From contig CP047423.1 of assembly GCA_014058405.1 (NCBI GenBank), positions 1,116,001 through 1,180,000 of the forward strand: a DNA stretch of 64,000 nucleotides, in the 5' to 3' direction. Below the pieces are notes generated by a model. The model was not told the origin of the DNA and ran no database searches. It saw only the letters and a program-made list of their open reading frames with translations. Of this stretch, positions 1-64,000 are shown in pieces. How positions within the stretch are numbered: position 1 is the first letter of the stretch; the number at the start of each line of letters is the position of its first letter. The position numbers and the translations under genes were made by a program. This DNA comes from Candidatus Nitrospira kreftii (GTDB lineage: Bacteria; Nitrospirota; Nitrospiria; Nitrospirales; Nitrospiraceae).

Positions 1-24
1 GTGTAACCTATCTCTAGGTCTTTC

Positions 25-1419
25 ATGATGTCGTCGGGTCCCATGAAACAACGAATATTCGGCCTCGAGAATGAGTACGGCCTTATTTTCTCTCCTAATG
101 GCCGGATTTACCTTCCCATGGAAAAGGTTCTCGGGTACATCTTTGAGGGGCTGATTCCCAACAGCTGGCCATCGAATGCATTCTTGGTCAATGGGGCGCG
201 ATTTTATCAGGATACCGGCTGTCACCCCGAATACTCGACTCCGGAATGCGACAACATTACTGACCTTGTGGTCCATGACAAGGCTGGAGAACGGCTATTG
301 GAAGCCTGTTTGCCGGCGGCGGAGGAGCGGCTCCGCGAGGAAGGACTGTCCGGGGAGATCTATATTTTCAAGAACAACACGGACTCGCTGGGCAATACGT
401 ATGGATGTCACGAGAACTTTCTCATGCGACGTGACGTCGATTTTTGGAAAGTCACCGAACAACTGATCCCGTTTTTTGTGACTCGCCAAGTCTTCAGCGG
501 AGCGGGGAAAGTCCTGAAAGTGTCTGGAAAACCCCAGTACTTCATTTCGCAACGGGCTCAGCATATTCATGAAAAAACATCGTCCTCCACGACATCTTCC
601 AGAAGCATCATCAATACGCGCGATGAACCCCATTCGGATGCTGAACGCTATCGACGACTCCACATCATCGTTGGGGATTCCAATATGTCTGAATACGCGA
701 CCTACCTCAAGGTCGGGACAGCTGCGTTGGTCCTTTCGATGATCGAGGAAGGGTATACCGTGCATGGGATGGAGCTTGAAGACTCGGTGAAGGCCATCAG
801 GGAGGTGTCACGCGATCCGACGTTGAAAAAAAAGGTCAAACTTGATGATGGTCGGCAAATGACTGCGATCGAAATTCAACGAGTCTACGTGAAGAGAGCT
901 CGAGAATACTTGGCCCAAGAAGATCATGAATCGACCATGGATGATGTGTGCGACAAATGGGAAGCCGTCCTGCAGCAGTTGGAAGAGGATCCCATGCAGC
1001 TCACACATCAGATTGATTGGGTCACCAAGAAACATGTGATCCAATCGTACGTGGATAAGCGACATTGCGGTTGGGACGACCCACGCGTGTTCTTGTTGGA
1101 TTTACAGTACCATGATGTGAAGCGGACACGGGGCTTGTATTACTTGATGGAGTCTCGTGGGCTGATCGAACGGGTGGTAGAGGAAGAGACCGTCCAACGA
1201 GCGATGTCCACGCCGCCACAAACGACGAGGGCCAAGGTCCGTGGAGATTTTATCCGGTTTGCACGAGCCAAAAACCGGTCGTATACCGTGGACTGGACCT
1301 ATCTCAAGCTGAATGGGTATTGGGAAGAGACGATTCTCTGTATGGATCCTTTCAGTGCGGTGAATCGACGGGTTGAAGAATTAATCTCCCAGGTATCCGG
1401 AGGACGGTTCTACCGATGA
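25..1419 (+). CDS. pafA: Pup/UBact--protein ligase PafA
   Basis: ATP-dependent carboxylate-amine ligase of the PafA/Dop family. It joins the C-terminal glutamate of a ubiquitin-like modifier (Pup, or UBact in Nitrospirota) to lysines of proteins destined for the bacterial proteasome in the cytoplasm. Visible family motifs are the N-terminal GLENEYG segment that binds nucleotide and metal, HPEYSTPEC, KNNTDS (Lys near residue 116) followed by YGCHEN, SSTTSSRSIINTRDEPH, VGDSNMSE and PPQTTRA. The length of 464 residues is normal. PafA is favoured over the deamidase Dop by overall resemblance to actinobacterial PafA. Possible starts are ATG at 25, 28 or 43; an AGG lies a few bases before 25. The stop overlaps the next gene (ATGA). 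The proteasome and modifier genes presumably lie just left of the window; they are not seen here. Confidence 0.93.
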   Translation: MMSSGPMKQRIFGLENEYGLIFSPNGRIYLPMEKVLGYIFEGLIPNSWPSNAFLVNGARFYQDTGCHPEYSTPECDNITDLVVHDKAGERLLEACLPAAEERLREEGLSGEIYIFKNNTDSLGNTYGCHENFLMRRDVDFWKVTEQLIPFFVTRQVFSGAGKVLKVSGKPQYFISQRAQHIHEKTSSSTTSSRSIINTRDEPHSDAERYRRLHIIVGDSNMSEYATYLKVGTAALVLSMIEEGYTVHGMELEDSVKAIREVSRDPTLKKKVKLDDGRQMTAIEIQRVYVKRAREYLAQEDHESTMDDVCDKWEAVLQQLEEDPMQLTHQIDWVTKKHVIQSYVDKRHCGWDDPRVFLLDLQYHDVKRTRGLYYLMESRGLIERVVEEETVQRAMSTPPQTTRAKVRGDFIRFARAKNRSYTVDWTYLKLNGYWEETILCMDPFSAVNRRVEELISQVSGGRFYR

Positions 1420-2411
1420 GATTGCTGTACGATCTGAAAGTTCGATATTCTACCACGGAGAGACGGTTCTGGATTAGGGCGATGGTTCTTCTCGCTGTTG
1501 CCTTTCCCATCGGTTGCATTGCGATTTCCCTGCCGAGCGTGCAAGCTGGTGATGCTCACTATACGGGCAAGCAAGGTCAAATTTTGGTGGTCAACGTTCC
1601 AACCGATGGTGGTGTCACCGGCGTAGAGGGAACGTTTCTAGGCCGTTCCCTCAGCTTCTTCCCTGATCCCCGATTTGAAGAACCGAAAGGATTTGTTGGT
1701 TTGCTCGGGATCGACTTGCAAGATGAACCGGGAATCCATGAACTGACCGTCAAAGTACAGGCTGTGGAGCAAAGCCAGACGTTGACGTACCGTGTCCAGG
1801 TTCTCAAGGAGAAATTTCAGGTTGAGCGCCTCACGCTGCCGAAAAACAAAGTCGATCTTGATGAAAAACATTTGGCTCGATGGCAGGCGGAACAAGCACA
1901 GGTAAAGGACATGCTGGCCCACGATTCCCGCATGAAGTTCTGGCAGGCGGGTTTTGTCGAGCCGGTGAGCGGCAAGCGAACCGGAATTTTCGGGAGTGTC
2001 AGGATCATGAATGGTCAGGCCCGCAATCCTCATAACGGTGAAGATATCGGCGCTCCGCTCGGAACCGAGGTGGTTGCGACAAATGACGGCATTGTACGGC
2101 TGACTGTTGATCATGTTTTTTCTGGGAAAGGAGTCTTTTTAGACCACGGGCTGGGTTTGTACTCAATGTATTTCCATCTCTCCGAAGTGCTGGTCAAGGA
2201 AGGCGATGTGGTAAAGACCGGTGAGATCGTCGGTAAAGTGGGAGCCACCGGGAGAGCGACCGGCCCCCATCTCCATTGGGGGGTGAAACTCAACGGCGCG
2301 CGCGTGAATCCCTATGCCTTGCTGGATCTACCGTTCACGGGGAGTGTGCAATCGGCCGCTCCGGTGCCGGTCTCGGTTCCAGGGACTGGTGTCGGCTCGC
2401 CGGATCCATAA
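1416..2411 (+). CDS. M23 (LytM-type) metallopeptidase, membrane-anchored or secreted
   Basis: Probable peptidoglycan DD-endopeptidase, or a catalytic LytM factor acting in the periplasm. A hydrophobic N-terminal segment (about residues 22-46, ending near SVQA) is a signal peptide or signal anchor. A beta-rich middle region follows (about 47-140), then the C-terminal LytM domain. The zinc motifs are complete: HxxxD (His206 and Asp210 in NPHNGED) and HLH (His285 and His287 in GPHLHWG), so the enzyme should be active. The tail is rich in Pro, Val and Gly. The start overlaps the pafA stop by ATGA, so the two genes are probably translationally coupled. No functional link to the proteasome is evident. 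Confidence 0.9.
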   Translation: MRLLYDLKVRYSTTERRFWIRAMVLLAVAFPIGCIAISLPSVQAGDAHYTGKQGQILVVNVPTDGGVTGVEGTFLGRSLSFFPDPRFEEPKGFVGLLGIDLQDEPGIHELTVKVQAVEQSQTLTYRVQVLKEKFQVERLTLPKNKVDLDEKHLARWQAEQAQVKDMLAHDSRMKFWQAGFVEPVSGKRTGIFGSVRIMNGQARNPHNGEDIGAPLGTEVVATNDGIVRLTVDHVFSGKGVFLDHGLGLYSMYFHLSEVLVKEGDVVKTGEIVGKVGATGRATGPHLHWGVKLNGARVNPYALLDLPFTGSVQSAAPVPVSVPGTGVGSPDP

Positions 2412-2511
2412 TTCTAGCCGTCTGTCATTTCAGGTTTTCCCTATGATTTCCGACTGACCTTGCACAACGCCGGCATACCCTCTGGTTCCTCCAGTGGATA
2501 TCGGGTTCAGC

Positions 2512-2767
2512 ATGAGAATCTTCCTGTTTCCTCGTTTCGCTCCTGCTCGCCGCTCATCGATTCTCGCTGACTGAACAGACGGGTCAGTTCAAAGGAGCGC
2601 TCTTCCTTCTCCTCATCGGTATCCAATTGCTGACTGCCGCGACTCTCATTTCTCAACATCGAGAAGAGCGTGCTCAGTCATCGTCGATGGAAGTTGATAA
2701 GGAAGACCATGAGAAAGTCGGGGCAAGGGAGGTGAACCCATCGAGGGAGCAAGGAAAGAAATCGTGA
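2512..2767 (+). pseudogene. Frameshifted small membrane-protein ORF
   Basis: From 2516 to 2767 one frame is open and reads like a small membrane protein. It has two hydrophobic stretches (FLVSLLLAA and ALFLLLIGIQLLTAATLI) followed by a charged Glu/Lys/Arg-rich tail. That frame has no ATG, GTG or TTG before its second hydrophobic stretch. An ATG at 2512 in the neighbouring frame would join it after a one-base shift near 2520-2530. It is therefore either a decayed gene or a chance ORF. I recognise no family. The rest of 2412-3037 shows no gene, RNA or clear repeat. Confidence 0.3.
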
Positions 2768-3037
2768 AATACGCTCAGGTGCCTAGATTAAAAAAGTTAT
2801 GCTGGTAAACGAGTTGAGTGATTTGAAAAGAGGCATTGTAAGAAGAATTTGGTAAACATCGATGGGGGTTCAGGACTCTTGTGATCTTATAAACTGGATG
2901 AATGAATTCTGCGCGTCGATGGCATTCTGCGGCTAGATTCTGAAAACATGATAGGGCGAGGTTACAAATACGAGTTTCCAACGCATCACGATCGACCTAG
3001 TAGAGCGGTGTGATCTCCAGAAGGTTCGTGTGGTTCG

Positions 3038-3427
3038 CTACTCGGCATCCAGTCTTGTGAGGTCATGCAGCGCATTGCGCAGTGGGACGGCAACGCTCTT
3101 CCCGACAGCATTCTCATAGCTCACCTGCGCTTTTCGCCAAAACCGTTTGGCCTCTGCGAATTTTTCTGCACCTTTTGCGGCAAGCCTCACACGGCGTATT
3201 CTGCCGTCGGCAGCACCTGGTCGCAATACGACCAGATTTCGGCGAAGGAGAGGCCTCAGATTATGTCCAAGAGTCGATCGATCCATTACAAGATAATCCG
3301 ACAGCTCATTCATAGTTGGAGGCTTATGGCGACTATGGGACAGTTCCGCTAGGATGGACAACTGGGTCGTTTTTAACCCTATAGCTCTCAGATGAGTGTC
3401 ATAGATCAACGAAACGCGTCGCGCAGG
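3038..3427 (-). pseudogene. MarR-family regulator, 5' end lost
   Basis: Winged-helix DNA-binding protein of the MarR family, paralogous to the gene at 3830-4285. The shared stretches include GLKTTQ, PPTMNEL, YLVMDRSTLGHN and GRxRRVxLxAKGA. Similarity to the paralogue runs upstream of the first possible start (TTG at 3409) through an in-frame ARRVS and then stops near 3425, exactly where transposase-like sequence begins. The N-terminal helix of the MarR dimerisation domain (the CYCAVLRKAV part of the paralogue) is therefore missing. A 123-residue product from the TTG would keep the recognition helix but probably dimerise poorly. I interpret this as a gene truncated by an insertion sequence that later decayed. 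Confidence 0.7.
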
Positions 3428-3735
3428 TGATCCAATTGTTTTTGCCCGCTAAGGATGAACCCGTCACGCCGCGGAGCTTGCGCTTCGCGCTCGATCGGGC
3501 CACGCTGCGCAAGGTGCGGCGCCGGGAAGGACGCTACCTGCTGCGCACCAATCTCGCGGTGCGCGATCCCGATCAGCTCTGGACGTGCACGTGCCCACCA
3601 CCGATGGCTGTGAACTGGTGCTCTCCCTCTACACGCAACCCGAGCCAGAACACCGCATGATTCTGGACGTGTTGCGCTTAAAACTGCCCGCCCAGCCTTC
3701 GCTGAGGATCAGCGCAACGGATATCCCAGGACAGG
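3427..3735 (+). mobile_element. Remnant of an IS transposase (IS1634/IS4-like)
   Basis: Two short pieces in different frames resemble the C-terminal part of IS1634-type DDE transposases. The first (about 3457-3580) reads RFALDRATLRKVRRREGRYL then LRTNL and DPDQLW. The second (about 3585-3730) reads VPTTDGCELVLSLYTQPEPE followed by a LRLKLPAQPS tail. The N-terminal domains and the sequence between the pieces are missing, so the element is dead. Its left edge abuts the truncated marR copy. No terminal inverted repeats were identified by eye. The family assignment rests on remembered motif patterns. Confidence 0.6.
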
Positions 3736-3829
3736 CCAGCAGTTTCATTTGCCAATTGCTGAGAGCGGAACGCGACACACCAAGCGGTCGCTGAGCACCG
3801 CTCCTCTAGACTGTCCGCGTAGGATTCCT

Positions 3830-4285
3830 TTAGTGAGCGCCAGATGTAGCCAGCTTCTCCAGGGCGTTTCGTAGCGAGACGGCGGCGGTCTTCCCTATTA
3901 AAAACTCGTACTCCTGCTGGGCCTTCCGCCACGATGCTTTGGCATTAGCATATTTCGCTGCACCCTTTGCGGTGAGCGTCACACGTCGCGTTCTTCCATC
4001 AATCGCATCGGGCTTTAGCGCCACTAACCCTTGGCGCAACAGTGGCCTCACGTTATGCCCGAGCGTTGAGCGGTCCATTACCAAGTATTCCGCCAGTTCA
4101 TTCATGGTCGGAGGTGTTGAGCGATGTCTGCCTAGTTCCCCTAGCAATGCGAACTGAGTCGTCTTGAGTCCGGTATTCCTCAGTTGCGCATCATAGAGAA
4201 CCGACACGCGCCGGACGGCTTTTCGCAAGACGGCGCAGTAGCACGGAACATGCGACGATATTGGCTTACCCATCAGTTCACCCAT
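3830..4285 (-). CDS. MarR-family transcriptional regulator, divergent from the amoC unit
   Basis: Complete 151-residue MarR-type winged-helix regulator. The N-terminal dimerisation helix contains CYCAVLRKAVRRVSVLYDAQL, with paired cysteines near residues 15 and 17. The DNA-recognition part is PPTMNELAEYLVMDRSTLGH, and the wing is DAIDGRTRRVTLTAKG. ATG at 4285 or 4273 could be the start; AGGAG lies only a base or two before the first, so the second is possible. It is transcribed away from the amoC unit from a strong back-to-back promoter, and a palindrome lies in its expected leader. MarR proteins usually repress themselves and the divergent gene, so this protein is the natural candidate regulator of amoC. 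The paired cysteines might allow redox or metal sensing, which is speculative. Confidence 0.85.
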   Translation of the reverse strand: MGELMGKPISSHVPCYCAVLRKAVRRVSVLYDAQLRNTGLKTTQFALLGELGRHRSTPPTMNELAEYLVMDRSTLGHNVRPLLRQGLVALKPDAIDGRTRRVTLTAKGAAKYANAKASWRKAQQEYEFLIGKTAAVSLRNALEKLATSGAH

Positions 4286-4291
4286 TCTCCT

Positions 4292-4304
4292 ACGTGGTTC
4301 ACGT
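4292..4304. promoter_or_regulatory. Palindrome ACGTG-GTT-CACGT in the marR leader
   Basis: A perfect 5-bp inverted repeat with a 3-bp centre lies between the marR start (4285) and its predicted -10 (4312-4317). It sits at about the transcription start. This position suits an autorepression operator. No second copy was seen at the amoC promoter. Confidence 0.4.
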
Positions 4305-4311
4305 CGTGGAC

Positions 4312-4340
4312 ATTATATGTCGTTCTCGACTATTTGCCAA
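4312..4340 (-). promoter_or_regulatory. Sigma70-like promoter of marR
   Basis: Read on the minus strand, TTGGCA (4335-4340) is followed by a 17-base spacer and a consensus TATAAT (4312-4317). Transcription would start near 4305 and enter the marR gene at 4285. Its -35 lies four bases from the -35 of the opposing promoter. Confidence 0.7.
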
Positions 4341-4344
4341 CGGC

Positions 4345-4374
4345 TTGACACCAACTGAGTGTAGCACGTAATAT
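4345..4374 (+). promoter_or_regulatory. Sigma70-like promoter of the small ORF-amoC unit
   Basis: Consensus TTGACA (4345-4350), an 18-base spacer and TAATAT (4369-4374). The expected start is near 4381, giving a leader of about 60 bases before the small ORF at 4443. The -10 box lies inside the left arm of a long inverted repeat, suggesting control by a bound repressor. Confidence 0.7.
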
Positions 4375-4420
4375 TAGGGGCATGTCCCCTTTTTATACAG
4401 GCATATGCCCCCAATATTAC
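4368..4420. promoter_or_regulatory. Long inverted repeat over the amoC-unit promoter
   Basis: Arms 4368-4385 and 4403-4420 match at 16 of 18 positions (GTAATATTRGGGGCATRT, where R marks the mismatches) around a 17-base spacer. The right arm also holds a perfect 10-bp palindrome, GGCATATGCC (4400-4409). The left arm covers the -10 box and lies mostly upstream of the predicted start, so a DNA operator is more likely than an RNA hairpin. Confidence 0.55.
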
Positions 4421-4442
4421 AACGTAACCAAGGAGGTGGTAC

Positions 4443-4586
4443 ATGGCGACACCTATACGAGCACCCAATGCGCGCCAGTTGGATCCTTTAGAAGACAAGG
4501 CTGGCGATGCATTGCGTTACAGATGGGGGTGGTTAATGGGATTAGCCTTCGGGGCTTTAACGGCCGCCTACCGTTATGCAGGCTGA
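4443..4586 (+). CDS. Small single-helix membrane protein upstream of amoC
   Basis: A 47-residue ORF preceded by a near-perfect Shine-Dalgarno (AAGGAGGTG, 4430-4438) at ideal spacing. It has a polar N-terminal half (MATPIRAPNARQLDPLEDKA) and then one hydrophobic helix of about 16 residues (WGWLMGLAFGALTAAY), ending in RYAG. It lies 51 bases before amoC, which has its own Shine-Dalgarno, and both are downstream of the same predicted promoter. I recognise no family. The shape and position suggest an accessory membrane subunit or assembly factor for AmoC, by analogy with the extra small helices and PmoD/AmoD-type proteins of copper membrane monooxygenases. That role is inference only. It is too short to appear in usual gene calls. 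Confidence 0.75.
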   Translation: MATPIRAPNARQLDPLEDKAGDALRYRWGWLMGLAFGALTAAYRYAG

Positions 4587-4637
4587 ACAATCGGAGCTGG
4601 AAGACGGTTTCATTATTTCACTAGGGAGGTGTGAATC

Positions 4638-5465
4638 ATGGCATCCTCAACTGAAACAACCAACGATAGAGGGTACGACATCGCGCAGTGGTACGACTCG
4701 AAGCCAGTGAAGATCGGCTGGTTAGCGATCCTGGCGATTGGCGTCTTTTGGGTGCTGTATCAACGGGCATTTGGGTACTCGCACGGGTTGGACTCCATGA
4801 CCCCGGAATTCGACTCGGTGTGGATGGGACTGTGGCGGTTTAACATCTTAGCGAACGCGGTGTTCTTTGCGACGACGATCGGGTGGATCTGGGTCACGCG
4901 AGATCGGAACCTGGCGAACCTGGCGCCCAAACTGGAGCTGAAGCGGTACTTTTACTGGATGGGCTGGCTGGTGTGTTACATGTGGGGCGTGTACTACGCG
5001 GGGAGCTATACGCTGGAGCAGGATGCGGCGTGGCACCAGGTGATCATTCGGGACACGAGCTTCACGGCGAGCCATATTGTGGCGTTCTATGGGACGTTCC
5101 CCTTGTACATCACCTGCGGAGTGGCAACCTACTTGTATGCGCAAACGCGATTGCCGTTGTACAGCCAGGCAACCTCATTCGCCTTAGTGGCGGCGGTGGT
5201 GGGGCCCATGTTCATTCTGCCGAACGTGGGACTCAACGAGTGGGGCCACGCGTTCTGGTTTGTCGATGAGCTGTTCTCGGCGCCGTTGCACTGGGGCTTT
5301 GTGACGTTGGGCTGGTGCGGGTTGTTCGGGGCGGCGGGCGGAGTGGCGGCGCAGATTATCAGCCGGATGTCGAATTTGGCAGACGTGGTCTGGAACAACG
5401 CACCGAAGAGCATTCTGGATCCGTTCCCCAGCCAGGCGAACCCTAACGCCAAGGCCGGGTACTAA
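4638..5465 (+). CDS. amoC: Ammonia monooxygenase subunit C (solitary copy)
   Basis: Integral membrane subunit of the copper-dependent ammonia monooxygenase, which oxidises ammonia to hydroxylamine. The protein has 275 residues and about six hydrophobic helices. The Cu-site pattern DxxxHx12H is intact (Asp129, His133 and His146 in [20 protein letters not shown]), as in PmoC, so it should be functional. An AGGGAGGTG Shine-Dalgarno precedes the ATG. No amoA, amoB or hao is present in the window, so this is a non-operonal amoC. Such solitary copies occur in ammonia oxidisers, and in Nitrosomonas one has been linked to stress recovery. The gene visibly uses G- and C-ending codons more than its neighbours, consistent with high expression. 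Its presence makes the host a comammox Nitrospira rather than a canonical nitrite oxidiser, given the other genes. Confidence 0.95.
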
Positions 5466-5514
5466 GCAGAAGGGAGCAGTCTAATAACGAAAGGTCCATG
5501 TGAGGCAGAAGGTT

Positions 5515-5539
5515 CGGCGCTCTGAAGTCCGGAGCGCCG
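5515..5539 (+). terminator. GC-rich hairpin after amoC
   Basis: Eight-base stem CGGCGCTC/GAGCGCCG (5515-5522 and 5532-5539) with a nine-base loop, 50 bases after the amoC stop. No T-tract follows, so it is not a classical intrinsic terminator. It may instead protect the amoC mRNA 3' end. Confidence 0.4.
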
Positions 5540-5601
5540 GGCCGCCTCCGCTCGTGTAGATAGGGTTACTGACGCTACGGAATCATCGTGAGAGGCGACC
5601 C

Positions 5602-7410
5602 GTGAAACCCACAATTCAAAAATTACTGTTTTGGTCCGTATTAGGTCTGTTTCTGATCTTGCTTCTCAATCTGTGGAGTATGCCGCCGCGGGCACTAGAG
5701 GAACAGATCATTTTCAGCGATTTCATGGCGAAGCTCGACCAGGGCGATATTGAAAAGGTCGTCATCAAGGGCAATTACCTCAATGGTGTCCTGAAAGATA
5801 ATACACGGCTTCGAACCTACGCAGCGGACTATCCTGATCTCGTACAGGTGCTGCGAGAGAAGCACGTTCAGATCGAAGTCACGCCACCCAATGAATACCC
5901 GTGGTACATCCAATTTCTCATGACATGGGGACCGTTCGTTCTCTTTTTTGGCCTGTTCTTATTCTTCATGCGCCGGATGCAGACTGGGAACCAGGCCCTC
6001 TCCCTCGTGAAAAGCAGAGCCCGCTTGCTGACGGATGATCGAAAAAAGGTGACCTTTGCCGATGTGGCAGGAGTCGATGAAGCGAAATCGGAGGTACAGG
6101 AAACGGTCGAGTTTTTGAAAGAACCGCGAAAGTTTCAGAAACTCGGGGGACGTATCCCCAAGGGGGTCTTGCTCGTGGGGCCGCCTGGAACCGGGAAGAC
6201 ACTATTGGCGAAAGCGATTGCCGGTGAGGCAGGCGTCCCCTTCTTCAGCATCAGCGGTTCGGATTTTGTGGAAATGTTCGTGGGCGTCGGGGCCTCTCGG
6301 GTTCGCGATATGTTCGAGCAAGCGAAAAAGCAGGCTCCCTGTATCATTTTTATCGATGAAATCGACGCCGTCGGACGGTCACGGGGAGCGGGGATCGGCG
6401 GTGGCAACGATGAACGTGAGCAAACCCTGAACCAGTTGCTGGTCGAAATGGACGGATTCGATACGACGGAGGGCGTCATTTTGGTGGCCGCGACGAATCG
6501 ACCGGATGTGCTGGATCCGGCCCTGCTGAGGCCGGGCCGCTTTGATAGGCAAGTAGTGGTGACTCAGCCGGATCTCCGAGGCCGTTCGGAAATTCTAAAG
6601 GTGCACACGAAGAAAGTGCCGATTGCGGCGAACGTCGAATTGGAAAAGATTGCCCGGGGTACCCCCGGTTTCTCCGGCGCGGATCTGGAAAACTTGGTCA
6701 ATGAAGCCGCGCTCTGGGCTGCCCGTCAGAACAAACACGAAGTCGGGGTTGTGGACTTCGAAATGGCCAAGGACAAGATTATGATGGGCACCGAGCGCAA
6801 GAGCATGATGCTTACGGACGAGGAAAAGCAGGTCACGGCATATCATGAGGCTGGCCATACCCTGATGGCCAAATTGTTGCCGAACACCGATCCGGTTCAC
6901 AAAGTGTCGATTATTCCGAGAGGTCGGGCGTTGGGTGTCACCATGCAGTTGCCGACCGATGACCGCCATAATTATTCCAATGAGTTTTTATACAATACAT
7001 TAGCAATTCTGATGGGCGGCAGGGTTGCAGAAGAACTGGTGTTTAAACAGGTCACAACCGGTGCGGGCAACGATTTGGAGCGCGCGACGGCCCTTGCGCG
7101 GCAAATGGTCTGCGAATGGGGCATGAGTGAAAAGATTGGACCGCTCGTGTTCGGGCAAAAAGAGGAATCGATGTTTCTGGGCCGCTCTTTTGGGGCCAAG
7201 CGTGATGTCAGTGATGAAATAGCCTTAGAGATCGATCGAGAAATCAAGCGCCTCGTCACGGAGAATTACGAACGGGCCAAGCGGGTCCTGACCGAACAGA
7301 TGGCAAGCTTAAAAGCGTTGGCGGAGGCGCTCTTGGAGAAAGAAGTGCTGGACGCATCGGAAATCGATGCGCTTCTTTTACAATCTTCTTCTCAGGCTGT
7401 CCTAGCCTAA
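5602..7410 (+). CDS. ftsH: ATP-dependent zinc metalloprotease FtsH
   Basis: Membrane-bound AAA+ protease that extracts and degrades misfolded or regulatory membrane proteins and some cytosolic ones. Two transmembrane helices (about residues 8-25 and 108-128) flank a small periplasmic domain. The AAA module has Walker A GPPGTGKT (193-200), Walker [10 protein letters not shown] and the SRH region RPGRFDRQV. The zinc protease motif is HEAGH (415-419). The length of 602 residues is normal. It starts at GTG 5602 with AGAGG upstream. It follows amoC on the same strand after 136 bases containing a hairpin. It could be involved in AmoC quality control, but ftsH is also a general housekeeping gene. 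Confidence 0.95.
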
Positions 7411-7687
7411 GGTCTGTTGATGTTCAGTAGCCTGCTCCTCAAGATTTCAACGGATGGAACATGCCTGGAGACTCTCGATCAAGTTGTCGTCAATCCATTC
7501 GTGAAAGGAGCGACGGCTGCCGTGGAGGTCCGATGGGGCTCAGTGACTCCTGTGACACTCGAATCCGGAAGTGATTAGGACAATGCAGATATTGCACGCG
7601 GTGTATCGTCCTGGTTGGTGATGGTTTCACGATTCGATATGTACCGGGCGTGATAGTGATAAACCAAACTGCTTAGGAGTGAAACAT

Positions 7688-8446
7688 ATGAGACTCGCAC
7701 ACAGGATCGCGATTGTAACCGGTGGAGGGACCGGCATCGGTGAAGCGATTGCGAAGGTTTTTGCTCGGGAAGGCGCGAAAGTTGCGATCACAGGCCGGCG
7801 GCAGGACGAATTGGAACGCGTTGTTGAAGACATTGAGCGAACAGGCGGACAGGCTTTAGCACTTCCAGGCAGTGTGACCAACGAACACGACGTGCAGGAA
7901 GCAGTGGCAGCTACTGTCAGGACCTTTGGTCGTCTCGATATTCTGGTCAACAATGCGGGCAATTTGTTCTATACGGCGCGACTTCACGAGACCACTGATC
8001 AGATTTGGGATGAGACCTTTGACGTGTTTATGAAGGGGACGTTTCGATTCATTCGTGCGGTAATTCCTCGGATGCTTCAGCAGGGCGGCGGCTCGATCCT
8101 GAATATCTCCACAGTCGTCGGGCTCAAGGCAATTCCCGGCTTTGAGGCTCATGCGTATCAAGCGGCCAAGGCGGGTGTGATCATGCTCACCAAGACAGTG
8201 GCTGTGCACTACGCTAAGCAAAACATCCGTTGTAACTGTATCTGTCCAGCTGGCGTTGTTACCCCACCCATCGCAAACATGGTGAAGGATCCACAGATTA
8301 GAGCCTGGTTCGAAGGCATCCACCCAATGGGTCGGCTCGGGCAGCCGGCGGAGGTTGCCGAAGCGACGGTTTATTTTGCATCCGAGGAATCGGGCTGGAC
8401 AACCGGGAGCATCCTGTCGGTGGATGGCGGTGTGACGGCCGCATAA
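7688..8446 (+). CDS. Short-chain dehydrogenase/reductase (SDR)
   Basis: Classical SDR of 252 residues with a Rossmann fold. It has the cofactor motif TGGGTGIG (about residues 11-18), NNAG, a catalytic Ser in NISTVVG, and YxxxK (Tyr157 and Lys161). The end (TTGSILSVDGG) is typical of FabG-like enzymes, but the substrate cannot be told. The basic ITGRR segment after beta-strand 2 suggests NADP(H). The ATG at 7688 is chosen because AGGAG lies eight bases before it; a GTG at 7679 is in frame but overlaps that site. It appears to stand alone. The 277 bases before it hold no gene I could support. Confidence 0.85.
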   Translation: MRLAHRIAIVTGGGTGIGEAIAKVFAREGAKVAITGRRQDELERVVEDIERTGGQALALPGSVTNEHDVQEAVAATVRTFGRLDILVNNAGNLFYTARLHETTDQIWDETFDVFMKGTFRFIRAVIPRMLQQGGGSILNISTVVGLKAIPGFEAHAYQAAKAGVIMLTKTVAVHYAKQNIRCNCICPAGVVTPPIANMVKDPQIRAWFEGIHPMGRLGQPAEVAEATVYFASEESGWTTGSILSVDGGVTAA

Positions 8447-8517
8447 GCGATAGAAGACCAGGCACGAGAAGACTTGTGGTATCCAGGTGATTTTCCGAAG
8501 GTCTTTAAGGAGCGGTT

Positions 8518-8595
8518 ATGGATATTATTCCGCTGTACGCATTGGTGTATATTGTAATCATCCTCGGTGGGTGGTACGTGTACAATCGGTTCTAA
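8518..8595 (+). CDS. 25-residue hydrophobic peptide
   Basis: Tiny ORF with a good Shine-Dalgarno (AAGGAGCGG) directly upstream. The product is almost entirely one membrane helix (ALVYIVIILGGWYVYNRF at the C-terminus). Such short single-helix proteins are common regulators or stabilisers of membrane complexes, but no family is recognised. The 3' half lies in the first copy of a 38-bp-spaced direct repeat whose second copy is frameshifted. This may mark duplication or decay of a slightly longer gene. Confidence 0.45.
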   Translation: MDIIPLYALVYIVIILGGWYVYNRF

Positions 8596-8623
8596 TCATC
8601 CTCGGTGGGTTGATCGTGTACAA
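8555..8623 (+). repeat. Imperfect tandem duplication, 38-bp period
   Basis: Copies at 8555-8585 and 8593-8623 match at 28 of 31 bases (both begin TAATCATCCTCGGTGGGT). The period is not a multiple of three, so the second copy is read in another frame (LIILGGLIVYK). The rest of 8624-8898 shows only a weak hydrophobic ORF (8652-8849) without a ribosome-binding site. Confidence 0.65.
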
Positions 8624-8898
8624 AATGAGTGCGTAGGTCGCCGGCCTAGAATTGGGCATCCTCCTAGGGGGAGGCCTCATCCTCCTGAGAAGTACTCTTG
8701 CGGTGTATCTGATCCAGTCTTGCGGTGTCAGCGCCGATGCTATACATCCTCAAAGCACCGAACTGAAAAGTCCCCTGAACACCGAGTCACAATGTTCCTT
8801 CACCGATCATCCAGACGGGGGAGGGTCGGATGCTGCGAAGGGAGGATGAACGTGTCGGTTTTGTGCAATGGAGCGTGACGTGGTATTAATGACACGTC

Positions 8899-9590
8899 AT
8901 GAATGAGCTCCTCACCTCGATCGCCACAAAGAAGATGCAGCTTGACGCGTTGCGTCCGATCTCACGCGCGGCGTTGCTAGCCTTGCAGAAATCCTATGAT
9001 GTGGACTTGACCTACACTTCTAATGCCATTGAAGGCAACACGCTGACTCTACGGGAGACGGCGGAACTGATCGAGCATGGAATTACCGTTGAGGGAAAAT
9101 CCTTGCATGATCATCTTGAAGCGATCGATCACTACGAAGCGGTCTTATGGATGCGCGAACTCGCGGCGAAGACGATACCGATTGCTCAACACACAGTGTG
9201 CGCATCGACGTATTGTGTCTCGCAGCCAGCCTGAGATCGGCGGGATGTACAGCACCATTCCCCGACGCATTGCTGGTTCCCCAGTGGTCTTTCCGAACGG
9301 CGGTGAAAATTCCCGAGCTGATGCGGGCCTATGGTGAATGGATTTCGAAGGCGGCATCTGAACCGGCTACCAGCTTTGATGCGCATTACCGGCTCGTGGC
9401 CATTCATCTATTTGCGGATGGCAACGGACGTACGGCCAGGCTTGTGATGAATGGCCTGCTCCTGCGTGGCGGGTATCCACCGGTTGCCGTTCAACCGGAA
9501 GACCGAAAAGCCTACCTCGATACACTGGAACATGCATCAATGAGGGAAGATCTGACGCCTTTTCAGACGTTCATGCATGTGTTTCTTATT
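8899..9590 (+). pseudogene. Broken Fic-domain adenylyltransferase gene
   Basis: Fic proteins transfer AMP or similar groups to target proteins. The pieces lie in three frames. The first (8899 to about 9195) has the inhibitory-helix motif (S/T)xxxE(G/N) in TSNAIEGNTL. The second (about 9200-9297) reads RSQPEIGGMYSTIPRRIAGS. The third (from about 9302) reads KIPELMRAY and contains the Fic core HLFADGNGRTAR. At least two frameshifts, near 9195 and 9300, separate them. Similarity fades near 9585, where a convergent gene ends. The catalytic core is conserved but cannot be joined to the N-terminal part, so the gene is probably dead unless these are sequence errors. Confidence 0.75.
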
Positions 9591-9957
9591 CCGGCGAGAT
9601 GCCTAATCCTCCGAGCAGAGGCAGTATGCTCTCCTCTCCAGGTCCCTTGCCCTCCTTTGACGCCTGGCTGATGTCAGACAAGAGTTGCCCGGCTTCGGGG
9701 CTCAATTGTTTCAGCCGTTTGCCCAGTTGGCCTGACATCATGCTTCGTTGGACCTCGTCGTCCGTGAGTTGTCCATCCTTGATGCTTTGCTGGATGATCT
9801 GAGCCAAAGATTCAACCTTCGCCAGGATTTCCGGGGGCATTCCATTTAAAATTCTTTCTGCGCCCTGCTGCCCCCCACCGAGTTGGGCATAGGCTGGAAC
9901 GTCGAATAATAAGAAAATCCAGCAGATAGCGATCAGCATTGATCTTCTCACCCTCAT
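9586..9957 (-). CDS. Small secreted hypothetical protein
   Basis: A 123-residue protein with a clear Sec signal peptide (MRVRRS, then LIAICWIFLLF, cleavage near AYA-Q). The mature part is helical and polar, rich in Gln, Glu and Leu (PPEILAKVESLAQIIQQSIK and later LTDDEVQRSMMSG). It has no cysteines after the signal peptide and no catalytic motif. GAGAGGAGG precedes the ATG. The predicted location is the periplasm. No family is recognised. It converges on the fic remnant. Confidence 0.7.
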   Translation of the reverse strand: MRVRRSMLIAICWIFLLFDVPAYAQLGGGQQGAERILNGMPPEILAKVESLAQIIQQSIKDGQLTDDEVQRSMMSGQLGKRLKQLSPEAGQLLSDISQASKEGKGPGEESILPLLGGLGISPE

Positions 9958-10196
9958 AGCAACCTCCTCTCCAGTAACCTTACGAATCGAGTTTAGTCAT
10001 CTCAGTCTGTGCAGGATGCCTGCCAGCGTCCATTGAAACGGCGACGAAGTAAAAATGGCATAAGAAGAGTCAAGTACGCCTGGAAGTCTACCGATACAGT
10101 CCTATACTCATTTGAGAAGATAGGGAAATGTTTAGATGAACTGTCGGATGCTTGGTGGTGGGCATCATCTGAATCTAATGGTGGAGGGGAGCGCCG

Positions 10197-10964
10197 ATGA
10201 TTGAGGCCTGGCAATTTCCGGACGTGACGATCTATTTGGTGGGCATTCTTGGACTTCTGGTCGTGTGGCAATACTACCAGATGCAGATCATGGCCGGCCG
10301 CATACTGGCCGTCGACATCTTCGATCGTTCCGGGATCCGGATGTATCTCTATATCGCTCCTGATGATGACCACATCTGTGAGGTGTGTGCGGCGTCGAAT
10401 GGGCGCGTGTATTTGCCGTCCCAGGTTGCGAAGAAAAATTTTTCACCTCTCGATGGGAGATGCCAACGACCAACTCCCTGTATCGGAGTGCTGATTGGAC
10501 TCTACGGAGCTTGGTTGGAAGCCAGAGGGGTGCTGGAGAATCTTCGTCGGAATATTAAAAACGGAGGGATCCAACTTTCAGCAGAGGAAGTGCGAGCCTT
10601 GGTCAACGGGCAATGGGAACGCTGCATCAGTGCCGATACGGACCGCCTGGGGATCCAGATGATTGAGGCGCTCTCCTATGAAAAGATTAATCAGGAGATC
10701 GCGATCCAAGGGTATCGCTATGTTGTCGAAGAAGCCAGAGAAGTCCGGCACCTATTACTGCTCGTTCCGGCCTACCTTCGGCTCCTGCAGCTGCTTCTTC
10801 GGGCCGGGGAGGAGGCCGAAGCACTCGAAATGATTGAGCGCTTTGAAAGCCGCTTCCCGTCGACAAAACGTGGTGCACATTTTCCGTCGGAGAAACAGCG
10901 AGAGACTATGAAGACAAAAAAAGCTCAATTGCTGAAGGGCCTGTCACTGAAAATGTCGGCCTAG
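10197..10964 (+). CDS. Membrane-anchored protein with CxxC motif, unknown function
   Basis: A 255-residue protein. Residues about 8-28 form one membrane helix (TIYLVGILGLLVVWQYYQM). Next is a small domain with CEVCAASNGRVY (cysteines near 62 and 65) and two more cysteines (RCQRPTPC, near 89 and 95), which could form a metal site. The C-terminal half is helical (residues about 105-255), with leucine-rich stretches and a basic end, and may be TPR-like. No recognised family. The HICEVC...GRVY pattern loosely recalls the minor-head or metal-binding motif of phage Mu gpF-like proteins, but the context gives no support. No operon partner. Confidence 0.65.
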   Translation: MIEAWQFPDVTIYLVGILGLLVVWQYYQMQIMAGRILAVDIFDRSGIRMYLYIAPDDDHICEVCAASNGRVYLPSQVAKKNFSPLDGRCQRPTPCIGVLIGLYGAWLEARGVLENLRRNIKNGGIQLSAEEVRALVNGQWERCISADTDRLGIQMIEALSYEKINQEIAIQGYRYVVEEAREVRHLLLLVPAYLRLLQLLLRAGEEAEALEMIERFESRFPSTKRGAHFPSEKQRETMKTKKAQLLKGLSLKMSA

Positions 10965-11046
10965 CGAGCTTCAGGATGAGCCCGCTGTCTAGATCATGAC
11001 AGTCCTATCACACGACTTATCTCGAACGTCTAAGCACGATGCTACC

Positions 11047-12471
11047 CTAGTAATTGGTTTCAAGACTGGTCGGTGTCTTATTGAGGACGGTCGCAGCTGC
11101 TTGCGATAGGGCAGCATCATGAGTATGGTCTGGCGAATAGATCCGAAATTGAATGAGTCTTGTAGGAAGCAGATCAAGAAATTCTTCGAGGGGTTCGGAG
11201 GAGACTTGGCCGTTACCGGGATCATAGACGTATAAGGGGTTTCCGCGGCGATCTTTAGGATCAGGTCGTGGATCCAGGAGGGCCATGTCCACCCGGAATG
11301 GGAGTCGCTTCAGGCCTGCCGGCAATTCTTTCATAATCTGCTGTTCGAAGTGGCGATGGCTGGGAAACGCCATTCCGCGCTCCTGCCCCTTTTCTTTCAG
11401 GGTCGTGCTGTAGGCCATCTTCCATTTAACATCGCGGTCCAAGATTCTTGCCCACTCCTGCCCCAACTGCCGGCGGAGTTTGTGGCGGGAGTGTTTCCAG
11501 TCTCGAACCTCTTCCAAGAGCGACCAATCAGTCAGGATGCGATAGTCTTCCATCTTCTTTCGCGGATCGCGCGGGCACAGCAGCGACATCGTCTGGCCGA
11601 AAATATCGCGTAGATGGATGTCGATGGCCCTCGTCGTACGGTGATAATACACGTTGGAGTAGAGGTACATTCTCGTGTTCAAAAACATTTGGAGCGCGGG
11701 AAGCCCGGTTTTATGAATGGTGAATCCCTTGTCGGTCACGATCGTATAATGAATTAACCGTGTCAGATCGACCGGGCCCACAGCGACGCCGCACATGTAG
11801 GAATCCCGCAAGACATAATCCAGATTGTCTCCGGTATAGCTTCCGGAGATCACCGGTTGGAGCATGTTCAACCATCGAGGTAACCGGGAATTATCCTTAC
11901 CCTTTTCTTTGAGAATCAGATGAGCGATCTGATCCGGATTGATTTCTTCTCCCTTCGCGAAGGGCCCTGAAGGGCTTCGGCGGATTTTCCTGATCACCGG
12001 AGCCAAGTGCTCTCGGATGATGATCTGCCCCAAGCGTTCGTGAGAGAGGCCCATGCCATGGAGAAAATTGTCGTCGAAGAAATGGCAAAACGGACCGTGT
12101 CCGATATCGTGCACCAAGGCCGTGACCCGCAAGAGCTCTTCCACATAATTGGCCGACGGCACCTCTTTGACCACTTTCTTGAGGAAGGGATACAGATGTC
12201 GGGCGAATCGTCCTGCCACGTGCATCGTCCCCAAGGAGTGAACGAAGCGGGTATGCTCGGCAGACGGATAGACCCAACGGGCACTTTGGAGTTGATAAAT
12301 ATACCGTAGGCGTTGGACCCACGGAGAATCGATCAGATCTTTCTCGGTGAACTCGTGCGGATCAGGAGTCGCGTAAGGAACGGTGAAGGTAACATACTTG
12401 TGAATCGGATCAGCGATGAGTGCCGATCCATCATACGGAGCATTCGGTCGGTCTGCAGGTTCCATAACCAC
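11047..12471 (-). CDS. HD-superfamily phosphohydrolase (COG1078-type, dGTPase-like)
   Basis: Metal-dependent phosphohydrolase related to dNTP triphosphohydrolases and SAMHD1. Of 474 residues, the HD core shows HTRFVHSLG (His73 and His78), then ALVHDIGHGPFCH (HD at 121-122) and a later conserved NLDYVLRDSY segment carrying the last metal Asp. It likely hydrolyses dNTPs or another nucleotide in the cytoplasm; the substrate is unknown. It can start at GTG 12471 or ATG 12465. It follows the DUF2062 gene by a few bases, within a minus-strand series that includes thiL and lon. Confidence 0.85.
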   Translation of the reverse strand: MVMEPADRPNAPYDGSALIADPIHKYVTFTVPYATPDPHEFTEKDLIDSPWVQRLRYIYQLQSARWVYPSAEHTRFVHSLGTMHVAGRFARHLYPFLKKVVKEVPSANYVEELLRVTALVHDIGHGPFCHFFDDNFLHGMGLSHERLGQIIIREHLAPVIRKIRRSPSGPFAKGEEINPDQIAHLILKEKGKDNSRLPRWLNMLQPVISGSYTGDNLDYVLRDSYMCGVAVGPVDLTRLIHYTIVTDKGFTIHKTGLPALQMFLNTRMYLYSNVYYHRTTRAIDIHLRDIFGQTMSLLCPRDPRKKMEDYRILTDWSLLEEVRDWKHSRHKLRRQLGQEWARILDRDVKWKMAYSTTLKEKGQERGMAFPSHRHFEQQIMKELPAGLKRLPFRVDMALLDPRPDPKDRRGNPLYVYDPGNGQVSSEPLEEFLDLLPTRLIQFRIYSPDHTHDAALSQAAATVLNKTPTSLETNY

Positions 12472-12479
12472 CAGGCATC

Positions 12480-12995
12480 TTAGCTCACCGAGTCTGAAGG
12501 CGGCAATGGCTTGGCGGTGGGGGTCTCTGAGTTATGGCGATATTTCACCAGGAAAAAATACGCGACAGGATACGACAACAGTGCTCCGAGCACACTGAGA
12601 ACGAGCCCTCCCAGCACAAAGGGACCTGCGTATGGCAGGACTTGGTCATAGATCCCGCTGAAGCTTAAATCATGCCAATCGAACGTCGGCACGTCTGTGC
12701 GACCTAACAACAGGGCACCGGTCCAATAGGTCACGCCCAATATCGGAATGATCGTCCAGGGGTTGTTGACAAACGCCCCCGCCAGTAACGCTAAAAAGTT
12801 GAGACCGAACAGCCATGTGCACAGTGCTACCATTGCGGTGTGAAGACCATAGGCCGGTGAAAAGGCGATGAAGATCCCCAGCGCAAAGGCCAACGCTGTG
12901 CGTTGTGGCGATTCTTGCAAGTGGAGCACTTGGCGTAGCAGTGCGCGGAATGATCGAGTTCCTCCAGCAGAGGGATGTTTACCCGCGTCTGTCAT
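12480..12995 (-). CDS. DUF2062 membrane protein
   Basis: A 171-residue inner-membrane protein with about three to four hydrophobic segments. It carries the DUF2062 signature around SPQRTALAFALGIFIAFSP (residues about 31-49) and the FVNNPWTIIP stretch. The biochemical role of the family is unknown. The start overlaps the thiL stop by one base, so the two are coupled. The short C-terminal tail is polar. Confidence 0.8.
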   Translation of the reverse strand: MTDAGKHPSAGGTRSFRALLRQVLHLQESPQRTALAFALGIFIAFSPAYGLHTAMVALCTWLFGLNFLALLAGAFVNNPWTIIPILGVTYWTGALLLGRTDVPTFDWHDLSFSGIYDQVLPYAGPFVLGGLVLSVLGALLSYPVAYFFLVKYRHNSETPTAKPLPPSDSVS

Positions 12996-14035
12996 CAGCG
13001 GAAATGCTCGTAGCTGGTCAGCGGTAGGGGCTGCTTTCGGCCGTGGGAGGTCATCTGGATTCCAAATTTCTGCGGGCGAATGGTCCCGATACGGGTAATC
13101 CGATAGCCTCGTGCCCGCGTTTGTCGTTCGAGCGCACTCCGAGATCTCGGCGATGCGGTAAACAGAAGTTCGTAGTCTTCACCTCCGGTGATCGCGAGTT
13201 GAGTCGGCGAGACGTCATAGGCTTCTGCATACGCTCTGCAGGCCGGTGAAAGTGGAAGGTTCTCAATCTCCACCTCTGCTCCGACACCGCTTTCTGCACA
13301 CAGGTGTCGAAGATCTCCGGAGAGACCATCGGACACATCAATGGCGGCAGTGGCCAGCCGTCCGTTATTGAGCCACTGGCCCTCGGCAACCCTTGCTGTC
13401 GGGTGGAAGTGGCGGCGTATCAGAAATTGTCGATGGGAGCGAGATAATTGTGATCGCTTCTTTTGGGATGATCGAGAGGTTTTGCTGTTTGCCAACAAGC
13501 GGAGACCGGCGAGCGAGTCTCCTAGGGTGCCTGACACATAAATCTGGTCTCCCACCCTTGCACCATGGCGAAACAACGCACGGCGTTTGGCGGTAGTCCC
13601 GACCAATGTGATGCTGAAAAAAAGTCCGGCTTTGGATGCCGAGGTATCTCCTCCGATCAACGCCACGCCATAGAGGCGGCATGCCTTCATCATCCCTCTG
13701 TACAAGTCGTAGACTTGTGGTTGACTCAGCTTTTTGGGGATGGCGAGTGATATGAGCAGATACCGAGGAACTGCTCCCATTGCGGCAAGATCGCTAAGGT
13801 TGGCCATCGCGGCCCGGTATCCAATTGACTCTGGAGTGGCAGATGTGAGGGTGAAATGGATTCCTTCTACGAGTAGGTCCGTCGTAAGGTGCCACCACCT
13901 CGGTGAGCTGGTTTCAACCACCGCTGCGTCATCACCGATGCCATGGACGAGACCCGGAGCGTGATGGGCAAACTGGCGCTTCAACCCTTGAATCAGAGCG
14001 AATTCCTGAAGGGGTTTGGCCATAGGAAGCGCCAT
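12995..14035 (-). CDS. thiL: Thiamine-monophosphate kinase
   Basis: ATP-dependent enzyme that phosphorylates thiamine monophosphate to the active cofactor thiamine diphosphate. The 346-residue protein has the PurM/ThiL layout: GIGDDAAVV near residue 36, TTDLLVEGIHF, IGGDTSASK, IDVSDGLSGDL and ITGGEDYELLF. Starts at ATG 14035 or 14023 are both possible. Nine bases separate it from the lon stop, so it is probably in a lon-thiL operon. A Lys/Arg/Ser-rich insertion (near TSRSSQKKRSQLSRSHR) in the middle is unusual in ThiL and may be a surface loop. Confidence 0.92.
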   Translation of the reverse strand: MALPMAKPLQEFALIQGLKRQFAHHAPGLVHGIGDDAAVVETSSPRWWHLTTDLLVEGIHFTLTSATPESIGYRAAMANLSDLAAMGAVPRYLLISLAIPKKLSQPQVYDLYRGMMKACRLYGVALIGGDTSASKAGLFFSITLVGTTAKRRALFRHGARVGDQIYVSGTLGDSLAGLRLLANSKTSRSSQKKRSQLSRSHRQFLIRRHFHPTARVAEGQWLNNGRLATAAIDVSDGLSGDLRHLCAESGVGAEVEIENLPLSPACRAYAEAYDVSPTQLAITGGEDYELLFTASPRSRSALERQTRARGYRITRIGTIRPQKFGIQMTSHGRKQPLPLTSYEHFR

Positions 14036-14044
14036 GGCGCGATC

Positions 14045-16543
14045 CTATGAGCTAGTTGGCACGCGCCCGGCTCTCAAAGTGGCAGGCAGTTCGTGCGGTC
14101 GTCTGCCTTTTCCGGATCGTAAAGGCCGGATGCGGGCAGGTGCAGGAGGAGCCGGCGGCTTGTTCGAGGTCGACGCAGCCTTGGTCCTTCGTCGAAGGGC
14201 GATCTTCATGACGTCGTCCATGGTGTCGACAAACGCCAATTGGATGCCTTTCAGGAGATGTTTGGGAATTTCCTCAAGGTCTTTTTTGTTTCGACGTGGG
14301 AGGATGACGGTGGTGAGCTTGGCCCGTTTTGCCGCCAAGATCTTTTCCTTGAGTCCTCCGATCGGAAGCACGCGACCGCGCAGGGTGATCTCACCAGTCA
14401 TGGCCAGATCCCGCCTCGCGGGAGTGCCGGAAAACGCCGAAGCAATGGCCGTAGCCATCGTGATGCCAGCGGAAGGACCGTCTTTAGGGATGGCGCCAGC
14501 CGGGACATGGATGTGGAGGTCTTGCTTGCTGAACATCGCAGGATTCAAGTTTAAGGTCTTTTCTCGTGACCGGACGTAGCTGAGGGCGGCCTGAGCGGAT
14601 TCCTTCATCACATCTCCGAGGTGCCCGGTGAGGGTCAATTGGCCTTTACCCTTCATCACCGTCGCCTCGATGTACAGAACGTCGCCGCCCGATTCGGTCC
14701 AGGCTAGGCCGGTTGCCACTCCAATCTCATCTTTCTCGAGTTCCGCTTCCGGCACGTACTTCGACACCCCCAAATATTTATTGAGATTGGATTGGTCGAT
14801 GGGAAACCCCTGTCCTTTGCCCTCCGCGACTTTCTTCGCCACTTTGCGCATGACATTGGCAATTTCACGTTCAAGGTTCCGTACCCCGGCTTCCCTGGTG
14901 TAGTGAGAAATAATCTGCCTGATCGCTGCTTCTGTGAGCCGGACATGTTTGTTCGTGATACCATGTTCTTCGAGCTGACGCGGAATGAGGTATTTCTGCG
15001 CAATGCCGAGCTTCTCTTCTTCCGTGTAGCCAGGAATTTCAATGACCTCCATGCGATCACGGAGCGCGGGCAGGATGGGATCGATTAAGTTGGCCGTGGT
15101 GATGAACATGACTTCGGTCAGGTCGAAGGGAACTCCGAGATAATGGTCGGTGAATGCGCTGTTTTGTTCCGGGTCAAGAACTTCCAGCAAAGCAGCGGAG
15201 GGATCGCCTCGAAAGTCCATTCCAACTTTGTCCACCTCATCGAGCATGAATACCGGATTGCTGGTGCCGGCTTGCTTCATCCCCTGGATGATGCGCCCGG
15301 GTAACGCACCTACATAGGTTCGACGGTGTCCGCGGATTTCTGCCTCGTCGCGAACGCCCCCTAAGCTAATACGCACAAATTCCCGACCCAATGCACGGGC
15401 AATTGACTTGCCTAACGAGGTCTTGCCGACGCCAGGCGGGCCCACGAAACAGAGGATCGGGCCCTTCATTTTTTCTTTCAGCTTTCGGACGGCTAGATAT
15501 TCGAGAATCCGTTCCTTGACCTTTTCAAGATCATAGTGGTCGTCGTTCAATACCTTGGCCGCCGCTTTCAGCTCAAGATTGTCTTTCGACCGCTTCGACC
15601 AAGGCAATTCGACCATCCATTCCAGGTACGTTCGCACCGTCGCGGATTCGGCCGTATCCGGATGCATCTTCTCAAGCCGCTTGAGCTGTTTTTCGGATTC
15701 TTTCAACACCTTCTCAGGCATCTTGGCGTCTTTGATGCGTTTGCGAAACTCCGTGATTTCTTCCGCCCGTTCATCGAGTTCGCCCAACTCTTTTTGAATG
15801 GCCTTCAATTGTTCTCTGAGAAAGTACTCACGCTGAGTCTTGTCCATCTCACCTTTGGCTTGCGCCTGAATCTTTTGCTGCATCGAGAGGACTTCAATCT
15901 CTTTCCCAAGGATGTCGCTCACCTGGCGAAGGCGCTGGATCGGATCGGAAATTTCCAAGACGGCTTGAGTGGCGTCGACTTTCAACCCAAGATTTGAGGC
16001 CACCATGTCGGCCAGTCGGCCCGGCTCTTCGAGGTTTTCAATGACGACCATGACATCGGGGATCAAAACCTTGCCCAAGCTCACGATCCGTTCGATCTGT
16101 TCTTTGACGGTGCGCATGACGGCTTCTGCCTCAAGTGTCGTTGCCGCTGGCTTGGCGTCAATCAGCTTGTCGATTCGGACGGAGTAATAGGGGTCGGTCT
16201 GAATGTATTTGGTGATTTTTGCTTTGGCGATACCCTGAACCAAAATCTTGATGCGCTCATCCGGCAGCTTCAGCATCCGCATGATGATCCCGACGGTGCC
16301 GATCGTATGGATGTCTTTAGGTGAAGGATTTTCGACGTCGAGCGCCTTTTGTGTTGCAAGGAAGATCATTCGATTCCCGGCGAGGGCAGCTTCGATGGCC
16401 TTAATCGACATGTCGCGTCCGACGAAGAGTGGAAGCACCATGTATGGAAAGACGACGATATCCCGAACCGGTAAGAGCGGAAGCTGGGTTGGAACCTCAA
16501 TGTTTTGAGGGGGCTGAATATCTTGCTCGTTTGGGTCAGTCAT
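14045..16543 (-). CDS. lon: ATP-dependent serine protease Lon
   Basis: Cytosolic AAA+ protease that degrades misfolded and regulatory proteins. The 832 residues comprise an N-terminal substrate-binding domain (from [18 protein letters not shown]), a coiled-coil linker ([20 protein letters not shown]), an AAA module with Walker A GPPGVGKT (368-375) and Walker B FMLDEVDK, and the C-terminal protease domain. The catalytic Ser691 lies in KDGPSAGIT, and the catalytic lysine lies in the following [10 protein letters not shown] region. A basic, Pro/Ala-rich C-terminal extension (about 35 residues) follows. It is probably first in the minus-strand operon with thiL, DUF2062 and the HD protein. A promoter likely lies in 16544-16778, but none was convincing by eye. 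Confidence 0.96.
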
Positions 16544-16778
16544 GTATGTGCCTGTTCGTTAAGCAGAAGAACGAGATGTCGACTCCACTGCAAGGTTGAT
16601 TCCCGAGCATATCATGAGACGTCTCTTTTCCTAATCGTTCAGTCATTTGTTGGAGCGGAGTCTTCCGTCGAGATTATGTGTCGACGCGGGCGGTGGCCGC
16701 CCTGGTCACTCCTATAACGGAGCTGAACCGCGATATCGACAGGTCTTTGCGACAGAGCGCGCATCCAGACTGATGGAA

Positions 16779-17675
16779 TCAACTCCGTCGATTAGTCGGC
16801 GTGGTACGCATTCGAGTCGAAAGGTAGTCGCGAAATTCTGCTCCTAACGCCGGATTTTTCAAAGCGAACTCTACGGTGGCAATCAGGAAGCCTAGTTTGT
16901 CTCCTGCGTCATGACGCTGCCCCTCGACTTCTAGCGCATACATCGGAGATTTTCTCGCAAGTTCTTTGAGCGCGTCGGTCAGTTGGATTTCTCCATTTTT
17001 CCCGGGCCGAGTCCTTCTCAGAATGGGAAAGATTTCCGGCGGAAGCACATATCGCCCAATGACGGCCAAGGTCGAGGGTGCATCCGTTGGGGATGGCTTT
17101 TCCACCATACCTTCAACCCGATGGAGGCCATGTGCAAGGTGTTTTGGGGTGACAATCCCGTATCGGCTGACGTCGGCTTTCGGGACATCCTGGACCCCCA
17201 GAACCGCTCCATGTCGTTTTTTATAGACATGGATCAATTGCGCGAGTGCCGGAACATCGGCGTCGATAATCTCATCTCCCAGTATCACTGCAAATGGCTC
17301 ATCACCGATCAGGTGTTGCGCGCACAAGACGGCATGCCCTAAGCCGAGCGCCTCCGCCTGCCTGACATAACAGAAATTGGCCAAGTTCGAAATTTGTCGC
17401 ATTTGGTGGAGGACCTGGCTCTTCCCGGTACCTTTCAAATTTTCTTCTAATTCGACGGATCGGTCAAAGTGGTCCTCGATGGCTCGCTTGCCGCGCCCAG
17501 TGACGACGATGATGTCTTCGATACCCGAGGCGACGGCTTCTTCGACGGTATATTGGATGAGAGGTTTATCCACCAACGGTAACATCTCCTTGGGAGAGGC
17601 CTTCGTGGCAGGAAGGAATCGTGTTCCCAGACCAGCTGCAGGGATGACTGCTTTTCTCACAGTGAAACGAGACAT
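16779..17675 (-). CDS. galU: UTP--glucose-1-phosphate uridylyltransferase
   Basis: Makes UDP-glucose from UTP and glucose-1-phosphate, a precursor for surface glycans. The 298-residue protein has the nucleotidyltransferase signature AAGLGTRFLPATKASPKEML (residues about 13-32), the DKPLIQY motif, and VILGDEIID for metal binding. It lies upstream of lon on the same strand, 235 bases away, so it is probably a separate transcript. It likely supplies the polysaccharide cluster further right. Confidence 0.95.
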   Translation of the reverse strand: MSRFTVRKAVIPAAGLGTRFLPATKASPKEMLPLVDKPLIQYTVEEAVASGIEDIIVVTGRGKRAIEDHFDRSVELEENLKGTGKSQVLHQMRQISNLANFCYVRQAEALGLGHAVLCAQHLIGDEPFAVILGDEIIDADVPALAQLIHVYKKRHGAVLGVQDVPKADVSRYGIVTPKHLAHGLHRVEGMVEKPSPTDAPSTLAVIGRYVLPPEIFPILRRTRPGKNGEIQLTDALKELARKSPMYALEVEGQRHDAGDKLGFLIATVEFALKNPALGAEFRDYLSTRMRTTPTNRRS

Positions 17676-17901
17676 GGAAGGATACTATGTGATGGGTTGT
17701 GTGATGTCAAGAAACAGGGGAACTGATCGCATCGAATCAATGGTTCTGACGCGATGTTCCAACACCGATAGCTGTGTTGCATGTCGGTTGGCGTAGTCGA
17801 CCTCACTCAAGGATTCATGGCACGTGCTCTCTGCGCAATTTTCAGTGCGAGTGAATCCACGTGAGCTTTATCGATGATCCAGGTCGGTGGCATGATGTCG
17901 A

Positions 17902-18189
17902 CTATTGTGATGAGAAACGAAATTCAGAACCATCCCTCTGTCTGGCACTCGGAGGACCGTCGACTCCTTTACAATACTGGATGACCTCAATATAATCCGG
18001 AAGTTTCGCATGGGTATGTTCGAGGCCTTTGTGTCCGTGGCTGAATCGGTTTGGTCGAGAACTTTTCGTGAGGACTTCTAAGCGCTTCGATGCACAATAG
18101 CATCCCAGGATGTGGCGGATGAGAGGGGTTTGGTTTAGCTGGTCGAGAGTCGTGAGGAGCTGTGGGATGAGTCCAATCATACCACCCAT
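17902..18189 (-). CDS. Small hypothetical protein divergent from bamA
   Basis: An open frame of 95-109 residues with coding-like third-base choice. Candidate starts are ATG 18231 (overlapping the bamA start), 18189 and 18180; the inner ones avoid the overlap and have a purine-rich GGTGG nearby. The product is mixed polar (IGLIPQLLTTLDQLNQTPLI, a CYC motif, then HTHAKLPDYIEVIQYCKG). It has no signal peptide and no recognised family. The remainder of the 17676-18219 interval shows nothing I can name. It could be spurious. Confidence 0.35.
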   Translation of the reverse strand: MGGMIGLIPQLLTTLDQLNQTPLIRHILGCYCASKRLEVLTKSSRPNRFSHGHKGLEHTHAKLPDYIEVIQYCKGVDGPPSARQRDGSEFRFSSQ

Positions 18190-18219
18190 CTCTACATTTC
18201 TCCCTAGGAATCCTCGTCG

Positions 18220-20541
18220 GTGACCCTGCATGCCGTTTACAGGCGTCGATCGTTCGTAGTCGCGGCTCTAGTCGTCTCCGTGTTGTGGGGCCTGTGTGAA
18301 GCATTTGCCCAGGTTCCTGAGCCCACGGTATCGTCGATCGACATCCGTGGAGTTAAACGGATTGAAATTCCGGCGATCGTTGGCCGGCTCACGCTGAAAG
18401 TCGGGGATCTGTATACGCCGGAAACCGTGCGTGGTCAGATCAAAATTCTCTACGACACCGGATTCTTCGAAGATGTCCAGGTTGAAACGGAGTCCGTCAC
18501 CGAGGGAATGGCCGTCACCTTCATTGTCCAGGAAAAACCGTTCATTACCGAGATTGTTTTTGACGGCAATAGTCACTTGAGCGACGATAAGCTGAAGGAG
18601 AAAACGACCATCAAGAGCCAGACGTTTCTTGATCAGCAGCTGGTGAAAGCGAGCGCTGAAAACATACGCCAGCTCTATCAGCATGACGGGTATTACAATG
18701 CGCAAGTCATCCCGGTTATTCAGACGTTGGATGAAGATCGAAAACGTCTGATGTTCCACATTACGGAGGGCGATAAAGCGAAAATCAAGATGGTGATGTT
18801 CGAGGGGCTTCGCGCAGCAACGAAAGCCGAGATGTTCGCTGCGATGTCAACCAGAGAATGGATTCCCTGGTATGGATTCTTTACCAAACTGAAATTGCCG
18901 TCTATGGTGTCCGATGCCGGTGTGCTGAAACGTGACGAACTGGCGAACGATGTGGAGCGGATTAAGGAAGTATTGCTCAATAAGGGCTACTTCAATGTTC
19001 AGGTCGGCCAGCCGTCCGTGGAGCTGACCGAAGATAAGAAATGGTTCACTGTTACGTATCATATTGCGGAAGGTGAGCCTTTTACCATCGGTGAAATCGG
19101 GTTTCGCGGGCATACAGTGTTCGAAGAGCCTGAACTTCGAGAAGGATTGAGGATCAAAGAGGGAGAGATCTTTCAACGGGCTAAAATCAGAGATGAGATG
19201 ACGCGTCTGACGGATCTCTATGGGAGTAAGGGGTACTCCTTTGCTGAAGTCGCCCCCGGCGTCAATCCGAACAATGTAGAACGGACGGTCAGCATCATCT
19301 TCAGCATTAGGGAAGGGGAGATGATGAGGATCCGACAGATCAATATCTATGGAAATGATAAAACGCGAGACAACGTCATCCGTCGAGAAATTCGGGTGGA
19401 CGAACAGGATGTGATCGATACGGCTTCGTTGAAACGAAGTTTTCAGCGATTGAACAACCTAAATTTCTTTGAGACAGTCGAAATCCTGCCGGCGCAGGTC
19501 GCTCCTGATAAGGTTGATCTCAATGTGCGTGTAAAAGAAAAGCCGACTGGCATGTTCAGCATCGGTGGAGGGTTCAGTACGTTGGATCGACTGGTGGCGA
19601 TCGCCGATATCACACAGGGTAACTTAGGCGGGTATGGCTACCTTGGGCGTATTCGTGGGCAGCTGGGCCAGCGAAGAAGTCTGGGACACATCACATTTCG
19701 TAACCCCTACCTGTACGATTCACTCACCTCGCTCCAAGTGGACGGCTATCGAAGTCTGACGAATTTCCTTTCCTATTTTGAAGAACGAACGGGTGGAAAT
19801 GTGACACTCGGTCGCTGGTTATCGGAGTACGTCACGGGCAGCATCGGTATCTTTGGGGAGCAAATCACCTTCAGGGATCCCCAATTGGGTATTTGCCCGG
19901 ATCTCGTCCCGATCGTCTGTCGACAGCTGGGGACCCGATCGTCCACGGGATTCCGGACCACGCTTTTCAGGGATACCAGGGACTACTATATCGATCCCAG
20001 GAGCGGCTGGCGGTTTGGGGGAGGATTCGATGTTGGAACCCCGTATTTGGGTGGGACCAACAACTTCATCAAGTACTATGTGGATGTGGTCAAGGTCACA
20101 CCTCTTCCGCTTGATATGAGGGTTTCAGTGCGGGCACGTTATGGAGAGGTCCATGCGCTGGGAGGAACGGAGATCCCGTTGAACGAACGATTCTTTGTGG
20201 GTGGGATCAACACCATGCGTGGGTTTGCCTTCGGCCGAGCGGGTCCTGTTGTTCCCACGACGCGCGCGCCATTCGGTGCGGCTAAGCAGTTGATCTTCAA
20301 TACAGAACTGATCTTTACGATCTCGGCTGAGGCGAAGCTGAACGGAGTCCTCTTTTTCGACTACGGAAAAGGTTTTGATGACGGTGAACCGTTGTCGTTC
20401 GATTTGCGACCTGCCGCGGGTCTCGAGGGGCGCTGGATCTCTCCCTTCGGTCCGTTGCGTGTGGCCTATGGGATTAATCTTGACGCGCGAACCGGTGAGC
20501 GTTTCGGTGTGTTCGAATTTACAATCGGAACCCTGTTTTAG
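18220..20541 (+). CDS. bamA: Outer-membrane protein assembly factor BamA
   Basis: Core of the machine that inserts beta-barrel proteins into the outer membrane. The 773-residue protein has a signal peptide (RRRSFVVAALVVSVLWGLCEAFA), five POTRA-type repeats (about residues 35-430), and the C-terminal Omp85 barrel starting near GMFSIGGGFSTLDRL. The barrel contains the expected FFVGGINTMRGF lid-type motif, and the last residue is Phe (FTIGTLF), the beta-signal. The start is GTG 18220. It opens a long same-strand series of outer-membrane and lipid A genes. The region confirms a diderm cell. Confidence 0.95.
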   Translation: MTLHAVYRRRSFVVAALVVSVLWGLCEAFAQVPEPTVSSIDIRGVKRIEIPAIVGRLTLKVGDLYTPETVRGQIKILYDTGFFEDVQVETESVTEGMAVTFIVQEKPFITEIVFDGNSHLSDDKLKEKTTIKSQTFLDQQLVKASAENIRQLYQHDGYYNAQVIPVIQTLDEDRKRLMFHITEGDKAKIKMVMFEGLRAATKAEMFAAMSTREWIPWYGFFTKLKLPSMVSDAGVLKRDELANDVERIKEVLLNKGYFNVQVGQPSVELTEDKKWFTVTYHIAEGEPFTIGEIGFRGHTVFEEPELREGLRIKEGEIFQRAKIRDEMTRLTDLYGSKGYSFAEVAPGVNPNNVERTVSIIFSIREGEMMRIRQINIYGNDKTRDNVIRREIRVDEQDVIDTASLKRSFQRLNNLNFFETVEILPAQVAPDKVDLNVRVKEKPTGMFSIGGGFSTLDRLVAIADITQGNLGGYGYLGRIRGQLGQRRSLGHITFRNPYLYDSLTSLQVDGYRSLTNFLSYFEERTGGNVTLGRWLSEYVTGSIGIFGEQITFRDPQLGICPDLVPIVCRQLGTRSSTGFRTTLFRDTRDYYIDPRSGWRFGGGFDVGTPYLGGTNNFIKYYVDVVKVTPLPLDMRVSVRARYGEVHALGGTEIPLNERFFVGGINTMRGFAFGRAGPVVPTTRAPFGAAKQLIFNTELIFTISAEAKLNGVLFFDYGKGFDDGEPLSFDLRPAAGLEGRWISPFGPLRVAYGINLDARTGERFGVFEFTIGTLF

Positions 20542-20557
20542 TCGGAGCATTGACGTG

Positions 20558-21130
20558 ATGAGTCTGAATGCGAATAGGCGGAGAACTCGCCTCTGGTACA
20601 CGGAATGGATGGGGCTCTTGAGTGTGGTCGCCATGACGTTTACCCTGGGAGGGTGTGCTGGATCGGTCTCTAGGGTAGATGGGAAGGTCGGGGTGATCAA
20701 TTCCCAGCGTTTGCTCAATGATACAAATGCAGGCAAGCGGGCCAAAGAGAGCCTGACCGCCTACTCAAAAAATCGACAAGCGTTGATGGAATTAGAGGAG
20801 CGAGAGTTACGCCGAATGGAAGAGGATTTTGTCAAACAATCCTCGATCTTAAGCCCTGCCGCCAAGCGCGATCGGGAAGAGCAATTTCGACGGCGCATGC
20901 AGGAATATCAGCAAAAGGCGGCGGAGTTAAATCGAGAGGTGCAAGAAAAGCAGAAAGACGTTTTAGAAGGGTTTCGTGACAGGATTGAAACGGTTGTTGC
21001 GAAGGTGGCCAAACGTCTTGGGTTGCAGGTCGTCGTCGATAAGAGCAAGGGTGGGCCGACGATTTATCATGAAGAAGGGCTCGATATTTCAAGCGAAGTC
21101 ATTGAAGAGTTCAACCGCGAATATCCCTAG
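20558..21130 (+). CDS. OmpH/Skp-family chaperone with lipoprotein signal
   Basis: Skp-like periplasmic chaperones hold unfolded outer-membrane proteins on the way to BamA. The 190-residue product has a signal segment ending in the lipobox LGGC (Cys near residue 33), so it is predicted to be lipid-anchored, unlike ordinary soluble Skp. The body has VGVINSQRLL followed by a long coiled coil (about residues 65-150) rich in Glu, Arg and Gln. The ATG at 20558 or GTG at 20555 is chosen with GGAG upstream; the frame is open further upstream but runs inside bamA. A second Skp gene follows 20 bases later. Confidence 0.85.
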   Translation: MSLNANRRRTRLWYTEWMGLLSVVAMTFTLGGCAGSVSRVDGKVGVINSQRLLNDTNAGKRAKESLTAYSKNRQALMELEERELRRMEEDFVKQSSILSPAAKRDREEQFRRRMQEYQQKAAELNREVQEKQKDVLEGFRDRIETVVAKVAKRLGLQVVVDKSKGGPTIYHEEGLDISSEVIEEFNREYP

Positions 21131-21150
21131 GAGCGGTGGGAGGAGAGGCC

Positions 21151-21693
21151 ATGACGAGTGTGGTGAGAGCGTTACTGCTAGGTGTCGCGTTATTATTGGG
21201 GCAATGGGCAGGATTCATCTATGCGGGAGAGCCAATGCGTGTTGGTGTCATCGATCAGCAGATGGTGATGGAACGCACCAAGGCCGGGAAATTGGCTCTG
21301 GAAGACATGAAAGGCTATTCGATGACAAGACAGAAGATCATCAATTCCGATGAGCAAGAGCTCAAAGAGTTGCAACTGTCACTCGAAGATGCGAATGGGA
21401 AGCTTGCTGATGCAGCGCGGCAAGAAAAAGAGGAGCAGTTCCGGGGCAAAGCCGAAGCCTTTCAGCACCGTCTTCAAGAGTTCAACCGAGAAGTGCAGCT
21501 GAAGCAGCGCGAGCTGGTTGCGGAGTATTCGCGTAAGATCGCCGCCGCGGCACAAGTTGTGGCGCAGAAGGAAGGCTATATCGCCATTGTTGATAAAGGT
21601 AGTGATGCATTGATGCGGATCGTCCTCTATCACCAGCCCGCGTTGGATGTGACGCCGTCAGTCATCAAAGAATTCGATCGACAGAACCCTTAA
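21151..21693 (+). CDS. skp: OmpH/Skp-family periplasmic chaperone
   Basis: Second Skp paralogue, 180 residues, with an ordinary Sec signal peptide (ALLLGVALLLGQWAGFIYAG). The VGVIDQQMVM start of the domain and a long charged coiled coil (about residues 55-140) then follow. It shares the layout of the preceding gene (REEQFRRR/KEEQFRGK and EFNREVQ/ELNREVQ positions), so a tandem duplication is likely. The ATG at 21151 follows GGGAGGAGAGG. It sits between bamA and fabZ, as skp often does; lpxD, which often lies between them, is absent here. Confidence 0.88.
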   Translation: MTSVVRALLLGVALLLGQWAGFIYAGEPMRVGVIDQQMVMERTKAGKLALEDMKGYSMTRQKIINSDEQELKELQLSLEDANGKLADAARQEKEEQFRGKAEAFQHRLQEFNREVQLKQRELVAEYSRKIAAAAQVVAQKEGYIAIVDKGSDALMRIVLYHQPALDVTPSVIKEFDRQNP

Positions 21694-21731
21694 CCGTCTG
21701 AGCTGTCTGGGAGTGAGAGGAGGCAGAGCCA

Positions 21732-22190
21732 ATGGCATCGGTCGAGCAGGATGAGATTCAAGCATTACTTCCACATCGGTATCCCTTTTTGTTAGTGGAT
21801 CGAGTCAAGGAGTTTGAACCGTATAAGAGAATCGTTGGGCTGAAGAATGTGACGATCAACGAGCCGTTCTTTCAAGGCCATTTCCCTGGTCGTCCGGTGA
21901 TGCCTGGTGTGCTGATTATTGAAGCGATGGCTCAGGTGGCCGGGGTGCTGGCTTTCAAGTCTGGAGGACCGGTTGGAAGAACCGTTATGTATTTGACAGG
22001 GATTGATGAAGCCAAATTTCGGAAACCGGTGGTCCCCGGTGATCAGCTGCGGTTTGAGATCGAAGTGCTCAAGAAGCGCCCACCGTTCTGGAAAATGCAA
22101 GGAAAAGCCTTTGTCGAGAATGAAGTAGTGTGTGAGGCCATGGTGACGGCAATGGTCATGGAAGAGAAAACGGAGCAAGGCAAAAAATAG
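21732..22190 (+). CDS. fabZ: 3-hydroxyacyl-ACP dehydratase FabZ
   Basis: Hot-dog-fold dehydratase that makes trans-2-enoyl-ACP in fatty acid synthesis. It competes with LpxA for hydroxyacyl-ACP. The 152-residue protein has catalytic His50 in [13 protein letters not shown] and Glu64 in LIIEAMAQ, and begins with [23 protein letters not shown] precedes the ATG. It is placed directly before lpxA, as in many diderms. Confidence 0.95.
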
Positions 22191-22297
22191 CCGTCATGCG
22201 TCAACTACGGCAACTCGAGGACGCATGGTCCACCAGGCACTAACCCAGCGGCTGACGAATCACCAGTGACGGAAAATGCATGTAAAAGGGGGCATGT

Positions 22298-23116
22298 GTG
22301 AAGATACATTCAACAGCGATCGTGGATCCCAAGGCAAAGCTCGATGGTGACGTGGAGGTCGGGCCGTTCTGTGTAATCGGGGAACACGTAACGATCGGCA
22401 AGGGAACCAGACTGCTTTCTCATGTCACAATCGATGGATGGACAGAGATCGGTGAGCGCAACGAAGTGCACCCATTTGCATCGATCGGGGGGCCGCCTCA
22501 GCACCTTGGATATAAGGGAGAGCCGACCAAAGTTCTCATCGGCCATGACAACATTATTCGTGAGTACGTGACGATCAACCGAGGGACGGTTCAGGGGGGA
22601 GGAGTGACGTCTCTTGCGTCAAAGAGCATTCTTATGGCGTATGTGCATGTGGCACACGATTGTCGGCTCGGCAACCAAATTATTATGGCCAACGCGGCAA
22701 GTCTCGCCGGGCACATCACGATCGGAGATCATTCCGTCATCGGAGGGCTAACCGGTGTGCTTCAGTTCGTGCGCATCGGAGAGTATGTGATGGTCGGCGG
22801 TTGTTGCGCGATTGGTCAGGATATTCCGCCTTTTGCATTCGCTGCCGGTGGGTATCGAGCCCATCTGTATGGTCTGAACACCGTGGGCTTACAGCGGCAC
22901 GGCTTCTCGGTTGACCGGATTGCCTTACTCAGGAAGGCGTTTGATCTCCTCTTTCGATCGGGACATCGCACGGCGGAAGCAATACGACTGGCCAAAAAGG
23001 AATTCAAGGGACAGGCCGACGTGGCGAAGATGCTTGCGTTTATGGAGGGCACCAAACGAGGAATCTCGCGGGCGGTCAGCCTCGACTCTGAACGCGAGTT
23101 TGATCAACAAGTGTGA
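22298..23116 (+). CDS. lpxA: UDP-N-acetylglucosamine acyltransferase LpxA
   Basis: First step of lipid A synthesis: transfer of a 3-hydroxyacyl chain from ACP to UDP-GlcNAc. It is a 272-residue left-handed beta-helix of hexapeptide repeats (IHSTAIVDPKAKLDGDVEVG and onward). The catalytic-His region is AYVHVAHDCRLGN, and a helical C-terminal domain (VDRIALLRKAFDLLFRSG) follows. It starts at GTG 22298. The stop overlaps the lpxI start (TGATG). Confidence 0.95.
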   Translation: MKIHSTAIVDPKAKLDGDVEVGPFCVIGEHVTIGKGTRLLSHVTIDGWTEIGERNEVHPFASIGGPPQHLGYKGEPTKVLIGHDNIIREYVTINRGTVQGGGVTSLASKSILMAYVHVAHDCRLGNQIIMANAASLAGHITIGDHSVIGGLTGVLQFVRIGEYVMVGGCCAIGQDIPPFAFAAGGYRAHLYGLNTVGLQRHGFSVDRIALLRKAFDLLFRSGHRTAEAIRLAKKEFKGQADVAKMLAFMEGTKRGISRAVSLDSEREFDQQV

Positions 23117-23988
23117 TGTCAGCCACGATGCCCATACCTATGGCGGACGGTCGAATCGGAGTGATCGCAGGAAATGGCCGATTCCCGATCATCTTTGCAG
23201 ATAATGCCCGCAAGATGGGCCTGCAAGTCTCTGCGGTCGCGCACGAGGGTGAAACAGATCCAGAGCTCGAGCAGCACGTCGACAGGATTCATTGGGTCAA
23301 GATCGGCCAGCTCAACAAGCTCATCAATGCTTTCAAAGCCGACGGTGTTCGAAACGTGGTGATGCTGGGTGGGATCAAGAAAACCCATGTCTATAGCCAT
23401 GCCCGTCCCGACTTCCGCGTGTTGGCGCTCGCCACGAAATTGGTGCTTTGGAAGGATGATGATATCCTCCGGGCACTTGCCGCGGAACTTGAGCGAGATG
23501 GAATCACGATCTGTGAATCCACGTTCGGTCTCGAGGGGATCCTAGTCACGGAAGGAATATTAACTTCTCGCCAGCCGACCAAGAAGGAGTGGATCGATAT
23601 CCGATATGGCTGGGATGTGGCGAGAGAGACGGGGCGTTTGGATATCGGCCAATGTGTGGTCATCAAAGACCGTGTGGTTGTGGCAGTGGAAGCGGTTGAG
23701 GGAACCGATGAGGCGATCAAGCGGGGAGGCGCGCTCGCCAAAGATGGGGCGGTCGTCGTAAAACGAAGCAAACCACAACAGGATCTCCGATTTGACCTAC
23801 CAGCCGTCGGTCCCAAGACGATTGAGGTGATGCGATCGGTGAAGGCGTCGGTCCTCGCGGTTGAGGCTGGTCGCTCCGTGATGCTGGATCGAGAACTATT
23901 GCTTAGTCAGGCGGAGGAGGCCGGAATCTCCGTGATCGGGCTTACGCGTGAAGACAAGTCGAACTCCACGAGTTCAGTGAACGAATGA
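23116..23988 (+). CDS. lpxI: UDP-2,3-diacylglucosamine diphosphatase LpxI
   Basis: LpxI (formerly DUF1009) cleaves UDP-2,3-diacylglucosamine to lipid X and replaces LpxH in many bacteria. The 290-residue protein has the N-terminal IGVIAGNGRFPIIFADNARK segment and the family stretches VMLGGIKK, LKRDGI-like ELERDGIT and TVVIKD-like CVVIKDRVVVAVEAVEGTDE. A conserved acidic EGTDE near residue 200 is part of the expected active site. It starts at ATG 23116 or GTG 23113, overlapping lpxA. Confidence 0.93.
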   Translation: MSATMPIPMADGRIGVIAGNGRFPIIFADNARKMGLQVSAVAHEGETDPELEQHVDRIHWVKIGQLNKLINAFKADGVRNVVMLGGIKKTHVYSHARPDFRVLALATKLVLWKDDDILRALAAELERDGITICESTFGLEGILVTEGILTSRQPTKKEWIDIRYGWDVARETGRLDIGQCVVIKDRVVVAVEAVEGTDEAIKRGGALAKDGAVVVKRSKPQQDLRFDLPAVGPKTIEVMRSVKASVLAVEAGRSVMLDRELLLSQAEEAGISVIGLTREDKSNSTSSVNE

Positions 23989-24083
23989 TCCGTCAGGACC
24001 TGAGGACCAGTCGATCTATCGATGTCGGGACGTTCAACGATGACGTGGTTGTGAGACTCCTCATACTCTAGCCAAACAGGACT

Positions 24084-25031
24084 ATGGCCAAACTGCGTGC
24101 TGGTGTTATTGGAGTCGGGCATCTCGGACAACACCATGCGCGTCTCTACGCGTCGTCTCCGGACTCGATGTTGGTTGGTGTGGTTGACCACGACCACAGT
24201 CGAGCATCTGTCATAGCCGAGAAATACGGCGGACGGCTCTTCAAGGACCTATTGGATCTCCTGAAGCAGGTCGATGTGGTAACCATCGCCGTCCCTACAT
24301 CCGGCCATTATCCTCTCGCCAAAACATGTCTCCAAGCTGGTAAGCATGTCTTGATCGAGAAACCGATTGCCGTATTGCCGATGGAGGCACAGGAACTTGT
24401 GGAGTTGGGAAAGCGCAATGGATGCACACTGCAAGTTGGGCATAGCGAGCGGTTCAACCCTATCATGCCGTTGATGCGGCCTCACATTCGGGAGACGGTG
24501 CTGTTCGAGTGCCATCGATTGGGGAGCTATAGTGAGCGTGGTGTCGATGTCGATGTCGTCTTGGATTTGATGATTCACGACCTTGATCTGCTGTTGTCGT
24601 GCAACCCTGGTCCCGTAGAGGATGTGAGGGCAGTCGGGGTCTCGGTGCTTTCTTCGACGAACGATGTCGCCAACGTCCAAATCCAGTTTCAGAGTGGGTG
24701 TGTTGCCAGCCTCACCGCAAGTCGAATCTCACCGAAGGCAATGCGACAATGGCGTCTCTTCCAACCTGATGGGTGTGTGTCAATCGATTTTCAATCGCGT
24801 CATGGGGTCATTGGACGTCCATCAGCTGACCATGACCTCAAGCCGATGGTTGCGATAGAAGAGATTCAAGCTGGCGAGGGGGAACCGTTGAAATTGCAGC
24901 TTGAGTCGTTCCTCCATGCGATTCGTGCCAAATCTCGCCCCGTCGTATCCGGCGAGGATGGAGCCGCAGCTCTAGAGCTGGCTCATCGCGTGCTCTCTGC
25001 GATGAAGGTGTTCGAGCAGCAGAAGATATAA
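24084..25031 (+). CDS. Gfo/Idh/MocA-family oxidoreductase within the lpx series
   Basis: A 315-residue NAD(P)-dependent sugar oxidoreductase. The Rossmann motif GVGHLGQHHARLY lies near residue 10, the EKP motif is in HVLIEKPIAV (about residues 89-98), and the GHSERFNP segment follows. A catalytic-type HDLDLLL is seen later. The position between lpxI and lpxB suggests a sugar nucleotide substrate. In Acidithiobacillus and Leptospira a member of this family (GnnA) oxidises UDP-GlcNAc so that a transaminase (GnnB) can make a 3-amino sugar for lipid A. No gnnB-like gene lies here, so this role is only possible. Confidence 0.82.
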   Translation: MAKLRAGVIGVGHLGQHHARLYASSPDSMLVGVVDHDHSRASVIAEKYGGRLFKDLLDLLKQVDVVTIAVPTSGHYPLAKTCLQAGKHVLIEKPIAVLPMEAQELVELGKRNGCTLQVGHSERFNPIMPLMRPHIRETVLFECHRLGSYSERGVDVDVVLDLMIHDLDLLLSCNPGPVEDVRAVGVSVLSSTNDVANVQIQFQSGCVASLTASRISPKAMRQWRLFQPDGCVSIDFQSRHGVIGRPSADHDLKPMVAIEEIQAGEGEPLKLQLESFLHAIRAKSRPVVSGEDGAAALELAHRVLSAMKVFEQQKI

Positions 25032-25118
25032 AAATATCGCATACTCCTTGACGGTTGTGAGTCTTCGCAGCCTCATGAGTCGAAATCGCGGCTGGGGCAT
25101 GCATTCCTATAGATCATC

Positions 25119-26249
25119 ATGGCACGCATCCTGATCATTACCGGTGAAGCATCAGGCGACCTCCATGGAGCCAATCTCGCCAAGGCACTAAAATCATGTG
25201 ACCCCCAGGTTTCGTTGGCTGGAATCGGCGGGCGTGCAATGGAGGCGGCCGGTGTGCAATTGGTCTGCAAGATGGGACAGTTCGACGTGATGGGTATGGT
25301 CGGGCCTTTGGTGTTAGTGGCAATCATTCGACGGTTTTTCTTCATGCGGCGGTTGTTTAGATCCGAACCATGGGATGGGGTGATCTTTGTCGATAATCCC
25401 GGATTGAATCTGCGATACGCCTATTTTGCCAAGGGGGCTGGGCTGCGCGTATTCTATTACATTGCACCACAGATCTGGGCTTGGGGGCCCTGGCGGATGT
25501 ACTGGATAAAAAAACGAGTTGATCAGGTTTTAGTGATATTGCCGTTTGAGAAACCCCTCTATGACAGCGCGCAGGTGCCCTGCACGTTTGTCGGCCATCC
25601 CATACTGGATGCCGTTGAAAAATCATACGATCGGACGGCGCTTCGCGCCAAGTTCGGCTTTTCGCATGATGAGCGTGTGATTGCGTTATTGCCAGGGAGC
25701 CGGACGCATGAAGTACTGGGTCTGCTGCCGATACTCATTGAGGCCGCTGAGAAATTAGCCCAACGGGAGCCAAAAACGAAGTTTGTCTTGGCGCAGGCCT
25801 CTACTATTGAGGATAATCTGCTGCAGCCACTCTTGCGGCAAGGTTCGCTTCCAATCACCTTGGTCAAAGAACAAGCCAGTGAAGTCATGGCCCTGTCGGA
25901 CTTGGTCCTGGTGGCGTCGGGCACTGCCACACTGCAAGCGGCCGTCGTGGGCATTCCCATGGTGTTGTTCTATCGAACGACGGCATGGGAATTTTGGATC
26001 GCAAGTTTCTTTCTCCGAGTCAAATGGATTGGGCTCGTGAATTTAGTGGCAAGTCGATCGATCGTACCGGAGTTGTTACAGGACGAGGCAACCGGTCAGC
26101 GCTTGTACGAAGAGGCGATCAGGATTTTGGAAGATCAATCCGCCTATGATGAGATGAAACGAGATTTGGCAAGGGTGCGAGCTACTTTGGGAGAACCAGG
26201 CGCTTCGACTCGGGCAGCGGAGGCCGTGTTGGCAGGATGTCGAGTCTAG
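25119..26249 (+). CDS. lpxB: Lipid-A-disaccharide synthase LpxB
   Basis: Joins lipid X and UDP-2,3-diacylglucosamine into the lipid A disaccharide at the inner membrane. The 376-residue GT-B (family GT19) enzyme has ITGEASGDLHGANLAKAL at the N-terminus, YYIAPQIWAWGPWR (about residues 115-128), LPGSRTHEV, and VASGTATLQAAVVGIPMV near residue 270. The start ATG 25119 lies 87 bases after the oxidoreductase. The stop overlaps msbA by 13 bases. Confidence 0.96.
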   Translation: MARILIITGEASGDLHGANLAKALKSCDPQVSLAGIGGRAMEAAGVQLVCKMGQFDVMGMVGPLVLVAIIRRFFFMRRLFRSEPWDGVIFVDNPGLNLRYAYFAKGAGLRVFYYIAPQIWAWGPWRMYWIKKRVDQVLVILPFEKPLYDSAQVPCTFVGHPILDAVEKSYDRTALRAKFGFSHDERVIALLPGSRTHEVLGLLPILIEAAEKLAQREPKTKFVLAQASTIEDNLLQPLLRQGSLPITLVKEQASEVMALSDLVLVASGTATLQAAVVGIPMVLFYRTTAWEFWIASFFLRVKWIGLVNLVASRSIVPELLQDEATGQRLYEEAIRILEDQSAYDEMKRDLARVRATLGEPGASTRAAEAVLAGCRV

Positions 26250-27982
26250 AACGATTCATGCGACTCATGCAGTATGTCCGTCCCTACCGGACGAGATTTG
26301 TGGCGGCATTCGCCTGTTCCGGGTTTGTCGCCATTCTAACAGGGGTGTACGCCTGGCTTGCACGTCCAGTTCTTGACGGGATCTTCATTGAAAAAAATGA
26401 GCGGCTGTTATTCGTCTTGCCGCTTGTGATCCTTGCGGTGGCCACGTTGAAGGCGGTGTTCAGCTATGGAGTAGGATACTTGATGGCCTACGTGGGCAAT
26501 CGGGTTGTGGCGGACATACGGCAAGAATTATTTCAACGGCTCATGCGGCTCTCAGTCGGATTTCACGATGCAAATACGTCGGGGCGCCTTGTCTCACGGG
26601 TTGTGAATGATGTCGGAATCATGGCGAATGCCGCATCGAGCGTCGTCAAAGATATTTTTCAGAACGGCCTCACATTTGTGGCGATGATCGGTGTCATCAT
26701 CTATCAGAATTGGAAATTGGCCGGGCTTTCGCTCATTGTGATTCCGCTCTCGGCACTCACTATGGTGAGGGTCGGGAAGAAATTGAAACGATTGGCCACA
26801 AGTACGCAGGAGCAACTGGGTGATATGTCGTCGACGCTTCAGGAAACATTTTCCGGTATCAGAATAGTGAAAGCGTTTTGCAGGGAGGAGGCTGAGGCGG
26901 AGCGATTTGGGGCGCGGAACCGGAAGGTACTCTCAACCACCCTCAAGAGTAATCAAGTCTGGTCGCTCGGCCACTCGCAGATGGAAGTGATCGGCGTGAT
27001 CGGAGTTGCGACTATTATCTGGTATGGCGGCTATTTGGTCATTCAGGAGATGATGACCCCCGGAGCATTTTTCTCGTTTATGGCGGCGATGTTTATGGCC
27101 TATACCCCGATTCGTAAGCTCTCGGGGTCGAACAACCTCATTCAGCAAGCGCTCGCGGCGGCCGAACGAGTGTTCGACGCCTTGGATCTCAAAACCGAGC
27201 AATCTCAAGACCACGGGACCGCTCCATTGATGGGGATCAACCAAGCCATCGAATTCCAGAGAGTCTCCTTGAGGTATGAGAATCATACCGTACCGGCGCT
27301 GAACGATATTGATCTTGTCATCCGTCCGGGTGAGGTGATTGCGCTCGTTGGGAGCAGCGGCAGTGGGAAGACCACCTTAGTCAGTCTTCTACCGCGGTTC
27401 TATGAGCCGACGGCAGGACGCATTCTGGTGGACGGGCTTCCTTTGGGTTCCTATGAGTTGGGATCGTTGCGGGCACATATTGGAATTGTCTCGCAGGAAA
27501 TTTTCCTCTTCGATGATAGCGTCCGAAATAACATCGCATTCGGAAGGTCCGGTGCCTCTCCTGGCGATGTGGAGCAGGCGGCGAAGCTGGCCTATGCCCA
27601 TGACTTTATTCTGAGGCTCCCGGAAGGGTACGATACGTTCATCGGAGAGCGTGGAGTCAAACTGTCTGGCGGCGAACGGCAACGCGTAGCCATTGCACGG
27701 GCAATTCTCCGCGATCCGCCGCTCCTGATCCTGGATGAAGCGACGTCGGCGCTGGATACCGAATCCGAACGCATTGTGCAGCTGGCGTTGGCCAATTTAA
27801 TGAAGAACCGAACGACGTTGATGATTGCCCATCGGCTCTCCACCATACAGAATGCCGATCGAATCATCGTCTTAGATCGAGGATCCATTGTCGAAGTGGG
27901 GTCGCATGAGGAACTGCTTCGGCAAGGAGGCATCTACCACAAGCTGCACGCTCTGCAATTCCAGGACGTCACCAGTGTCTGA
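26237..27982 (+). CDS. msbA: Lipid A export ABC transporter MsbA
   Basis: Half-transporter that flips lipid A-core across the inner membrane using ATP. The 581 residues comprise six transmembrane helices (about 20-300) and a nucleotide-binding domain with Walker A VGSSGSGKTT, the Q-loop region IVSQEIFLFDDSV, the signature LSGGERQRVAIARAIL and Walker B LLILDEATSALD. It overlaps lpxB upstream and the acyltransferase start downstream, consistent with one transcript. Confidence 0.95.
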   Translation: MSSLERFMRLMQYVRPYRTRFVAAFACSGFVAILTGVYAWLARPVLDGIFIEKNERLLFVLPLVILAVATLKAVFSYGVGYLMAYVGNRVVADIRQELFQRLMRLSVGFHDANTSGRLVSRVVNDVGIMANAASSVVKDIFQNGLTFVAMIGVIIYQNWKLAGLSLIVIPLSALTMVRVGKKLKRLATSTQEQLGDMSSTLQETFSGIRIVKAFCREEAEAERFGARNRKVLSTTLKSNQVWSLGHSQMEVIGVIGVATIIWYGGYLVIQEMMTPGAFFSFMAAMFMAYTPIRKLSGSNNLIQQALAAAERVFDALDLKTEQSQDHGTAPLMGINQAIEFQRVSLRYENHTVPALNDIDLVIRPGEVIALVGSSGSGKTTLVSLLPRFYEPTAGRILVDGLPLGSYELGSLRAHIGIVSQEIFLFDDSVRNNIAFGRSGASPGDVEQAAKLAYAHDFILRLPEGYDTFIGERGVKLSGGERQRVAIARAILRDPPLLILDEATSALDTESERIVQLALANLMKNRTTLMIAHRLSTIQNADRIIVLDRGSIVEVGSHEELLRQGGIYHKLHALQFQDVTSV

Positions 27983-28699
27983 TCTCATCAAGTCATGCGA
28001 ACGGTGGGTAAAATGGTCGCTCATTCCTCCGGTGGGAGCCGCAGCCATTCGTGGTATCGCGCGCTCGATGCGCTTTGAGACTCGTGGCCAGGAAGGGGTT
28101 GATGCACTGTATCGGGATGGGCGACACATTATCCTTGCGTTCTGGCATTCTCAGCAGTTGATGATACCAATCGGGTACCGAGGAACCGGCTCACATGTAT
28201 TGATCAGCAGGCATGGCGATGGGGAGATCATCGCCCGAATTATTGCACGATTTGGACATGAGGCGGTTCGTGGCTCGAGCACACGTGGCGGCGCAGGCGC
28301 GCTTCGCGCCTTGATCAAGTTGGGACGATCCGGTCGGGACGTGGTGGTAACGCCAGATGGTCCTAAGGGGCCACGGCATGTTGTCAAGCTCGGAATCATT
28401 CATTTAGCGAAAGCGACAGGCCTCCCAATCGTACCGCTGGCCTTCGCCTGCTCAAAAAAAAACTCTTTGCGAGCTGGGATCGCTACATGGTCCCAGCTCC
28501 GTTTTCGACAGGCTTGTTTCTCTATGGGAATCCGCTCTCTGTCTCACGCGGAGCCGATGAGACTACACTGGAAGAGGCGCGCTTGCAGCTCGAGATGACG
28601 CTCAATCGATTAACGGATGAGGCCGAACAAGCCGTCACTCGCCAACCACCAGCCATCAGGCGTGACTCTAAAAGGTCGTTCGAGCGATTCAACGGCTAA
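27975..28699 (+). CDS. DUF374 lysophospholipid/lipid A acyltransferase, interrupted at an A9 tract
   Basis: DUF374 (PlsC-superfamily) acyltransferase that probably adds an acyl chain to a lipid A precursor. It starts at GTG 27975, inside the end of msbA. Visible motifs are FWHSQQLMIPIGYRG (H-containing block), RHGDGEIIARI, RGSSTRGGAGALRALI and TPDGPKGPRH. The zero frame stops at 28598 after a non-homologous tail. The expected continuation (KLFASWDRYMVPAPFSTG, then FLYGNPL) lies in the -1 frame and ends at 28699. A -1 shift at A9 (28454-28462) would give about 241 residues, the family's usual size. The cause could be programmed frameshifting, transcriptional slippage, a real mutation or a homopolymer sequencing error. 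Confidence 0.8.
28454..28463 (+). promoter_or_regulatory. A9 slippery site with in-frame A_AAA_AAC
   Basis: Nine consecutive A bases read as tcA AAA AAA AAC. The last seven bases form the heptamer A AAA AAC in the correct phase for -1 frameshifting, and a -1 slip restores the DUF374 protein exactly. No clear Shine-Dalgarno stimulator or pseudoknot was identified by eye. Confidence 0.5.
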
Positions 28700-28730
28700 G
28701 ATCCAATGATTGCCGGTTGACGGGTCTTTC

Positions 28731-30068
28731 ATGTGGCGATTCCTTTACAATTGCCTTCTCATTCTTGCCACTCCGATTGTGACCGGCGTCCTGTTAGCCA
28801 AACCACGTTGTCGACCTGGATTTTTCCAGCGGATTGGCTGGCGAGCTCACTCGTCCGACTCTGGTGGATCGTCTCAGCCGCTGATCTGGATTCATGCCGT
28901 CTCACTGGGAGAAGTGGTAGCGGTATCGCCGCTCGTGAAGGCATTACATACACGCCATCCAGAGTTTCGCTACATCGTGACGACTGTCACTGAAACCGGA
29001 CGAGAGGCTGTCCAGCAGCGCTTATCGGGCATAGCCGAACATCAGTATGCTCCGCTCGATTTTCCCTGGGCTGTGACCGGAATGATCCAACGCGTGCGGC
29101 CTACACTCTATATCTTCGTCGAAACCGAACTGTGGCCCAATCTTCTGTGGTCATTGCGAGACAGGGGCGTGCCGTCGATATTGGTGAATGGACGGCTCTC
29201 CTCACGCTCGTTTCGCCGTCAGGACCTTCCACTGATTCGTTCCTTTTATCGGTCGGTAGTGCAAACGCTGACTCTTTGTTTGATGCAATCTGAACGTGAC
29301 AAACAACGTATTGTTGCGCTGGGGGCCAAGTCGGATCGTGTTCACGTCACCGGTAATATCAAGTTCGATCAACCTCCACCAGTCGTTCGCTCTGATGAAA
29401 CCCTCCGACGGAGCTTTGGGCTCAGTGAGCATGAACAACTCATTCTCGCTGGCAGTACTCATCCAGGAGAAGAGGAGCTGCTGGTCTCGGCATATGGACA
29501 GATTGCAAAGACCTATCCTTCAACGGTGTTGATGTTGGCGCCCCGGCATATTGAACGAACAGACCGAGTAGAAGCCATGCTTCGAGAAGCCGGGTTTGTG
29601 GTACAACGAAAAAGTGAGATGCTAGAGAAACGAACCGGTCCACGCGTGGTCATTTTAGACACGCGAGGAGAGCTGGCTCTCGCGTACCGCGAAGCCGTTG
29701 TGGCGTTTGTTGGCGGGACGCTCGTTCCGGTGGGCGGGCATAATTTGCTGGAGCCGGCAGTGTGGGGCACCCCAGTGATCTTTGGACCCTATACGGACCA
29801 TTGCGCTGAAGTGGCCACACTGTTACAGGAGGCGGGAGGCGGGAGGCGGGTGGCGGGAGGCGACGAGTTGGTGGCCATATTACGAGGGTGGCTGGGGCAG
29901 CCAGAAACCCGAGTTCGAGTAGGGCAGGCTGCGAAACGTGTCGTGTTGGACAACCAAGGTGCGCTCACCAAGAGTGTGGAGCTCATAGAATCCAGTCTCT
30001 ATGCAACTCCAACTTACTCCGAACGGTATGCGGCGGCAGGGTCAAGACCGCTCATGGCCAAACGCTAA
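28731..30068 (+). CDS. waaA: 3-deoxy-D-manno-octulosonic acid (Kdo) transferase
   Basis: Adds Kdo from CMP-Kdo to lipid IVA at the inner membrane. The 445-residue GT30 enzyme has an N-terminal hydrophobic anchor (LYNCLLILATPIVTGVLL). Family motifs include WIHAVSLGEVVAVSPLVKAL, FVETELWPNLLW, VNGRLSSRSF and VGGTLVPVGGHNLLEPAVWG (about residues 325-344). The start ATG 28731 is chosen over TTG 28710. The gene contains five copies of a 7-bp repeat (29828-29862) that encodes AGGGRRVAGG without changing the expected protein length. The stop is two bases from lpxK. Confidence 0.95.
   Translation: MWRFLYNCLLILATPIVTGVLLAKPRCRPGFFQRIGWRAHSSDSGGSSQPLIWIHAVSLGEVVAVSPLVKALHTRHPEFRYIVTTVTETGREAVQQRLSGIAEHQYAPLDFPWAVTGMIQRVRPTLYIFVETELWPNLLWSLRDRGVPSILVNGRLSSRSFRRQDLPLIRSFYRSVVQTLTLCLMQSERDKQRIVALGAKSDRVHVTGNIKFDQPPPVVRSDETLRRSFGLSEHEQLILAGSTHPGEEELLVSAYGQIAKTYPSTVLMLAPRHIERTDRVEAMLREAGFVVQRKSEMLEKRTGPRVVILDTRGELALAYREAVVAFVGGTLVPVGGHNLLEPAVWGTPVIFGPYTDHCAEVATLLQEAGGGRRVAGGDELVAILRGWLGQPETRVRVGQAAKRVVLDNQGALTKSVELIESSLYATPTYSERYAAAGSRPLMAKR
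29828..29862 (+). repeat. Five 7-bp tandem repeats (GGAGGCG) inside waaA
   Basis: Units GGAGGCG, GGAGGCG, GGAGGCG, GGTGGCG and GGAGGCG run without gaps. Because 7 is not a multiple of three, gain or loss of one unit would shift the reading frame of waaA about 70 codons before its end. Confidence 0.8.
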
Positions 30069-30070
30069 AT

Positions 30071-31162
30071 ATGGCATTTTTGCAACCTGGACAGCCTGTC
30101 CGCCATGGATTTCAGTGGGTTGCTTGGTTATACGGTCTCGTCACTCGATTGCGACTATTGGGGTACCGTCAGGGGTGGTTTTCAATCACTCGCTTGCCTT
30201 GTTGGGTCGTGAGTGTGGGAAATCTTACCGTTGGGGGAACGGGGAAAACTCCTGTCGTCATTCTCCTTGCGCAGCGGCTGATGGCCAAAGGACAGCGCGT
30301 GGCGATCTTGAGCCGAGGATATAAACGGACGAGCACAGGACCGCACCTTCTCGTGTCCAACGGGTCTCGACTCTTGGCCGGCCCGTCGGAAGCGGGGGAT
30401 GAGCCGTTCTTTATCGCACAGCGGTGTCCACATGCAATTGTTGCGGTAGGTGCTGATCGAGTTGCCTTGGGTCGATGGGTGTTGAAACACCATCCTGTCG
30501 ATTGCATTGTTCTTGATGATGGTTTTCAACATCGAGCGCTTCATCGTGATGTTGACCTGGTATTACTAGATGCGACCGATGGAGCTGGACTGGATGCGCT
30601 GCTTCCAGCGGGCAGGTTACGGGAACCGCTGTCTGGCGTGGATCGAGCGAGTGCGATCATCATTACTCGAGCCGAGGTTCGTCAGGATGTTGACGCCATT
30701 CGGAGTCGATTGCGAGCGGTTGCTTGTACGCCCTCGGCTGTTATGGAGGTTGTGTTCAGTCCTGCGTCTCTTGCAGCGGTCGTTTCCGGAGACCAACAAC
30801 CGGTAGGGTGGGGTCTGAGAAAAAAGGCTTGGTTGGTGAGTGGGATCGGCAATAGCCGATCATTTCGCCGATCAGCAGAGTCTATCGGGATCGAAATCAT
30901 GGGCGAATCCGCCTTCGAAGACCATCATCGCTATACGCTCCATGAGATCGAGCAGATTCGGAGCATCGTGCAGGTTACCGGAAGCGAGTTCGTTCTGACA
31001 ACGGAAAAGGACGGGGGGAAACTCATCCCATTTCTGACGCCCAGCGATCCCTGGTGGATGCTTCAGCTTGGAACGGAAGTGGTGTACGGAGAGGAACAGC
31101 TGTACAAGCTGATCGATGTGCCATCATTGGAGGGGGATCAACGATTGGAGGCCCATGCATAA
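30071..31162 (+). CDS. lpxK: Tetraacyldisaccharide 4'-kinase LpxK
   Basis: Membrane-associated kinase that phosphorylates the lipid A disaccharide to lipid IVA. The 363-residue protein has the N-terminal amphipathic helix (VAWLYGLVTRLRLLGY) and Walker A VGNLTVGGTGKTPV (about residues 49-62). SRGYKR, VLDDGFQHRALHRDVDLV (catalytic DDGFQH) and a late TTEKD motif follow. ATG 30071 begins two bases after the waaA stop. The frame is open further upstream into waaA, but the homology starts here. The stop overlaps the next gene's start. Confidence 0.94.
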   Translation: MAFLQPGQPVRHGFQWVAWLYGLVTRLRLLGYRQGWFSITRLPCWVVSVGNLTVGGTGKTPVVILLAQRLMAKGQRVAILSRGYKRTSTGPHLLVSNGSRLLAGPSEAGDEPFFIAQRCPHAIVAVGADRVALGRWVLKHHPVDCIVLDDGFQHRALHRDVDLVLLDATDGAGLDALLPAGRLREPLSGVDRASAIIITRAEVRQDVDAIRSRLRAVACTPSAVMEVVFSPASLAAVVSGDQQPVGWGLRKKAWLVSGIGNSRSFRRSAESIGIEIMGESAFEDHHRYTLHEIEQIRSIVQVTGSEFVLTTEKDGGKLIPFLTPSDPWWMLQLGTEVVYGEEQLYKLIDVPSLEGDQRLEAHA

Positions 31163-32888
31163 GGCTTTCCCGCGAAAAATCATCCTGCGAGCGCCGAATT
31201 GGATCGGCGATGCCGTAATGTGTGAGCCGGCGCTTCGTGGGCTTCGGTCTCTGTTTCCTGCGGCAGAGTTGACGATGCTGGCCAGACCCACCATCGCGGA
31301 ACTCTTCACCGCGTACTCCGGACTGGATCGGGTGCTTATCTACGATGACAAGGTCGCTCACGCCGGGATTGCAGGAAAGTGGTCGCTCGCGGGGTCGTTA
31401 CGGCAGCATGGCTTCGATCTGGCCATACTATTTCAGAACGCCTTTGAGGCCGCATTCATCGCATGGCTCGCCGGCATTCCACGACGATATGGCTATGCCA
31501 CCGATGGAAGAGTCCTCTTTCTCACTGAGCCGGTCGCTGTTCCTCATGGTGATCCGCCGGTGCATCAAGTCGAGTATTACTGGAATATGTTGAAGCCGCT
31601 CGGGCTTTCTGGCGCAGTCCCGCTGCCGACACTCCACGTCTCGGCCGCTGAGGACCGCATGGCCGATGCAAGTCTCGCATCGGCCGGGATTGACTCGTCG
31701 GACCTCATCATCGGTGTCAATCCCGGCTCGACGTACGGCAGAGCCAAGCGGTGGTTGCCCGATCGATTTGCGGACGTTGCACGACAATTGGCTGAACGTT
31801 TGGAGAAGGAGGAGCGCGCACATGTGGCCGTGGTTCTTCTTGGAGCAAAGGGGGAAGAGTCTTTAGGGAAGGACATTGCATCTCGGGTCGACTGTCGTTC
31901 AATTGTTCTATCCGGAGCGACGAGCATTCGTGAACTTATGGCGGTGGTCAAACGTTGTCGGCTGATCATTACGAACGACACAGGGCCGATGCATATCGCT
32001 GCTGCCTTTGGCGTTCCGATTGTTGCCGTTTTCGGCCCAACAGACTCGCGCACAACGGCTCCCTATAGACAAGAACGATCGGTAGTACGAGAGGCTGTCG
32101 ACTGTGCGCCCTGCTTTCTCCGGGAGTGCCCAATCGATCACCGGTGTATGACCCGGGTTTCGGTCGGCCGGGTGTATGATGCAGCCATGGAGCAGATACG
32201 TGCTGACACGCGCACAGGGAACAAGCTGCCCGATGAAAAGTTGATGAGTCAAGAGCTGTCAACTTGTCAACCTGCAAACTTGTCAGCCGTCCTTGATGGT
32301 TACACCATTTTTCTCGATCGCGATGGGACGTTGAATACAGATCCTGGTTATATCAAATTTCCTGATCAGCTCGAGTTGTTTCCAGGGGTTCCGGAGGCTC
32401 TTGCAAAATTAAAGCGAGCTGGTGCCCGATTAATTCTTGTGACGAATCAATCCGGGGTCGCTCGTGGATTGCTGTCGCGAGACGACCTTGCGGCGGTTCA
32501 CGCGAAACTTAACCGTATTCTTGATGGTGCAGGCGCATCGTTGGAAGCCATCTACTTTTGTCCTCATCATCCCGACGATGGTTGTGACTGCCGAAAGCCG
32601 AATCCAGGGATGATAGACCAAGCGGTGCGCGAACGACGCGTAGATCTTGATCGTGCTTATCTAATCGGCGATCATGTCCGAGATATCGAACTCGCAAAAC
32701 GGATTGGAGTACGGAGCGTCTTAGTGACAACCGGAGTGGTTCGCCCCCAGGAGAGTGAACGGCTAAAGGAGAGCGGGCTCGCTCCAGATTGGACCGCACC
32801 CTCGATGACCGAGGCTGCGGACTGGCTCTTGTGCGATGCCGGTAGGTTACCGGACCGGACGAACGACAGGCGAGCGATTCATCGGTGA
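31155..32888 (+). CDS. waaF-gmhB: Fusion of ADP-heptose--LPS heptosyltransferase II and D,D-heptose bisphosphate phosphatase
   Basis: Two enzymes in one 577-residue chain. Residues about 1-355 form a GT9 heptosyltransferase II (APNWIGDAVMCEPALRGL at the N-terminus, GVNPGSTYGRAKRW, TNDTGPMHIAAAFGVP). Residues about 385-560 form a HAD phosphatase of the GmhB type (FLDRDGTLNTD with catalytic aspartates, LVTNQSGVARG, FCPHHPDDGCDCRKPNPGM zinc loop, LIGDHVRDIELA). GmhB removes a phosphate in ADP-heptose synthesis; WaaF uses the product. The linker (near STCQPANLS) is encoded by short repeats of ACTTGTCAACCTG-like sequence. Start ATG 31155 overlaps lpxK. Confidence 0.92.
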   Translation: MHKAFPRKIILRAPNWIGDAVMCEPALRGLRSLFPAAELTMLARPTIAELFTAYSGLDRVLIYDDKVAHAGIAGKWSLAGSLRQHGFDLAILFQNAFEAAFIAWLAGIPRRYGYATDGRVLFLTEPVAVPHGDPPVHQVEYYWNMLKPLGLSGAVPLPTLHVSAAEDRMADASLASAGIDSSDLIIGVNPGSTYGRAKRWLPDRFADVARQLAERLEKEERAHVAVVLLGAKGEESLGKDIASRVDCRSIVLSGATSIRELMAVVKRCRLIITNDTGPMHIAAAFGVPIVAVFGPTDSRTTAPYRQERSVVREAVDCAPCFLRECPIDHRCMTRVSVGRVYDAAMEQIRADTRTGNKLPDEKLMSQELSTCQPANLSAVLDGYTIFLDRDGTLNTDPGYIKFPDQLELFPGVPEALAKLKRAGARLILVTNQSGVARGLLSRDDLAAVHAKLNRILDGAGASLEAIYFCPHHPDDGCDCRKPNPGMIDQAVRERRVDLDRAYLIGDHVRDIELAKRIGVRSVLVTTGVVRPQESERLKESGLAPDWTAPSMTEAADWLLCDAGRLPDRTNDRRAIHR

Positions 32889-33022
32889 TGCATGTGAGTA
32901 GGATTGCGGGGACCGACGGCAGTAAGGCTACTGTGGATCGGACCGTGAGTGGCGGTTGTCGGTGAAGGAGCCGCAATGAATACGCGAGAGGCTGATATGT
33001 CTCACGTACGAGGATACTGGCG

Positions 33023-34018
33023 ATGAACCAAGAGGTCGGTTCGTGCTCGATTCCATGTAACCTCTGCGGTGGGACAGAGGTTGCGATTCTGTCGAACAGA
33101 AGTCGAAGCGGCAAGCCGTTGCAGACCGTCATTTGTCGTGCGTGTGGACTCGTATGGTCGGATCCTCGACCATATGAAGCCAGGCAGTTTTACGAAGAGG
33201 AATATCGCCTCTCTTATAAACAGACCTACAGTCCGAGACCAAAGCATGTGTTGCGTGCCGGCAAGGTGGCGTTGTCACGATTCGAGAAAGTTGCGCAACT
33301 GCTGTCGTGTCGCAAGACTGTGCTCGATGTCGGGACCGGCGGAGGGGAGTTTGCCTACCTGCTTCAAGCATTGGGACATTCCGTCAGTGGAGTTGAGCCG
33401 AATAGAGGCTATGCCGATCATTCGATACGAAACTATGGTCTCAATGTTCAGGTTGGATTCGTACAAGATGCCGTATTCCCACCTGAATCGTTCGATGTGG
33501 TCACGATTTGGCACGTGCTTGAGCACACAGAAGACCCAGGCCGTGTTTTGGCATTGTTGCGATCGTGGCTGAAAGTCGATGGCATGCTTATCGTGGAGGT
33601 TCCCAATATTGAATCAACCTGCCAGGCTCCGAAGAGCACATTTCACGAGGCGCATCTTTACAATTTCAACGTGGTGTCATTGCGGAGATTGGCCAAAAAG
33701 CACGGGATGCATGAAGCCTGGCATCTGATCTCGCGTGACGGAGGCAACCTCACGATGTTCTTCACGCCCAGTCGACCTTCACTCGAAGGACCATGCGAAG
33801 CAGTGATCCCAGGGAACTATGAGTGGGTGTCTAGGATTGTGCGAGGGCACAGCGACGTGCGCCGCCACCTGACCCCACTGCCCTATCTGAGGGCGTGGCA
33901 ACGCCTCTACCGGTCATTGATGGAACGGCGAGAAACAGCAGGTGCAACAAGTGGTAAGGTGTTACTCGACCAGCTCTATGCCCCTCAGCTGAGGAGTTGT
34001 TCTGCGAGTGAGACCTGA
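33023..34018 (+). CDS. SAM-dependent methyltransferase with N-terminal zinc-ribbon
   Basis: A 331-residue protein. An N-terminal four-cysteine knuckle (CNLCGG near residue 12-17 and CRACGLVWSDPRP about 25 residues later) is followed by a class I methyltransferase fold with motif I VLDVGTGGGEF (about residues 96-106), FDVVTIWHVLEHTEDP and a C-terminal extension. Members of this type modify sugars in surface glycan clusters. It sits between lipid A and heptosyltransferase genes. The substrate is unknown. Confidence 0.82.
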   Translation: MNQEVGSCSIPCNLCGGTEVAILSNRSRSGKPLQTVICRACGLVWSDPRPYEARQFYEEEYRLSYKQTYSPRPKHVLRAGKVALSRFEKVAQLLSCRKTVLDVGTGGGEFAYLLQALGHSVSGVEPNRGYADHSIRNYGLNVQVGFVQDAVFPPESFDVVTIWHVLEHTEDPGRVLALLRSWLKVDGMLIVEVPNIESTCQAPKSTFHEAHLYNFNVVSLRRLAKKHGMHEAWHLISRDGGNLTMFFTPSRPSLEGPCEAVIPGNYEWVSRIVRGHSDVRRHLTPLPYLRAWQRLYRSLMERRETAGATSGKVLLDQLYAPQLRSCSASET

Positions 34019-34082
34019 CTGGACTCAGATAGTGGAGGGAGGTGCAAGTGGGTGCTTTCGGTGTTGGGCTGCTCTTCAATGG

Positions 34083-35180
34083 ATGGGTTCGGTGGAAGGT
34101 CTTCCGGTGTCATTTGTAACTCCGATAGATGGTGGTTTTTCCTCAGTGCCAAGCAACAAGCGTATTCTTCTGATCAAACCCAGTTCTCTTGGAGATATCG
34201 TTCACACGCTTCCGGTCGTGTCGGCTATCAAGGCACAATGGCCAGGATCGCATATGACATGGCTGGTCAAGCGTCAGTGGGCTGGGCTTGTTGAGCGGGT
34301 CGAAGGCATTGATCGAGTGTGGCTGGTTGATCCAACGGTGGCGAGTTGGGTAATGCAAAGTCAGGCGCTGCGAGCAGAACGATTTGATCTTGCCATAGAC
34401 CTACAAGGGCTGTTTCGCACTGGAGTTCTGGCTCGCTTGAGCGGGGCGCCGATGCGAATCGGATTTGCCAACGGACGGGAAGGGAGTCCATGGTTTTATA
34501 CGCATCGAGTGTCGGTTCCCGATTCGGACATCCATGCGGTGGATCGATATCTTCTGCTTGCGGCGGCATTGGGTATCTCGCTCCCTAGACAACCTCGGTT
34601 TGCATTCAGGATGCTGGATGAAGATCTCACGGATGTTCGAGAGTTGTTTCGACACCATGGATGCTCCATCGATAAGCCTTGGATTGCCATGAATGTTGGG
34701 GCACGGTGGTTGACAAAACGGTGGCCGCTCACGTTTTTTGCTGCGGTTGCGGATCAGCTGTATGAGTCACATCGTGCTCCAGTCGTTATCATAGGCGGCG
34801 CGGATGATCAGCTCGACGCGGGTAGGTTACAATCTTTGATGAAGCGTCCGTGTATTAATTTGAGCGGTGAAGTCCCATTAAGATGCTTGCCGGCCCTCCT
34901 AACAAAGGCGACGGTCATGATCACCAATGATTCCGGACCAATGCACATCGCCGCAGCATGCGGGGTTCCGGTGGTCGCGATGTTTGGGCCGACCAGCGCG
35001 ACTCGAACTGGTCCGTATGGGACGGGACATCATGTCCTAACTGGGCAGACTTCTTGTAGTCCATGTTTCAGTCGGGTCTGCCGGCATGATCCTGAGATGG
35101 AATGTCTGACGCGTATTACTCCAGCTCATGTGATGAATGTGGTGCAGCCCCTGCTGTCAACACATATACCATGTCGATGA
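34083..35180 (+). CDS. Heptosyltransferase family (GT9), WaaC-like
   Basis: GT-B glycosyltransferase that probably adds L-glycero-D-manno-heptose to the lipopolysaccharide core. Motifs: ILLIKPSSLGDIVHTLPVV near residue 25, NVGARWLTKRWP, and ITNDSGPMHIAAACGVPVVA in the C-terminal half. A CxxC-like end (SCSPCFSRVCRHDPEMECL) is common in this family. The upstream frame is open to 34008, but ATG 34083 is a sensible start. The stop overlaps the next gene (ATGA). The KPSSLGDIVHTLP block is typical of heptosyltransferase I, but the exact acceptor is not certain. Confidence 0.87.
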   Translation: MGSVEGLPVSFVTPIDGGFSSVPSNKRILLIKPSSLGDIVHTLPVVSAIKAQWPGSHMTWLVKRQWAGLVERVEGIDRVWLVDPTVASWVMQSQALRAERFDLAIDLQGLFRTGVLARLSGAPMRIGFANGREGSPWFYTHRVSVPDSDIHAVDRYLLLAAALGISLPRQPRFAFRMLDEDLTDVRELFRHHGCSIDKPWIAMNVGARWLTKRWPLTFFAAVADQLYESHRAPVVIIGGADDQLDAGRLQSLMKRPCINLSGEVPLRCLPALLTKATVMITNDSGPMHIAAACGVPVVAMFGPTSATRTGPYGTGHHVLTGQTSCSPCFSRVCRHDPEMECLTRITPAHVMNVVQPLLSTHIPCR

Positions 35181-36193
35181 ATGTCTTAATCGTTCGCCCC
35201 GACGGTATCGGCGATGTTCTCTTGTCTCTCCCTGTCGCGACACAACTTAGAAACTTTCTGCCGAATGTCACAATAGGGTTCCTCACCAGCCCGTCGGTAG
35301 CGCCTCTGCTTGAGCGCCATCCGGATGTCGACTATGTCCGCACAATCCGTTTCACCGATCCCTTAAACGAAGTACGTCACGCTTTTTCACAGGGAGTGGA
35401 GGCGGCGATCTTCCTCAAACCATTCCGTCGTCTGATGTGGGCAGCCTGGCTCGCTCGAGTACCAATTCGCGTGGCCACGGGGTATCGATGGTATAGCCTG
35501 CTGGCTAATCGGCGTATGTACGAACACCGGAGTGAGTTTGCTAAACATGAATCAGAGTACAACGTAGAGATGATCCGAACCCTTGGATTGTGCCCTCAAA
35601 AAGTCACACGCCCTCTATTGTATGTCACAAATGAAGAGCGAAGCACCGCAGAATTAAGTTGGGCACACTTGCCAAGGCCCAGGGTGGTGCTCCACCCTGG
35701 GGGCCTTTCTGCGCGCCGCTGGCAGCCAGAGCATTATCGGGATTTAGCCGTTGAATTGGCACGAACTGGCTACGGTGTGGTGTTGACCGGCAGCCAAATG
35801 GAAAAGAGCCACTTTGATCAGGATGTGTTATCTCCCGGATCTCTCCCCGCCGGGATTAGTAATCGGATGGGTGAACTTTCCCTCCGTGAACTTATGGCCC
35901 TCATTGCGAGTGCTCAGGTAGTGGTTTCTGGTGCTACAGGGCCGGCGCACATGGCGGCAGCGCTCAATGTCCCCACCGTCAGCCTCTTTGATCCTCGACG
36001 AAATAATTTACCGGTTAGATGGAAACCGTTGGGGACGGGATTCTTGCTGCGACCAGATGTTCCGACCTGTGGGAAATGCATTGGGAAGGTGTGCCCATAT
36101 TGGGATTGTCTTGATCGGATTACCATAGACAAGGTGGTGGCGATTATCGATCAGGCCATAAAAGCTTCCTCACTCACCACTCTCCACATTTAG
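35177..36193 (+). CDS. Glycosyltransferase family 9 (heptosyltransferase-like)
   Basis: Another GT9 enzyme, 338 residues, with VLIVRPDGIGDVLLSLPVAT at the N-terminus, LHPGGLSARRWQPEHY in the middle, and VSGATGPAHMAAALNVPTVS near the C-terminus. The usual ITNDSG is changed to VVSGATG, so the donor site is somewhat divergent. The start ATG 35177 overlaps the previous stop. A strong hairpin lies inside the gene at 35674-35708. It is likely a core or side-chain heptosyl/hexosyl transferase. Confidence 0.85.
   Translation: MNVLIVRPDGIGDVLLSLPVATQLRNFLPNVTIGFLTSPSVAPLLERHPDVDYVRTIRFTDPLNEVRHAFSQGVEAAIFLKPFRRLMWAAWLARVPIRVATGYRWYSLLANRRMYEHRSEFAKHESEYNVEMIRTLGLCPQKVTRPLLYVTNEERSTAELSWAHLPRPRVVLHPGGLSARRWQPEHYRDLAVELARTGYGVVLTGSQMEKSHFDQDVLSPGSLPAGISNRMGELSLRELMALIASAQVVVSGATGPAHMAAALNVPTVSLFDPRRNNLPVRWKPLGTGFLLRPDVPTCGKCIGKVCPYWDCLDRITIDKVVAIIDQAIKASSLTTLHI
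35674..35708 (+). terminator. Intragenic terminator-like hairpin
   Basis: AAGGCCCAGGGTGG, loop TGCT, then CCACCCTGG GGGCCTTT: a stem of about 13-14 pairs with a small bulge, followed by TTTCT. It encodes the conserved LHPGGL region of the GT9 protein, so it may be coincidental. As RNA it would be very stable. Confidence 0.35.
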
Positions 36194-36261
36194 GAAGGAT
36201 AGCTAACAAAATTAAATTCAGGTTGTATCGCTTTTCGAGCTTGACTCCGTTTCCTTTCTAT

Positions 36262-36276
36262 GTTCATATTCTGAAC
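36262..36276. promoter_or_regulatory. Inverted repeat GTTCA-N5-TGAAC before the winged-helix regulator
   Basis: A perfect 5-bp inverted repeat lies 25 bases before the regulator start, in an AT-rich 107-base gap after the GT9 gene. A TTGACT (36241-36246) and AT-rich -10-like hexamers are nearby, but no spacing is ideal. It is a possible operator and promoter for the polysaccharide operon. Confidence 0.35.
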
Positions 36277-36300
36277 TAATGAGAACTTTATTATAACTGT

Positions 36301-36888
36301 ATGAATATTCAGGGCCAACGCGATCTTCTTTTGCTCACCGAGGTCGAGCGAGACGGGGCCGTCACCCAACGATCCCTCGCGACAAAACTCGGAGTTGCGC
36401 TAGGCCTGACCAATCTCTATCTCAAGCGACTTGCCCGAAAAGGATGCATCAAAATCACCACCATCCCTTCACAGCGGGTTCGATATTTACTGACGCCGCA
36501 AGGGTTTGCCGAAAAATCGCGGCTCACGTATCTTTACATGCAATACTCCCTGTCTCACTACCGAGACATGCGGGCGCGGCTGAGAGAAACGCTCTCTCTG
36601 GCAGCACAAACCGGGATGAAGCGAGTGGTGATTTATGGAACTGGTGAGTTAGCGGAGATGGCCTATCTCTCGCTTCGCGAAATGCACTTGACGTTAGTCG
36701 GGTTCGTGGATGATGGTCAGCAGGAATCGTTTTTATCGTATCCGGTGTGGCAGCCAGATATCTTAGTCAAGTGGGAGTTCGATGCGGTGTTGTTGGCGGA
36801 TATCGAACAGACCATACGGCATCGAGAGGTGCTTGAGCGCCAGCGGGTTCCTGATGCGAAAGTGCTTGTGCTAGGGCCCTCGGTCTAA
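36301..36888 (+). CDS. Winged-helix regulator fused to a sugar-metabolism-type Rossmann domain
   Basis: A 195-residue protein. Residues about 5-70 are a MarR/LexA-like winged helix (TQRSLATKLGVALGLTNLYL, then RVRYLLTPQGFAEK). Residues about 100-190 form a nucleotide-binding unit (RVVIYGTGELAEMAYLSL and LVGFVDD) like the N-terminal domain of PglD/FlaA1-type sugar-modifying proteins. Proteins of this build are found at the head of exopolysaccharide clusters. I infer that it senses a sugar nucleotide and controls the genes downstream. An antiterminator gene follows 53 bases later. Confidence 0.75.
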   Translation: MNIQGQRDLLLLTEVERDGAVTQRSLATKLGVALGLTNLYLKRLARKGCIKITTIPSQRVRYLLTPQGFAEKSRLTYLYMQYSLSHYRDMRARLRETLSLAAQTGMKRVVIYGTGELAEMAYLSLREMHLTLVGFVDDGQQESFLSYPVWQPDILVKWEFDAVLLADIEQTIRHREVLERQRVPDAKVLVLGPSV

Positions 36889-36941
36889 GTGCTTGAAAGA
36901 TAGTGGTGCTTTTTGTCGCCTGTAAGTGAGAGGGCGAAGCT

Positions 36942-37478
36942 GTGTTCGGAGATGGTGGCTATCAGAATAGCGGGACGAACCAAACGGTCGGTCTTCATTG
37001 GTACGCCCTACGTACGAAGTCCCGTCATGAAAAAATCGTGAGGGATCAGCTTGACAAGCAGGGCATTCAACCATTACTGCCGACCGTGAAGCGATTAAGC
37101 CAATGGAAAGATCGAAAGAAGGAAATTGAGATCCCGTTGTTTTCCGGGTATTGTTTCGTTCGATTTTCGCAACAGGAAAAAGCGCCGGTACAGAAAGTCA
37201 CGGGTGTCGTCGGCATCGTCGGGACCGGAAGCCGACCTGAACCGATTCCAGAGCAAGAAATCGACGCGCTCCGCCGCCTCATCGCGAGTGTTCTTCCGTA
37301 TGATCCTCACCCCTATCTCCATGAAGGAATGAAAGTGGAAGTTGTTCGAGGCCCCTTGCAGGGGGTTCATGGAATTCTGCTGCGAAAAGAAAAGCGACAT
37401 CGGCTTGTGATCGGTGTTCGGTTGATCGAGCAAGCAGCGGCGGTCGAAATCGATGTGAAGGATGTGGTGGCGGTATGA
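36942..37478 (+). CDS. NusG/RfaH-like specialised antiterminator (UpxY type)
   Basis: A 178-residue NusG paralogue. The N-terminal NGN domain (HWYALRTKSRHEKIVRDQLD, about residues 19-38, through FSGYCFVRF) binds RNA polymerase. The C-terminal KOW domain (LHEGMKVEVVRGPLQGVHG, about residues 126-144) follows. Such proteins are typically the first genes of capsule or O-antigen operons and let polymerase read through long units. No classical ops/JUMPStart element was found by eye. Start GTG 36942. It probably acts on the long operon from 37679 onward. Confidence 0.85.
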   Translation: MFGDGGYQNSGTNQTVGLHWYALRTKSRHEKIVRDQLDKQGIQPLLPTVKRLSQWKDRKKEIEIPLFSGYCFVRFSQQEKAPVQKVTGVVGIVGTGSRPEPIPEQEIDALRRLIASVLPYDPHPYLHEGMKVEVVRGPLQGVHGILLRKEKRHRLVIGVRLIEQAAAVEIDVKDVVAV

Positions 37479-37678
37479 GGAATGAAATGGTATGGCTCTG
37501 CGCTTGGTGCTGGGTATCGTCAGCATTTAGAGATCTATGATCCTGCTTTAGTGCGCGATGCTTTCGCTATCTGAACAACGAGGTAAGCGGTTTTTTGGAA
37601 TAGCATGCGACCAAGGGAAACCGTGGCGTCTTGATGTGGCAAAAACTGCCTCACTTATCTCAAACTAGGAATCCACTG

Positions 37679-38356
37679 ATGTCGGTTAAACCCAATCAGC
37701 ACTCACTACGCACCGCCTCTTCGGCCTCAAAGAACGTCGTATGGCATCACGCCACTGTGACGCGCGCGCGGCGTGAAGTGCAAAACGGGCATCGCAGCGC
37801 GATCGTCTGGTTCACCGGATTGTCCGGTTCCGGAAAGTCGACGCTGGCCCATGCGGTCGAAGATCATTTGCATCAGCGTGGGTGCCGTTCCTTTGTGCTG
37901 GACGGCGACAACGTGCGTCATGGATTGTGCGGCGACCTGGGTTTCTCAGCCCAAGACCGCCAAGAAAACATTAGGCGTATCGGCGAAATGGCCAAGTTGT
38001 TCATGGAAGCGGGCGTGATCGTGCTGACCGCGTTTATCTCGCCGTACCGTGCAGACCGCGAACGTGTGCGTGGTATGGTCGAGTGCGGCGACTTCATTGA
38101 GATCTATTGCGACGCACCGATCGAAGTTTGCGAGGCACGGGATGTAAAGGGTATGTACAAGAAGGCCCGCGCCGGACTCATCTCAGAATTTACGGGCATT
38201 TCATCGCCGTATGAAATACCGGAGAATCCCGAGATCACCGTGGAGACAGGTCGATTCGATCTGGATGTGTGTGTGCAGCAGGTTATGGGTGAAATGGAGC
38301 GGTGTGGGCTGGCCAAGTTAAAAGGCGTGGAACCTGAAAGTAAGCGTGAACTGTGA
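37679..38356 (+). CDS. cysC: Adenylylsulfate (APS) kinase
   Basis: Phosphorylates APS to PAPS, the sulfate donor for sulfotransferases. The 225-residue protein has the P-loop [11 protein letters not shown] (near residues 41-51), [34 protein letters not shown] and [19 protein letters not shown]. It starts at ATG 37679 within a slightly longer frame. It lies at the head of the glycan cluster, with a sulfotransferase two genes later. No ATP sulfurylase (cysDN or sat) is in the window, so APS must come from elsewhere. A decayed second copy lies at 62152-62517. Confidence 0.94.
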
Positions 38357-38481
38357 ACGATGGTCTCTTGCCTATATGAACGGCATTTGGGTGAGAGAGA
38401 AACGCCTGCCTAACACCTCCGCCATTCTGACGTTACTCATTCACAGGCAGTAGAAAAAACCTTAACGAGATTTGCTGGGCA

Positions 38482-39933
38482 ATGACGCCGTTGGTTCAAA
38501 AGGCAACGAGTGCCACGAAGTGGAGCGCCCTCGATGTGTTTATGCGGCAAGGTGTGCAGTTCGTTGTTACCGTCATTCTAGCCCGGATTCTGGTTCCGGA
38601 GGATTTTGGGATTATTGCTGTGCTGACTCTTTTCATCGGTGTGGCCACTGTCTTCGCTGACTGCGGTTTAGGCTCAGCGTTGGTTCAGCGACAGAACACT
38701 ACGCATACAGATGAATCGACTGTATTTTTTTTCAATATTGGGATGGGTGCCGTGTGTGGGGCACTCCTGTGTATGGCAGCGCCGTGGATTGCGAGCTTCT
38801 TTGATCAGCCATTGCTACAATATCTGTCGTATGCCATGGCATTGAATCTATTCGTCGGCACCTTCGGTTCCATTCACACCACCCTCCTCAATAAAGAGAT
38901 GAATTTCCAGACCACGACCAAAGTGGGTGGAGTCAGTTCTGTTCTGGCAGGAGCAGTGGCTATTTACATGGCTAGTCAGGGATATGGCGTGTGGAGTCTA
39001 GTTGGTCACACAGTGGTTTCGGGCATTGTTACCGTAGTCTTGCTGTGGGTTGTGCATCCGTGGCGCCCTGGCTTGAGTTTCAGCAGTGCATCATTGCGAT
39101 CCTTGTTCCGCTTTGGTGGGTACGAGATGGTATCGACTTTGCTGGATGTCTTCGTTACCAATCTTTATGCAATCCTCATTGGTAAAATGTATTCGGTTCG
39201 CGATGTCGGATTATTCGCCCGAGCCAGAAATACGCAACTGGTGCCGGTCACGATGATGCTGAGCATCGTCCAACGAGTAGCCTACTCGACGTTTTCGTCA
39301 GTATCTGACGATAAAGCCCGTCTCGTCAGAGGGCTGCGGCAGGCACAGGCGGTGGCCATGTTTGTCAACTTGCCGATCATGGTCGGCGTCATCGTGCTGG
39401 CCGAGCCACTTGTATTGATATTATTCGGCGAGCAATGGCTTCCCTGTGTGCCGATGCTACAAGTGCTAGGGTTAGGGGGAGTTTTGTGGCCACTGAGCAT
39501 TCTGAATTTGAATGTATTAAGAGCGCAGGGGCATTCGGGTTTGAGGCTCAGGATCGAGGTCATTAAAAAAGTGGTTGCCATTAGCCTGACTGTCGCGGCC
39601 AGTTATTATGGGATCATGGCTATTGCGTGGGCACAGGTCGTGATCTCGGTATGCACGTATTATGCGAATACGCATTACACCAAAGTCCTGTTGGCTTATA
39701 GCGGGTGTTGCCAATTGCGTGATTTGTCGATGAACTTTGTAGCCGTCGTTCCAATGGCTACGGCTGTGTATCTAATGGCCGATGTCATGCACACAATGCC
39801 GGTTATTGAGATTCTCGTCGCCGGCACTCTTGGCTTCGGCATATATTTGTTGACCTGTCGTTTTTTGTGCGCGGAGTTATTGAACCAAAGTCTAGTCCTG
39901 ACAGGGGTGAGGACGAACCCTGTTCAGACTTGA
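38482..39933 (+). CDS. Wzx-like polysaccharide flippase
   Basis: A 483-residue inner-membrane protein of the MOP/PST superfamily with about 12-14 transmembrane helices. It would flip lipid-linked oligosaccharides to the periplasm. The N-terminal segment ATKWSALDVFMRQGVQFVVT and the helix LARILVPEDFGIIAVLTLFI are typical of lipopolysaccharide-type flippases. The product is probably the unit made by the enzymes around it. An ABC exporter pair lies further right, so two export routes are encoded. Confidence 0.88.
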   Translation: MTPLVQKATSATKWSALDVFMRQGVQFVVTVILARILVPEDFGIIAVLTLFIGVATVFADCGLGSALVQRQNTTHTDESTVFFFNIGMGAVCGALLCMAAPWIASFFDQPLLQYLSYAMALNLFVGTFGSIHTTLLNKEMNFQTTTKVGGVSSVLAGAVAIYMASQGYGVWSLVGHTVVSGIVTVVLLWVVHPWRPGLSFSSASLRSLFRFGGYEMVSTLLDVFVTNLYAILIGKMYSVRDVGLFARARNTQLVPVTMMLSIVQRVAYSTFSSVSDDKARLVRGLRQAQAVAMFVNLPIMVGVIVLAEPLVLILFGEQWLPCVPMLQVLGLGGVLWPLSILNLNVLRAQGHSGLRLRIEVIKKVVAISLTVAASYYGIMAIAWAQVVISVCTYYANTHYTKVLLAYSGCCQLRDLSMNFVAVVPMATAVYLMADVMHTMPVIEILVAGTLGFGIYLLTCRFLCAELLNQSLVLTGVRTNPVQT

Positions 39934-39967
39934 ATCTAGCCAAGTCTTTCACACACAGGAGGACAGC

Positions 39968-40810
39968 TTGGGTCTGCTTAATAGAGTTCTTGGTAATGCC
40001 AAACGTGTGGTAGCCAATCGCAAGAGGAGTCTGCTCAAATTTACCACCCCTGCTTGGGGGGTACCAAATCCCAAGGACTCTGACGTGTACCTCGTTTCTT
40101 ATCCCAAATCTGGCAACACGTGGATGCGCTATCTCATGGCTTATGCGATATGGCCAGATCTTGCAGAGATCGATTTGATCGAGATGGGTGCGTATATGCC
40201 TAGTGTCGGATTGAAAAATGATTCTGACATGATGCGAGATCCAAACTCTCCATGCAATCGACTTAAGTATCGCATCATCAAGGAGCATAAACCGTACAAC
40301 CAGCTTGCCAGGCAATACATTAAACGTGCAATCTACATCGCTCGCGATGGGAGAGATGCCATGGTTTCGTATTGGCATTTCTGCAACCAGCGCGATGGTA
40401 CAGCGATCCCGTTCAGTGAATTCATAGAGCTTTCGGCAAAGCCCGAACATTCCTATGGAGAGTGGAGAGTTCATCTAATGGGATGGATGAACGCGACTTT
40501 GGATGCGAAGTTGGTGCTTCGCTACGAAGATTTGATCGCAGACACTGCGGGTAGCTTGAGACAGGCATTGGAGTTTGTCGAAGTTGAAGTGTCTGAGGCT
40601 GCTTTAGCCAATGCTGTTGAGCGAGCTTCATTCAGCTCCATGCGCAAGCTGGAAAAGACGAAGGGATTTAATTTAGAGATGCTTAAAAAAGTCGAATTTG
40701 TACGAGAAGGCAAAATTGGATCATGGCAGGATGTATTTGGCCCAGGGGATTTAGAAAGGTTTTGTCGGTTCCATGGTGGTTGCGTGTCAGAGCTAGGCTA
40801 TTCCTGGTAA
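39968..40810 (+). CDS. PAPS-dependent sulfotransferase
   Basis: A 280-residue sulfotransferase that moves sulfate from PAPS to a hydroxyl, here probably on a sugar. The 5'-phosphosulfate loop YPKSGNTW is at residues 45-52, the 3'-phosphate motif is YIARDGRDAMVSYWHF (about residues 120-135), and the C-terminal REGKIGSWQ matches the RxGxxGxWK-type end with Gln in place of Lys. The start is TTG 39968, chosen because AGGAGGA lies five bases before it. It is separated from cysC only by the flippase, which supports a sulfation module. Confidence 0.9.
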   Translation: MGLLNRVLGNAKRVVANRKRSLLKFTTPAWGVPNPKDSDVYLVSYPKSGNTWMRYLMAYAIWPDLAEIDLIEMGAYMPSVGLKNDSDMMRDPNSPCNRLKYRIIKEHKPYNQLARQYIKRAIYIARDGRDAMVSYWHFCNQRDGTAIPFSEFIELSAKPEHSYGEWRVHLMGWMNATLDAKLVLRYEDLIADTAGSLRQALEFVEVEVSEAALANAVERASFSSMRKLEKTKGFNLEMLKKVEFVREGKIGSWQDVFGPGDLERFCRFHGGCVSELGYSW

Positions 40811-41030
40811 CAGAACGGTGACGCACCTCACGCCCCGAGTTTCCACAAAATAGAAGGTCTTGATGGTTCTGCACTGAAAAAAGTATCGGTATGATGTCGG
40901 GATGGTGCAACCACCACCATTCCAGAATGGCGGTTCGAAGTTTGAGCCAAATGTAAGTGACGGAGAAGGTCCCCTGCCATCAAGGAATCGCAACCGAAGA
41001 TGCATCTAAGTGCTCCTGCGGCTTCAATGA

Positions 41031-41894
41031 ATGCTTAACGACATTCGATGTTCTAAGTGCCCACTGTGCGACTCTCTGCGCCTTGTATGCATTGGTGGAA
41101 TTTCCCATGAAAAACCGATTCATTTTTCCTCAATCCTGGTTCATTTTGAGAAGAATCCGGAGTTGTGGGCGTGCAAAGATTGCCGTTCGGCATTTGTTCA
41201 GAATGTGCTCCCGGCAGATATAGCACGCCAGCTGTACGCCCAGGGCGATAGTACAAGCCGCTGGTCAACGGTGACGTTTGAGCGACACAAAACACCTGAA
41301 ATCGTGGCTGAGTTGTCTCAGATATTGGGAGAAGGAAAGCAACACCTTGATGTCGGGTGTAGCGGGGGTAGTTTGCTTGATTTTTCGAGAGAACGAGGGT
41401 GTTCGACAGTTGGTATGGACTACTCTTCAGTAACTCGTGAGCACCTTGAGCGTAAGGGGCATGCATGGGTGCCGTCGCTTGAGTCTTTGGGGGGTAAAGA
41501 GTTTGATGTCATCACAGCTTTTGATTTGATCGAGCACCTTTACGATGTACGTGGATTCCTTCAGGAGTGCTGCCATATGCTCAGACTCGGAGGGCGACTC
41601 GTAATTCTCACCGGGAATATCGATTGTTGGAGTGCAAGAATTGCACGTCAGCATTGGTGGTATGTAGGTTACCCTGAGCATATTGTTTTTCCCTCGAGGG
41701 TATTTTTTGAACGCCTAACTAACTTCAAGATTGAGAAATGGATCCCAACTTACGTTTCTGCAGGGTACAGATATCCCCTCCACCGTTTCTTGTTAGGCTT
41801 TCTCAAGAGAAAAGCACAAAGGAAGAACTATACCGGCCTGCCGTCATGGGTTCCGGATCACTCCTTGATTGTTCTGACCAAAGAGAGCTTATGA
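41031..41894 (+). CDS. SAM-dependent methyltransferase with N-terminal cysteine cluster
   Basis: A 287-residue class I methyltransferase. The N-terminal CSKCPLC (Cys7 to Cys13) and a later CKDC near residue 48 could bind zinc. Motif I is HLDVGCSGGSLL (about residues 103-114), and the acceptor-side segment is FDVITAFDLIEHLYDV. The last third is basic and aromatic. It probably methylates a sugar or lipid-linked intermediate. The 220 bases before it hold no gene I could support. Its nucleotide composition looks more AT-rich than that of the lipid A genes. Confidence 0.8.
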   Translation: MLNDIRCSKCPLCDSLRLVCIGGISHEKPIHFSSILVHFEKNPELWACKDCRSAFVQNVLPADIARQLYAQGDSTSRWSTVTFERHKTPEIVAELSQILGEGKQHLDVGCSGGSLLDFSRERGCSTVGMDYSSVTREHLERKGHAWVPSLESLGGKEFDVITAFDLIEHLYDVRGFLQECCHMLRLGGRLVILTGNIDCWSARIARQHWWYVGYPEHIVFPSRVFFERLTNFKIEKWIPTYVSAGYRYPLHRFLLGFLKRKAQRKNYTGLPSWVPDHSLIVLTKESL

Positions 41895-41935
41895 ATGATG
41901 TGGCAATTTATGTGTGATGGGGCGAGATTCAAGAG

Positions 41936-42916
41936 GTGATCATCCCAGAATGGGAAGTAGAGGAGGTTTCGATTGAGACACCTTTCCCCATGTGTATTTG
42001 TCCAGTCTGTAATGAGAAGGCGCTGGATGGCGCCGAGGATATTCGCCTGGGTGATAGACGGAAAGGTCTATCAGGAGTTTGGCGGGTTGCTGAATGCAAG
42101 AAGTGTGGAGTTATTTCGATGGTACCGCTGCCGACAGATGATCAGTTGGCTGCGTATTACCGAGTGTATTCACGGGATAATAAAGTCGAGTTGTCGCAGG
42201 GATTGGGTTCACGGCACCCAAATCTCAGAGGACTGTTTCATTGGTTAAGTGGCGATGTCGATCCCCGAGATTTTGTGCAGATTCCGACCGGATCGCGAGT
42301 CTTAGATTATGGCTGTGGCCATGCCGGTTATCTGAGAGATTTCCACCATCGCGGAGTGGCGATATCAGGGGCCGAGATTGCTGAATATGCGGTGGAGGTA
42401 TGTCGGAATCAGGGCTACGATGTACACAAGGTGGAGGATTTCTCGCGTATTCCTTTCCCGGCGCGTGAGTTTGATGTTGTCTACCTCATGCAGGTATTTG
42501 AGCATCTTCGCGACCCCCATGAGTTTCTTCGGGAGCTTGCCAGGATCCTGAGACCCGGTGGGATGCTCTATCTGGCCGTCCCCAATGCGGCAAGTGTTTG
42601 GCGCAAAGTGTTCAAGAGCAACTGGGTCAGTGGATGGTTTGCGCCCTTTCATCTATTTCATTACACACGCGGCGCATTGCAAGCATTGGCGGAGCAATAT
42701 GGGTTTGAATTGATGAACACTTGGAGCCGCACGCCAGAATCTTGGTTCCGGCTTAACATCAAAGCCTGTCTTTATCCAAAAGAACATCAATTGGATTGGT
42801 ATCGGAATTGGTTGGATGCGACGCCCATGCGGTACATGCTGATGTTCATATTGCGCGTCCTTGAATTGCCCTGTCGGGAAAAAGATTGTCTGGTTGTGCA
42901 GTTCAGAAAACGCTAA
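41936..42916 (+). CDS. SAM-dependent methyltransferase with N-terminal zinc-ribbon
   Basis: A 326-residue protein similar in layout to the preceding methyltransferase. Cysteines CICPVC and CKKCG (near residues 21-26 and 55-59) form a possible ribbon, then motif I VLDYGCGHAGYL (about residues 121-132) and FDVVYLMQVFEHLRDPHEFL follow. The start is GTG 41936. It lies five bases before the next glycosyltransferase. A role in glycan methylation is inferred from the neighbourhood. Confidence 0.82.
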   Translation: MIIPEWEVEEVSIETPFPMCICPVCNEKALDGAEDIRLGDRRKGLSGVWRVAECKKCGVISMVPLPTDDQLAAYYRVYSRDNKVELSQGLGSRHPNLRGLFHWLSGDVDPRDFVQIPTGSRVLDYGCGHAGYLRDFHHRGVAISGAEIAEYAVEVCRNQGYDVHKVEDFSRIPFPAREFDVVYLMQVFEHLRDPHEFLRELARILRPGGMLYLAVPNAASVWRKVFKSNWVSGWFAPFHLFHYTRGALQALAEQYGFELMNTWSRTPESWFRLNIKACLYPKEHQLDWYRNWLDATPMRYMLMFILRVLELPCREKDCLVVQFRKR

Positions 42917-42921
42917 TTGGT

Positions 42922-43827
42922 ATGGCTGATAGCAGTGGGCATGATCGGCAAGCTGTGCCTGTCATCCATATCGCAGCCCTTATGACCTGCCATGACAGGG
43001 TTGCCTCTACCACTCAAAGTGTTCGTTCCTTGAAGTCTCAAACGGTTTCAGGAGTATCTGTCGATCTGTTTCTTGTCGATGATGGGTCTAGCGACGGAAC
43101 GGCGCAAGCGGTCCTCGAGGTCTTCCCTCAAGCCACGATCCTCACCGGAGAAGGAAACTTGTATTGGTGCGGGGGCGTACGCTGGGCATTTAAAGAAGCC
43201 ATCTGCAAGGAGTACGACTTCTACTTCTGGCTCAACGACGACACCATTCTTGATCAGGGGGCGTTAGCACGGATGCTTGATACGTATCGGACGGCTTCTC
43301 AGGTCGCATGCGATGCCGCCATTATTGTTGGCAGCACGCGTGACCCGAGGACGGGTCTGTTTACTTACGGAGGATGGAGGCGATACCTCACACCAACAGG
43401 GTTGATATCATGGAGGCAAACTCCTCCTCGTATGGATGTGCCGCTTTCGTGCGATACGATGAACGGCAACTGTGTGTTGATATCAAAATCCGTCGTTGAT
43501 CGCATCGGAAACATTGATGCGGTTTTTGTACACAATATGGGCGACCTCGATTATGGTTTGCGAGCGACCAAGAGTGGCTGCCGAATCTATATTGCGCCAG
43601 GGTACTGTGGAACGTGTGCAAGCAATGACCGGCCCGTTGCGCGAGCAGAAAGAAAGTTGCCTCTCTCAATGTGTTGGAAGCAGTTACTCGGACCGAAGGG
43701 TTTCCCAGTCAAGGCATGGGGGGTATTTACCTATCGCCATAAAGGTCCCCTGTGGTTTCTGGCTTGGTTGAAGCCCTATGTTCTTTTCTGGTTCAAATCG
43801 ATTTCGAGATTACAGAAGGATAGCTAG
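42922..43827 (+). CDS. Glycosyltransferase family 2
   Basis: A 301-residue GT-A enzyme. MTCHDRVASTTQSVRSLKSQ starts the nucleotide fold (about residue 22), followed by LVDDGSSDGTA, GNLYWCGGVRWAF and the metal motif WLNDDTIL (about residues 105-112). This pattern is close to rhamnosyl or related GT2 transferases, but the sugar cannot be assigned. ATG 42922 is chosen five bases after the previous stop. Its stop overlaps the next GTG (TAGTG). Confidence 0.85.
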   Translation: MADSSGHDRQAVPVIHIAALMTCHDRVASTTQSVRSLKSQTVSGVSVDLFLVDDGSSDGTAQAVLEVFPQATILTGEGNLYWCGGVRWAFKEAICKEYDFYFWLNDDTILDQGALARMLDTYRTASQVACDAAIIVGSTRDPRTGLFTYGGWRRYLTPTGLISWRQTPPRMDVPLSCDTMNGNCVLISKSVVDRIGNIDAVFVHNMGDLDYGLRATKSGCRIYIAPGYCGTCASNDRPVARAERKLPLSMCWKQLLGPKGFPVKAWGVFTYRHKGPLWFLAWLKPYVLFWFKSISRLQKDS

Positions 43828-44756
43828 TGGCGCTCGCCCCTGTTGCCCTCTTCGTTTACAACCGTCCTGATCACACCAGGCGGACCGTACAGGCGCTGGA
43901 GGCCAATGCGCTTGCCGGTGAGACTCCGCTCCATGTGTTTTCCGATGCGCATAGAAACGAAGCAGCTCGTCGATCGGTTGAAGAAGTTCGGTCTTATATC
44001 CGAACGATTACCGGTTTCAAGTCGGTCACGATCATCGAGCGCGTGACCAACTTTGGTTTGGCTCGTTCCATAATCGAGGGAGTGACCAGGCTATGCGATG
44101 CGTTTGGCCGCGTGATTGTATTGGAAGATGATTTGGTCATCTCGCCGCATTTTTTATCGTACATGAACGATGCGCTGACGCGCTATGAACATCACGATCA
44201 GGTCATGCAAATCTCCGGATACATGTTTCCGGTTGAAGTGGATATCCATGAAGATGCGTTGCTGCTACCCTTTATTACCTCATGGGGTTGGGCAACGTGG
44301 AGTCGTGCCTGGCGGAATTTTGATGCTGAGGCAACGGGCTACGAAAGATTGGTCGAAAATCGTTTGCTGAGAGATCGATTCAACTTAGCTGGTCATTATG
44401 ACTACTTTAAAATGCTCAGAGCCTACCGAGACGGGGCAGTGGATTCTTGGGCGATCCGCTGGTATCTGAGCGTATTTATGCGTGACGGACTTGCCTTGTT
44501 CCCTAAGAAAACCTTGGTGAGTAATCTGGGTTTTGACGGAAGCGGTGTGAATTGTGCAGTGAGCAAGATCGAACAGTCTCCACTGGACATGGGGTTTCAA
44601 GTATTGTCTATGCCGCAGCAGATCAAGGCCTCTGAGGCGCAAGCCGCCTTGTTGGATCATATGCCTGTTCCAACGCTGAGCGTTGCTTCTCTGGTTCATC
44701 GATTACTTGATCGTCTCAAACGATTCACCCTTTTTCGATTTACGTGCGTGTCGTGA
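43827..44756 (+). CDS. Glycosyltransferase (GT2-like, sugar-nucleotide binding)
   Basis: A 309-residue GT-A-type protein. PVALFVYNRPDHTRRTVQAL is at the N-terminus, and VIVLEDDLVISPHFLSYMND (about residues 94-113) holds the DxD-like EDD. A Trp-rich SWGWATWSRAWRNF near residue 155 follows. This build matches putative glycosyltransferases common in O-antigen clusters. GTG 43827 overlaps the previous stop. The acceptor and donor are unknown. Confidence 0.8.
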   Translation: MALAPVALFVYNRPDHTRRTVQALEANALAGETPLHVFSDAHRNEAARRSVEEVRSYIRTITGFKSVTIIERVTNFGLARSIIEGVTRLCDAFGRVIVLEDDLVISPHFLSYMNDALTRYEHHDQVMQISGYMFPVEVDIHEDALLLPFITSWGWATWSRAWRNFDAEATGYERLVENRLLRDRFNLAGHYDYFKMLRAYRDGAVDSWAIRWYLSVFMRDGLALFPKKTLVSNLGFDGSGVNCAVSKIEQSPLDMGFQVLSMPQQIKASEAQAALLDHMPVPTLSVASLVHRLLDRLKRFTLFRFTCVS

Positions 44757-45331
44757 TCAGTCCCGTTCCTAAGCTGCTATCAATAGTTACCACAAGGTTT
44801 GTTGCGCGCCGATTTAGCGCATTCACCATTGGACCCGATACCGATCTGCTTCCCTGGCGCCTTCGAGGCGGTTCACGGTGTCGACTATCGATCGGTGAAC
44901 ACTGTGTCGTAAGGAGTCTCGTCGTATTTGAACGAGAGAATGTAGCCATATCTATAGGCAATCGTTGCTTTCTTGGTAAGGGAGTCGTTTCAATTGCAGA
45001 AGGTGTCGAGATCGGGAATGATGTCTTGATCTCCTGGGGGGTTATCATTACAGACCATAATTCACATAGCTTGAAGTTCTCTGAGCGTCAGCGGGATGTC
45101 GGAGACTGGCGAGTTTCTCATAAGACCTGGATAGGGGTGAAGGTCGGAAAAGTTGTCATTCAAGATAAGGCGTGGATCGGATTTAATGCAATTATCCTGA
45201 AAGGTGTGACGATTGGCGAAGGCGCCATTGTGGGGGCAGGCAGTGTGGTGAGCAAGGACGTTCCTCCGTTTACGCTGGTTGCCGGCAATCCAGCCAGAGT
45301 TGTTCGCGAACTTGGTTCAGATGAGCGGTAG
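44753..45331 (+). CDS. Hexapeptide-repeat acetyltransferase (WcaF/Maa-like)
   Basis: A protein of about 192 residues with a left-handed beta-helix built of hexapeptide repeats (AISIGNRCFLGKGVVSIAEG, IGNDVLISWGVIITDHN with the catalytic-type His, and GSVVSKDVPPFTLVAGNPAR at the end). It likely O-acetylates a sugar of the glycan. Start GTG 44753 (GTGA overlap with the previous stop) or GTG 44744. The reading overlaps the next gene's start by about ten bases. Confidence 0.85.
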   Translation: MISPVPKLLSIVTTRFVARRFSAFTIGPDTDLLPWRLRGGSRCRLSIGEHCVVRSLVVFERENVAISIGNRCFLGKGVVSIAEGVEIGNDVLISWGVIITDHNSHSLKFSERQRDVGDWRVSHKTWIGVKVGKVVIQDKAWIGFNAIILKGVTIGEGAIVGAGSVVSKDVPPFTLVAGNPARVVRELGSDER

Positions 45332-46169
45332 ATATGTTTCCTGGGAAGAGGCGGTGGCGTGGCTGGCTACGCAACCCGATAAACAGGAATTGGTCCGGGA
45401 TTGTTACTTCGATTCATCACCGGAAGACGCAGCTGAGCGTTATTCACGAAGCGACGAGTGGAAGGCGATCGTTGTATGGCTGCCGTCTAGCCCTGGACTT
45501 GCGTTGGATGTGGGGGCTGGGCGTGGCATTGCCAGCTATGCATTGGCAAAAGCGGGTTGGACGGTTGTGGCGATAGAACCTGATTCCAGCAATTTTGTTG
45601 GAAGAGGAGCCATTCAGTCGATTGCACAGTCCAAGAGGCTGCCGATCGAGGTGGTAGAGGAGTTTGGCGAGCGTCTACCTCGTGAATCAGCTTCATTCGA
45701 TCTTGTGCTAGCCCGGCAAGTGTTACACCATGCGCGTGATTTGAATGTATTGTGTGCAGAAGTGTTTCGCGTTTTAAAGCCAGGAGGCAGATTCATCGCT
45801 GTTCGGGACCATGTGATCACATCGTTGGACGATCTTCCCTCGTTCCTGCAGGATCATCCGCTTCATCAGCTCTACGGTGGGGAACATGCCTATCAATCAA
45901 GCCAATATCTGGATGCGCTCCGGTCTGCGGGTTTCCGTGTGGAACAGATATTCCGGTCATTCGACAGCGTCATCAATTATGCGCCTCACACCCGGGACTC
46001 GTTGCGGAATGAATTGCAGCGAAGACTCGATCGACTGCCGTTGGGTAGTCTCGCGGGACGGTGCCTCTATCTTGACCCAATTCTGGATCTCGCGTTGGCC
46101 ATCCTCTCGCGAGTCGACCAGCGTCCGGGACGGTTATATTCGTTCATCTGCAGTAAACCTTGGCAGTAA
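45321..46169 (+). CDS. SAM-dependent methyltransferase
   Basis: A 282-residue class I methyltransferase. Motif I is LALDVGAGRGIASYALAKAG (about residues 57-76), then IEPDSS, and SFDLVLARQVLHHARDLNVL. The core matches methyltransferase type 11 domains. The frame is open upstream to TTG 45279, but ATG 45321 is preferred. It overlaps the acetyltransferase by eleven bases. The substrate is unknown. Confidence 0.82.
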   Translation: MSGRYVSWEEAVAWLATQPDKQELVRDCYFDSSPEDAAERYSRSDEWKAIVVWLPSSPGLALDVGAGRGIASYALAKAGWTVVAIEPDSSNFVGRGAIQSIAQSKRLPIEVVEEFGERLPRESASFDLVLARQVLHHARDLNVLCAEVFRVLKPGGRFIAVRDHVITSLDDLPSFLQDHPLHQLYGGEHAYQSSQYLDALRSAGFRVEQIFRSFDSVINYAPHTRDSLRNELQRRLDRLPLGSLAGRCLYLDPILDLALAILSRVDQRPGRLYSFICSKPWQ

Positions 46170-46178
46170 GTCGAAATC

Positions 46179-47132
46179 ATGACGACGGTCTGGATCACCG
46201 GCGGCAAAGGGTTCATCGGCAGGCATTTGGCCAGGTTGGTTTCCCTGCGAGGTGAACGGGTCTGTGGGATCGGACATGGGTTATGGCCGGCTGCGGAAGC
46301 GGGGAAATGGGGGTACACTAATTGGTGCAACGGCGAGATCGAGGCAGTCAATCTAAGCCAGCTCGCTCGTGGCTCCGGAGTGCCGGATTTTGTGTACCAC
46401 TTGGCAGGCGGCTCCTCAGTCGGCACATCCTTTCAGTATCCCCGTGAAGATTTTTGCCGTTCGGTCGACAGTACTTCGCGTCTCCTCGAATGGATTCGGC
46501 TCAATGCACCGGATGCACACATGGTCTGTGCATCCAGCGCTGCTGTCTATGGTGCGGCATTTGCCGACCCGATTCCAGAGCATGCAAGCCTATCCCCCTT
46601 TTCGCCGTACGGTTCGCATAAGGCGATGATGGAAGATTTGTGCCGGGCTTATGCGGAAAATTTCGGCCTTCATATTGTGATTGTTCGCTTGTTCTCCGTG
46701 TATGGAGCGGGGTTGGAAAAGCAGTTGATCTGGGACTTGTGTAGCAAACTAGCAAGAGGTGGGGATAGCTCGGTGGTCTTGGGCGGTACCGGAGAAGAGT
46801 TGCGTGATTGGTTGCATGTCTCGGATGCGGCAGCGCTTCTTTGGTTGGCTCGTGCCGAATGCCACGAAAGTTGTCATGTGGTCAACGGAGGCACGGGCAT
46901 TGCCACCTCAATTCGCGAGGTGGCAAGAATGGTCTGCGAGGCCTGGGGTGGGGGCGCCAGCGCCGAATTTAGCGGGATCGCACGAGTTGGTGACCCGCCT
47001 TGTCTGGTCGCAGATTGCACGAGAGCGATTCGGCTTGGGTTTAAACCTGGGGTGATGCTTGCCCAGGGCATTCATGAAACTGTGGGCTGGTTTAAAGCAG
47101 GGCATAAGACATGCGCGTTGCCTTCAACTTGA
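46179..47132 (+). CDS. NAD-dependent sugar epimerase/dehydratase (extended SDR)
   Basis: A 317-residue extended SDR. The cofactor motif is VWITGGKGFIGRHLARLV (about residues 4-21), the catalytic Ser lies in CASSAAVYG, and Tyr/Lys in SPYGSHK. It is likely a nucleotide-sugar epimerase, reductase or dehydratase that provides a precursor for the cluster. It overlaps the next gene by 22 bases in another frame. Confidence 0.84.
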   Translation: MTTVWITGGKGFIGRHLARLVSLRGERVCGIGHGLWPAAEAGKWGYTNWCNGEIEAVNLSQLARGSGVPDFVYHLAGGSSVGTSFQYPREDFCRSVDSTSRLLEWIRLNAPDAHMVCASSAAVYGAAFADPIPEHASLSPFSPYGSHKAMMEDLCRAYAENFGLHIVIVRLFSVYGAGLEKQLIWDLCSKLARGGDSSVVLGGTGEELRDWLHVSDAAALLWLARAECHESCHVVNGGTGIATSIREVARMVCEAWGGGASAEFSGIARVGDPPCLVADCTRAIRLGFKPGVMLAQGIHETVGWFKAGHKTCALPST

Positions 47133-48289
47133 TTGAGAGTGCGAGGTGGACGGGTGGTTATAACTATCTGATTAATCTTTTTAGGGCGATCAGAAATTAC
47201 GAGGCGGATCATATTAGTCCGATATTGTTTTGCGGCAAAGACGCAGACGAATGCGATGTGCGCGCCTTTCTTGAGGCTGGTGATATAGAAGTTGTTCGTT
47301 CGTCCGTATTTGATGCGCACAAGAAGACGTCAAATATTCTGCACGCCTATCTGTTTGGAGTGGATTCCCATGCACTTCAAGTGTTTCGCCGGCATCAGGT
47401 CGATGTGGTGTTTGAAAACGCGACGTTTTATGGGCGGCGTTTCCCGATTCCAACCATCGCCTGGTTGCCGGATTTTCAGCACCGTCATTTGCGGCATCAG
47501 TTCGGCCTTCGTGCCTATTGGCAACGCGAATTTGGCTATCGCGCACAAGTAGCATCCGGCAGGGTCATTATGTTGAGCAGCGAAGACGCACGCAAGGACT
47601 GTGAGCGTTTTTATCGGAGAGCCAAAGGCAGAACGGCTGTCGTGCAGTTTGCCGCGTTCATTTCGTCCGATCTGATCGACGCGTTCCCCGAGAAGGTCGT
47701 GCAAGAATACGGGTTGCCTTCTCAGTTTTTCTATCTGCCCAACCAATTCTGGAAGCATAAGAATCATCTGGTGGTCATTGAGGCGCTTGGCTTGTTGAAG
47801 CGACTGGGGGTAGACGTGGTTGTTGCGGTGACCGGCAATCCCCTGGACCCTCGTCATCCAGAGTATATCGGACAGCTGCATGCGCGTATCGAATCGTTGG
47901 GACTGCGACACAATTTCCGCGTCATGGGCCTCGTGCCAAGGCGGCATGTCATTGCCTTGATGCAAACCTGCACGGCCCTCATTAATCCATCGTTTTGTGA
48001 GGGGTGGAGCAGCACCGTCGAAGAAGCGCGTATACTAGGGGTTCCTATGCTGCTCTCGGATATTGCCGTGCATCGTGAGCAAATGGAAAATGGTGCAACG
48101 TATTTTAAAGCCGATGATGTAGAAGGATTGGCCGCGAAAATGCGGGACATTGCATCGGCCGTCTCTCTTATCTCGTCAACTCGAAAGCCGGACGCATCGA
48201 GTTACGAGAGAGTGCGCCGTTTTGCGCGAGACTTTTCCGTAGTGGTTGATCAGGCAATTGCGGGACCTTTATTGAAGGATGTGGCATGA
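47111..48289 (+). CDS. Glycosyltransferase family 4 (GT-B)
   Basis: A 392-residue GT-B transferase. The C-terminal half has FFYLPNQFWKHKNHLVVIEA, VTGNPLDPRHPEYI, LVPRRHVIALM and NPSFCEGWSSTVEEARILGV (about residues 294-313), the retaining-GT4 phosphate and acidic motif. It probably adds a hexose such as mannose. It is coupled to the epimerase upstream and to the GT2 gene downstream. Confidence 0.88.
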   Translation: MRVAFNLIESARWTGGYNYLINLFRAIRNYEADHISPILFCGKDADECDVRAFLEAGDIEVVRSSVFDAHKKTSNILHAYLFGVDSHALQVFRRHQVDVVFENATFYGRRFPIPTIAWLPDFQHRHLRHQFGLRAYWQREFGYRAQVASGRVIMLSSEDARKDCERFYRRAKGRTAVVQFAAFISSDLIDAFPEKVVQEYGLPSQFFYLPNQFWKHKNHLVVIEALGLLKRLGVDVVVAVTGNPLDPRHPEYIGQLHARIESLGLRHNFRVMGLVPRRHVIALMQTCTALINPSFCEGWSSTVEEARILGVPMLLSDIAVHREQMENGATYFKADDVEGLAAKMRDIASAVSLISSTRKPDASSYERVRRFARDFSVVVDQAIAGPLLKDVA

Positions 48290-48299
48290 GCATTGCGCT

Positions 48300-49049
48300 A
48301 TGAAAGTTACAGTGGTGACAGTGTGCTATAACGCTGCCGCTACTATTGCCGATACCCTTGCATCGGTCACAACGCAGAGCCATCCTGATATCGAGTGCAT
48401 AGTGATTGACGGAGCCTCCACGGACGATACCCTCAAGATCGTCGAACGCTATGATTACGGACTTGCCCATCTGCGTTCAGAGCCGGACTGCGGTGTGTAC
48501 GATGCAATGAACAAGGGTTTGACGCTTGCTTCCGGAGACGTGATCGGTTTCCTCAATGCTGATGATATGTATGCTGGCCCAGAGGTTCTCTCGCGAGTGG
48601 CCGCTATCATGGAAGAGGGGTGTCTGGACGCGGTAGTGGGTGATGTGGAATTTTTTAAACACAATGATCCAGCTGGGACTGTGCGTCGGTACCGTTCATC
48701 TCAATTCCGCCCAGATCGGATCGCCTATGGTTGGATGCCGGCGCACCCGGCATTGTTTCTTCACCGTCGCGTGTACGAGCGCTACGGGCATTTTCGCAGC
48801 GATTATCGTATTGCTGGAGATTTCGAGTATTGTGCCCGTATCTTCCATGCCAATACCCTGGCCTACCGGAGTCTTTCCGAAACGCTGGTGCGCATGCGCA
48901 TGGGCGGCATCAGCACTCGTGGCTGGCGCAATACCGCATTGCTCAATAGAGAAGTGTTGCGCGCGTGCCGTGAGAACGGGATCGATACGAACATATTCAA
49001 GATCTTCTCTAAATATCCTGCCAAGATACTGGAGTTTTTTGCCAAGTGA
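48300..49049 (+). CDS. Glycosyltransferase family 2 (WcaA/WbbD-like)
   Basis: A 249-residue GT-A enzyme. MKVTVVTVCYNAAATIADTL is at the N-terminus, then IDGASTDDTL, FLNADDMYAGPEVL (DxD-like ADD, near residue 87) and a YRIAGDFEYCARIF segment. This is the common architecture of colanic-acid-type glycosyltransferases. Start ATG 48300 is just past the previous stop. It overlaps the next gene (GTGA). Confidence 0.86.
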   Translation: MKVTVVTVCYNAAATIADTLASVTTQSHPDIECIVIDGASTDDTLKIVERYDYGLAHLRSEPDCGVYDAMNKGLTLASGDVIGFLNADDMYAGPEVLSRVAAIMEEGCLDAVVGDVEFFKHNDPAGTVRRYRSSQFRPDRIAYGWMPAHPALFLHRRVYERYGHFRSDYRIAGDFEYCARIFHANTLAYRSLSETLVRMRMGGISTRGWRNTALLNREVLRACRENGIDTNIFKIFSKYPAKILEFFAK

Positions 49050-50062
49050 CGGACCGGCCTCCCGCTCGGATGGGTGCCCACATCCTCGTCACCGGAGCGA
49101 ATGGGTTCATCGGCTCGGCGCTCTGTCATCGGTTGAAGGCCGCGGGGATGTCTGTGCGGGGAGGGGTGCGCGATCGATCGAGCTTTCCGGCGAGCGCCGG
49201 TCCCGCAGCCGGAGGTTTTGAATGGGTGGTGCTGCACGATCAATCGACGGACGTTGAGACGCAACAGGCGCTGCACGGGGTACAAGCGGTCATCCATCTG
49301 GCGGCGAAAGTCCATTTCAAGGTAGGGGCTATGGCCGATCCGCTTCGTGAATATCGTCAAGTCAACACCGATTGGACTGAACGGCTCGCACGAGCGGCGG
49401 CGGGACAGGGAGTTCGCCGATTTGTGTACATGAGCTCGATCAAAGTGAACGGTGAACAGAGCCAGGTGCCATTTACGGAACAGGATTCCCCAAATCCGCA
49501 GGATCCGTATGGTGTTTCAAAGTGGGAAGCAGAACGGGCTTTGGCAACGGTGTCATCCCAGACAGGCCTAGAGATCGTCGTGATCCGGCCGCCTCTCGTC
49601 TATGGTCCTGGTGTGGGAGGCAATTTTCTGCAGCTGCTAAAATTTATCCGAAAAGGAATCCCCCTGCCTCTCGCTCGGGTAGAAAACCGACGCAGTCTCA
49701 TCTACCGAGGGAACTTGGTCGATGCTCTCATCCTGTGCACATGGGACGCTCGGGCGGCCGGCAGAACCTACCTGGTCAGCGACGGAGAGGATCTGTCTAC
49801 GCCGGACTTGATTCGACGACTCGCCAAGCCGTTGGCGTTGTCCTCGTGCCTGTGGCCTGCACCCCTTTCGGCACTCCGATGTTTGGGGCAAGTTGTCGGG
49901 AAGAAAACAATGCTTGAGCGGCTCCTCGGTTCGCTCCAAGTCGATTCGGCTCGAATCATGCGAGAATTGGATTGGCATCCTCCATATGTTGTCGACTACG
50001 GTCTTGTGGAAACCGCTACTTGGTTTCGGGCCCAAACAGCCAGGCAGGTCATGACCTCATGA
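49046..50062 (+). CDS. NAD-dependent sugar-nucleotide epimerase (extended SDR, GalE/WbpP-like)
   Basis: A 338-residue extended SDR. The Rossmann motif is ILVTGANGFIGSALCHRL (about residues 13-30), Tyr/Lys is in PYGVSKWEAE, and the active-site region is YGPGVGGNFLQLLKFIRKG. Genes of this type often sit beside WecA-like transferases and act on UDP-HexNAc before it is loaded on undecaprenyl phosphate. Start GTG 49046 overlaps the previous stop. The 153-base gap after it contains no clear gene. Confidence 0.85.
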   Translation: MTDRPPARMGAHILVTGANGFIGSALCHRLKAAGMSVRGGVRDRSSFPASAGPAAGGFEWVVLHDQSTDVETQQALHGVQAVIHLAAKVHFKVGAMADPLREYRQVNTDWTERLARAAAGQGVRRFVYMSSIKVNGEQSQVPFTEQDSPNPQDPYGVSKWEAERALATVSSQTGLEIVVIRPPLVYGPGVGGNFLQLLKFIRKGIPLPLARVENRRSLIYRGNLVDALILCTWDARAAGRTYLVSDGEDLSTPDLIRRLAKPLALSSCLWPAPLSALRCLGQVVGKKTMLERLLGSLQVDSARIMRELDWHPPYVVDYGLVETATWFRAQTARQVMTS

Positions 50063-50215
50063 CACAGCGAACGGTTCAGATAGAATGCGACACAGTTCAT
50101 TGGGCATGCTTGGTAGGGAAAGTGCCAAACGCAATCCATGATCTTTGGATTTCGCGCACGTTCCTTATGATCAAGTCTTGGCCATGATTCGGTATTTGCG
50201 TAGCGCGAGGCAGCA

Positions 50216-51370
50216 ATGAGTATTGTTCTTCTTTCTGGCTTCATCGCTTTTGTGGTCGCTTGGTGGCTTACAAGGCAGTTGTGTTCCCCGAAATCGTTTC
50301 TTTCCATTCTCGCTCATCCCAACGAACGAACATTGCATGCCATGCCGACTCCCCAGACGGGAGGGTTGGCCGTTATTGGCAGCGTGGTGATCAGTCTCAT
50401 TCTGGCTGCTAGTGTTTTGGCGATTACCCAACCTTCAAAACCCGTGTTGCCAAAAGGTGTCATGTCGGGGAGTGTCTGGATCGTGGCTTCGATGCTCCTC
50501 ATCTTTGTCGTGTCGTTCCTCGATGACTGTGTGGGGCTTCCGGCCGTCCTCCGATTAGGGGTGCAGGCCGTTTCCGCGTTGATTATCATCGTCGGCGTTG
50601 GGTTGACGTTGTCTTATTTTCCGATACCGGGAGGATCAACCATCCAGCTGGGAATAGCCGCCGTTCCGGTGAGCGTCCTCGTCCTGCTCTGGATGGCGAA
50701 CCTCTATAACTTTATGGATGGTATGGACGGTTTTGCAGGCGGAATGACGTTTATTGGGTTTGGATTTCTCGCATATTTTGGCTGGCAGGCTCACTTCCCG
50801 GTCATGTTCATCATCGCCACGTTTGTCGCAATGGGCGCCCTGGGATTTCTTGTGCATAATTTTCCACCGGCTCGTATCTTCATGGGCGATGCGGGGAGCA
50901 TCACGGTTGGTTTCTTGGCGGGGACGTTGATGATCCTTGGAGTTCGAGACAGAATATTCGATTTGTGGGTCCCGATCATTATCTTTTCTCCATTCATTGT
51001 TGATGCGACTGTGACTTTAATCCGACGGGCATTCCGTCGCAAAAAAATCTGGGAAGCTCACCGGGAGCACTATTATCAGCGATTGGTTCTGAATGGATGG
51101 AGCCATCGCCGGACCGTGCTTGCGGAGTACGGAGTGATGCTGCTCTGCGGAGGACTGGCCATTCTCTATCATCACTCAACTGAAAATTGGAAGCTCGCCA
51201 TTCTTGGGACATGGCTGGTCATGTTTCTTGTCTTGGGGATGTCCGTGAGTAGGTTGGAACGGCAGATGAAACACTCGTGTCCACCTCTGGATCCTTACGC
51301 GGTGAGTGAGGAGAACCCTGTACGGCCTGTCTCAGCACCGGCTCCTGAGAGAGAGACTGTAAAAGCCTAG
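50216..51370 (+). CDS. Undecaprenyl-phosphate GlcNAc/sugar-1-phosphate transferase (WecA/WbpL-like)
   Basis: A 384-residue polytopic membrane protein of the MraY/WecA family that starts lipid-linked glycan synthesis by moving a sugar-1-phosphate to undecaprenyl phosphate. Motifs: PQTGGLAVIGSVVI, FLDDCVGLP (catalytic DD), YNFMDGMDGFAGG and VHNFPPARIFMGDAGS (near residue 220). It starts at ATG 50216 after GAGGCAGCA. The length and lack of the MraY-specific peptide motifs suggest O-antigen type. It is coupled functionally to the adjacent epimerase and WaaL-like genes. Confidence 0.9.
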   Translation: MSIVLLSGFIAFVVAWWLTRQLCSPKSFLSILAHPNERTLHAMPTPQTGGLAVIGSVVISLILAASVLAITQPSKPVLPKGVMSGSVWIVASMLLIFVVSFLDDCVGLPAVLRLGVQAVSALIIIVGVGLTLSYFPIPGGSTIQLGIAAVPVSVLVLLWMANLYNFMDGMDGFAGGMTFIGFGFLAYFGWQAHFPVMFIIATFVAMGALGFLVHNFPPARIFMGDAGSITVGFLAGTLMILGVRDRIFDLWVPIIIFSPFIVDATVTLIRRAFRRKKIWEAHREHYYQRLVLNGWSHRRTVLAEYGVMLLCGGLAILYHHSTENWKLAILGTWLVMFLVLGMSVSRLERQMKHSCPPLDPYAVSEENPVRPVSAPAPERETVKA

Positions 51371-51412
51371 CTTGATCTTGCTGGGCATCGTGTCGTACCT
51401 CACGAATTGGTC

Positions 51413-52687
51413 ATGCCCACTACAAATACAGAGCGGGTTTTGAATAACAATCTGACCGTCAACTCGCCTTCTGGATGGGGCAATCGTCTTCAGACGGAGG
51501 CGAGACGAGCCGCAGGTTGGACGACCACCGTGCTTGGATTCACCATTCCGATGTGGGTGGTGGCGGACGGTGTTCTTGTTGTGCTGTTGGTTATGTGTTG
51601 GCTTGCCAGTGGAGAGTGGCGCGAGCGGGTTCGTCGACTTACTGCGAATCCTGTCGCGATGAGTGCGCTGTTGTTGTTCGGGTGGTTGCTGGCCGGATCA
51701 TTTTGGGGGTTGGGGTCTCTCGATGAACGAATGTTAGCCGTGAAAAAATATGCTGATCTCTTGTTAGTTCCGTTATTGATTTCCATGGCAGTTGATGTTC
51801 AAGAGCGAAATCGCGCGATCATGGCCTTAGCGGCCTCATTAGTCGTGACCTTAGTATTGTCGCTCGTATTAGGTTTGGGAGGGCTTTCAACTGGTTGGAT
51901 CATTGGCTGTGATCCCTCCAACCCATGCGTATTCAAGAGACACATCACTCATAACGTGCTGATGGCGTTTGGTGCATTGCTGTTTGCCGTCTTGGCCTGG
52001 AGGTCTCGAGACAGACGAGTACGATGGGTGTGGGGTCTTGCCGCAGTCTTGGCTGGGAGTAATGTCTTAATGGTACATGGCCGAATCGGCTATGTCGTGC
52101 TTACAGGACTCACCGTTTTAGCCCTCCATGCAGTATTCGGCTGGCGTGGCGTAGCAGGAGCCGTGACCATCCTCATACTTGTGTTCAGCGGAGCCTATCA
52201 GATCTCAACCAGTTTTCATGATCGGGTGAATCTGACTCTGTCCAATGTGACACAAGGGATCTCTGCCAGTGGAGATCTTGCGACACAGGAGCGCGCAGAG
52301 TTTTATCACTACACGGTGAAAATCATCGAGGATCATCCTCTGATGGGCGTCGGTACTGGTGGGTTTGCACAGGCGTACGCGTTGCATGCGAAGCAAGCTG
52401 GCGTGCCGGTTCCTAGTCACCCTCACAGTCAATACCTTTTGATCATGGCGCAAGTTGGAGTCGTTGGGCTTGCTCTGTTGTTCTGGCTTTTTGTGCAGCA
52501 GTGGCGATCGACACCTCTAGTCGGAGATGTGACCTATGGGTTGCTCACAAGAGGTTTGGTGCTCATCATGGTGGTTGGATGTCTCTTCAATGACTTGCTC
52601 CTTGATCATACGGAGAAGCTGTTGTACTGCTGGTTTTCCGGACTGATGTATTCTGGAGCTGATTTGCGACTCGGTGCGAAGGCATGA
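51413..52687 (+). CDS. waaL: O-antigen ligase/polymerase family protein (WaaL/Wzy_C)
   Basis: A 424-residue inner-membrane protein with about ten to twelve hydrophobic helices and one large periplasmic loop (around YQISTSFHDRVNLTLSNVTQ and HPLMGVGTGGFAQAY). The Wzy_C signatures are HGRIGYVVLTG and PHSQYLLIMAQVGVVG. Ligase and polymerase members cannot be separated with certainty. As the only member in the cluster it could ligate the chain to the core. The TTG at 51407 is an alternative start. The stop overlaps the next gene (ATGA). Confidence 0.83.
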   Translation: MPTTNTERVLNNNLTVNSPSGWGNRLQTEARRAAGWTTTVLGFTIPMWVVADGVLVVLLVMCWLASGEWRERVRRLTANPVAMSALLLFGWLLAGSFWGLGSLDERMLAVKKYADLLLVPLLISMAVDVQERNRAIMALAASLVVTLVLSLVLGLGGLSTGWIIGCDPSNPCVFKRHITHNVLMAFGALLFAVLAWRSRDRRVRWVWGLAAVLAGSNVLMVHGRIGYVVLTGLTVLALHAVFGWRGVAGAVTILILVFSGAYQISTSFHDRVNLTLSNVTQGISASGDLATQERAEFYHYTVKIIEDHPLMGVGTGGFAQAYALHAKQAGVPVPSHPHSQYLLIMAQVGVVGLALLFWLFVQQWRSTPLVGDVTYGLLTRGLVLIMVVGCLFNDLLLDHTEKLLYCWFSGLMYSGADLRLGAKA

Positions 52688-53484
52688 ATCTTTCGGCTTA
52701 TATCATTGCCTACAATGAGGCGAAGAAGATTGCTGATGCCGTTAACAGTGTGTTATGGGCGGACGAAATCATCGTGGCCGATTCAGCGAGCACCGACGAA
52801 ACGGTTCAGATTGCCATGGATTTGGGAGCTCGCGTCGTCCAGATCCCGTTCCATGGATTTGGCCACCTGCGAAATCAAGCCATCAAGGCCTGTACGCATG
52901 AATGGATTTTCAGTCTCGATACAGATGAACAGTGCACGCCTGAAGTTCGAGATGAAATTCTCAGGCTTCTTGCCGAAACTCCCGCGCACGACGCCTATCT
53001 TGTGCCAAGGCGGAATTACTTTATGGGGCGTTGGATCAAGCATTCAGGCTGGTATCCCAACTTCCGTCAGCCGCAACTATTTCGAAAAGGGAGCATGAGG
53101 TATGTGGAGTCTCCCGTCCATGAAGGATACGAACTCTTGACCGCCAAGCCGGTGGGACGACTGGAACATGCGATTTGGCAAATCCCGTTCAGAGACTTTG
53201 AGGAAGTGGTCAAGAAAGCCAACCGCTATTCGTCGCTTGGAGTGTTAAAGCTTGCGGATCAGCGAGTATCCATGGGTACTGCTCTGTTTCGCGGTTCTTG
53301 GGCGTTTCTGAAGCATTATGTGGCGAAGCTGGGATTTCTAGACGGCTGGCCTGGGTTTGTCATCGCCTTTGGAAATTTTGAAGGAACGTTCTATCGGTAT
53401 GCCAAGCGGTTCGAGCAGCAGGAAATGTGGCCGCTGCCAAAACAGGCTCCCATCCGAAGGCCTGACAACACTCCTTCAAAATGA
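52684..53484 (+). CDS. LPS core glycosyltransferase family 2 (WaaE/KdtX-like)
   Basis: A 266-residue GT2 enzyme of the type that adds glucose to heptose I in LPS cores. NLSAYIIAYNEAKKIADAVN is at the N-terminus, ADSASTDETVQIAMDLGARV follows, and IFSLDTDEQCTPEVRDEIL (about residues 76-94) carries the metal DTDE. FRQPQLFRKGSMRYVESPVHEGY is the family acceptor block. The start overlaps the ligase stop, and the stop overlaps the next gene, so the three are probably coupled. Confidence 0.88.
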   Translation: MNLSAYIIAYNEAKKIADAVNSVLWADEIIVADSASTDETVQIAMDLGARVVQIPFHGFGHLRNQAIKACTHEWIFSLDTDEQCTPEVRDEILRLLAETPAHDAYLVPRRNYFMGRWIKHSGWYPNFRQPQLFRKGSMRYVESPVHEGYELLTAKPVGRLEHAIWQIPFRDFEEVVKKANRYSSLGVLKLADQRVSMGTALFRGSWAFLKHYVAKLGFLDGWPGFVIAFGNFEGTFYRYAKRFEQQEMWPLPKQAPIRRPDNTPSK

Positions 53485-54299
53485 GAGCAGCCGTAATCGT
53501 CACGACCTACAATCGTCCCGATGCGCTGGCGGTTGTGCTGGAAGGCTATTGTGGCCAAACCGATCAAGATTTCGGGCTGGTGGTTGCGGATGATGGTTCA
53601 GGAGAGGAGACGGCGGACATTGTGCGGCAGTTCTCCAGACGCGCTCCGTTTTCCGTCGAACATGTCTGGCATGAAGACCGAGGATTTCGAGCCGCGGCAA
53701 TCCGCAATCGCGCCGTCGCGTCGACGAGTGCGGACTATGTAATTTTCACCGACGGCGACTGTGTCCCATCCCGCCACTTTGTACAGGTCCACAAACGCTT
53801 GGCCGAGCCTGGGTATTTCCTCGGATCGAATCGTGTGTTGCTCTCGGCCGAGTTGGCGGCTCGTGTGGTGCGTGAGCGAATCCAAATTCATGCGTGGAGT
53901 GGGATTGAGTGGGCACGATATTGGTCTCGGCGCGAGGTGAATCGCGTGCTTCCATTGATGAGGCTGCCTGATGGTCCGTTTCGAAAATGGTCGCCGAATC
54001 GTTGGAGTGGGATTAAAACCTGCAATCTTTCCGCTTGGAGAACCGACTTGGTTCGCGTGAATGGGCTCGATGCGTCCTATGAAGGATGGGGTCTGGAGGA
54101 TTCCGATTTAGTCATTCGACTGCTCCACGCCGGGGTGAAACATAAAAATGCGAGGTTCGCTGCGACGGTATTCCACCTATGGCATCCCGATCATGACCGC
54201 ATGCAGCTTCCGGTCAATCAGGAACGCTTGCAAGATCTTTTGCGGTCGAGCACGATCCGAGCGACACTCGGACTCGATGAGATCAGCAGTCTCGAATGA
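53481..54299 (+). CDS. Glycosyltransferase family 2 with galactosyltransferase-like C-terminus
   Basis: A 272-residue GT-A enzyme. AAVIVTTYNRPDALAVVLEG is at the N-terminus, VADDGSGEETAD follows, FTDGDCVPSRHFVQVHKRL (about residues 90-108) holds the DGD metal motif, and the C-terminal domain has NLSAWRTDLVRVNGLDASYE and GWGLEDSDLVIRL. This combination is common in LPS-core and N-acetylglucosaminyl or galactosyl transferases. It ends the ATGA-coupled trio that begins with the ligase. Confidence 0.86.
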   Translation: MRAAVIVTTYNRPDALAVVLEGYCGQTDQDFGLVVADDGSGEETADIVRQFSRRAPFSVEHVWHEDRGFRAAAIRNRAVASTSADYVIFTDGDCVPSRHFVQVHKRLAEPGYFLGSNRVLLSAELAARVVRERIQIHAWSGIEWARYWSRREVNRVLPLMRLPDGPFRKWSPNRWSGIKTCNLSAWRTDLVRVNGLDASYEGWGLEDSDLVIRLLHAGVKHKNARFAATVFHLWHPDHDRMQLPVNQERLQDLLRSSTIRATLGLDEISSLE

Positions 54300-54635
54300 C
54301 GGTTGGCCATCGCTTCATTTGTCGTTGCCCGGTCGACTGTGACAGCGAGTTACGGGTAACCATGGTTGTCTTGCAGAAGGCCACTTCCTCACTTGCTCAA
54401 GTCGTGGCCAACTTGTGAGCCGGATTGACGAATCTCTCTACCGGACAGTGCTATCTCAGTTTATTCTTGTCCGGCACTTTGCCGTCTCTATCCGCTCAGC
54501 GACGACATGATCAGCGCGCCGCACGGCGAGTTTTGTAGCATTTTGGGGAGCCAGAGGGATAAGGGGCACGACATGCTCGCGTCCCCGAGGAAGGTATAGC
54601 TGGGCTACGATTGCCGGTTGTGAAGTGGTTGGAAC
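54300..54635. other. Intergenic gap, possible promoter only
   Basis: I see no gene here. A TTGACG (near 54425) with an 18-base spacer and TGCTAT resembles a weak sigma70 promoter reading toward the GT9 gene at 54636. No hairpin with T-tract stands out. Confidence 0.35.
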
Positions 54636-55748
54636 GTGAAGCGAGACATCAGCACCGCATTGGTTGTTTGTACACGTCGAATTGGGGACGTATTCTTAGC
54701 CACGCCGGTGATCCGTTCCCTCAAGACCGCGCGGCCCCATCTCATGATCGACATGTTGGTCTTCGAAGGGACTCAAGATATCATATCAGGCTATGCGGAT
54801 CTCAGACGGATATTGACTATTCCAGAACGTCCATCGGCTGGGGCTCATCTCGAGTTACTCCGTGCGATCTGGCGTTGCTATGATGTCGCAATATCGGTGT
54901 TAGCCGGTGATCGTCCGACTTTTCATGCATGGGTGGCCGGTCGATATCGGATCGGGACTCTCTTGCAGGACAAGAAATCGTGGTGGAAACGCCATCTGCT
55001 CCACGAATGGGTGCCATTCGATAATCTACAGACCCATACCGTGGCCATGAATTTACGGTTGTTAGCGTCATTAGATGTCGCACCGGTTGGAACTCCCGTT
55101 GTCAGTTGGACGCAGGAAGATGAAGCATCCGTTCATTGTCTGTTCCCGCACATGCTCGATACGCAGCGATATGCGGTGTTACACGTGTCTCCAAAATTTG
55201 CGTATAAGACGTGGACCGTGGCCGGGTGGATAGCGCTTGGACGGTGGTTGATCAATCATGGAGTCTCCGTCGTAGTGACGGGAGTGGGATCAGCTGAGCA
55301 GGGATACTCCGAGCAAGTCGTTCAAGGACTGCCGGATGCAGTGAATCTTGTAGGGCATGTGACGTTGCCGGCGCTTGGTTGTCTCCTCAGCCGTGCCGCA
55401 TTGTATGTCGGAACCGATACGGCTGTGAGCCATATGGCGGCTGCTGCCGGTACGCCGACGGTTGTGTTGTTCGGGCCATCGAATCCGATTAAGTGGGGAC
55501 CGTGGCCTAAAGATTTTGCTCCGACAACACCAAGCCCATGGCGCAAGACCGGGTCACAGCGGCAGGGAAATGTGTTTCTTCTCCAAGGGGAAGGAGATTG
55601 TGTGCCGTGTCTGGGTGAAGGTTGCGATCGCCATATCAACAGTCTCAGCAATTGCCTGCAACAGCTTTCTGAGCATCGCGTGATCCAGGCTGCCGAAACC
55701 ATGCTTGGAGTGCGTGAGGGCATTGTTCCGACCACGAGTCTCGCATGA
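54636..55748 (+). CDS. Glycosyltransferase family 9 (heptosyltransferase-like)
   Basis: A 370-residue GT-B enzyme of the heptosyltransferase family, the fourth GT9 unit in the window. Motifs: ALVVCTRRIGDVFLATPVIR near residue 7, VLHVSPKFAYKTW, YVGTDTAVSHMAAAAGTPTVVLFGPSNP (about residues 262-289; only part quoted elsewhere) and a cysteine-rich end (CVPCLGEGCDRH). TDT replaces the usual NDT/NDS before the SHMAAA block. Start GTG 54636. The stop overlaps the next gene's ATG. Confidence 0.85.
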   Translation: MKRDISTALVVCTRRIGDVFLATPVIRSLKTARPHLMIDMLVFEGTQDIISGYADLRRILTIPERPSAGAHLELLRAIWRCYDVAISVLAGDRPTFHAWVAGRYRIGTLLQDKKSWWKRHLLHEWVPFDNLQTHTVAMNLRLLASLDVAPVGTPVVSWTQEDEASVHCLFPHMLDTQRYAVLHVSPKFAYKTWTVAGWIALGRWLINHGVSVVVTGVGSAEQGYSEQVVQGLPDAVNLVGHVTLPALGCLLSRAALYVGTDTAVSHMAAAAGTPTVVLFGPSNPIKWGPWPKDFAPTTPSPWRKTGSQRQGNVFLLQGEGDCVPCLGEGCDRHINSLSNCLQQLSEHRVIQAAETMLGVREGIVPTTSLA

Positions 55749-57637
55749 AACACATAGTGACCCAGGTCGTGCATCCCCTTGCAGACCGATATGGGAGCAT
55801 CGTGCTCGCACATCGATCGTCTCTCGTCATGGGCATACAACTGTTTTTAATCTTTGCGGCGAACCTCACTGCCTTCGTGCTTCGATTCGATGCAGACATC
55901 CCTCCGGAATATCAGAAGATCATGTGGGATCACGTTCCGGCCGTGTTGCTGGTCTTCGGTCTTGGCATGTGGATGTTCGGGACTCAGCGAGGACTTTGGA
56001 GATATGTCGGTCTTCACGACATCGGGAAGATCATTTTGGCTTCTCTGACCGGCGCCGCGCTATTGTACGGGGTTCTCCATCTTATCGGCGGAGTCATCCA
56101 ATATCCTCGATCCGTCATCGTCCTGACTGGTCTGTTGAACGGACTGTATTTAGTCGGCATACGACTGGCGGTGCGCTGGTTCAGGGAATGGTTGCGAATT
56201 GTTGGACCGACCACCCGAAGAGCGTTGATCATCGGAGCCGGGAACGCAGGTGAGTTGCTCGTGCGAGATATGTTGTCAGGCGGAGACTATAACTGCCGTC
56301 CGGTCGGGTTTTTGGACGACGACCCTGTCAAGCGCAAGATGAGAATTCATGGTATCCCGGTTCTGGGAACCATTGCCGCGACCAAAGAGGCTGCAGAGAA
56401 GCTTGAGGCTAATGAGATCATCATCGCGATTCCGTCGGCTTCAACGACCGTGATGCAAAAAATCCTCAGGGCGTCAGAAGGCTGTACGATCCCCATCAAA
56501 ACCTTGCCGAGCGTCAAACGCTTACTGGATGATCCTGTCTCGCTTCGACAAGTGAAGCCGATGAATCTAGACGATTTGTTGCAGCGGGAGCCGATCGAAA
56601 CGGATCGCCAAGAGCTTGAGCCTCTTATCGGCGGGAAGACATTGCTTGTCACAGGAGCCGGAGGATCCATTGGATCAGAATTGTGTCGGCAGATCGCGCA
56701 ACGCAAACCTCATTCATTAGTCCTGTTCGAACGGTATGAAAATGCCCTTCATTCGCTTATGCTGGAATTGGGAGTGACGTTTCCAGATGTGAAGATCATC
56801 CCAGTCATCGGAGATGTCACGGTGCCCGACCGCGTGGCAGAAATATTCCATCAGACGAATCCTGATATCGTATTTCACGCTGCAGCCCACAAGCATGTTC
56901 CTCTGATGGAGTTGAACCCGAAGGAAGCCATTCGCAATAATATTCTGGGGACTCGTGCGGTGGCTGAAGCGGCTGTGAAACATGGCGTGGATCGATTCGT
57001 GCTGATTTCGACCGATAAAGCTGTAAACCCATCGAGTATTATGGGCGCCACCAAACGGGTTGCTGAACATCTGATGCAGGAGTTCAACCAAGAAGGCCTG
57101 ACCAAGTTTACCGTCGTGCGGTTCGGCAACGTGTTAGGGAGCAACGGGAGCGTGGTGCCGTTGTTCTATGATCAAATCCGCAGAGGCGGACCGGTTACCG
57201 TGACTCATCCGGAGATCAAACGTTTCTTCATGACCATTCCGGAAGCTGTGCAATTGGTTCTGCAAGCAAGCGTCATCGGGAAGGGCGGGGAAGTGTTTGT
57301 CCTTGATATGGGCGAACAAATCAAAGTCACTGACCTTGCGAGAAACATGATCATCTTGGCCGGTCTTGTGCCGGGTAAAGATCTCGAGATTGTCTTTACT
57401 GGTCTACGGCCTGGAGAGAAGCTGTATGAGGAGCTGTTCGAGGAACGCGAACAGGTCGAACCGACGGCGCATCCCAAAATCCGCCGAGCAGTAGGCGCTC
57501 CTGTCCCCATTGACGAGTTGCGTGAATGGTTGGAGTCATTGCAAGCCAATCTGCCGAACAGCGAGGAGGAGCTTCTTCATGATCTCAGACGACTCGTTCC
57601 GAGCTTTCAACCAGTCCTATCTCAACGGGTGTCTTGA
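55745..57637 (+). CDS. Nucleotide-sugar 4,6-dehydratase, membrane-bound (PglF/CapD/WbpM type)
   Basis: A 630-residue inner-membrane enzyme. The N-terminal half has about four transmembrane helices (FLIFAANLTAFVL and onward) and a first Rossmann-like domain (RALIIGAGNAGELLVRDML). The second is the catalytic SDR (TLLVTGAGGSIGSELCRQI near residue 299) with STDKAVNPSSIMGATKR, where Lys acts in place of the usual YxxxK pair (SxxxxxMxxxK). Such enzymes turn UDP-GlcNAc into a 4-keto-6-deoxy sugar, the entry to QuiNAc, FucNAc or bacillosamine-like residues. It overlaps the preceding GT9 gene. Confidence 0.9.
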   Translation: MKHIVTQVVHPLADRYGSIVLAHRSSLVMGIQLFLIFAANLTAFVLRFDADIPPEYQKIMWDHVPAVLLVFGLGMWMFGTQRGLWRYVGLHDIGKIILASLTGAALLYGVLHLIGGVIQYPRSVIVLTGLLNGLYLVGIRLAVRWFREWLRIVGPTTRRALIIGAGNAGELLVRDMLSGGDYNCRPVGFLDDDPVKRKMRIHGIPVLGTIAATKEAAEKLEANEIIIAIPSASTTVMQKILRASEGCTIPIKTLPSVKRLLDDPVSLRQVKPMNLDDLLQREPIETDRQELEPLIGGKTLLVTGAGGSIGSELCRQIAQRKPHSLVLFERYENALHSLMLELGVTFPDVKIIPVIGDVTVPDRVAEIFHQTNPDIVFHAAAHKHVPLMELNPKEAIRNNILGTRAVAEAAVKHGVDRFVLISTDKAVNPSSIMGATKRVAEHLMQEFNQEGLTKFTVVRFGNVLGSNGSVVPLFYDQIRRGGPVTVTHPEIKRFFMTIPEAVQLVLQASVIGKGGEVFVLDMGEQIKVTDLARNMIILAGLVPGKDLEIVFTGLRPGEKLYEELFEEREQVEPTAHPKIRRAVGAPVPIDELREWLESLQANLPNSEEELLHDLRRLVPSFQPVLSQRVS

Positions 57638-57713
57638 CAGGGTGATGAAAAAGTCCGTCAGCATGATTCTCGCATTGTAGTAGGTACAACAATGCGTGGG
57701 TTCCATTAGCAAT

Positions 57714-58784
57714 ATGAGTATCCTAGTTACGGGCGGCGCCGGATTTATCGGTGCTAACTTCGTTCTCGATTGGCTGGCGCAATGCGATGAGCCCGTCATC
57801 AATCTCGACAAGCTCACCTACGCGGGGAATCTGGAGAATTTGTCCAGTTTGCAGGGTGATGCGAGGCATATCTTCGTGCAGGGCGAGATCGGTGATGCCG
57901 CACTCGTCGACGGACTGTTGGCCAAGCACCGTCCTCGTGCGGTGGTCAATTTTGCCGCTGAGAGTCACGTCGACCGCTCCATCCATGGCCCAAACGAATT
58001 CATCCAAACCAACATCGTCGGCACTTTTTACTTGCTCGAATCCGTACGTGCTTATTGGGAAGCGCTGGAAGGTGAAGCTAAAGAGGGCTTCCGTTATCTA
58101 CATGTGTCCACCGATGAAGTGTATGGCTCATTAACGAACGATGCTCCGGCCTTCAGTGAAACAAGTCGCTATGAGCCCAATAGCCCCTATTCTGCCAGCA
58201 AGGCTGCCGGCGATCATCTTGTTCGGGCCTACCACCATACCTACAATTTGCCGGTTCTCACGACCAATTGCTCAAATAATTACGGTCCGTACCACTTCCC
58301 TGAAAAGCTTATTCCACTCTGCATCCTCAATGCAGTAGCAGGCAAAGTGCTTCCAATCTACGGTGATGGGCGGCAAATACGGGATTGGCTCTACGTCAAG
58401 GATCACTGTAGTGCCATTCGTCTGGTGCTTGAAGGGGGGCGTGTGGGCGAAACGTATAACATCGGTGGTGGGAGCGAAAAAGCCAATCTTGATGTCGTGG
58501 AAACCCTCTGTGCCATCCTGGATGAGCTAAGGCCTCGGATTGATGGCCGGTCTTACAAATCACAGATCGCGTTCATCAAGGATCGCCCAGGTCATGATCG
58601 CCGTTATGCCATCAATGCCGGTAAGGTCGCACTGGAACTTGGTTGGAAGCCCCAAGAGACTTTTGAAACCGGCATCAAAAAGACGGTCGTCTGGTATCTG
58701 GAAAATCAGAGCTGGGTTACCAACGTCACCAGTGGTACCTACCGTAACTGGATTGGCAAACAGTACGGCATCTCGGCGCGATGA
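57714..58784 (+). CDS. rfbB: dTDP-glucose 4,6-dehydratase RfbB
   Basis: Second step of dTDP-rhamnose synthesis, forming the 4-keto-6-deoxy sugar. The 356-residue extended SDR has ILVTGGAGFIGANFVLDWL at the N-terminus, VVNFAAESHVDRSI, HVSTDEVYGSL (Thr-Asp-Glu catalytic triad), and SPYSASKAAGDHLVRAYHHT with Tyr/Lys. The start ATG 57714 is chosen six codons into the open frame. The stop overlaps rfbD. Confidence 0.96.
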   Translation: MSILVTGGAGFIGANFVLDWLAQCDEPVINLDKLTYAGNLENLSSLQGDARHIFVQGEIGDAALVDGLLAKHRPRAVVNFAAESHVDRSIHGPNEFIQTNIVGTFYLLESVRAYWEALEGEAKEGFRYLHVSTDEVYGSLTNDAPAFSETSRYEPNSPYSASKAAGDHLVRAYHHTYNLPVLTTNCSNNYGPYHFPEKLIPLCILNAVAGKVLPIYGDGRQIRDWLYVKDHCSAIRLVLEGGRVGETYNIGGGSEKANLDVVETLCAILDELRPRIDGRSYKSQIAFIKDRPGHDRRYAINAGKVALELGWKPQETFETGIKKTVVWYLENQSWVTNVTSGTYRNWIGKQYGISAR

Positions 58785-59677
58785 GGATACTGTTAACCGG
58801 AAAGCATGGTCAGGTTGGGTTTGAGTTACAACGGGCACTGGCTCCATTGGGGGAGATCCATGCCGTAGATTACAGTGAGTGTGATTTAGTCAATGTTTCT
58901 GCTATCTGCGCTCTGGTACGGTCATTCAAGCCTGACCTGATTGTCAATCCCGCTGCCTATACCGCAGTGGATAAAGCAGAATCAGAGCCCAATTTGGCGC
59001 ACGCCGTCAATACCGTCGCCCCAGGAGTCTTTGGTGAAGAGGCGGCGAAACTGGGCGCCTGGGTCGTGCATTATTCCACCGACTATGTGTTCGATGGTAC
59101 CAAGCCAGAGGCCTATACAGAAGATGACCTCACGAACCCTCAAAGTGTCTATGGACGTACCAAACGGGATGGCGAGATCGCGCTACAGGCAAGTGGGGTG
59201 CGGCACTTGATCTTGCGAACAAGCTGGGTGGTTGGGGCGCATGGAAGAAATTTTGCTAAGACCATACTGCAGTTGGCGCTTGAGCGCGAACAGTTGAACA
59301 TCGTGGCAGATCAACATGGTGTTCCAACTTCTGCGGCCTTGCTGGCGGATGTGACGGCTCAGTTGGTTCGGCAGAAACAGCGTGAGGTTGGCGACCACTT
59401 CCCCTTTGGATCGTATCATGTAGCGGCAGGTGGTGAGACCACCTGGTGTGACTATGCACGGTTTGTCGTGTCGGAAGGCCTTGCTGCCGGCAAACCACTC
59501 AAGCTCTCGCCGGCTGCCATTCGACCCATTTCCTCGTCGGAATATCCCACTGCCGCTAAGCGCCCTGCCAATTCACGATTGGATACCGGAAAGCTGCGCA
59601 CAACATTTGGCCTGGAATTGCCAAATTGGAAAAGTGGAGTTCAACACATCTTGCAACAAATTTTAGTGGAATCATGA
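58781..59677 (+). CDS. rfbD: dTDP-4-dehydrorhamnose reductase RfbD
   Basis: Final reductase of dTDP-L-rhamnose synthesis. The 298-residue SDR has [20 protein letters not shown] at the N-terminus, [26 protein letters not shown] and [10 protein letters not shown] with catalytic Tyr/Lys. It normally acts after the epimerase RfbC, which is not found in this window. The ATG overlaps the rfbB stop, and the stop overlaps rfbA (ATGA). Confidence 0.95.
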
Positions 59678-60561
59678 GCGTACGCAAAGGCATCATCCTC
59701 GCCGGTGGAGCCGGGAGCCGATTGCACCCAGCCACGCTGGCCATCAGCAAACAGCTGTTGCCGGTATTCGACAAGCCGATGATCTATTACCCGCTTAGCA
59801 CCCTGATGCTTGGGGGAATACGGGATATCCTCATCATTTCCACTCCACAAGACACGCCTAGATTCGAGCAACTGCTCGGCACGGGGAAACAGTGGGGCCT
59901 GAACCTGAGCTATGCAGTACAGCCTTCGCCCGATGGGCTGGCGCAAGCGTTCATCATCGGAGAATCCTTCATCGGAAATGATCTTTCTGCTCTGGTATTG
60001 GGCGACAATATATTTTACGGCCATGATTTTCACTGCTTGCTGGGTAATGCCATGGCTCGCACCGAAGGCGCGACCGTGTTTGCCTATCATGTACAGGATC
60101 CTGAACGTTACGGTGTTGTCGATTTCGACTCAAACGGTAAAGTGAGATCGTTGGAAGAAAAGCCAAAACAACCGAAATCAAACTATGCCGTTACCGGCCT
60201 GTATTTCTACGATCAACATGTTGTTGACCTGGCCAAACGCCTGAAGCCTTCCCTGCGCGGCGAACTGGAGATTACGGATCTGAACCGCATCTATCTGGAA
60301 CAAGCCCAGTTGAATGTCGAAGTCATGGGCCGAGGCTATGCTTGGCTGGATACTGGGACCCATGAATCGCTGCTTGAGGCGAGCCAGTTCATTGCCACAC
60401 TTGAAAACCGACAAGGCTTGAAGGTGGCATGTCCTGAAGAAATCGCCTTCAGACAACAATGGGTTGATGCTGTCCAACTGGAAAAGCTTGCACAGCCCTT
60501 GACCAAAAACGGTTACGGACAGTACCTGCTCCGGGTGCTCAAGGAGCCTACACTTCGATGA
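59674..60561 (+). CDS. rfbA: Glucose-1-phosphate thymidylyltransferase RfbA
   Basis: First enzyme of the dTDP-rhamnose pathway, making dTDP-glucose. The 295-residue protein has [20 protein letters not shown] (the usual GxGTRLxPxT signature with S for T), [30 protein letters not shown] (Asp metal ligand) and [20 protein letters not shown]. The start ATG 59674 is inside a longer open frame from rfbD. The stop overlaps wzm. Confidence 0.95.
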
Positions 60562-61346
60562 AATCTAACTCGCGATTATTTTTAGAAGAACTGTATGTTG
60601 CACGCAATGTGCTGTTGCAACTCGTTTCTCAGCAATTGATACTGCGTTACAGACGTACAGCGCTAGGATATCTATGGACCCTTATCAACCCAGTACTGAT
60701 GATGTCAATCATGGCGGCGGTCTTTTCCGTACTGTTTAAGACCGATCTAAAAACATTTGCGGTTTTTTTATTTGCAGGAATGATACCGTGGAGCTTCTTT
60801 AATTCCGTGGTAACGCAGTCAAGCACTTCCTTAATCAATAACGAAGGTCTTATCAAGAAAATTTATCTGCGCAAGATTATTTTTCCCTTAAGTCTCGCCT
60901 GCGCACTCTTAATAGACAGCATGCTCTCATTTTTGGCATTGTTTGTGATCATTATTGCTATTGGTGGCTCGGTGTCTTGGGCTATTACGTTCATTCCAGT
61001 CGCCTACATACTGTTGTTCTTTTTTTCAGTCGGTATGGGTCTGGTTATATCGGTGGCGACAGTGTTTTTTCGTGATCTCCAGCACCTCATTTTGATTGCC
61101 ATGCAGGGGCTATTTTTCTTGACGCCGGTCTTGTACAAACATGATGCCCTCGCTGGAAAGGTCGCATGGCTGGTAGGCCTGAACCCGGTTGTGCCGTTCA
61201 TTGAGCTTTTTAGGTCCCCTCTTTATCTGGCCACATTGCCAAGCGGAAACGTTGTCGTTCGGGCAGCCTTAATTTCACTGTCCGCCATCGGCATTGGTTT
61301 ATTCGTTTTTCTCCGGCACGAGAAAGAAATTGTCTTTAGGTTGTGA
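60558..61346 (+). CDS. wzm: Polysaccharide ABC exporter, membrane subunit (Wzm-like)
   Basis: A 262-residue ABC-2 type permease with six hydrophobic helices. Family landmarks are [30 protein letters not shown] at the N-terminus (quoted only as the segment [16 protein letters not shown]), [12 protein letters not shown] and FFRDLQHL. It pairs with the ATPase that follows to export a finished chain bound to undecaprenyl diphosphate. The DNA is visibly more AT-rich than the rfb genes before it. ATG overlaps the rfbA stop. Confidence 0.92.
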
Positions 61347-61352
61347 ACGAAC

Positions 61353-62117
61353 ATGTCAAGCATCAGCGTTGAGAATTTATCGATCAAGTTCCAGATTTAC
61401 CACGACAAGTCGCCGTCGCTTAAGAATTACTTTGCCAGCCTACTTAAGCGGGGGAATAAGCCTGCATACTCGGATTTCTGGGCAGTGAAAGATGTCTCAT
61501 TAGAAATAAAGGCCGGGGAGCGCGTTGGTATTGTTGGGCGCAATGGCGCAGGCAAAAGCACTTTGCTGAAGGCCCTGTGTAGGATTTATGAGCCGTCATT
61601 AGGACGCATTCATGTCGATGGTCGTGTAGCGCCGTTACTGGAAATAGGGGCTGGTTTCCACCCCGAATTCACTGGCCGAGAAAATATCTATTTAAACGGC
61701 TCAATTCTCGGGTTCACCAACCATCAACTGCGTGAAATCGAGCCAGAGGTCATCGCTTTTGCGGAACTAGAAGAATTCATCGACACGCCGGTCAAGTATT
61801 ACTCGACCGGCATGTACATGAGGTTGGCATTCTCTCTCGCTACGTCGGTGCATCCGGACATACTGGTTCTCGACGAAATTTTCGCTGGTGGGGATGCAGG
61901 CTTTGTTGTGAAGGCAAGGGCGAGAATGCACGACATGATTGACAAGGCCAACATCATGATCATGGTTTCACACGATCACAAGTTAGTGAAGGCGCTTTGT
62001 AACCGTGTCATCTGGATGGATCACGGCAGGTTGATCTCAGATGGCACACCGGAGGATATTGTGGAACGTTATTTGGCTGGGCGGGTTCAAGTTCCAAGTG
62101 TCACGTGCCACGGATAA
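61353..62117 (+). CDS. wzt: Polysaccharide ABC exporter ATPase (Wzt-like, short form)
   Basis: A 254-residue ATPase. Walker A is GIVGRNGAGKSTLLKAL (about residues 59-75), the TagH/Wzt-type signature is YSTGMYMRLAFSLA, and Walker B is DILVLDEIFAGGD. It ends soon after the nucleotide-binding domain, so it lacks the C-terminal carbohydrate-binding domain that recognises chain ends in some Wzt proteins. It may therefore export without a terminal-modification check. It lies six bases after wzm. Confidence 0.92.
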   Translation: MSSISVENLSIKFQIYHDKSPSLKNYFASLLKRGNKPAYSDFWAVKDVSLEIKAGERVGIVGRNGAGKSTLLKALCRIYEPSLGRIHVDGRVAPLLEIGAGFHPEFTGRENIYLNGSILGFTNHQLREIEPEVIAFAELEEFIDTPVKYYSTGMYMRLAFSLATSVHPDILVLDEIFAGGDAGFVVKARARMHDMIDKANIMIMVSHDHKLVKALCNRVIWMDHGRLISDGTPEDIVERYLAGRVQVPSVTCHG

Positions 62118-62151
62118 ATGATGACGCAGTTCGGTGTCGACTTACAGCGGC

Positions 62152-62517
62152 GTGTTGGAACGTGATTTGGTCGATATCGGCCATGCTTGCTAGGAGCTGG
62201 ATGGCGACAATATCCGACACGGCTTGAACGGAGCTTTGGGGTTTTCCCACCAGGATCGCACTGAAAGTATCAGACGCATTGCGAAAGTAACCCGCTTGAT
62301 GAACAGCGCGGGCTTAACTGTCATCACAGCATTTATCTCGCCGTACCGTGATGATCGACAATTAGCTCGAGAGATTGTTGGTGCAGAGAATTTCGTAGAA
62401 GTCTATGTCAACACGCTCATGGAAACATGTGAAGTGCGCGACCCCAAAGGTCTGTACAAGTAGGCAAGGGCTGGCGATATATTAGGATTTACGGGGTTAT
62501 GAACATCCCATATCTCC
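62152..62517 (+). pseudogene. Decayed second APS kinase (cysC) gene
   Basis: A stretch in one frame matches CysC: LERDLVDIGHAC then a stop at 62191 (TAG in place of the expected Tyr codon), [20 protein letters not shown] with [11 protein letters not shown], then [16 protein letters not shown] and [13 protein letters not shown] before another stop at 62461. Parts of the C-terminus follow (ARAGDI, LGFTG). The P-loop GxSGxGKS is missing. It is related to the intact cysC at 37679. It cannot make an active enzyme. Confidence 0.8.
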
Positions 62518-62651
62518 TGACATGGCACGTGATACTTCCTCTGCCTCTCCTTCGGAATATGCAGACCAGTTGCTTTTCGGAACTATTTCCGCGCATTGCC
62601 GTAGCGAAAAGCAGCTTGCTGGCTAACGTTCCTGAGGTCTAGTACACGCGG

Positions 62652-64000
62652 ATGTCACAAGGCATGGAGAATCGCGCGATCGCGGCTAGGTACACCTCGA
62701 GAAAGATGAGGAAGCTTGAACCTCATCAGACGGGGGCGGATATTGTTGCCAGATTGCGCAATGCATGGCCGGGTCGGATCTATACATGCCATTTGAAGCA
62801 TCGCGCGCTTGTACGTTGGATCGTCCAGTGGATATGGCGCAATGGGTATCTTAACCTTGTGAATCTTTCTGCCCATCTGTTTCTTTCGAAAGCGAAGAAA
62901 TGGCGTTCACTGATCAAGTTGACTGATTATGTGCAAAAAAATGAAACGCCGACGTACAAGTTGGCCGATGCTATGGTTGTCGAAACACCAGCACCAATCG
63001 TCTTCCCTTTATGCGATCAAAGTGTTCTGGTATCACCCCATGGTCGTTACATATTCCCTGAGATATTCGTTACTACCGTCAGAGGCGCGATGACTTACGG
63101 GGGGACGAATCTGATTCTGGCCGATAACGATGTCATTCGCCATGACCTATTTGATTTCGAGCATGATTACACCTCTGAAGAGCTCCATGGCCGCACACTC
63201 ATCGACCCCAAGTCCAGTCGTATCCGGTGGTTGTTGCACGACCAAGTGCCGGAGCCTATCCCTGCGGCCGCGACCTTCGTCGATGCCTGCGCATCAAACT
63301 ATGCCCATTGGATGACCGAGGTCTTGCCTCGAATTGCTATGTTTTGTGCCGAAGATCGGTTTCACGGTGTTCCTGTTGTGGTTAACGACGGACTCCACAA
63401 GAACATCATGGAGTCGCTGTTTCTGGTAGTAGGGGCTGAACGTGAGATCATTACCCTCCCGATTGGCAGAGCTCTGGCCGTCGACGAACTGTTTCTCACA
63501 TCCGTGACCGGATATGTGCCTTTTGACCAGCGGACGGCTAAGCGTTGTGGCCACTCTCATGGTATGTTCAGTCCGCGGGCACTTGAGTCGCTTCGCAACG
63601 ATATGGAGACATTTGATCAACAAGTCGATGATCAAGGCTGGCCAAGGAAGATTTTTCTCCGTCGCAACTCGGGTGTAAGGAAGCTCGTCAATTCGGATCA
63701 GCTCGAGCAGTACATGGTTTCTCGAGGATATGTAATTATCGAACCGGAGAAGTTGACGTTCTTGCAACAGATGCAATTGTTCAGAAACGCCAAATTTATA
63801 TTCGCTCCTACGGGTGCGGCATTATCCAACGCTATTTTCTGCAGACCTGGAGCACAGGTTGCTGTTTTAATGGCAAGGCACAAGCGGATGATTTATCGGT
63901 ATTGGCACAACATGTTAACTCCAATAGGTATTAGCGTTGGTTCCGTACTCGGCAGTATCGTCGAGAATCACGATCTTGGAATGCATGGTGACTTTGCGGT
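62652..64000 (+). CDS. Glycosyltransferase family 61 (DUF563), 3' end outside window
   Basis: Open to the right edge (at least 449 codons). The first ATG after an in-frame stop (62640) is 62652. The GT61 signatures are CASNYAHWMTEVLPRI (near residue 212) and a later FLRRNSGVRKLVN...FAPTGAALSNAIFCRPGAQV block close to the right edge. GT61 enzymes are xylosyl, GlcNAc or arabinosyl transferases in eukaryotes, and in bacteria they occur in capsule loci. The N-terminal 200 residues are basic and less typical. It directly follows the decayed cysC. Confidence 0.8.
   Translation, partial: MSQGMENRAIAARYTSRKMRKLEPHQTGADIVARLRNAWPGRIYTCHLKHRALVRWIVQWIWRNGYLNLVNLSAHLFLSKAKKWRSLIKLTDYVQKNETPTYKLADAMVVETPAPIVFPLCDQSVLVSPHGRYIFPEIFVTTVRGAMTYGGTNLILADNDVIRHDLFDFEHDYTSEELHGRTLIDPKSSRIRWLLHDQVPEPIPAAATFVDACASNYAHWMTEVLPRIAMFCAEDRFHGVPVVVNDGLHKNIMESLFLVVGAEREIITLPIGRALAVDELFLTSVTGYVPFDQRTAKRCGHSHGMFSPRALESLRNDMETFDQQVDDQGWPRKIFLRRNSGVRKLVNSDQLEQYMVSRGYVIIEPEKLTFLQQMQLFRNAKFIFAPTGAALSNAIFCRPGAQVAVLMARHKRMIYRYWHNMLTPIGISVGSVLGSIVENHDLGMHGDFA

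Follow-up and report, generated by a model that had tools for sequence, protein, structure and literature searches.

A probable mosaic amoC island carrying a truncated and an intact marR gene in a comammox-type Nitrospira genome

Taken as a whole, the region described here is probably best explained as an inserted mosaic amoC island that holds a MarR-family pseudogene truncated by an insertion sequence (marR_L) and an intact MarR regulator (marR_R) that likely represses the amoC unit. The window, i.e. the whole stretch of DNA that was analysed, spans 64,000 nucleotides (positions 1116001-1180000) of a genome consisting of a single contig of 4.13 Mb. This genome is that of a comammox-type Nitrospira, an assignment made because it contains six amoC matches and because its relatives are Nitrospira. 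Full-length open frames were found for marR_R, amoC, ftsH and an SDR oxidoreductase, and marR_L is the only damaged one among the regulator and amoC genes. No tRNA was found in the window and no tandem repeats were found in 2300-10000.

Insertion site and mosaic composition of the island

The stretch from 2672 to 9579, located between the M23-peptidase and small-ORF side and the gene at 9586-9957, has no counterpart at this site in the closest relatives. The two flanks are 6.9 kb apart here, 94 bp apart in relatives G110 and G086, 240 bp in G073 and 534 bp in G114, in agreement with the part of the original prediction that had the amoC island moving. An M23 match occurs in 67 other genomes, and our survey of the site took in 43 of them. 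Of these 43 loci, 34 run across the whole site; island DNA was matched in one of the 34 (G064) and in none of the remaining 33. G064 has no more of the island here than a marR and an amoC piece of 45 residues; its amoC, ftsH and SDR lie elsewhere in the genome. G066 and G128 carry island DNA behind the M23 gene but no single stretch spans the site; for G066 the right flank appears further on, in a second stretch. The amoC island of G066 has on either side a copy of the small ORF that follows the M23 gene, and the two share 82% identity over 361 bp. The site itself is variable: in the relatives where it is spanned, its flanks lie as little as 58 bp and as much as about 9 kb apart, and other ORFs fill it (seven stretches, inspected by eye). 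Judged by sequence comparison, the empty sites in relatives show that the mosaic amoC island is an insertion, the variable site lying behind pafA and the M23-peptidase gene. The similarity table of the relatives leaves out SDR and ftsH matches below 60% and pafA matches below 70%, and two weak partial matches in it (tnpA at 36% in G076 and smORF47 at 43% in G106) were ignored as noise.

By eye, the small ORF 3' of the M23 gene (2512-2767, forward strand) is seemingly frame-shifted with respect to relatives, and a Fic-type gene at the right end of the island (8899-9671, forward strand) is split over two frames and looks broken. An uninterrupted 243-aa form of the Fic-type gene, with 86% DNA identity, was observed at the same site in G083.

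The island was found to be uneven in its synonymous divergence (dS) from relatives. The dS between marR_L and its counterpart in G064 is 0.12, and the SDR gene (7679-8446, forward strand; DNA identity of 95-97% to G066, G128 and G064) gave 0.08-0.10 to the same three relatives. Both are far below the flanking genes, where pafA, M23 and the gene at 11047-12471 gave 1.17-2.81 or saturation against G066, G128 and G064 (the G128 value for 11047-12471 is not included). For marR_R we obtained 0.31 to G116, 0.45 to G103 and 0.58 to G066. The island-linked ftsH (5602-7410, forward strand) has a dS of 0.84-1.02 in its 5' part and of 0.28-0.42 to G066, G128 and G064 at its 3' end, matches at 33% identity in G110 and G086 being left out, and sliding identity places the switch in similarity within the gene near 7100-7230. 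The low dS of amoC (0.52-0.80) may reflect constraint rather than transfer.

At the DNA level, marR_R and smORF47, a 47-aa ORF lying between marR_R and amoC (4443-4586, forward strand) that was found in five relatives, are closest to G116 and G117, which stand out with 87% and 84-85% identity respectively. The corresponding pairs of values are 83.0% and 82.3% in G066, 83.4% and 79.9% in G103, and 78.5% and 71.0% in G107. Since the two G066 genes, located at this very site, match about as well as those of G103, R-type marR genes at the site are not confined to this genome, and the left half has no single clear donor. Pairwise comparisons of smORF47 gave 3-7 synonymous against 7-17 nonsynonymous codons per pair, and it is called an ORF only since no clear purifying selection was seen in them. 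The block is a mosaic in which marR_L appears nearest to G064, marR_R and smORF47 nearest to G116/G117 (closely followed by G066), amoC nearest to G103/G107/G116, and the ftsH 3' end and SDR nearest to G066/G128/G064. An ORF for a 25-aa hydrophobic peptide 3' of SDR (8518-8595, forward strand) also occurs in G066 (84%) and G064 (72%).

The stand-alone amoC (4638-5465, forward strand) is intact and matches the bacterial AmoC model NF041641 with 342 bits at a cut-off of 319. Trees were built from 22 amoC (at least 230 aa, 70% identity) and 19 ftsH (at least 550 aa, 60%) sequences from the fetched loci, the former covering five of the copies in this genome with the sixth amoC match left out. A branch with SH-aLRT 99.5 and bootstrap 83 separates the amoC of the window, together with G103, G107 and G116, from the four other copies of the same genome (L098, L099, L100 and L101), which form a 100/100 group; the inner fork is weak (79.1/64). 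The ftsH tree placed the window ftsH without resolution. The four other amoC copies are alike, as if by gene conversion, which the window copy escapes. A second amoC-ftsH pair, with no match to marR or smORF47, is present in the same genome (L098, 5470-8331), and amoC-ftsH linkage recurs in several relatives.

Non-operonal amoC genes were reported in 2018 for every AOB and comammox genome then known and are possibly stress-linked in AOB (PMC6311188); four of them are given for Ca. N. kreftii (PMC8115096). The window amoC resembles the stand-alone amoC of AOB and comammox Nitrospira in being non-operonal, but its linked neighbours set it apart: a divergent marR whose operator-like site is conserved, the 47-aa ORF and ftsH. 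The pairing of an R-type marR with the small ORF and amoC recurs in G116, G117 (where amoC is cut by the contig end), G103, G107 and G066, and in G128 an L-type marR adjoins amoC. No description of a marR-amoC-ftsH unit was found in the accessible portions of the open-access literature on comammox amoC with MarR or FtsH and on extra or singleton amoC.

The truncated regulator and the transposase relic

marR_L (3038-3424, reverse strand) belongs to the MarR family by Pfam (MarR_2, E 5.8e-9) and has lost its 5' end. It shares 90% DNA identity with the intact G064 orthologue over 3044-3424 and the homology stops at 3424, next to the end of MarR similarity at about 3425 given in the original prediction. 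Relative to G064, marR_L lacks about 19 N-terminal codons, including a CxC motif at the start of helix alpha1, together with the promoter and operator. The prediction of a truncated gene holds, as the relatives G064, G128, G124 and G084 have a full-length gene (150-157 residues from stop to stop) and a short form was not seen as the normal gene in relatives. The shorter second marR of G116 and G117 (L040 and L041), situated elsewhere, is different in that it has an internal deletion of the wing region; the copy in G116 adjoins a tautomerase-like ORF.

The dN/dS of marR_L against G064 is 0.90, compared with 0.08-0.43 for ten other defined marR pairs, three of which compare marR_L with less closely related genes and mainly reflect older constraint; one further pair is undefined. 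On the marR_L branch, 16 of the 23 polarised changes are nonsynonymous and seven synonymous, and the comparison with the G064 branch (7:16 versus 0:4; Fisher p 0.55) is a small sample that is not significant. From the dN/dS of 0.90 against G064 we therefore read marR_L as a decaying pseudogene.

Beside marR_L, fragments of an IS1634-like transposase were found, as had been predicted. Piece A (3454-3582, forward strand) aligns with residues 437-479 of an IS1634 transposase frame from a Rhizobium plasmid with a score of 118 (maximum 51 in 500 shuffles), and piece B (3582-3734, forward strand), which is the C-terminus in another frame, aligns with residues 556-606 of the same frame with a score of 121 (shuffle maximum 48). 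The reference frame is uninterrupted and matches the NCBIfam model transpos_IS1634 at E 2.1e-87. It was also the only plasmid match of piece A in tblastn (E 7e-7), where the 3' ORF of the relic had none. The ORFs of the relic matched no Pfam or NCBIfam model, so that the IS1634 identity is one of pairwise homology of the two pieces only. Between the two pieces the frame changes and about 75 residues have been lost, and about 430 N-terminal residues are absent. The relic thus resembles IS1634 insertion sequences in its C-terminal transposase homology, but it amounts to about one sixth of the protein, is out of frame and has no ends that were found. Its GC content is 0.616, against 0.53 for the window.

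The stretch at 3735-3788 is probably a non-coding 3' remainder of the IS, the exact end of which was not found. We place the right edge of the relic at about 3788 because the 3' flank of marR_R (3789-3829) is partly common to G103, with a 31-bp match (90%) starting at about 3789. Terminal repeats were also looked for, but no inverted pair of at least 14 bp was found around the relic, and neither was a target duplication, the 5' end of the IS being gone. In G116, the 3' flank of marR_R (L042, 4949-6471) contains a transposase-like gene of the integrase-core (rve) type beside an incomplete outer-membrane efflux gene, which is an independent scar at the same flank.

Searches of the same genome for further copies of the IS gave three DNA matches (E 0.1-0.9), which were taken as chance and not as a second copy, and one further protein match (E 1.1). 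Among 78 other genomes of the genus, weak protein matches to the relic occur in five (E 2e-6 to 5e-3). The three best of these (G107, G106 and G108) look like degraded transposases by eye, and two pieces of the G107 frames matched no transposase model in Pfam. The matches in G056 and G058 sit, by eye, among ABC-transporter-like frames and look like chance. Within a phylum sample of 395 genomes, a match at E 1e-8 was found only in the genome of the window itself. Truncation of a regulator by an IS is in itself ordinary.

Origin of the two marR genes

marR_L and marR_R share 61% identity over query residues 18-146, and no other match of their kind was found in the genome at E 0.01. In the rooted tree, marR_R falls into a clade of seven with G107, G135, G116, G117, G066 and G103 (bootstrap/SH-aLRT 100/99), and marR_L lies outside this clade on a long branch, with G064 nearest by path and a grouping support of 83/67. 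Forcing the two into sisterhood costs 42.8 log-likelihood units (AU p 4.45e-5). By these trees, marR_L and marR_R are old, separate lineages and not duplicates within this lineage. A tandem duplication of one marR in this lineage, with or without amoC, followed by an IS entering the left copy, would account for two homologous genes standing side by side. It is nevertheless very improbable and we reject it on the AU test, and each gene is far closer to another species, with a dS of 0.12 between marR_L and G064 and of 0.31 between marR_R and G116. The suggestion that the amoC island was duplicated or moved therefore stands for the move, given the empty site in relatives, and falls for the duplication, as the marR genes are not sisters and the genome has no further marR of this kind.

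Three relatives carry island genes at this site, each with a single marR, of the L type in G064 and G128 and of the R type in G066. That both types occur at the site in different species would fit an ancestral island in which the two stood in tandem and were lost differentially in relatives, with the IS damage as the only recent event. We consider this account rather unlikely, since the tandem arrangement was seen at none of the other marR loci examined, the site is empty in the closest relatives, and the dS differs strongly from block to block. Another reading would keep marR_L as a working short regulator that starts from a TTG at 3409 and acts, for instance, as a dominant-negative partner of marR_R, since a 123-aa open frame with the DNA-binding domain is left. 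Its dN/dS makes this reading hardly credible; moreover, it would have to work without the start of helix alpha1 and its CxC, the promoter and the operator, where full-length orthologues have about 147-157 aa.

We prefer an inserted mosaic as the explanation. In this history, the island would have entered the variable site behind pafA and the M23-peptidase gene, with an L-type marR resembling the G064 gene as one of its parts. The 5' end of marR_L, or its vicinity, would have been hit by an IS1634 element, and later deletions would have taken away the larger part of the IS as well as the start, promoter, operator and CxC helix of the gene. The outcome of this damage is plain from the alignments; the order of the events we infer. 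The adjoining R-type marR-smORF-amoC unit, similar to those of G116, G103 and G107, would have arrived by recombination between species, which is the most likely origin in view of the trees and synonymous divergence.

The intact regulator and the amoC-facing promoter

marR_R (3830-4285, reverse strand) contains a winged helix of the MarR type (MarR_2, E 4.1e-10; 40.1 bits at a cut-off of 27). The CxC motif at the start of helix alpha1 is present in 12 rows of a 13-row marR alignment, marR_R among them, and is missing only from marR_L. Its best PDB sequence match is 4fx0 (E 1.1e-15), with the CxC aligned. marR_R shares its family and this aligned motif with MosR (Rv1049) of Mycobacterium tuberculosis. 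The entry 4fx0 is MosR, where Cys10 and Cys12 on helix alpha1 form a redox disulphide (PMC5823404). MosR differs in coming from another phylum and in having another target, and a redox response of marR_R is a prediction.

The promoter-like sequence facing amoC (4345-4410, forward strand) comprises a TTGACA at 4345-4350 and two operator-like boxes resembling GGGCATATGCCC at 4378-4389 (two mismatches) and 4399-4410 (one mismatch). A GGGCATATGCCC-like box with at most two mismatches was found in all 13 upstream regions compared, which are related and not independent, and two boxes 20-21 bp apart (at most three mismatches) in 10 of the 13. A TTGACA-like hexamer with at most one mismatch lies near the box in 13 of 13, these hexamers being best-match picks without a shuffle control. 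At no more than one mismatch, the genome contains nine GGGCATATGCCC sites against two for the reversed control. All eight sites outside the window fall within mechanically called ORFs of at least 100 aa, the window site alone lying outside such ORFs, and we therefore propose no wider regulon. The gene facing related marR genes varies, being tautomerase-like in G124, G084 and the second copy of G116 (by Pfam for G084 only), other ORFs in G135, and kinase-like and response-regulator-like ORFs in G064 (by eye).

Because of its MosR homology, the conserved CxC and the conserved sites, marR_R is most likely a redox-released repressor of the amoC unit that would bind the GGGCATATGCCC-like candidate boxes on the amoC-facing promoter, with oxidation of the CxC releasing it as in MosR. 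The working unit is likely a redox-responsive, horizontally exchanged marR-amoC-ftsH cassette, its regulation being predicted by analogy. These surroundings, a mosaic amoC cassette with a conserved sensor-operator pair, are more useful than the ordinary IS relic. They suggest that stand-alone amoC units are swapped among comammox species as mosaic blocks, and they single out, for an ammonia-monooxygenase gene of comammox bacteria, a concrete and testable candidate pair of regulator and operator. More tentatively, comammox Nitrospira may exchange a self-contained, redox-controlled spare AMO module made up of a MosR-like sensor, its promoter with the operator, a small protein, a stand-alone amoC and the membrane protease FtsH. 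If so, the module would be switched on by oxidative stress to replace or repair AMO, and its promoter-regulator part would be portable, facing tautomerase-like or sensor-kinase genes elsewhere.
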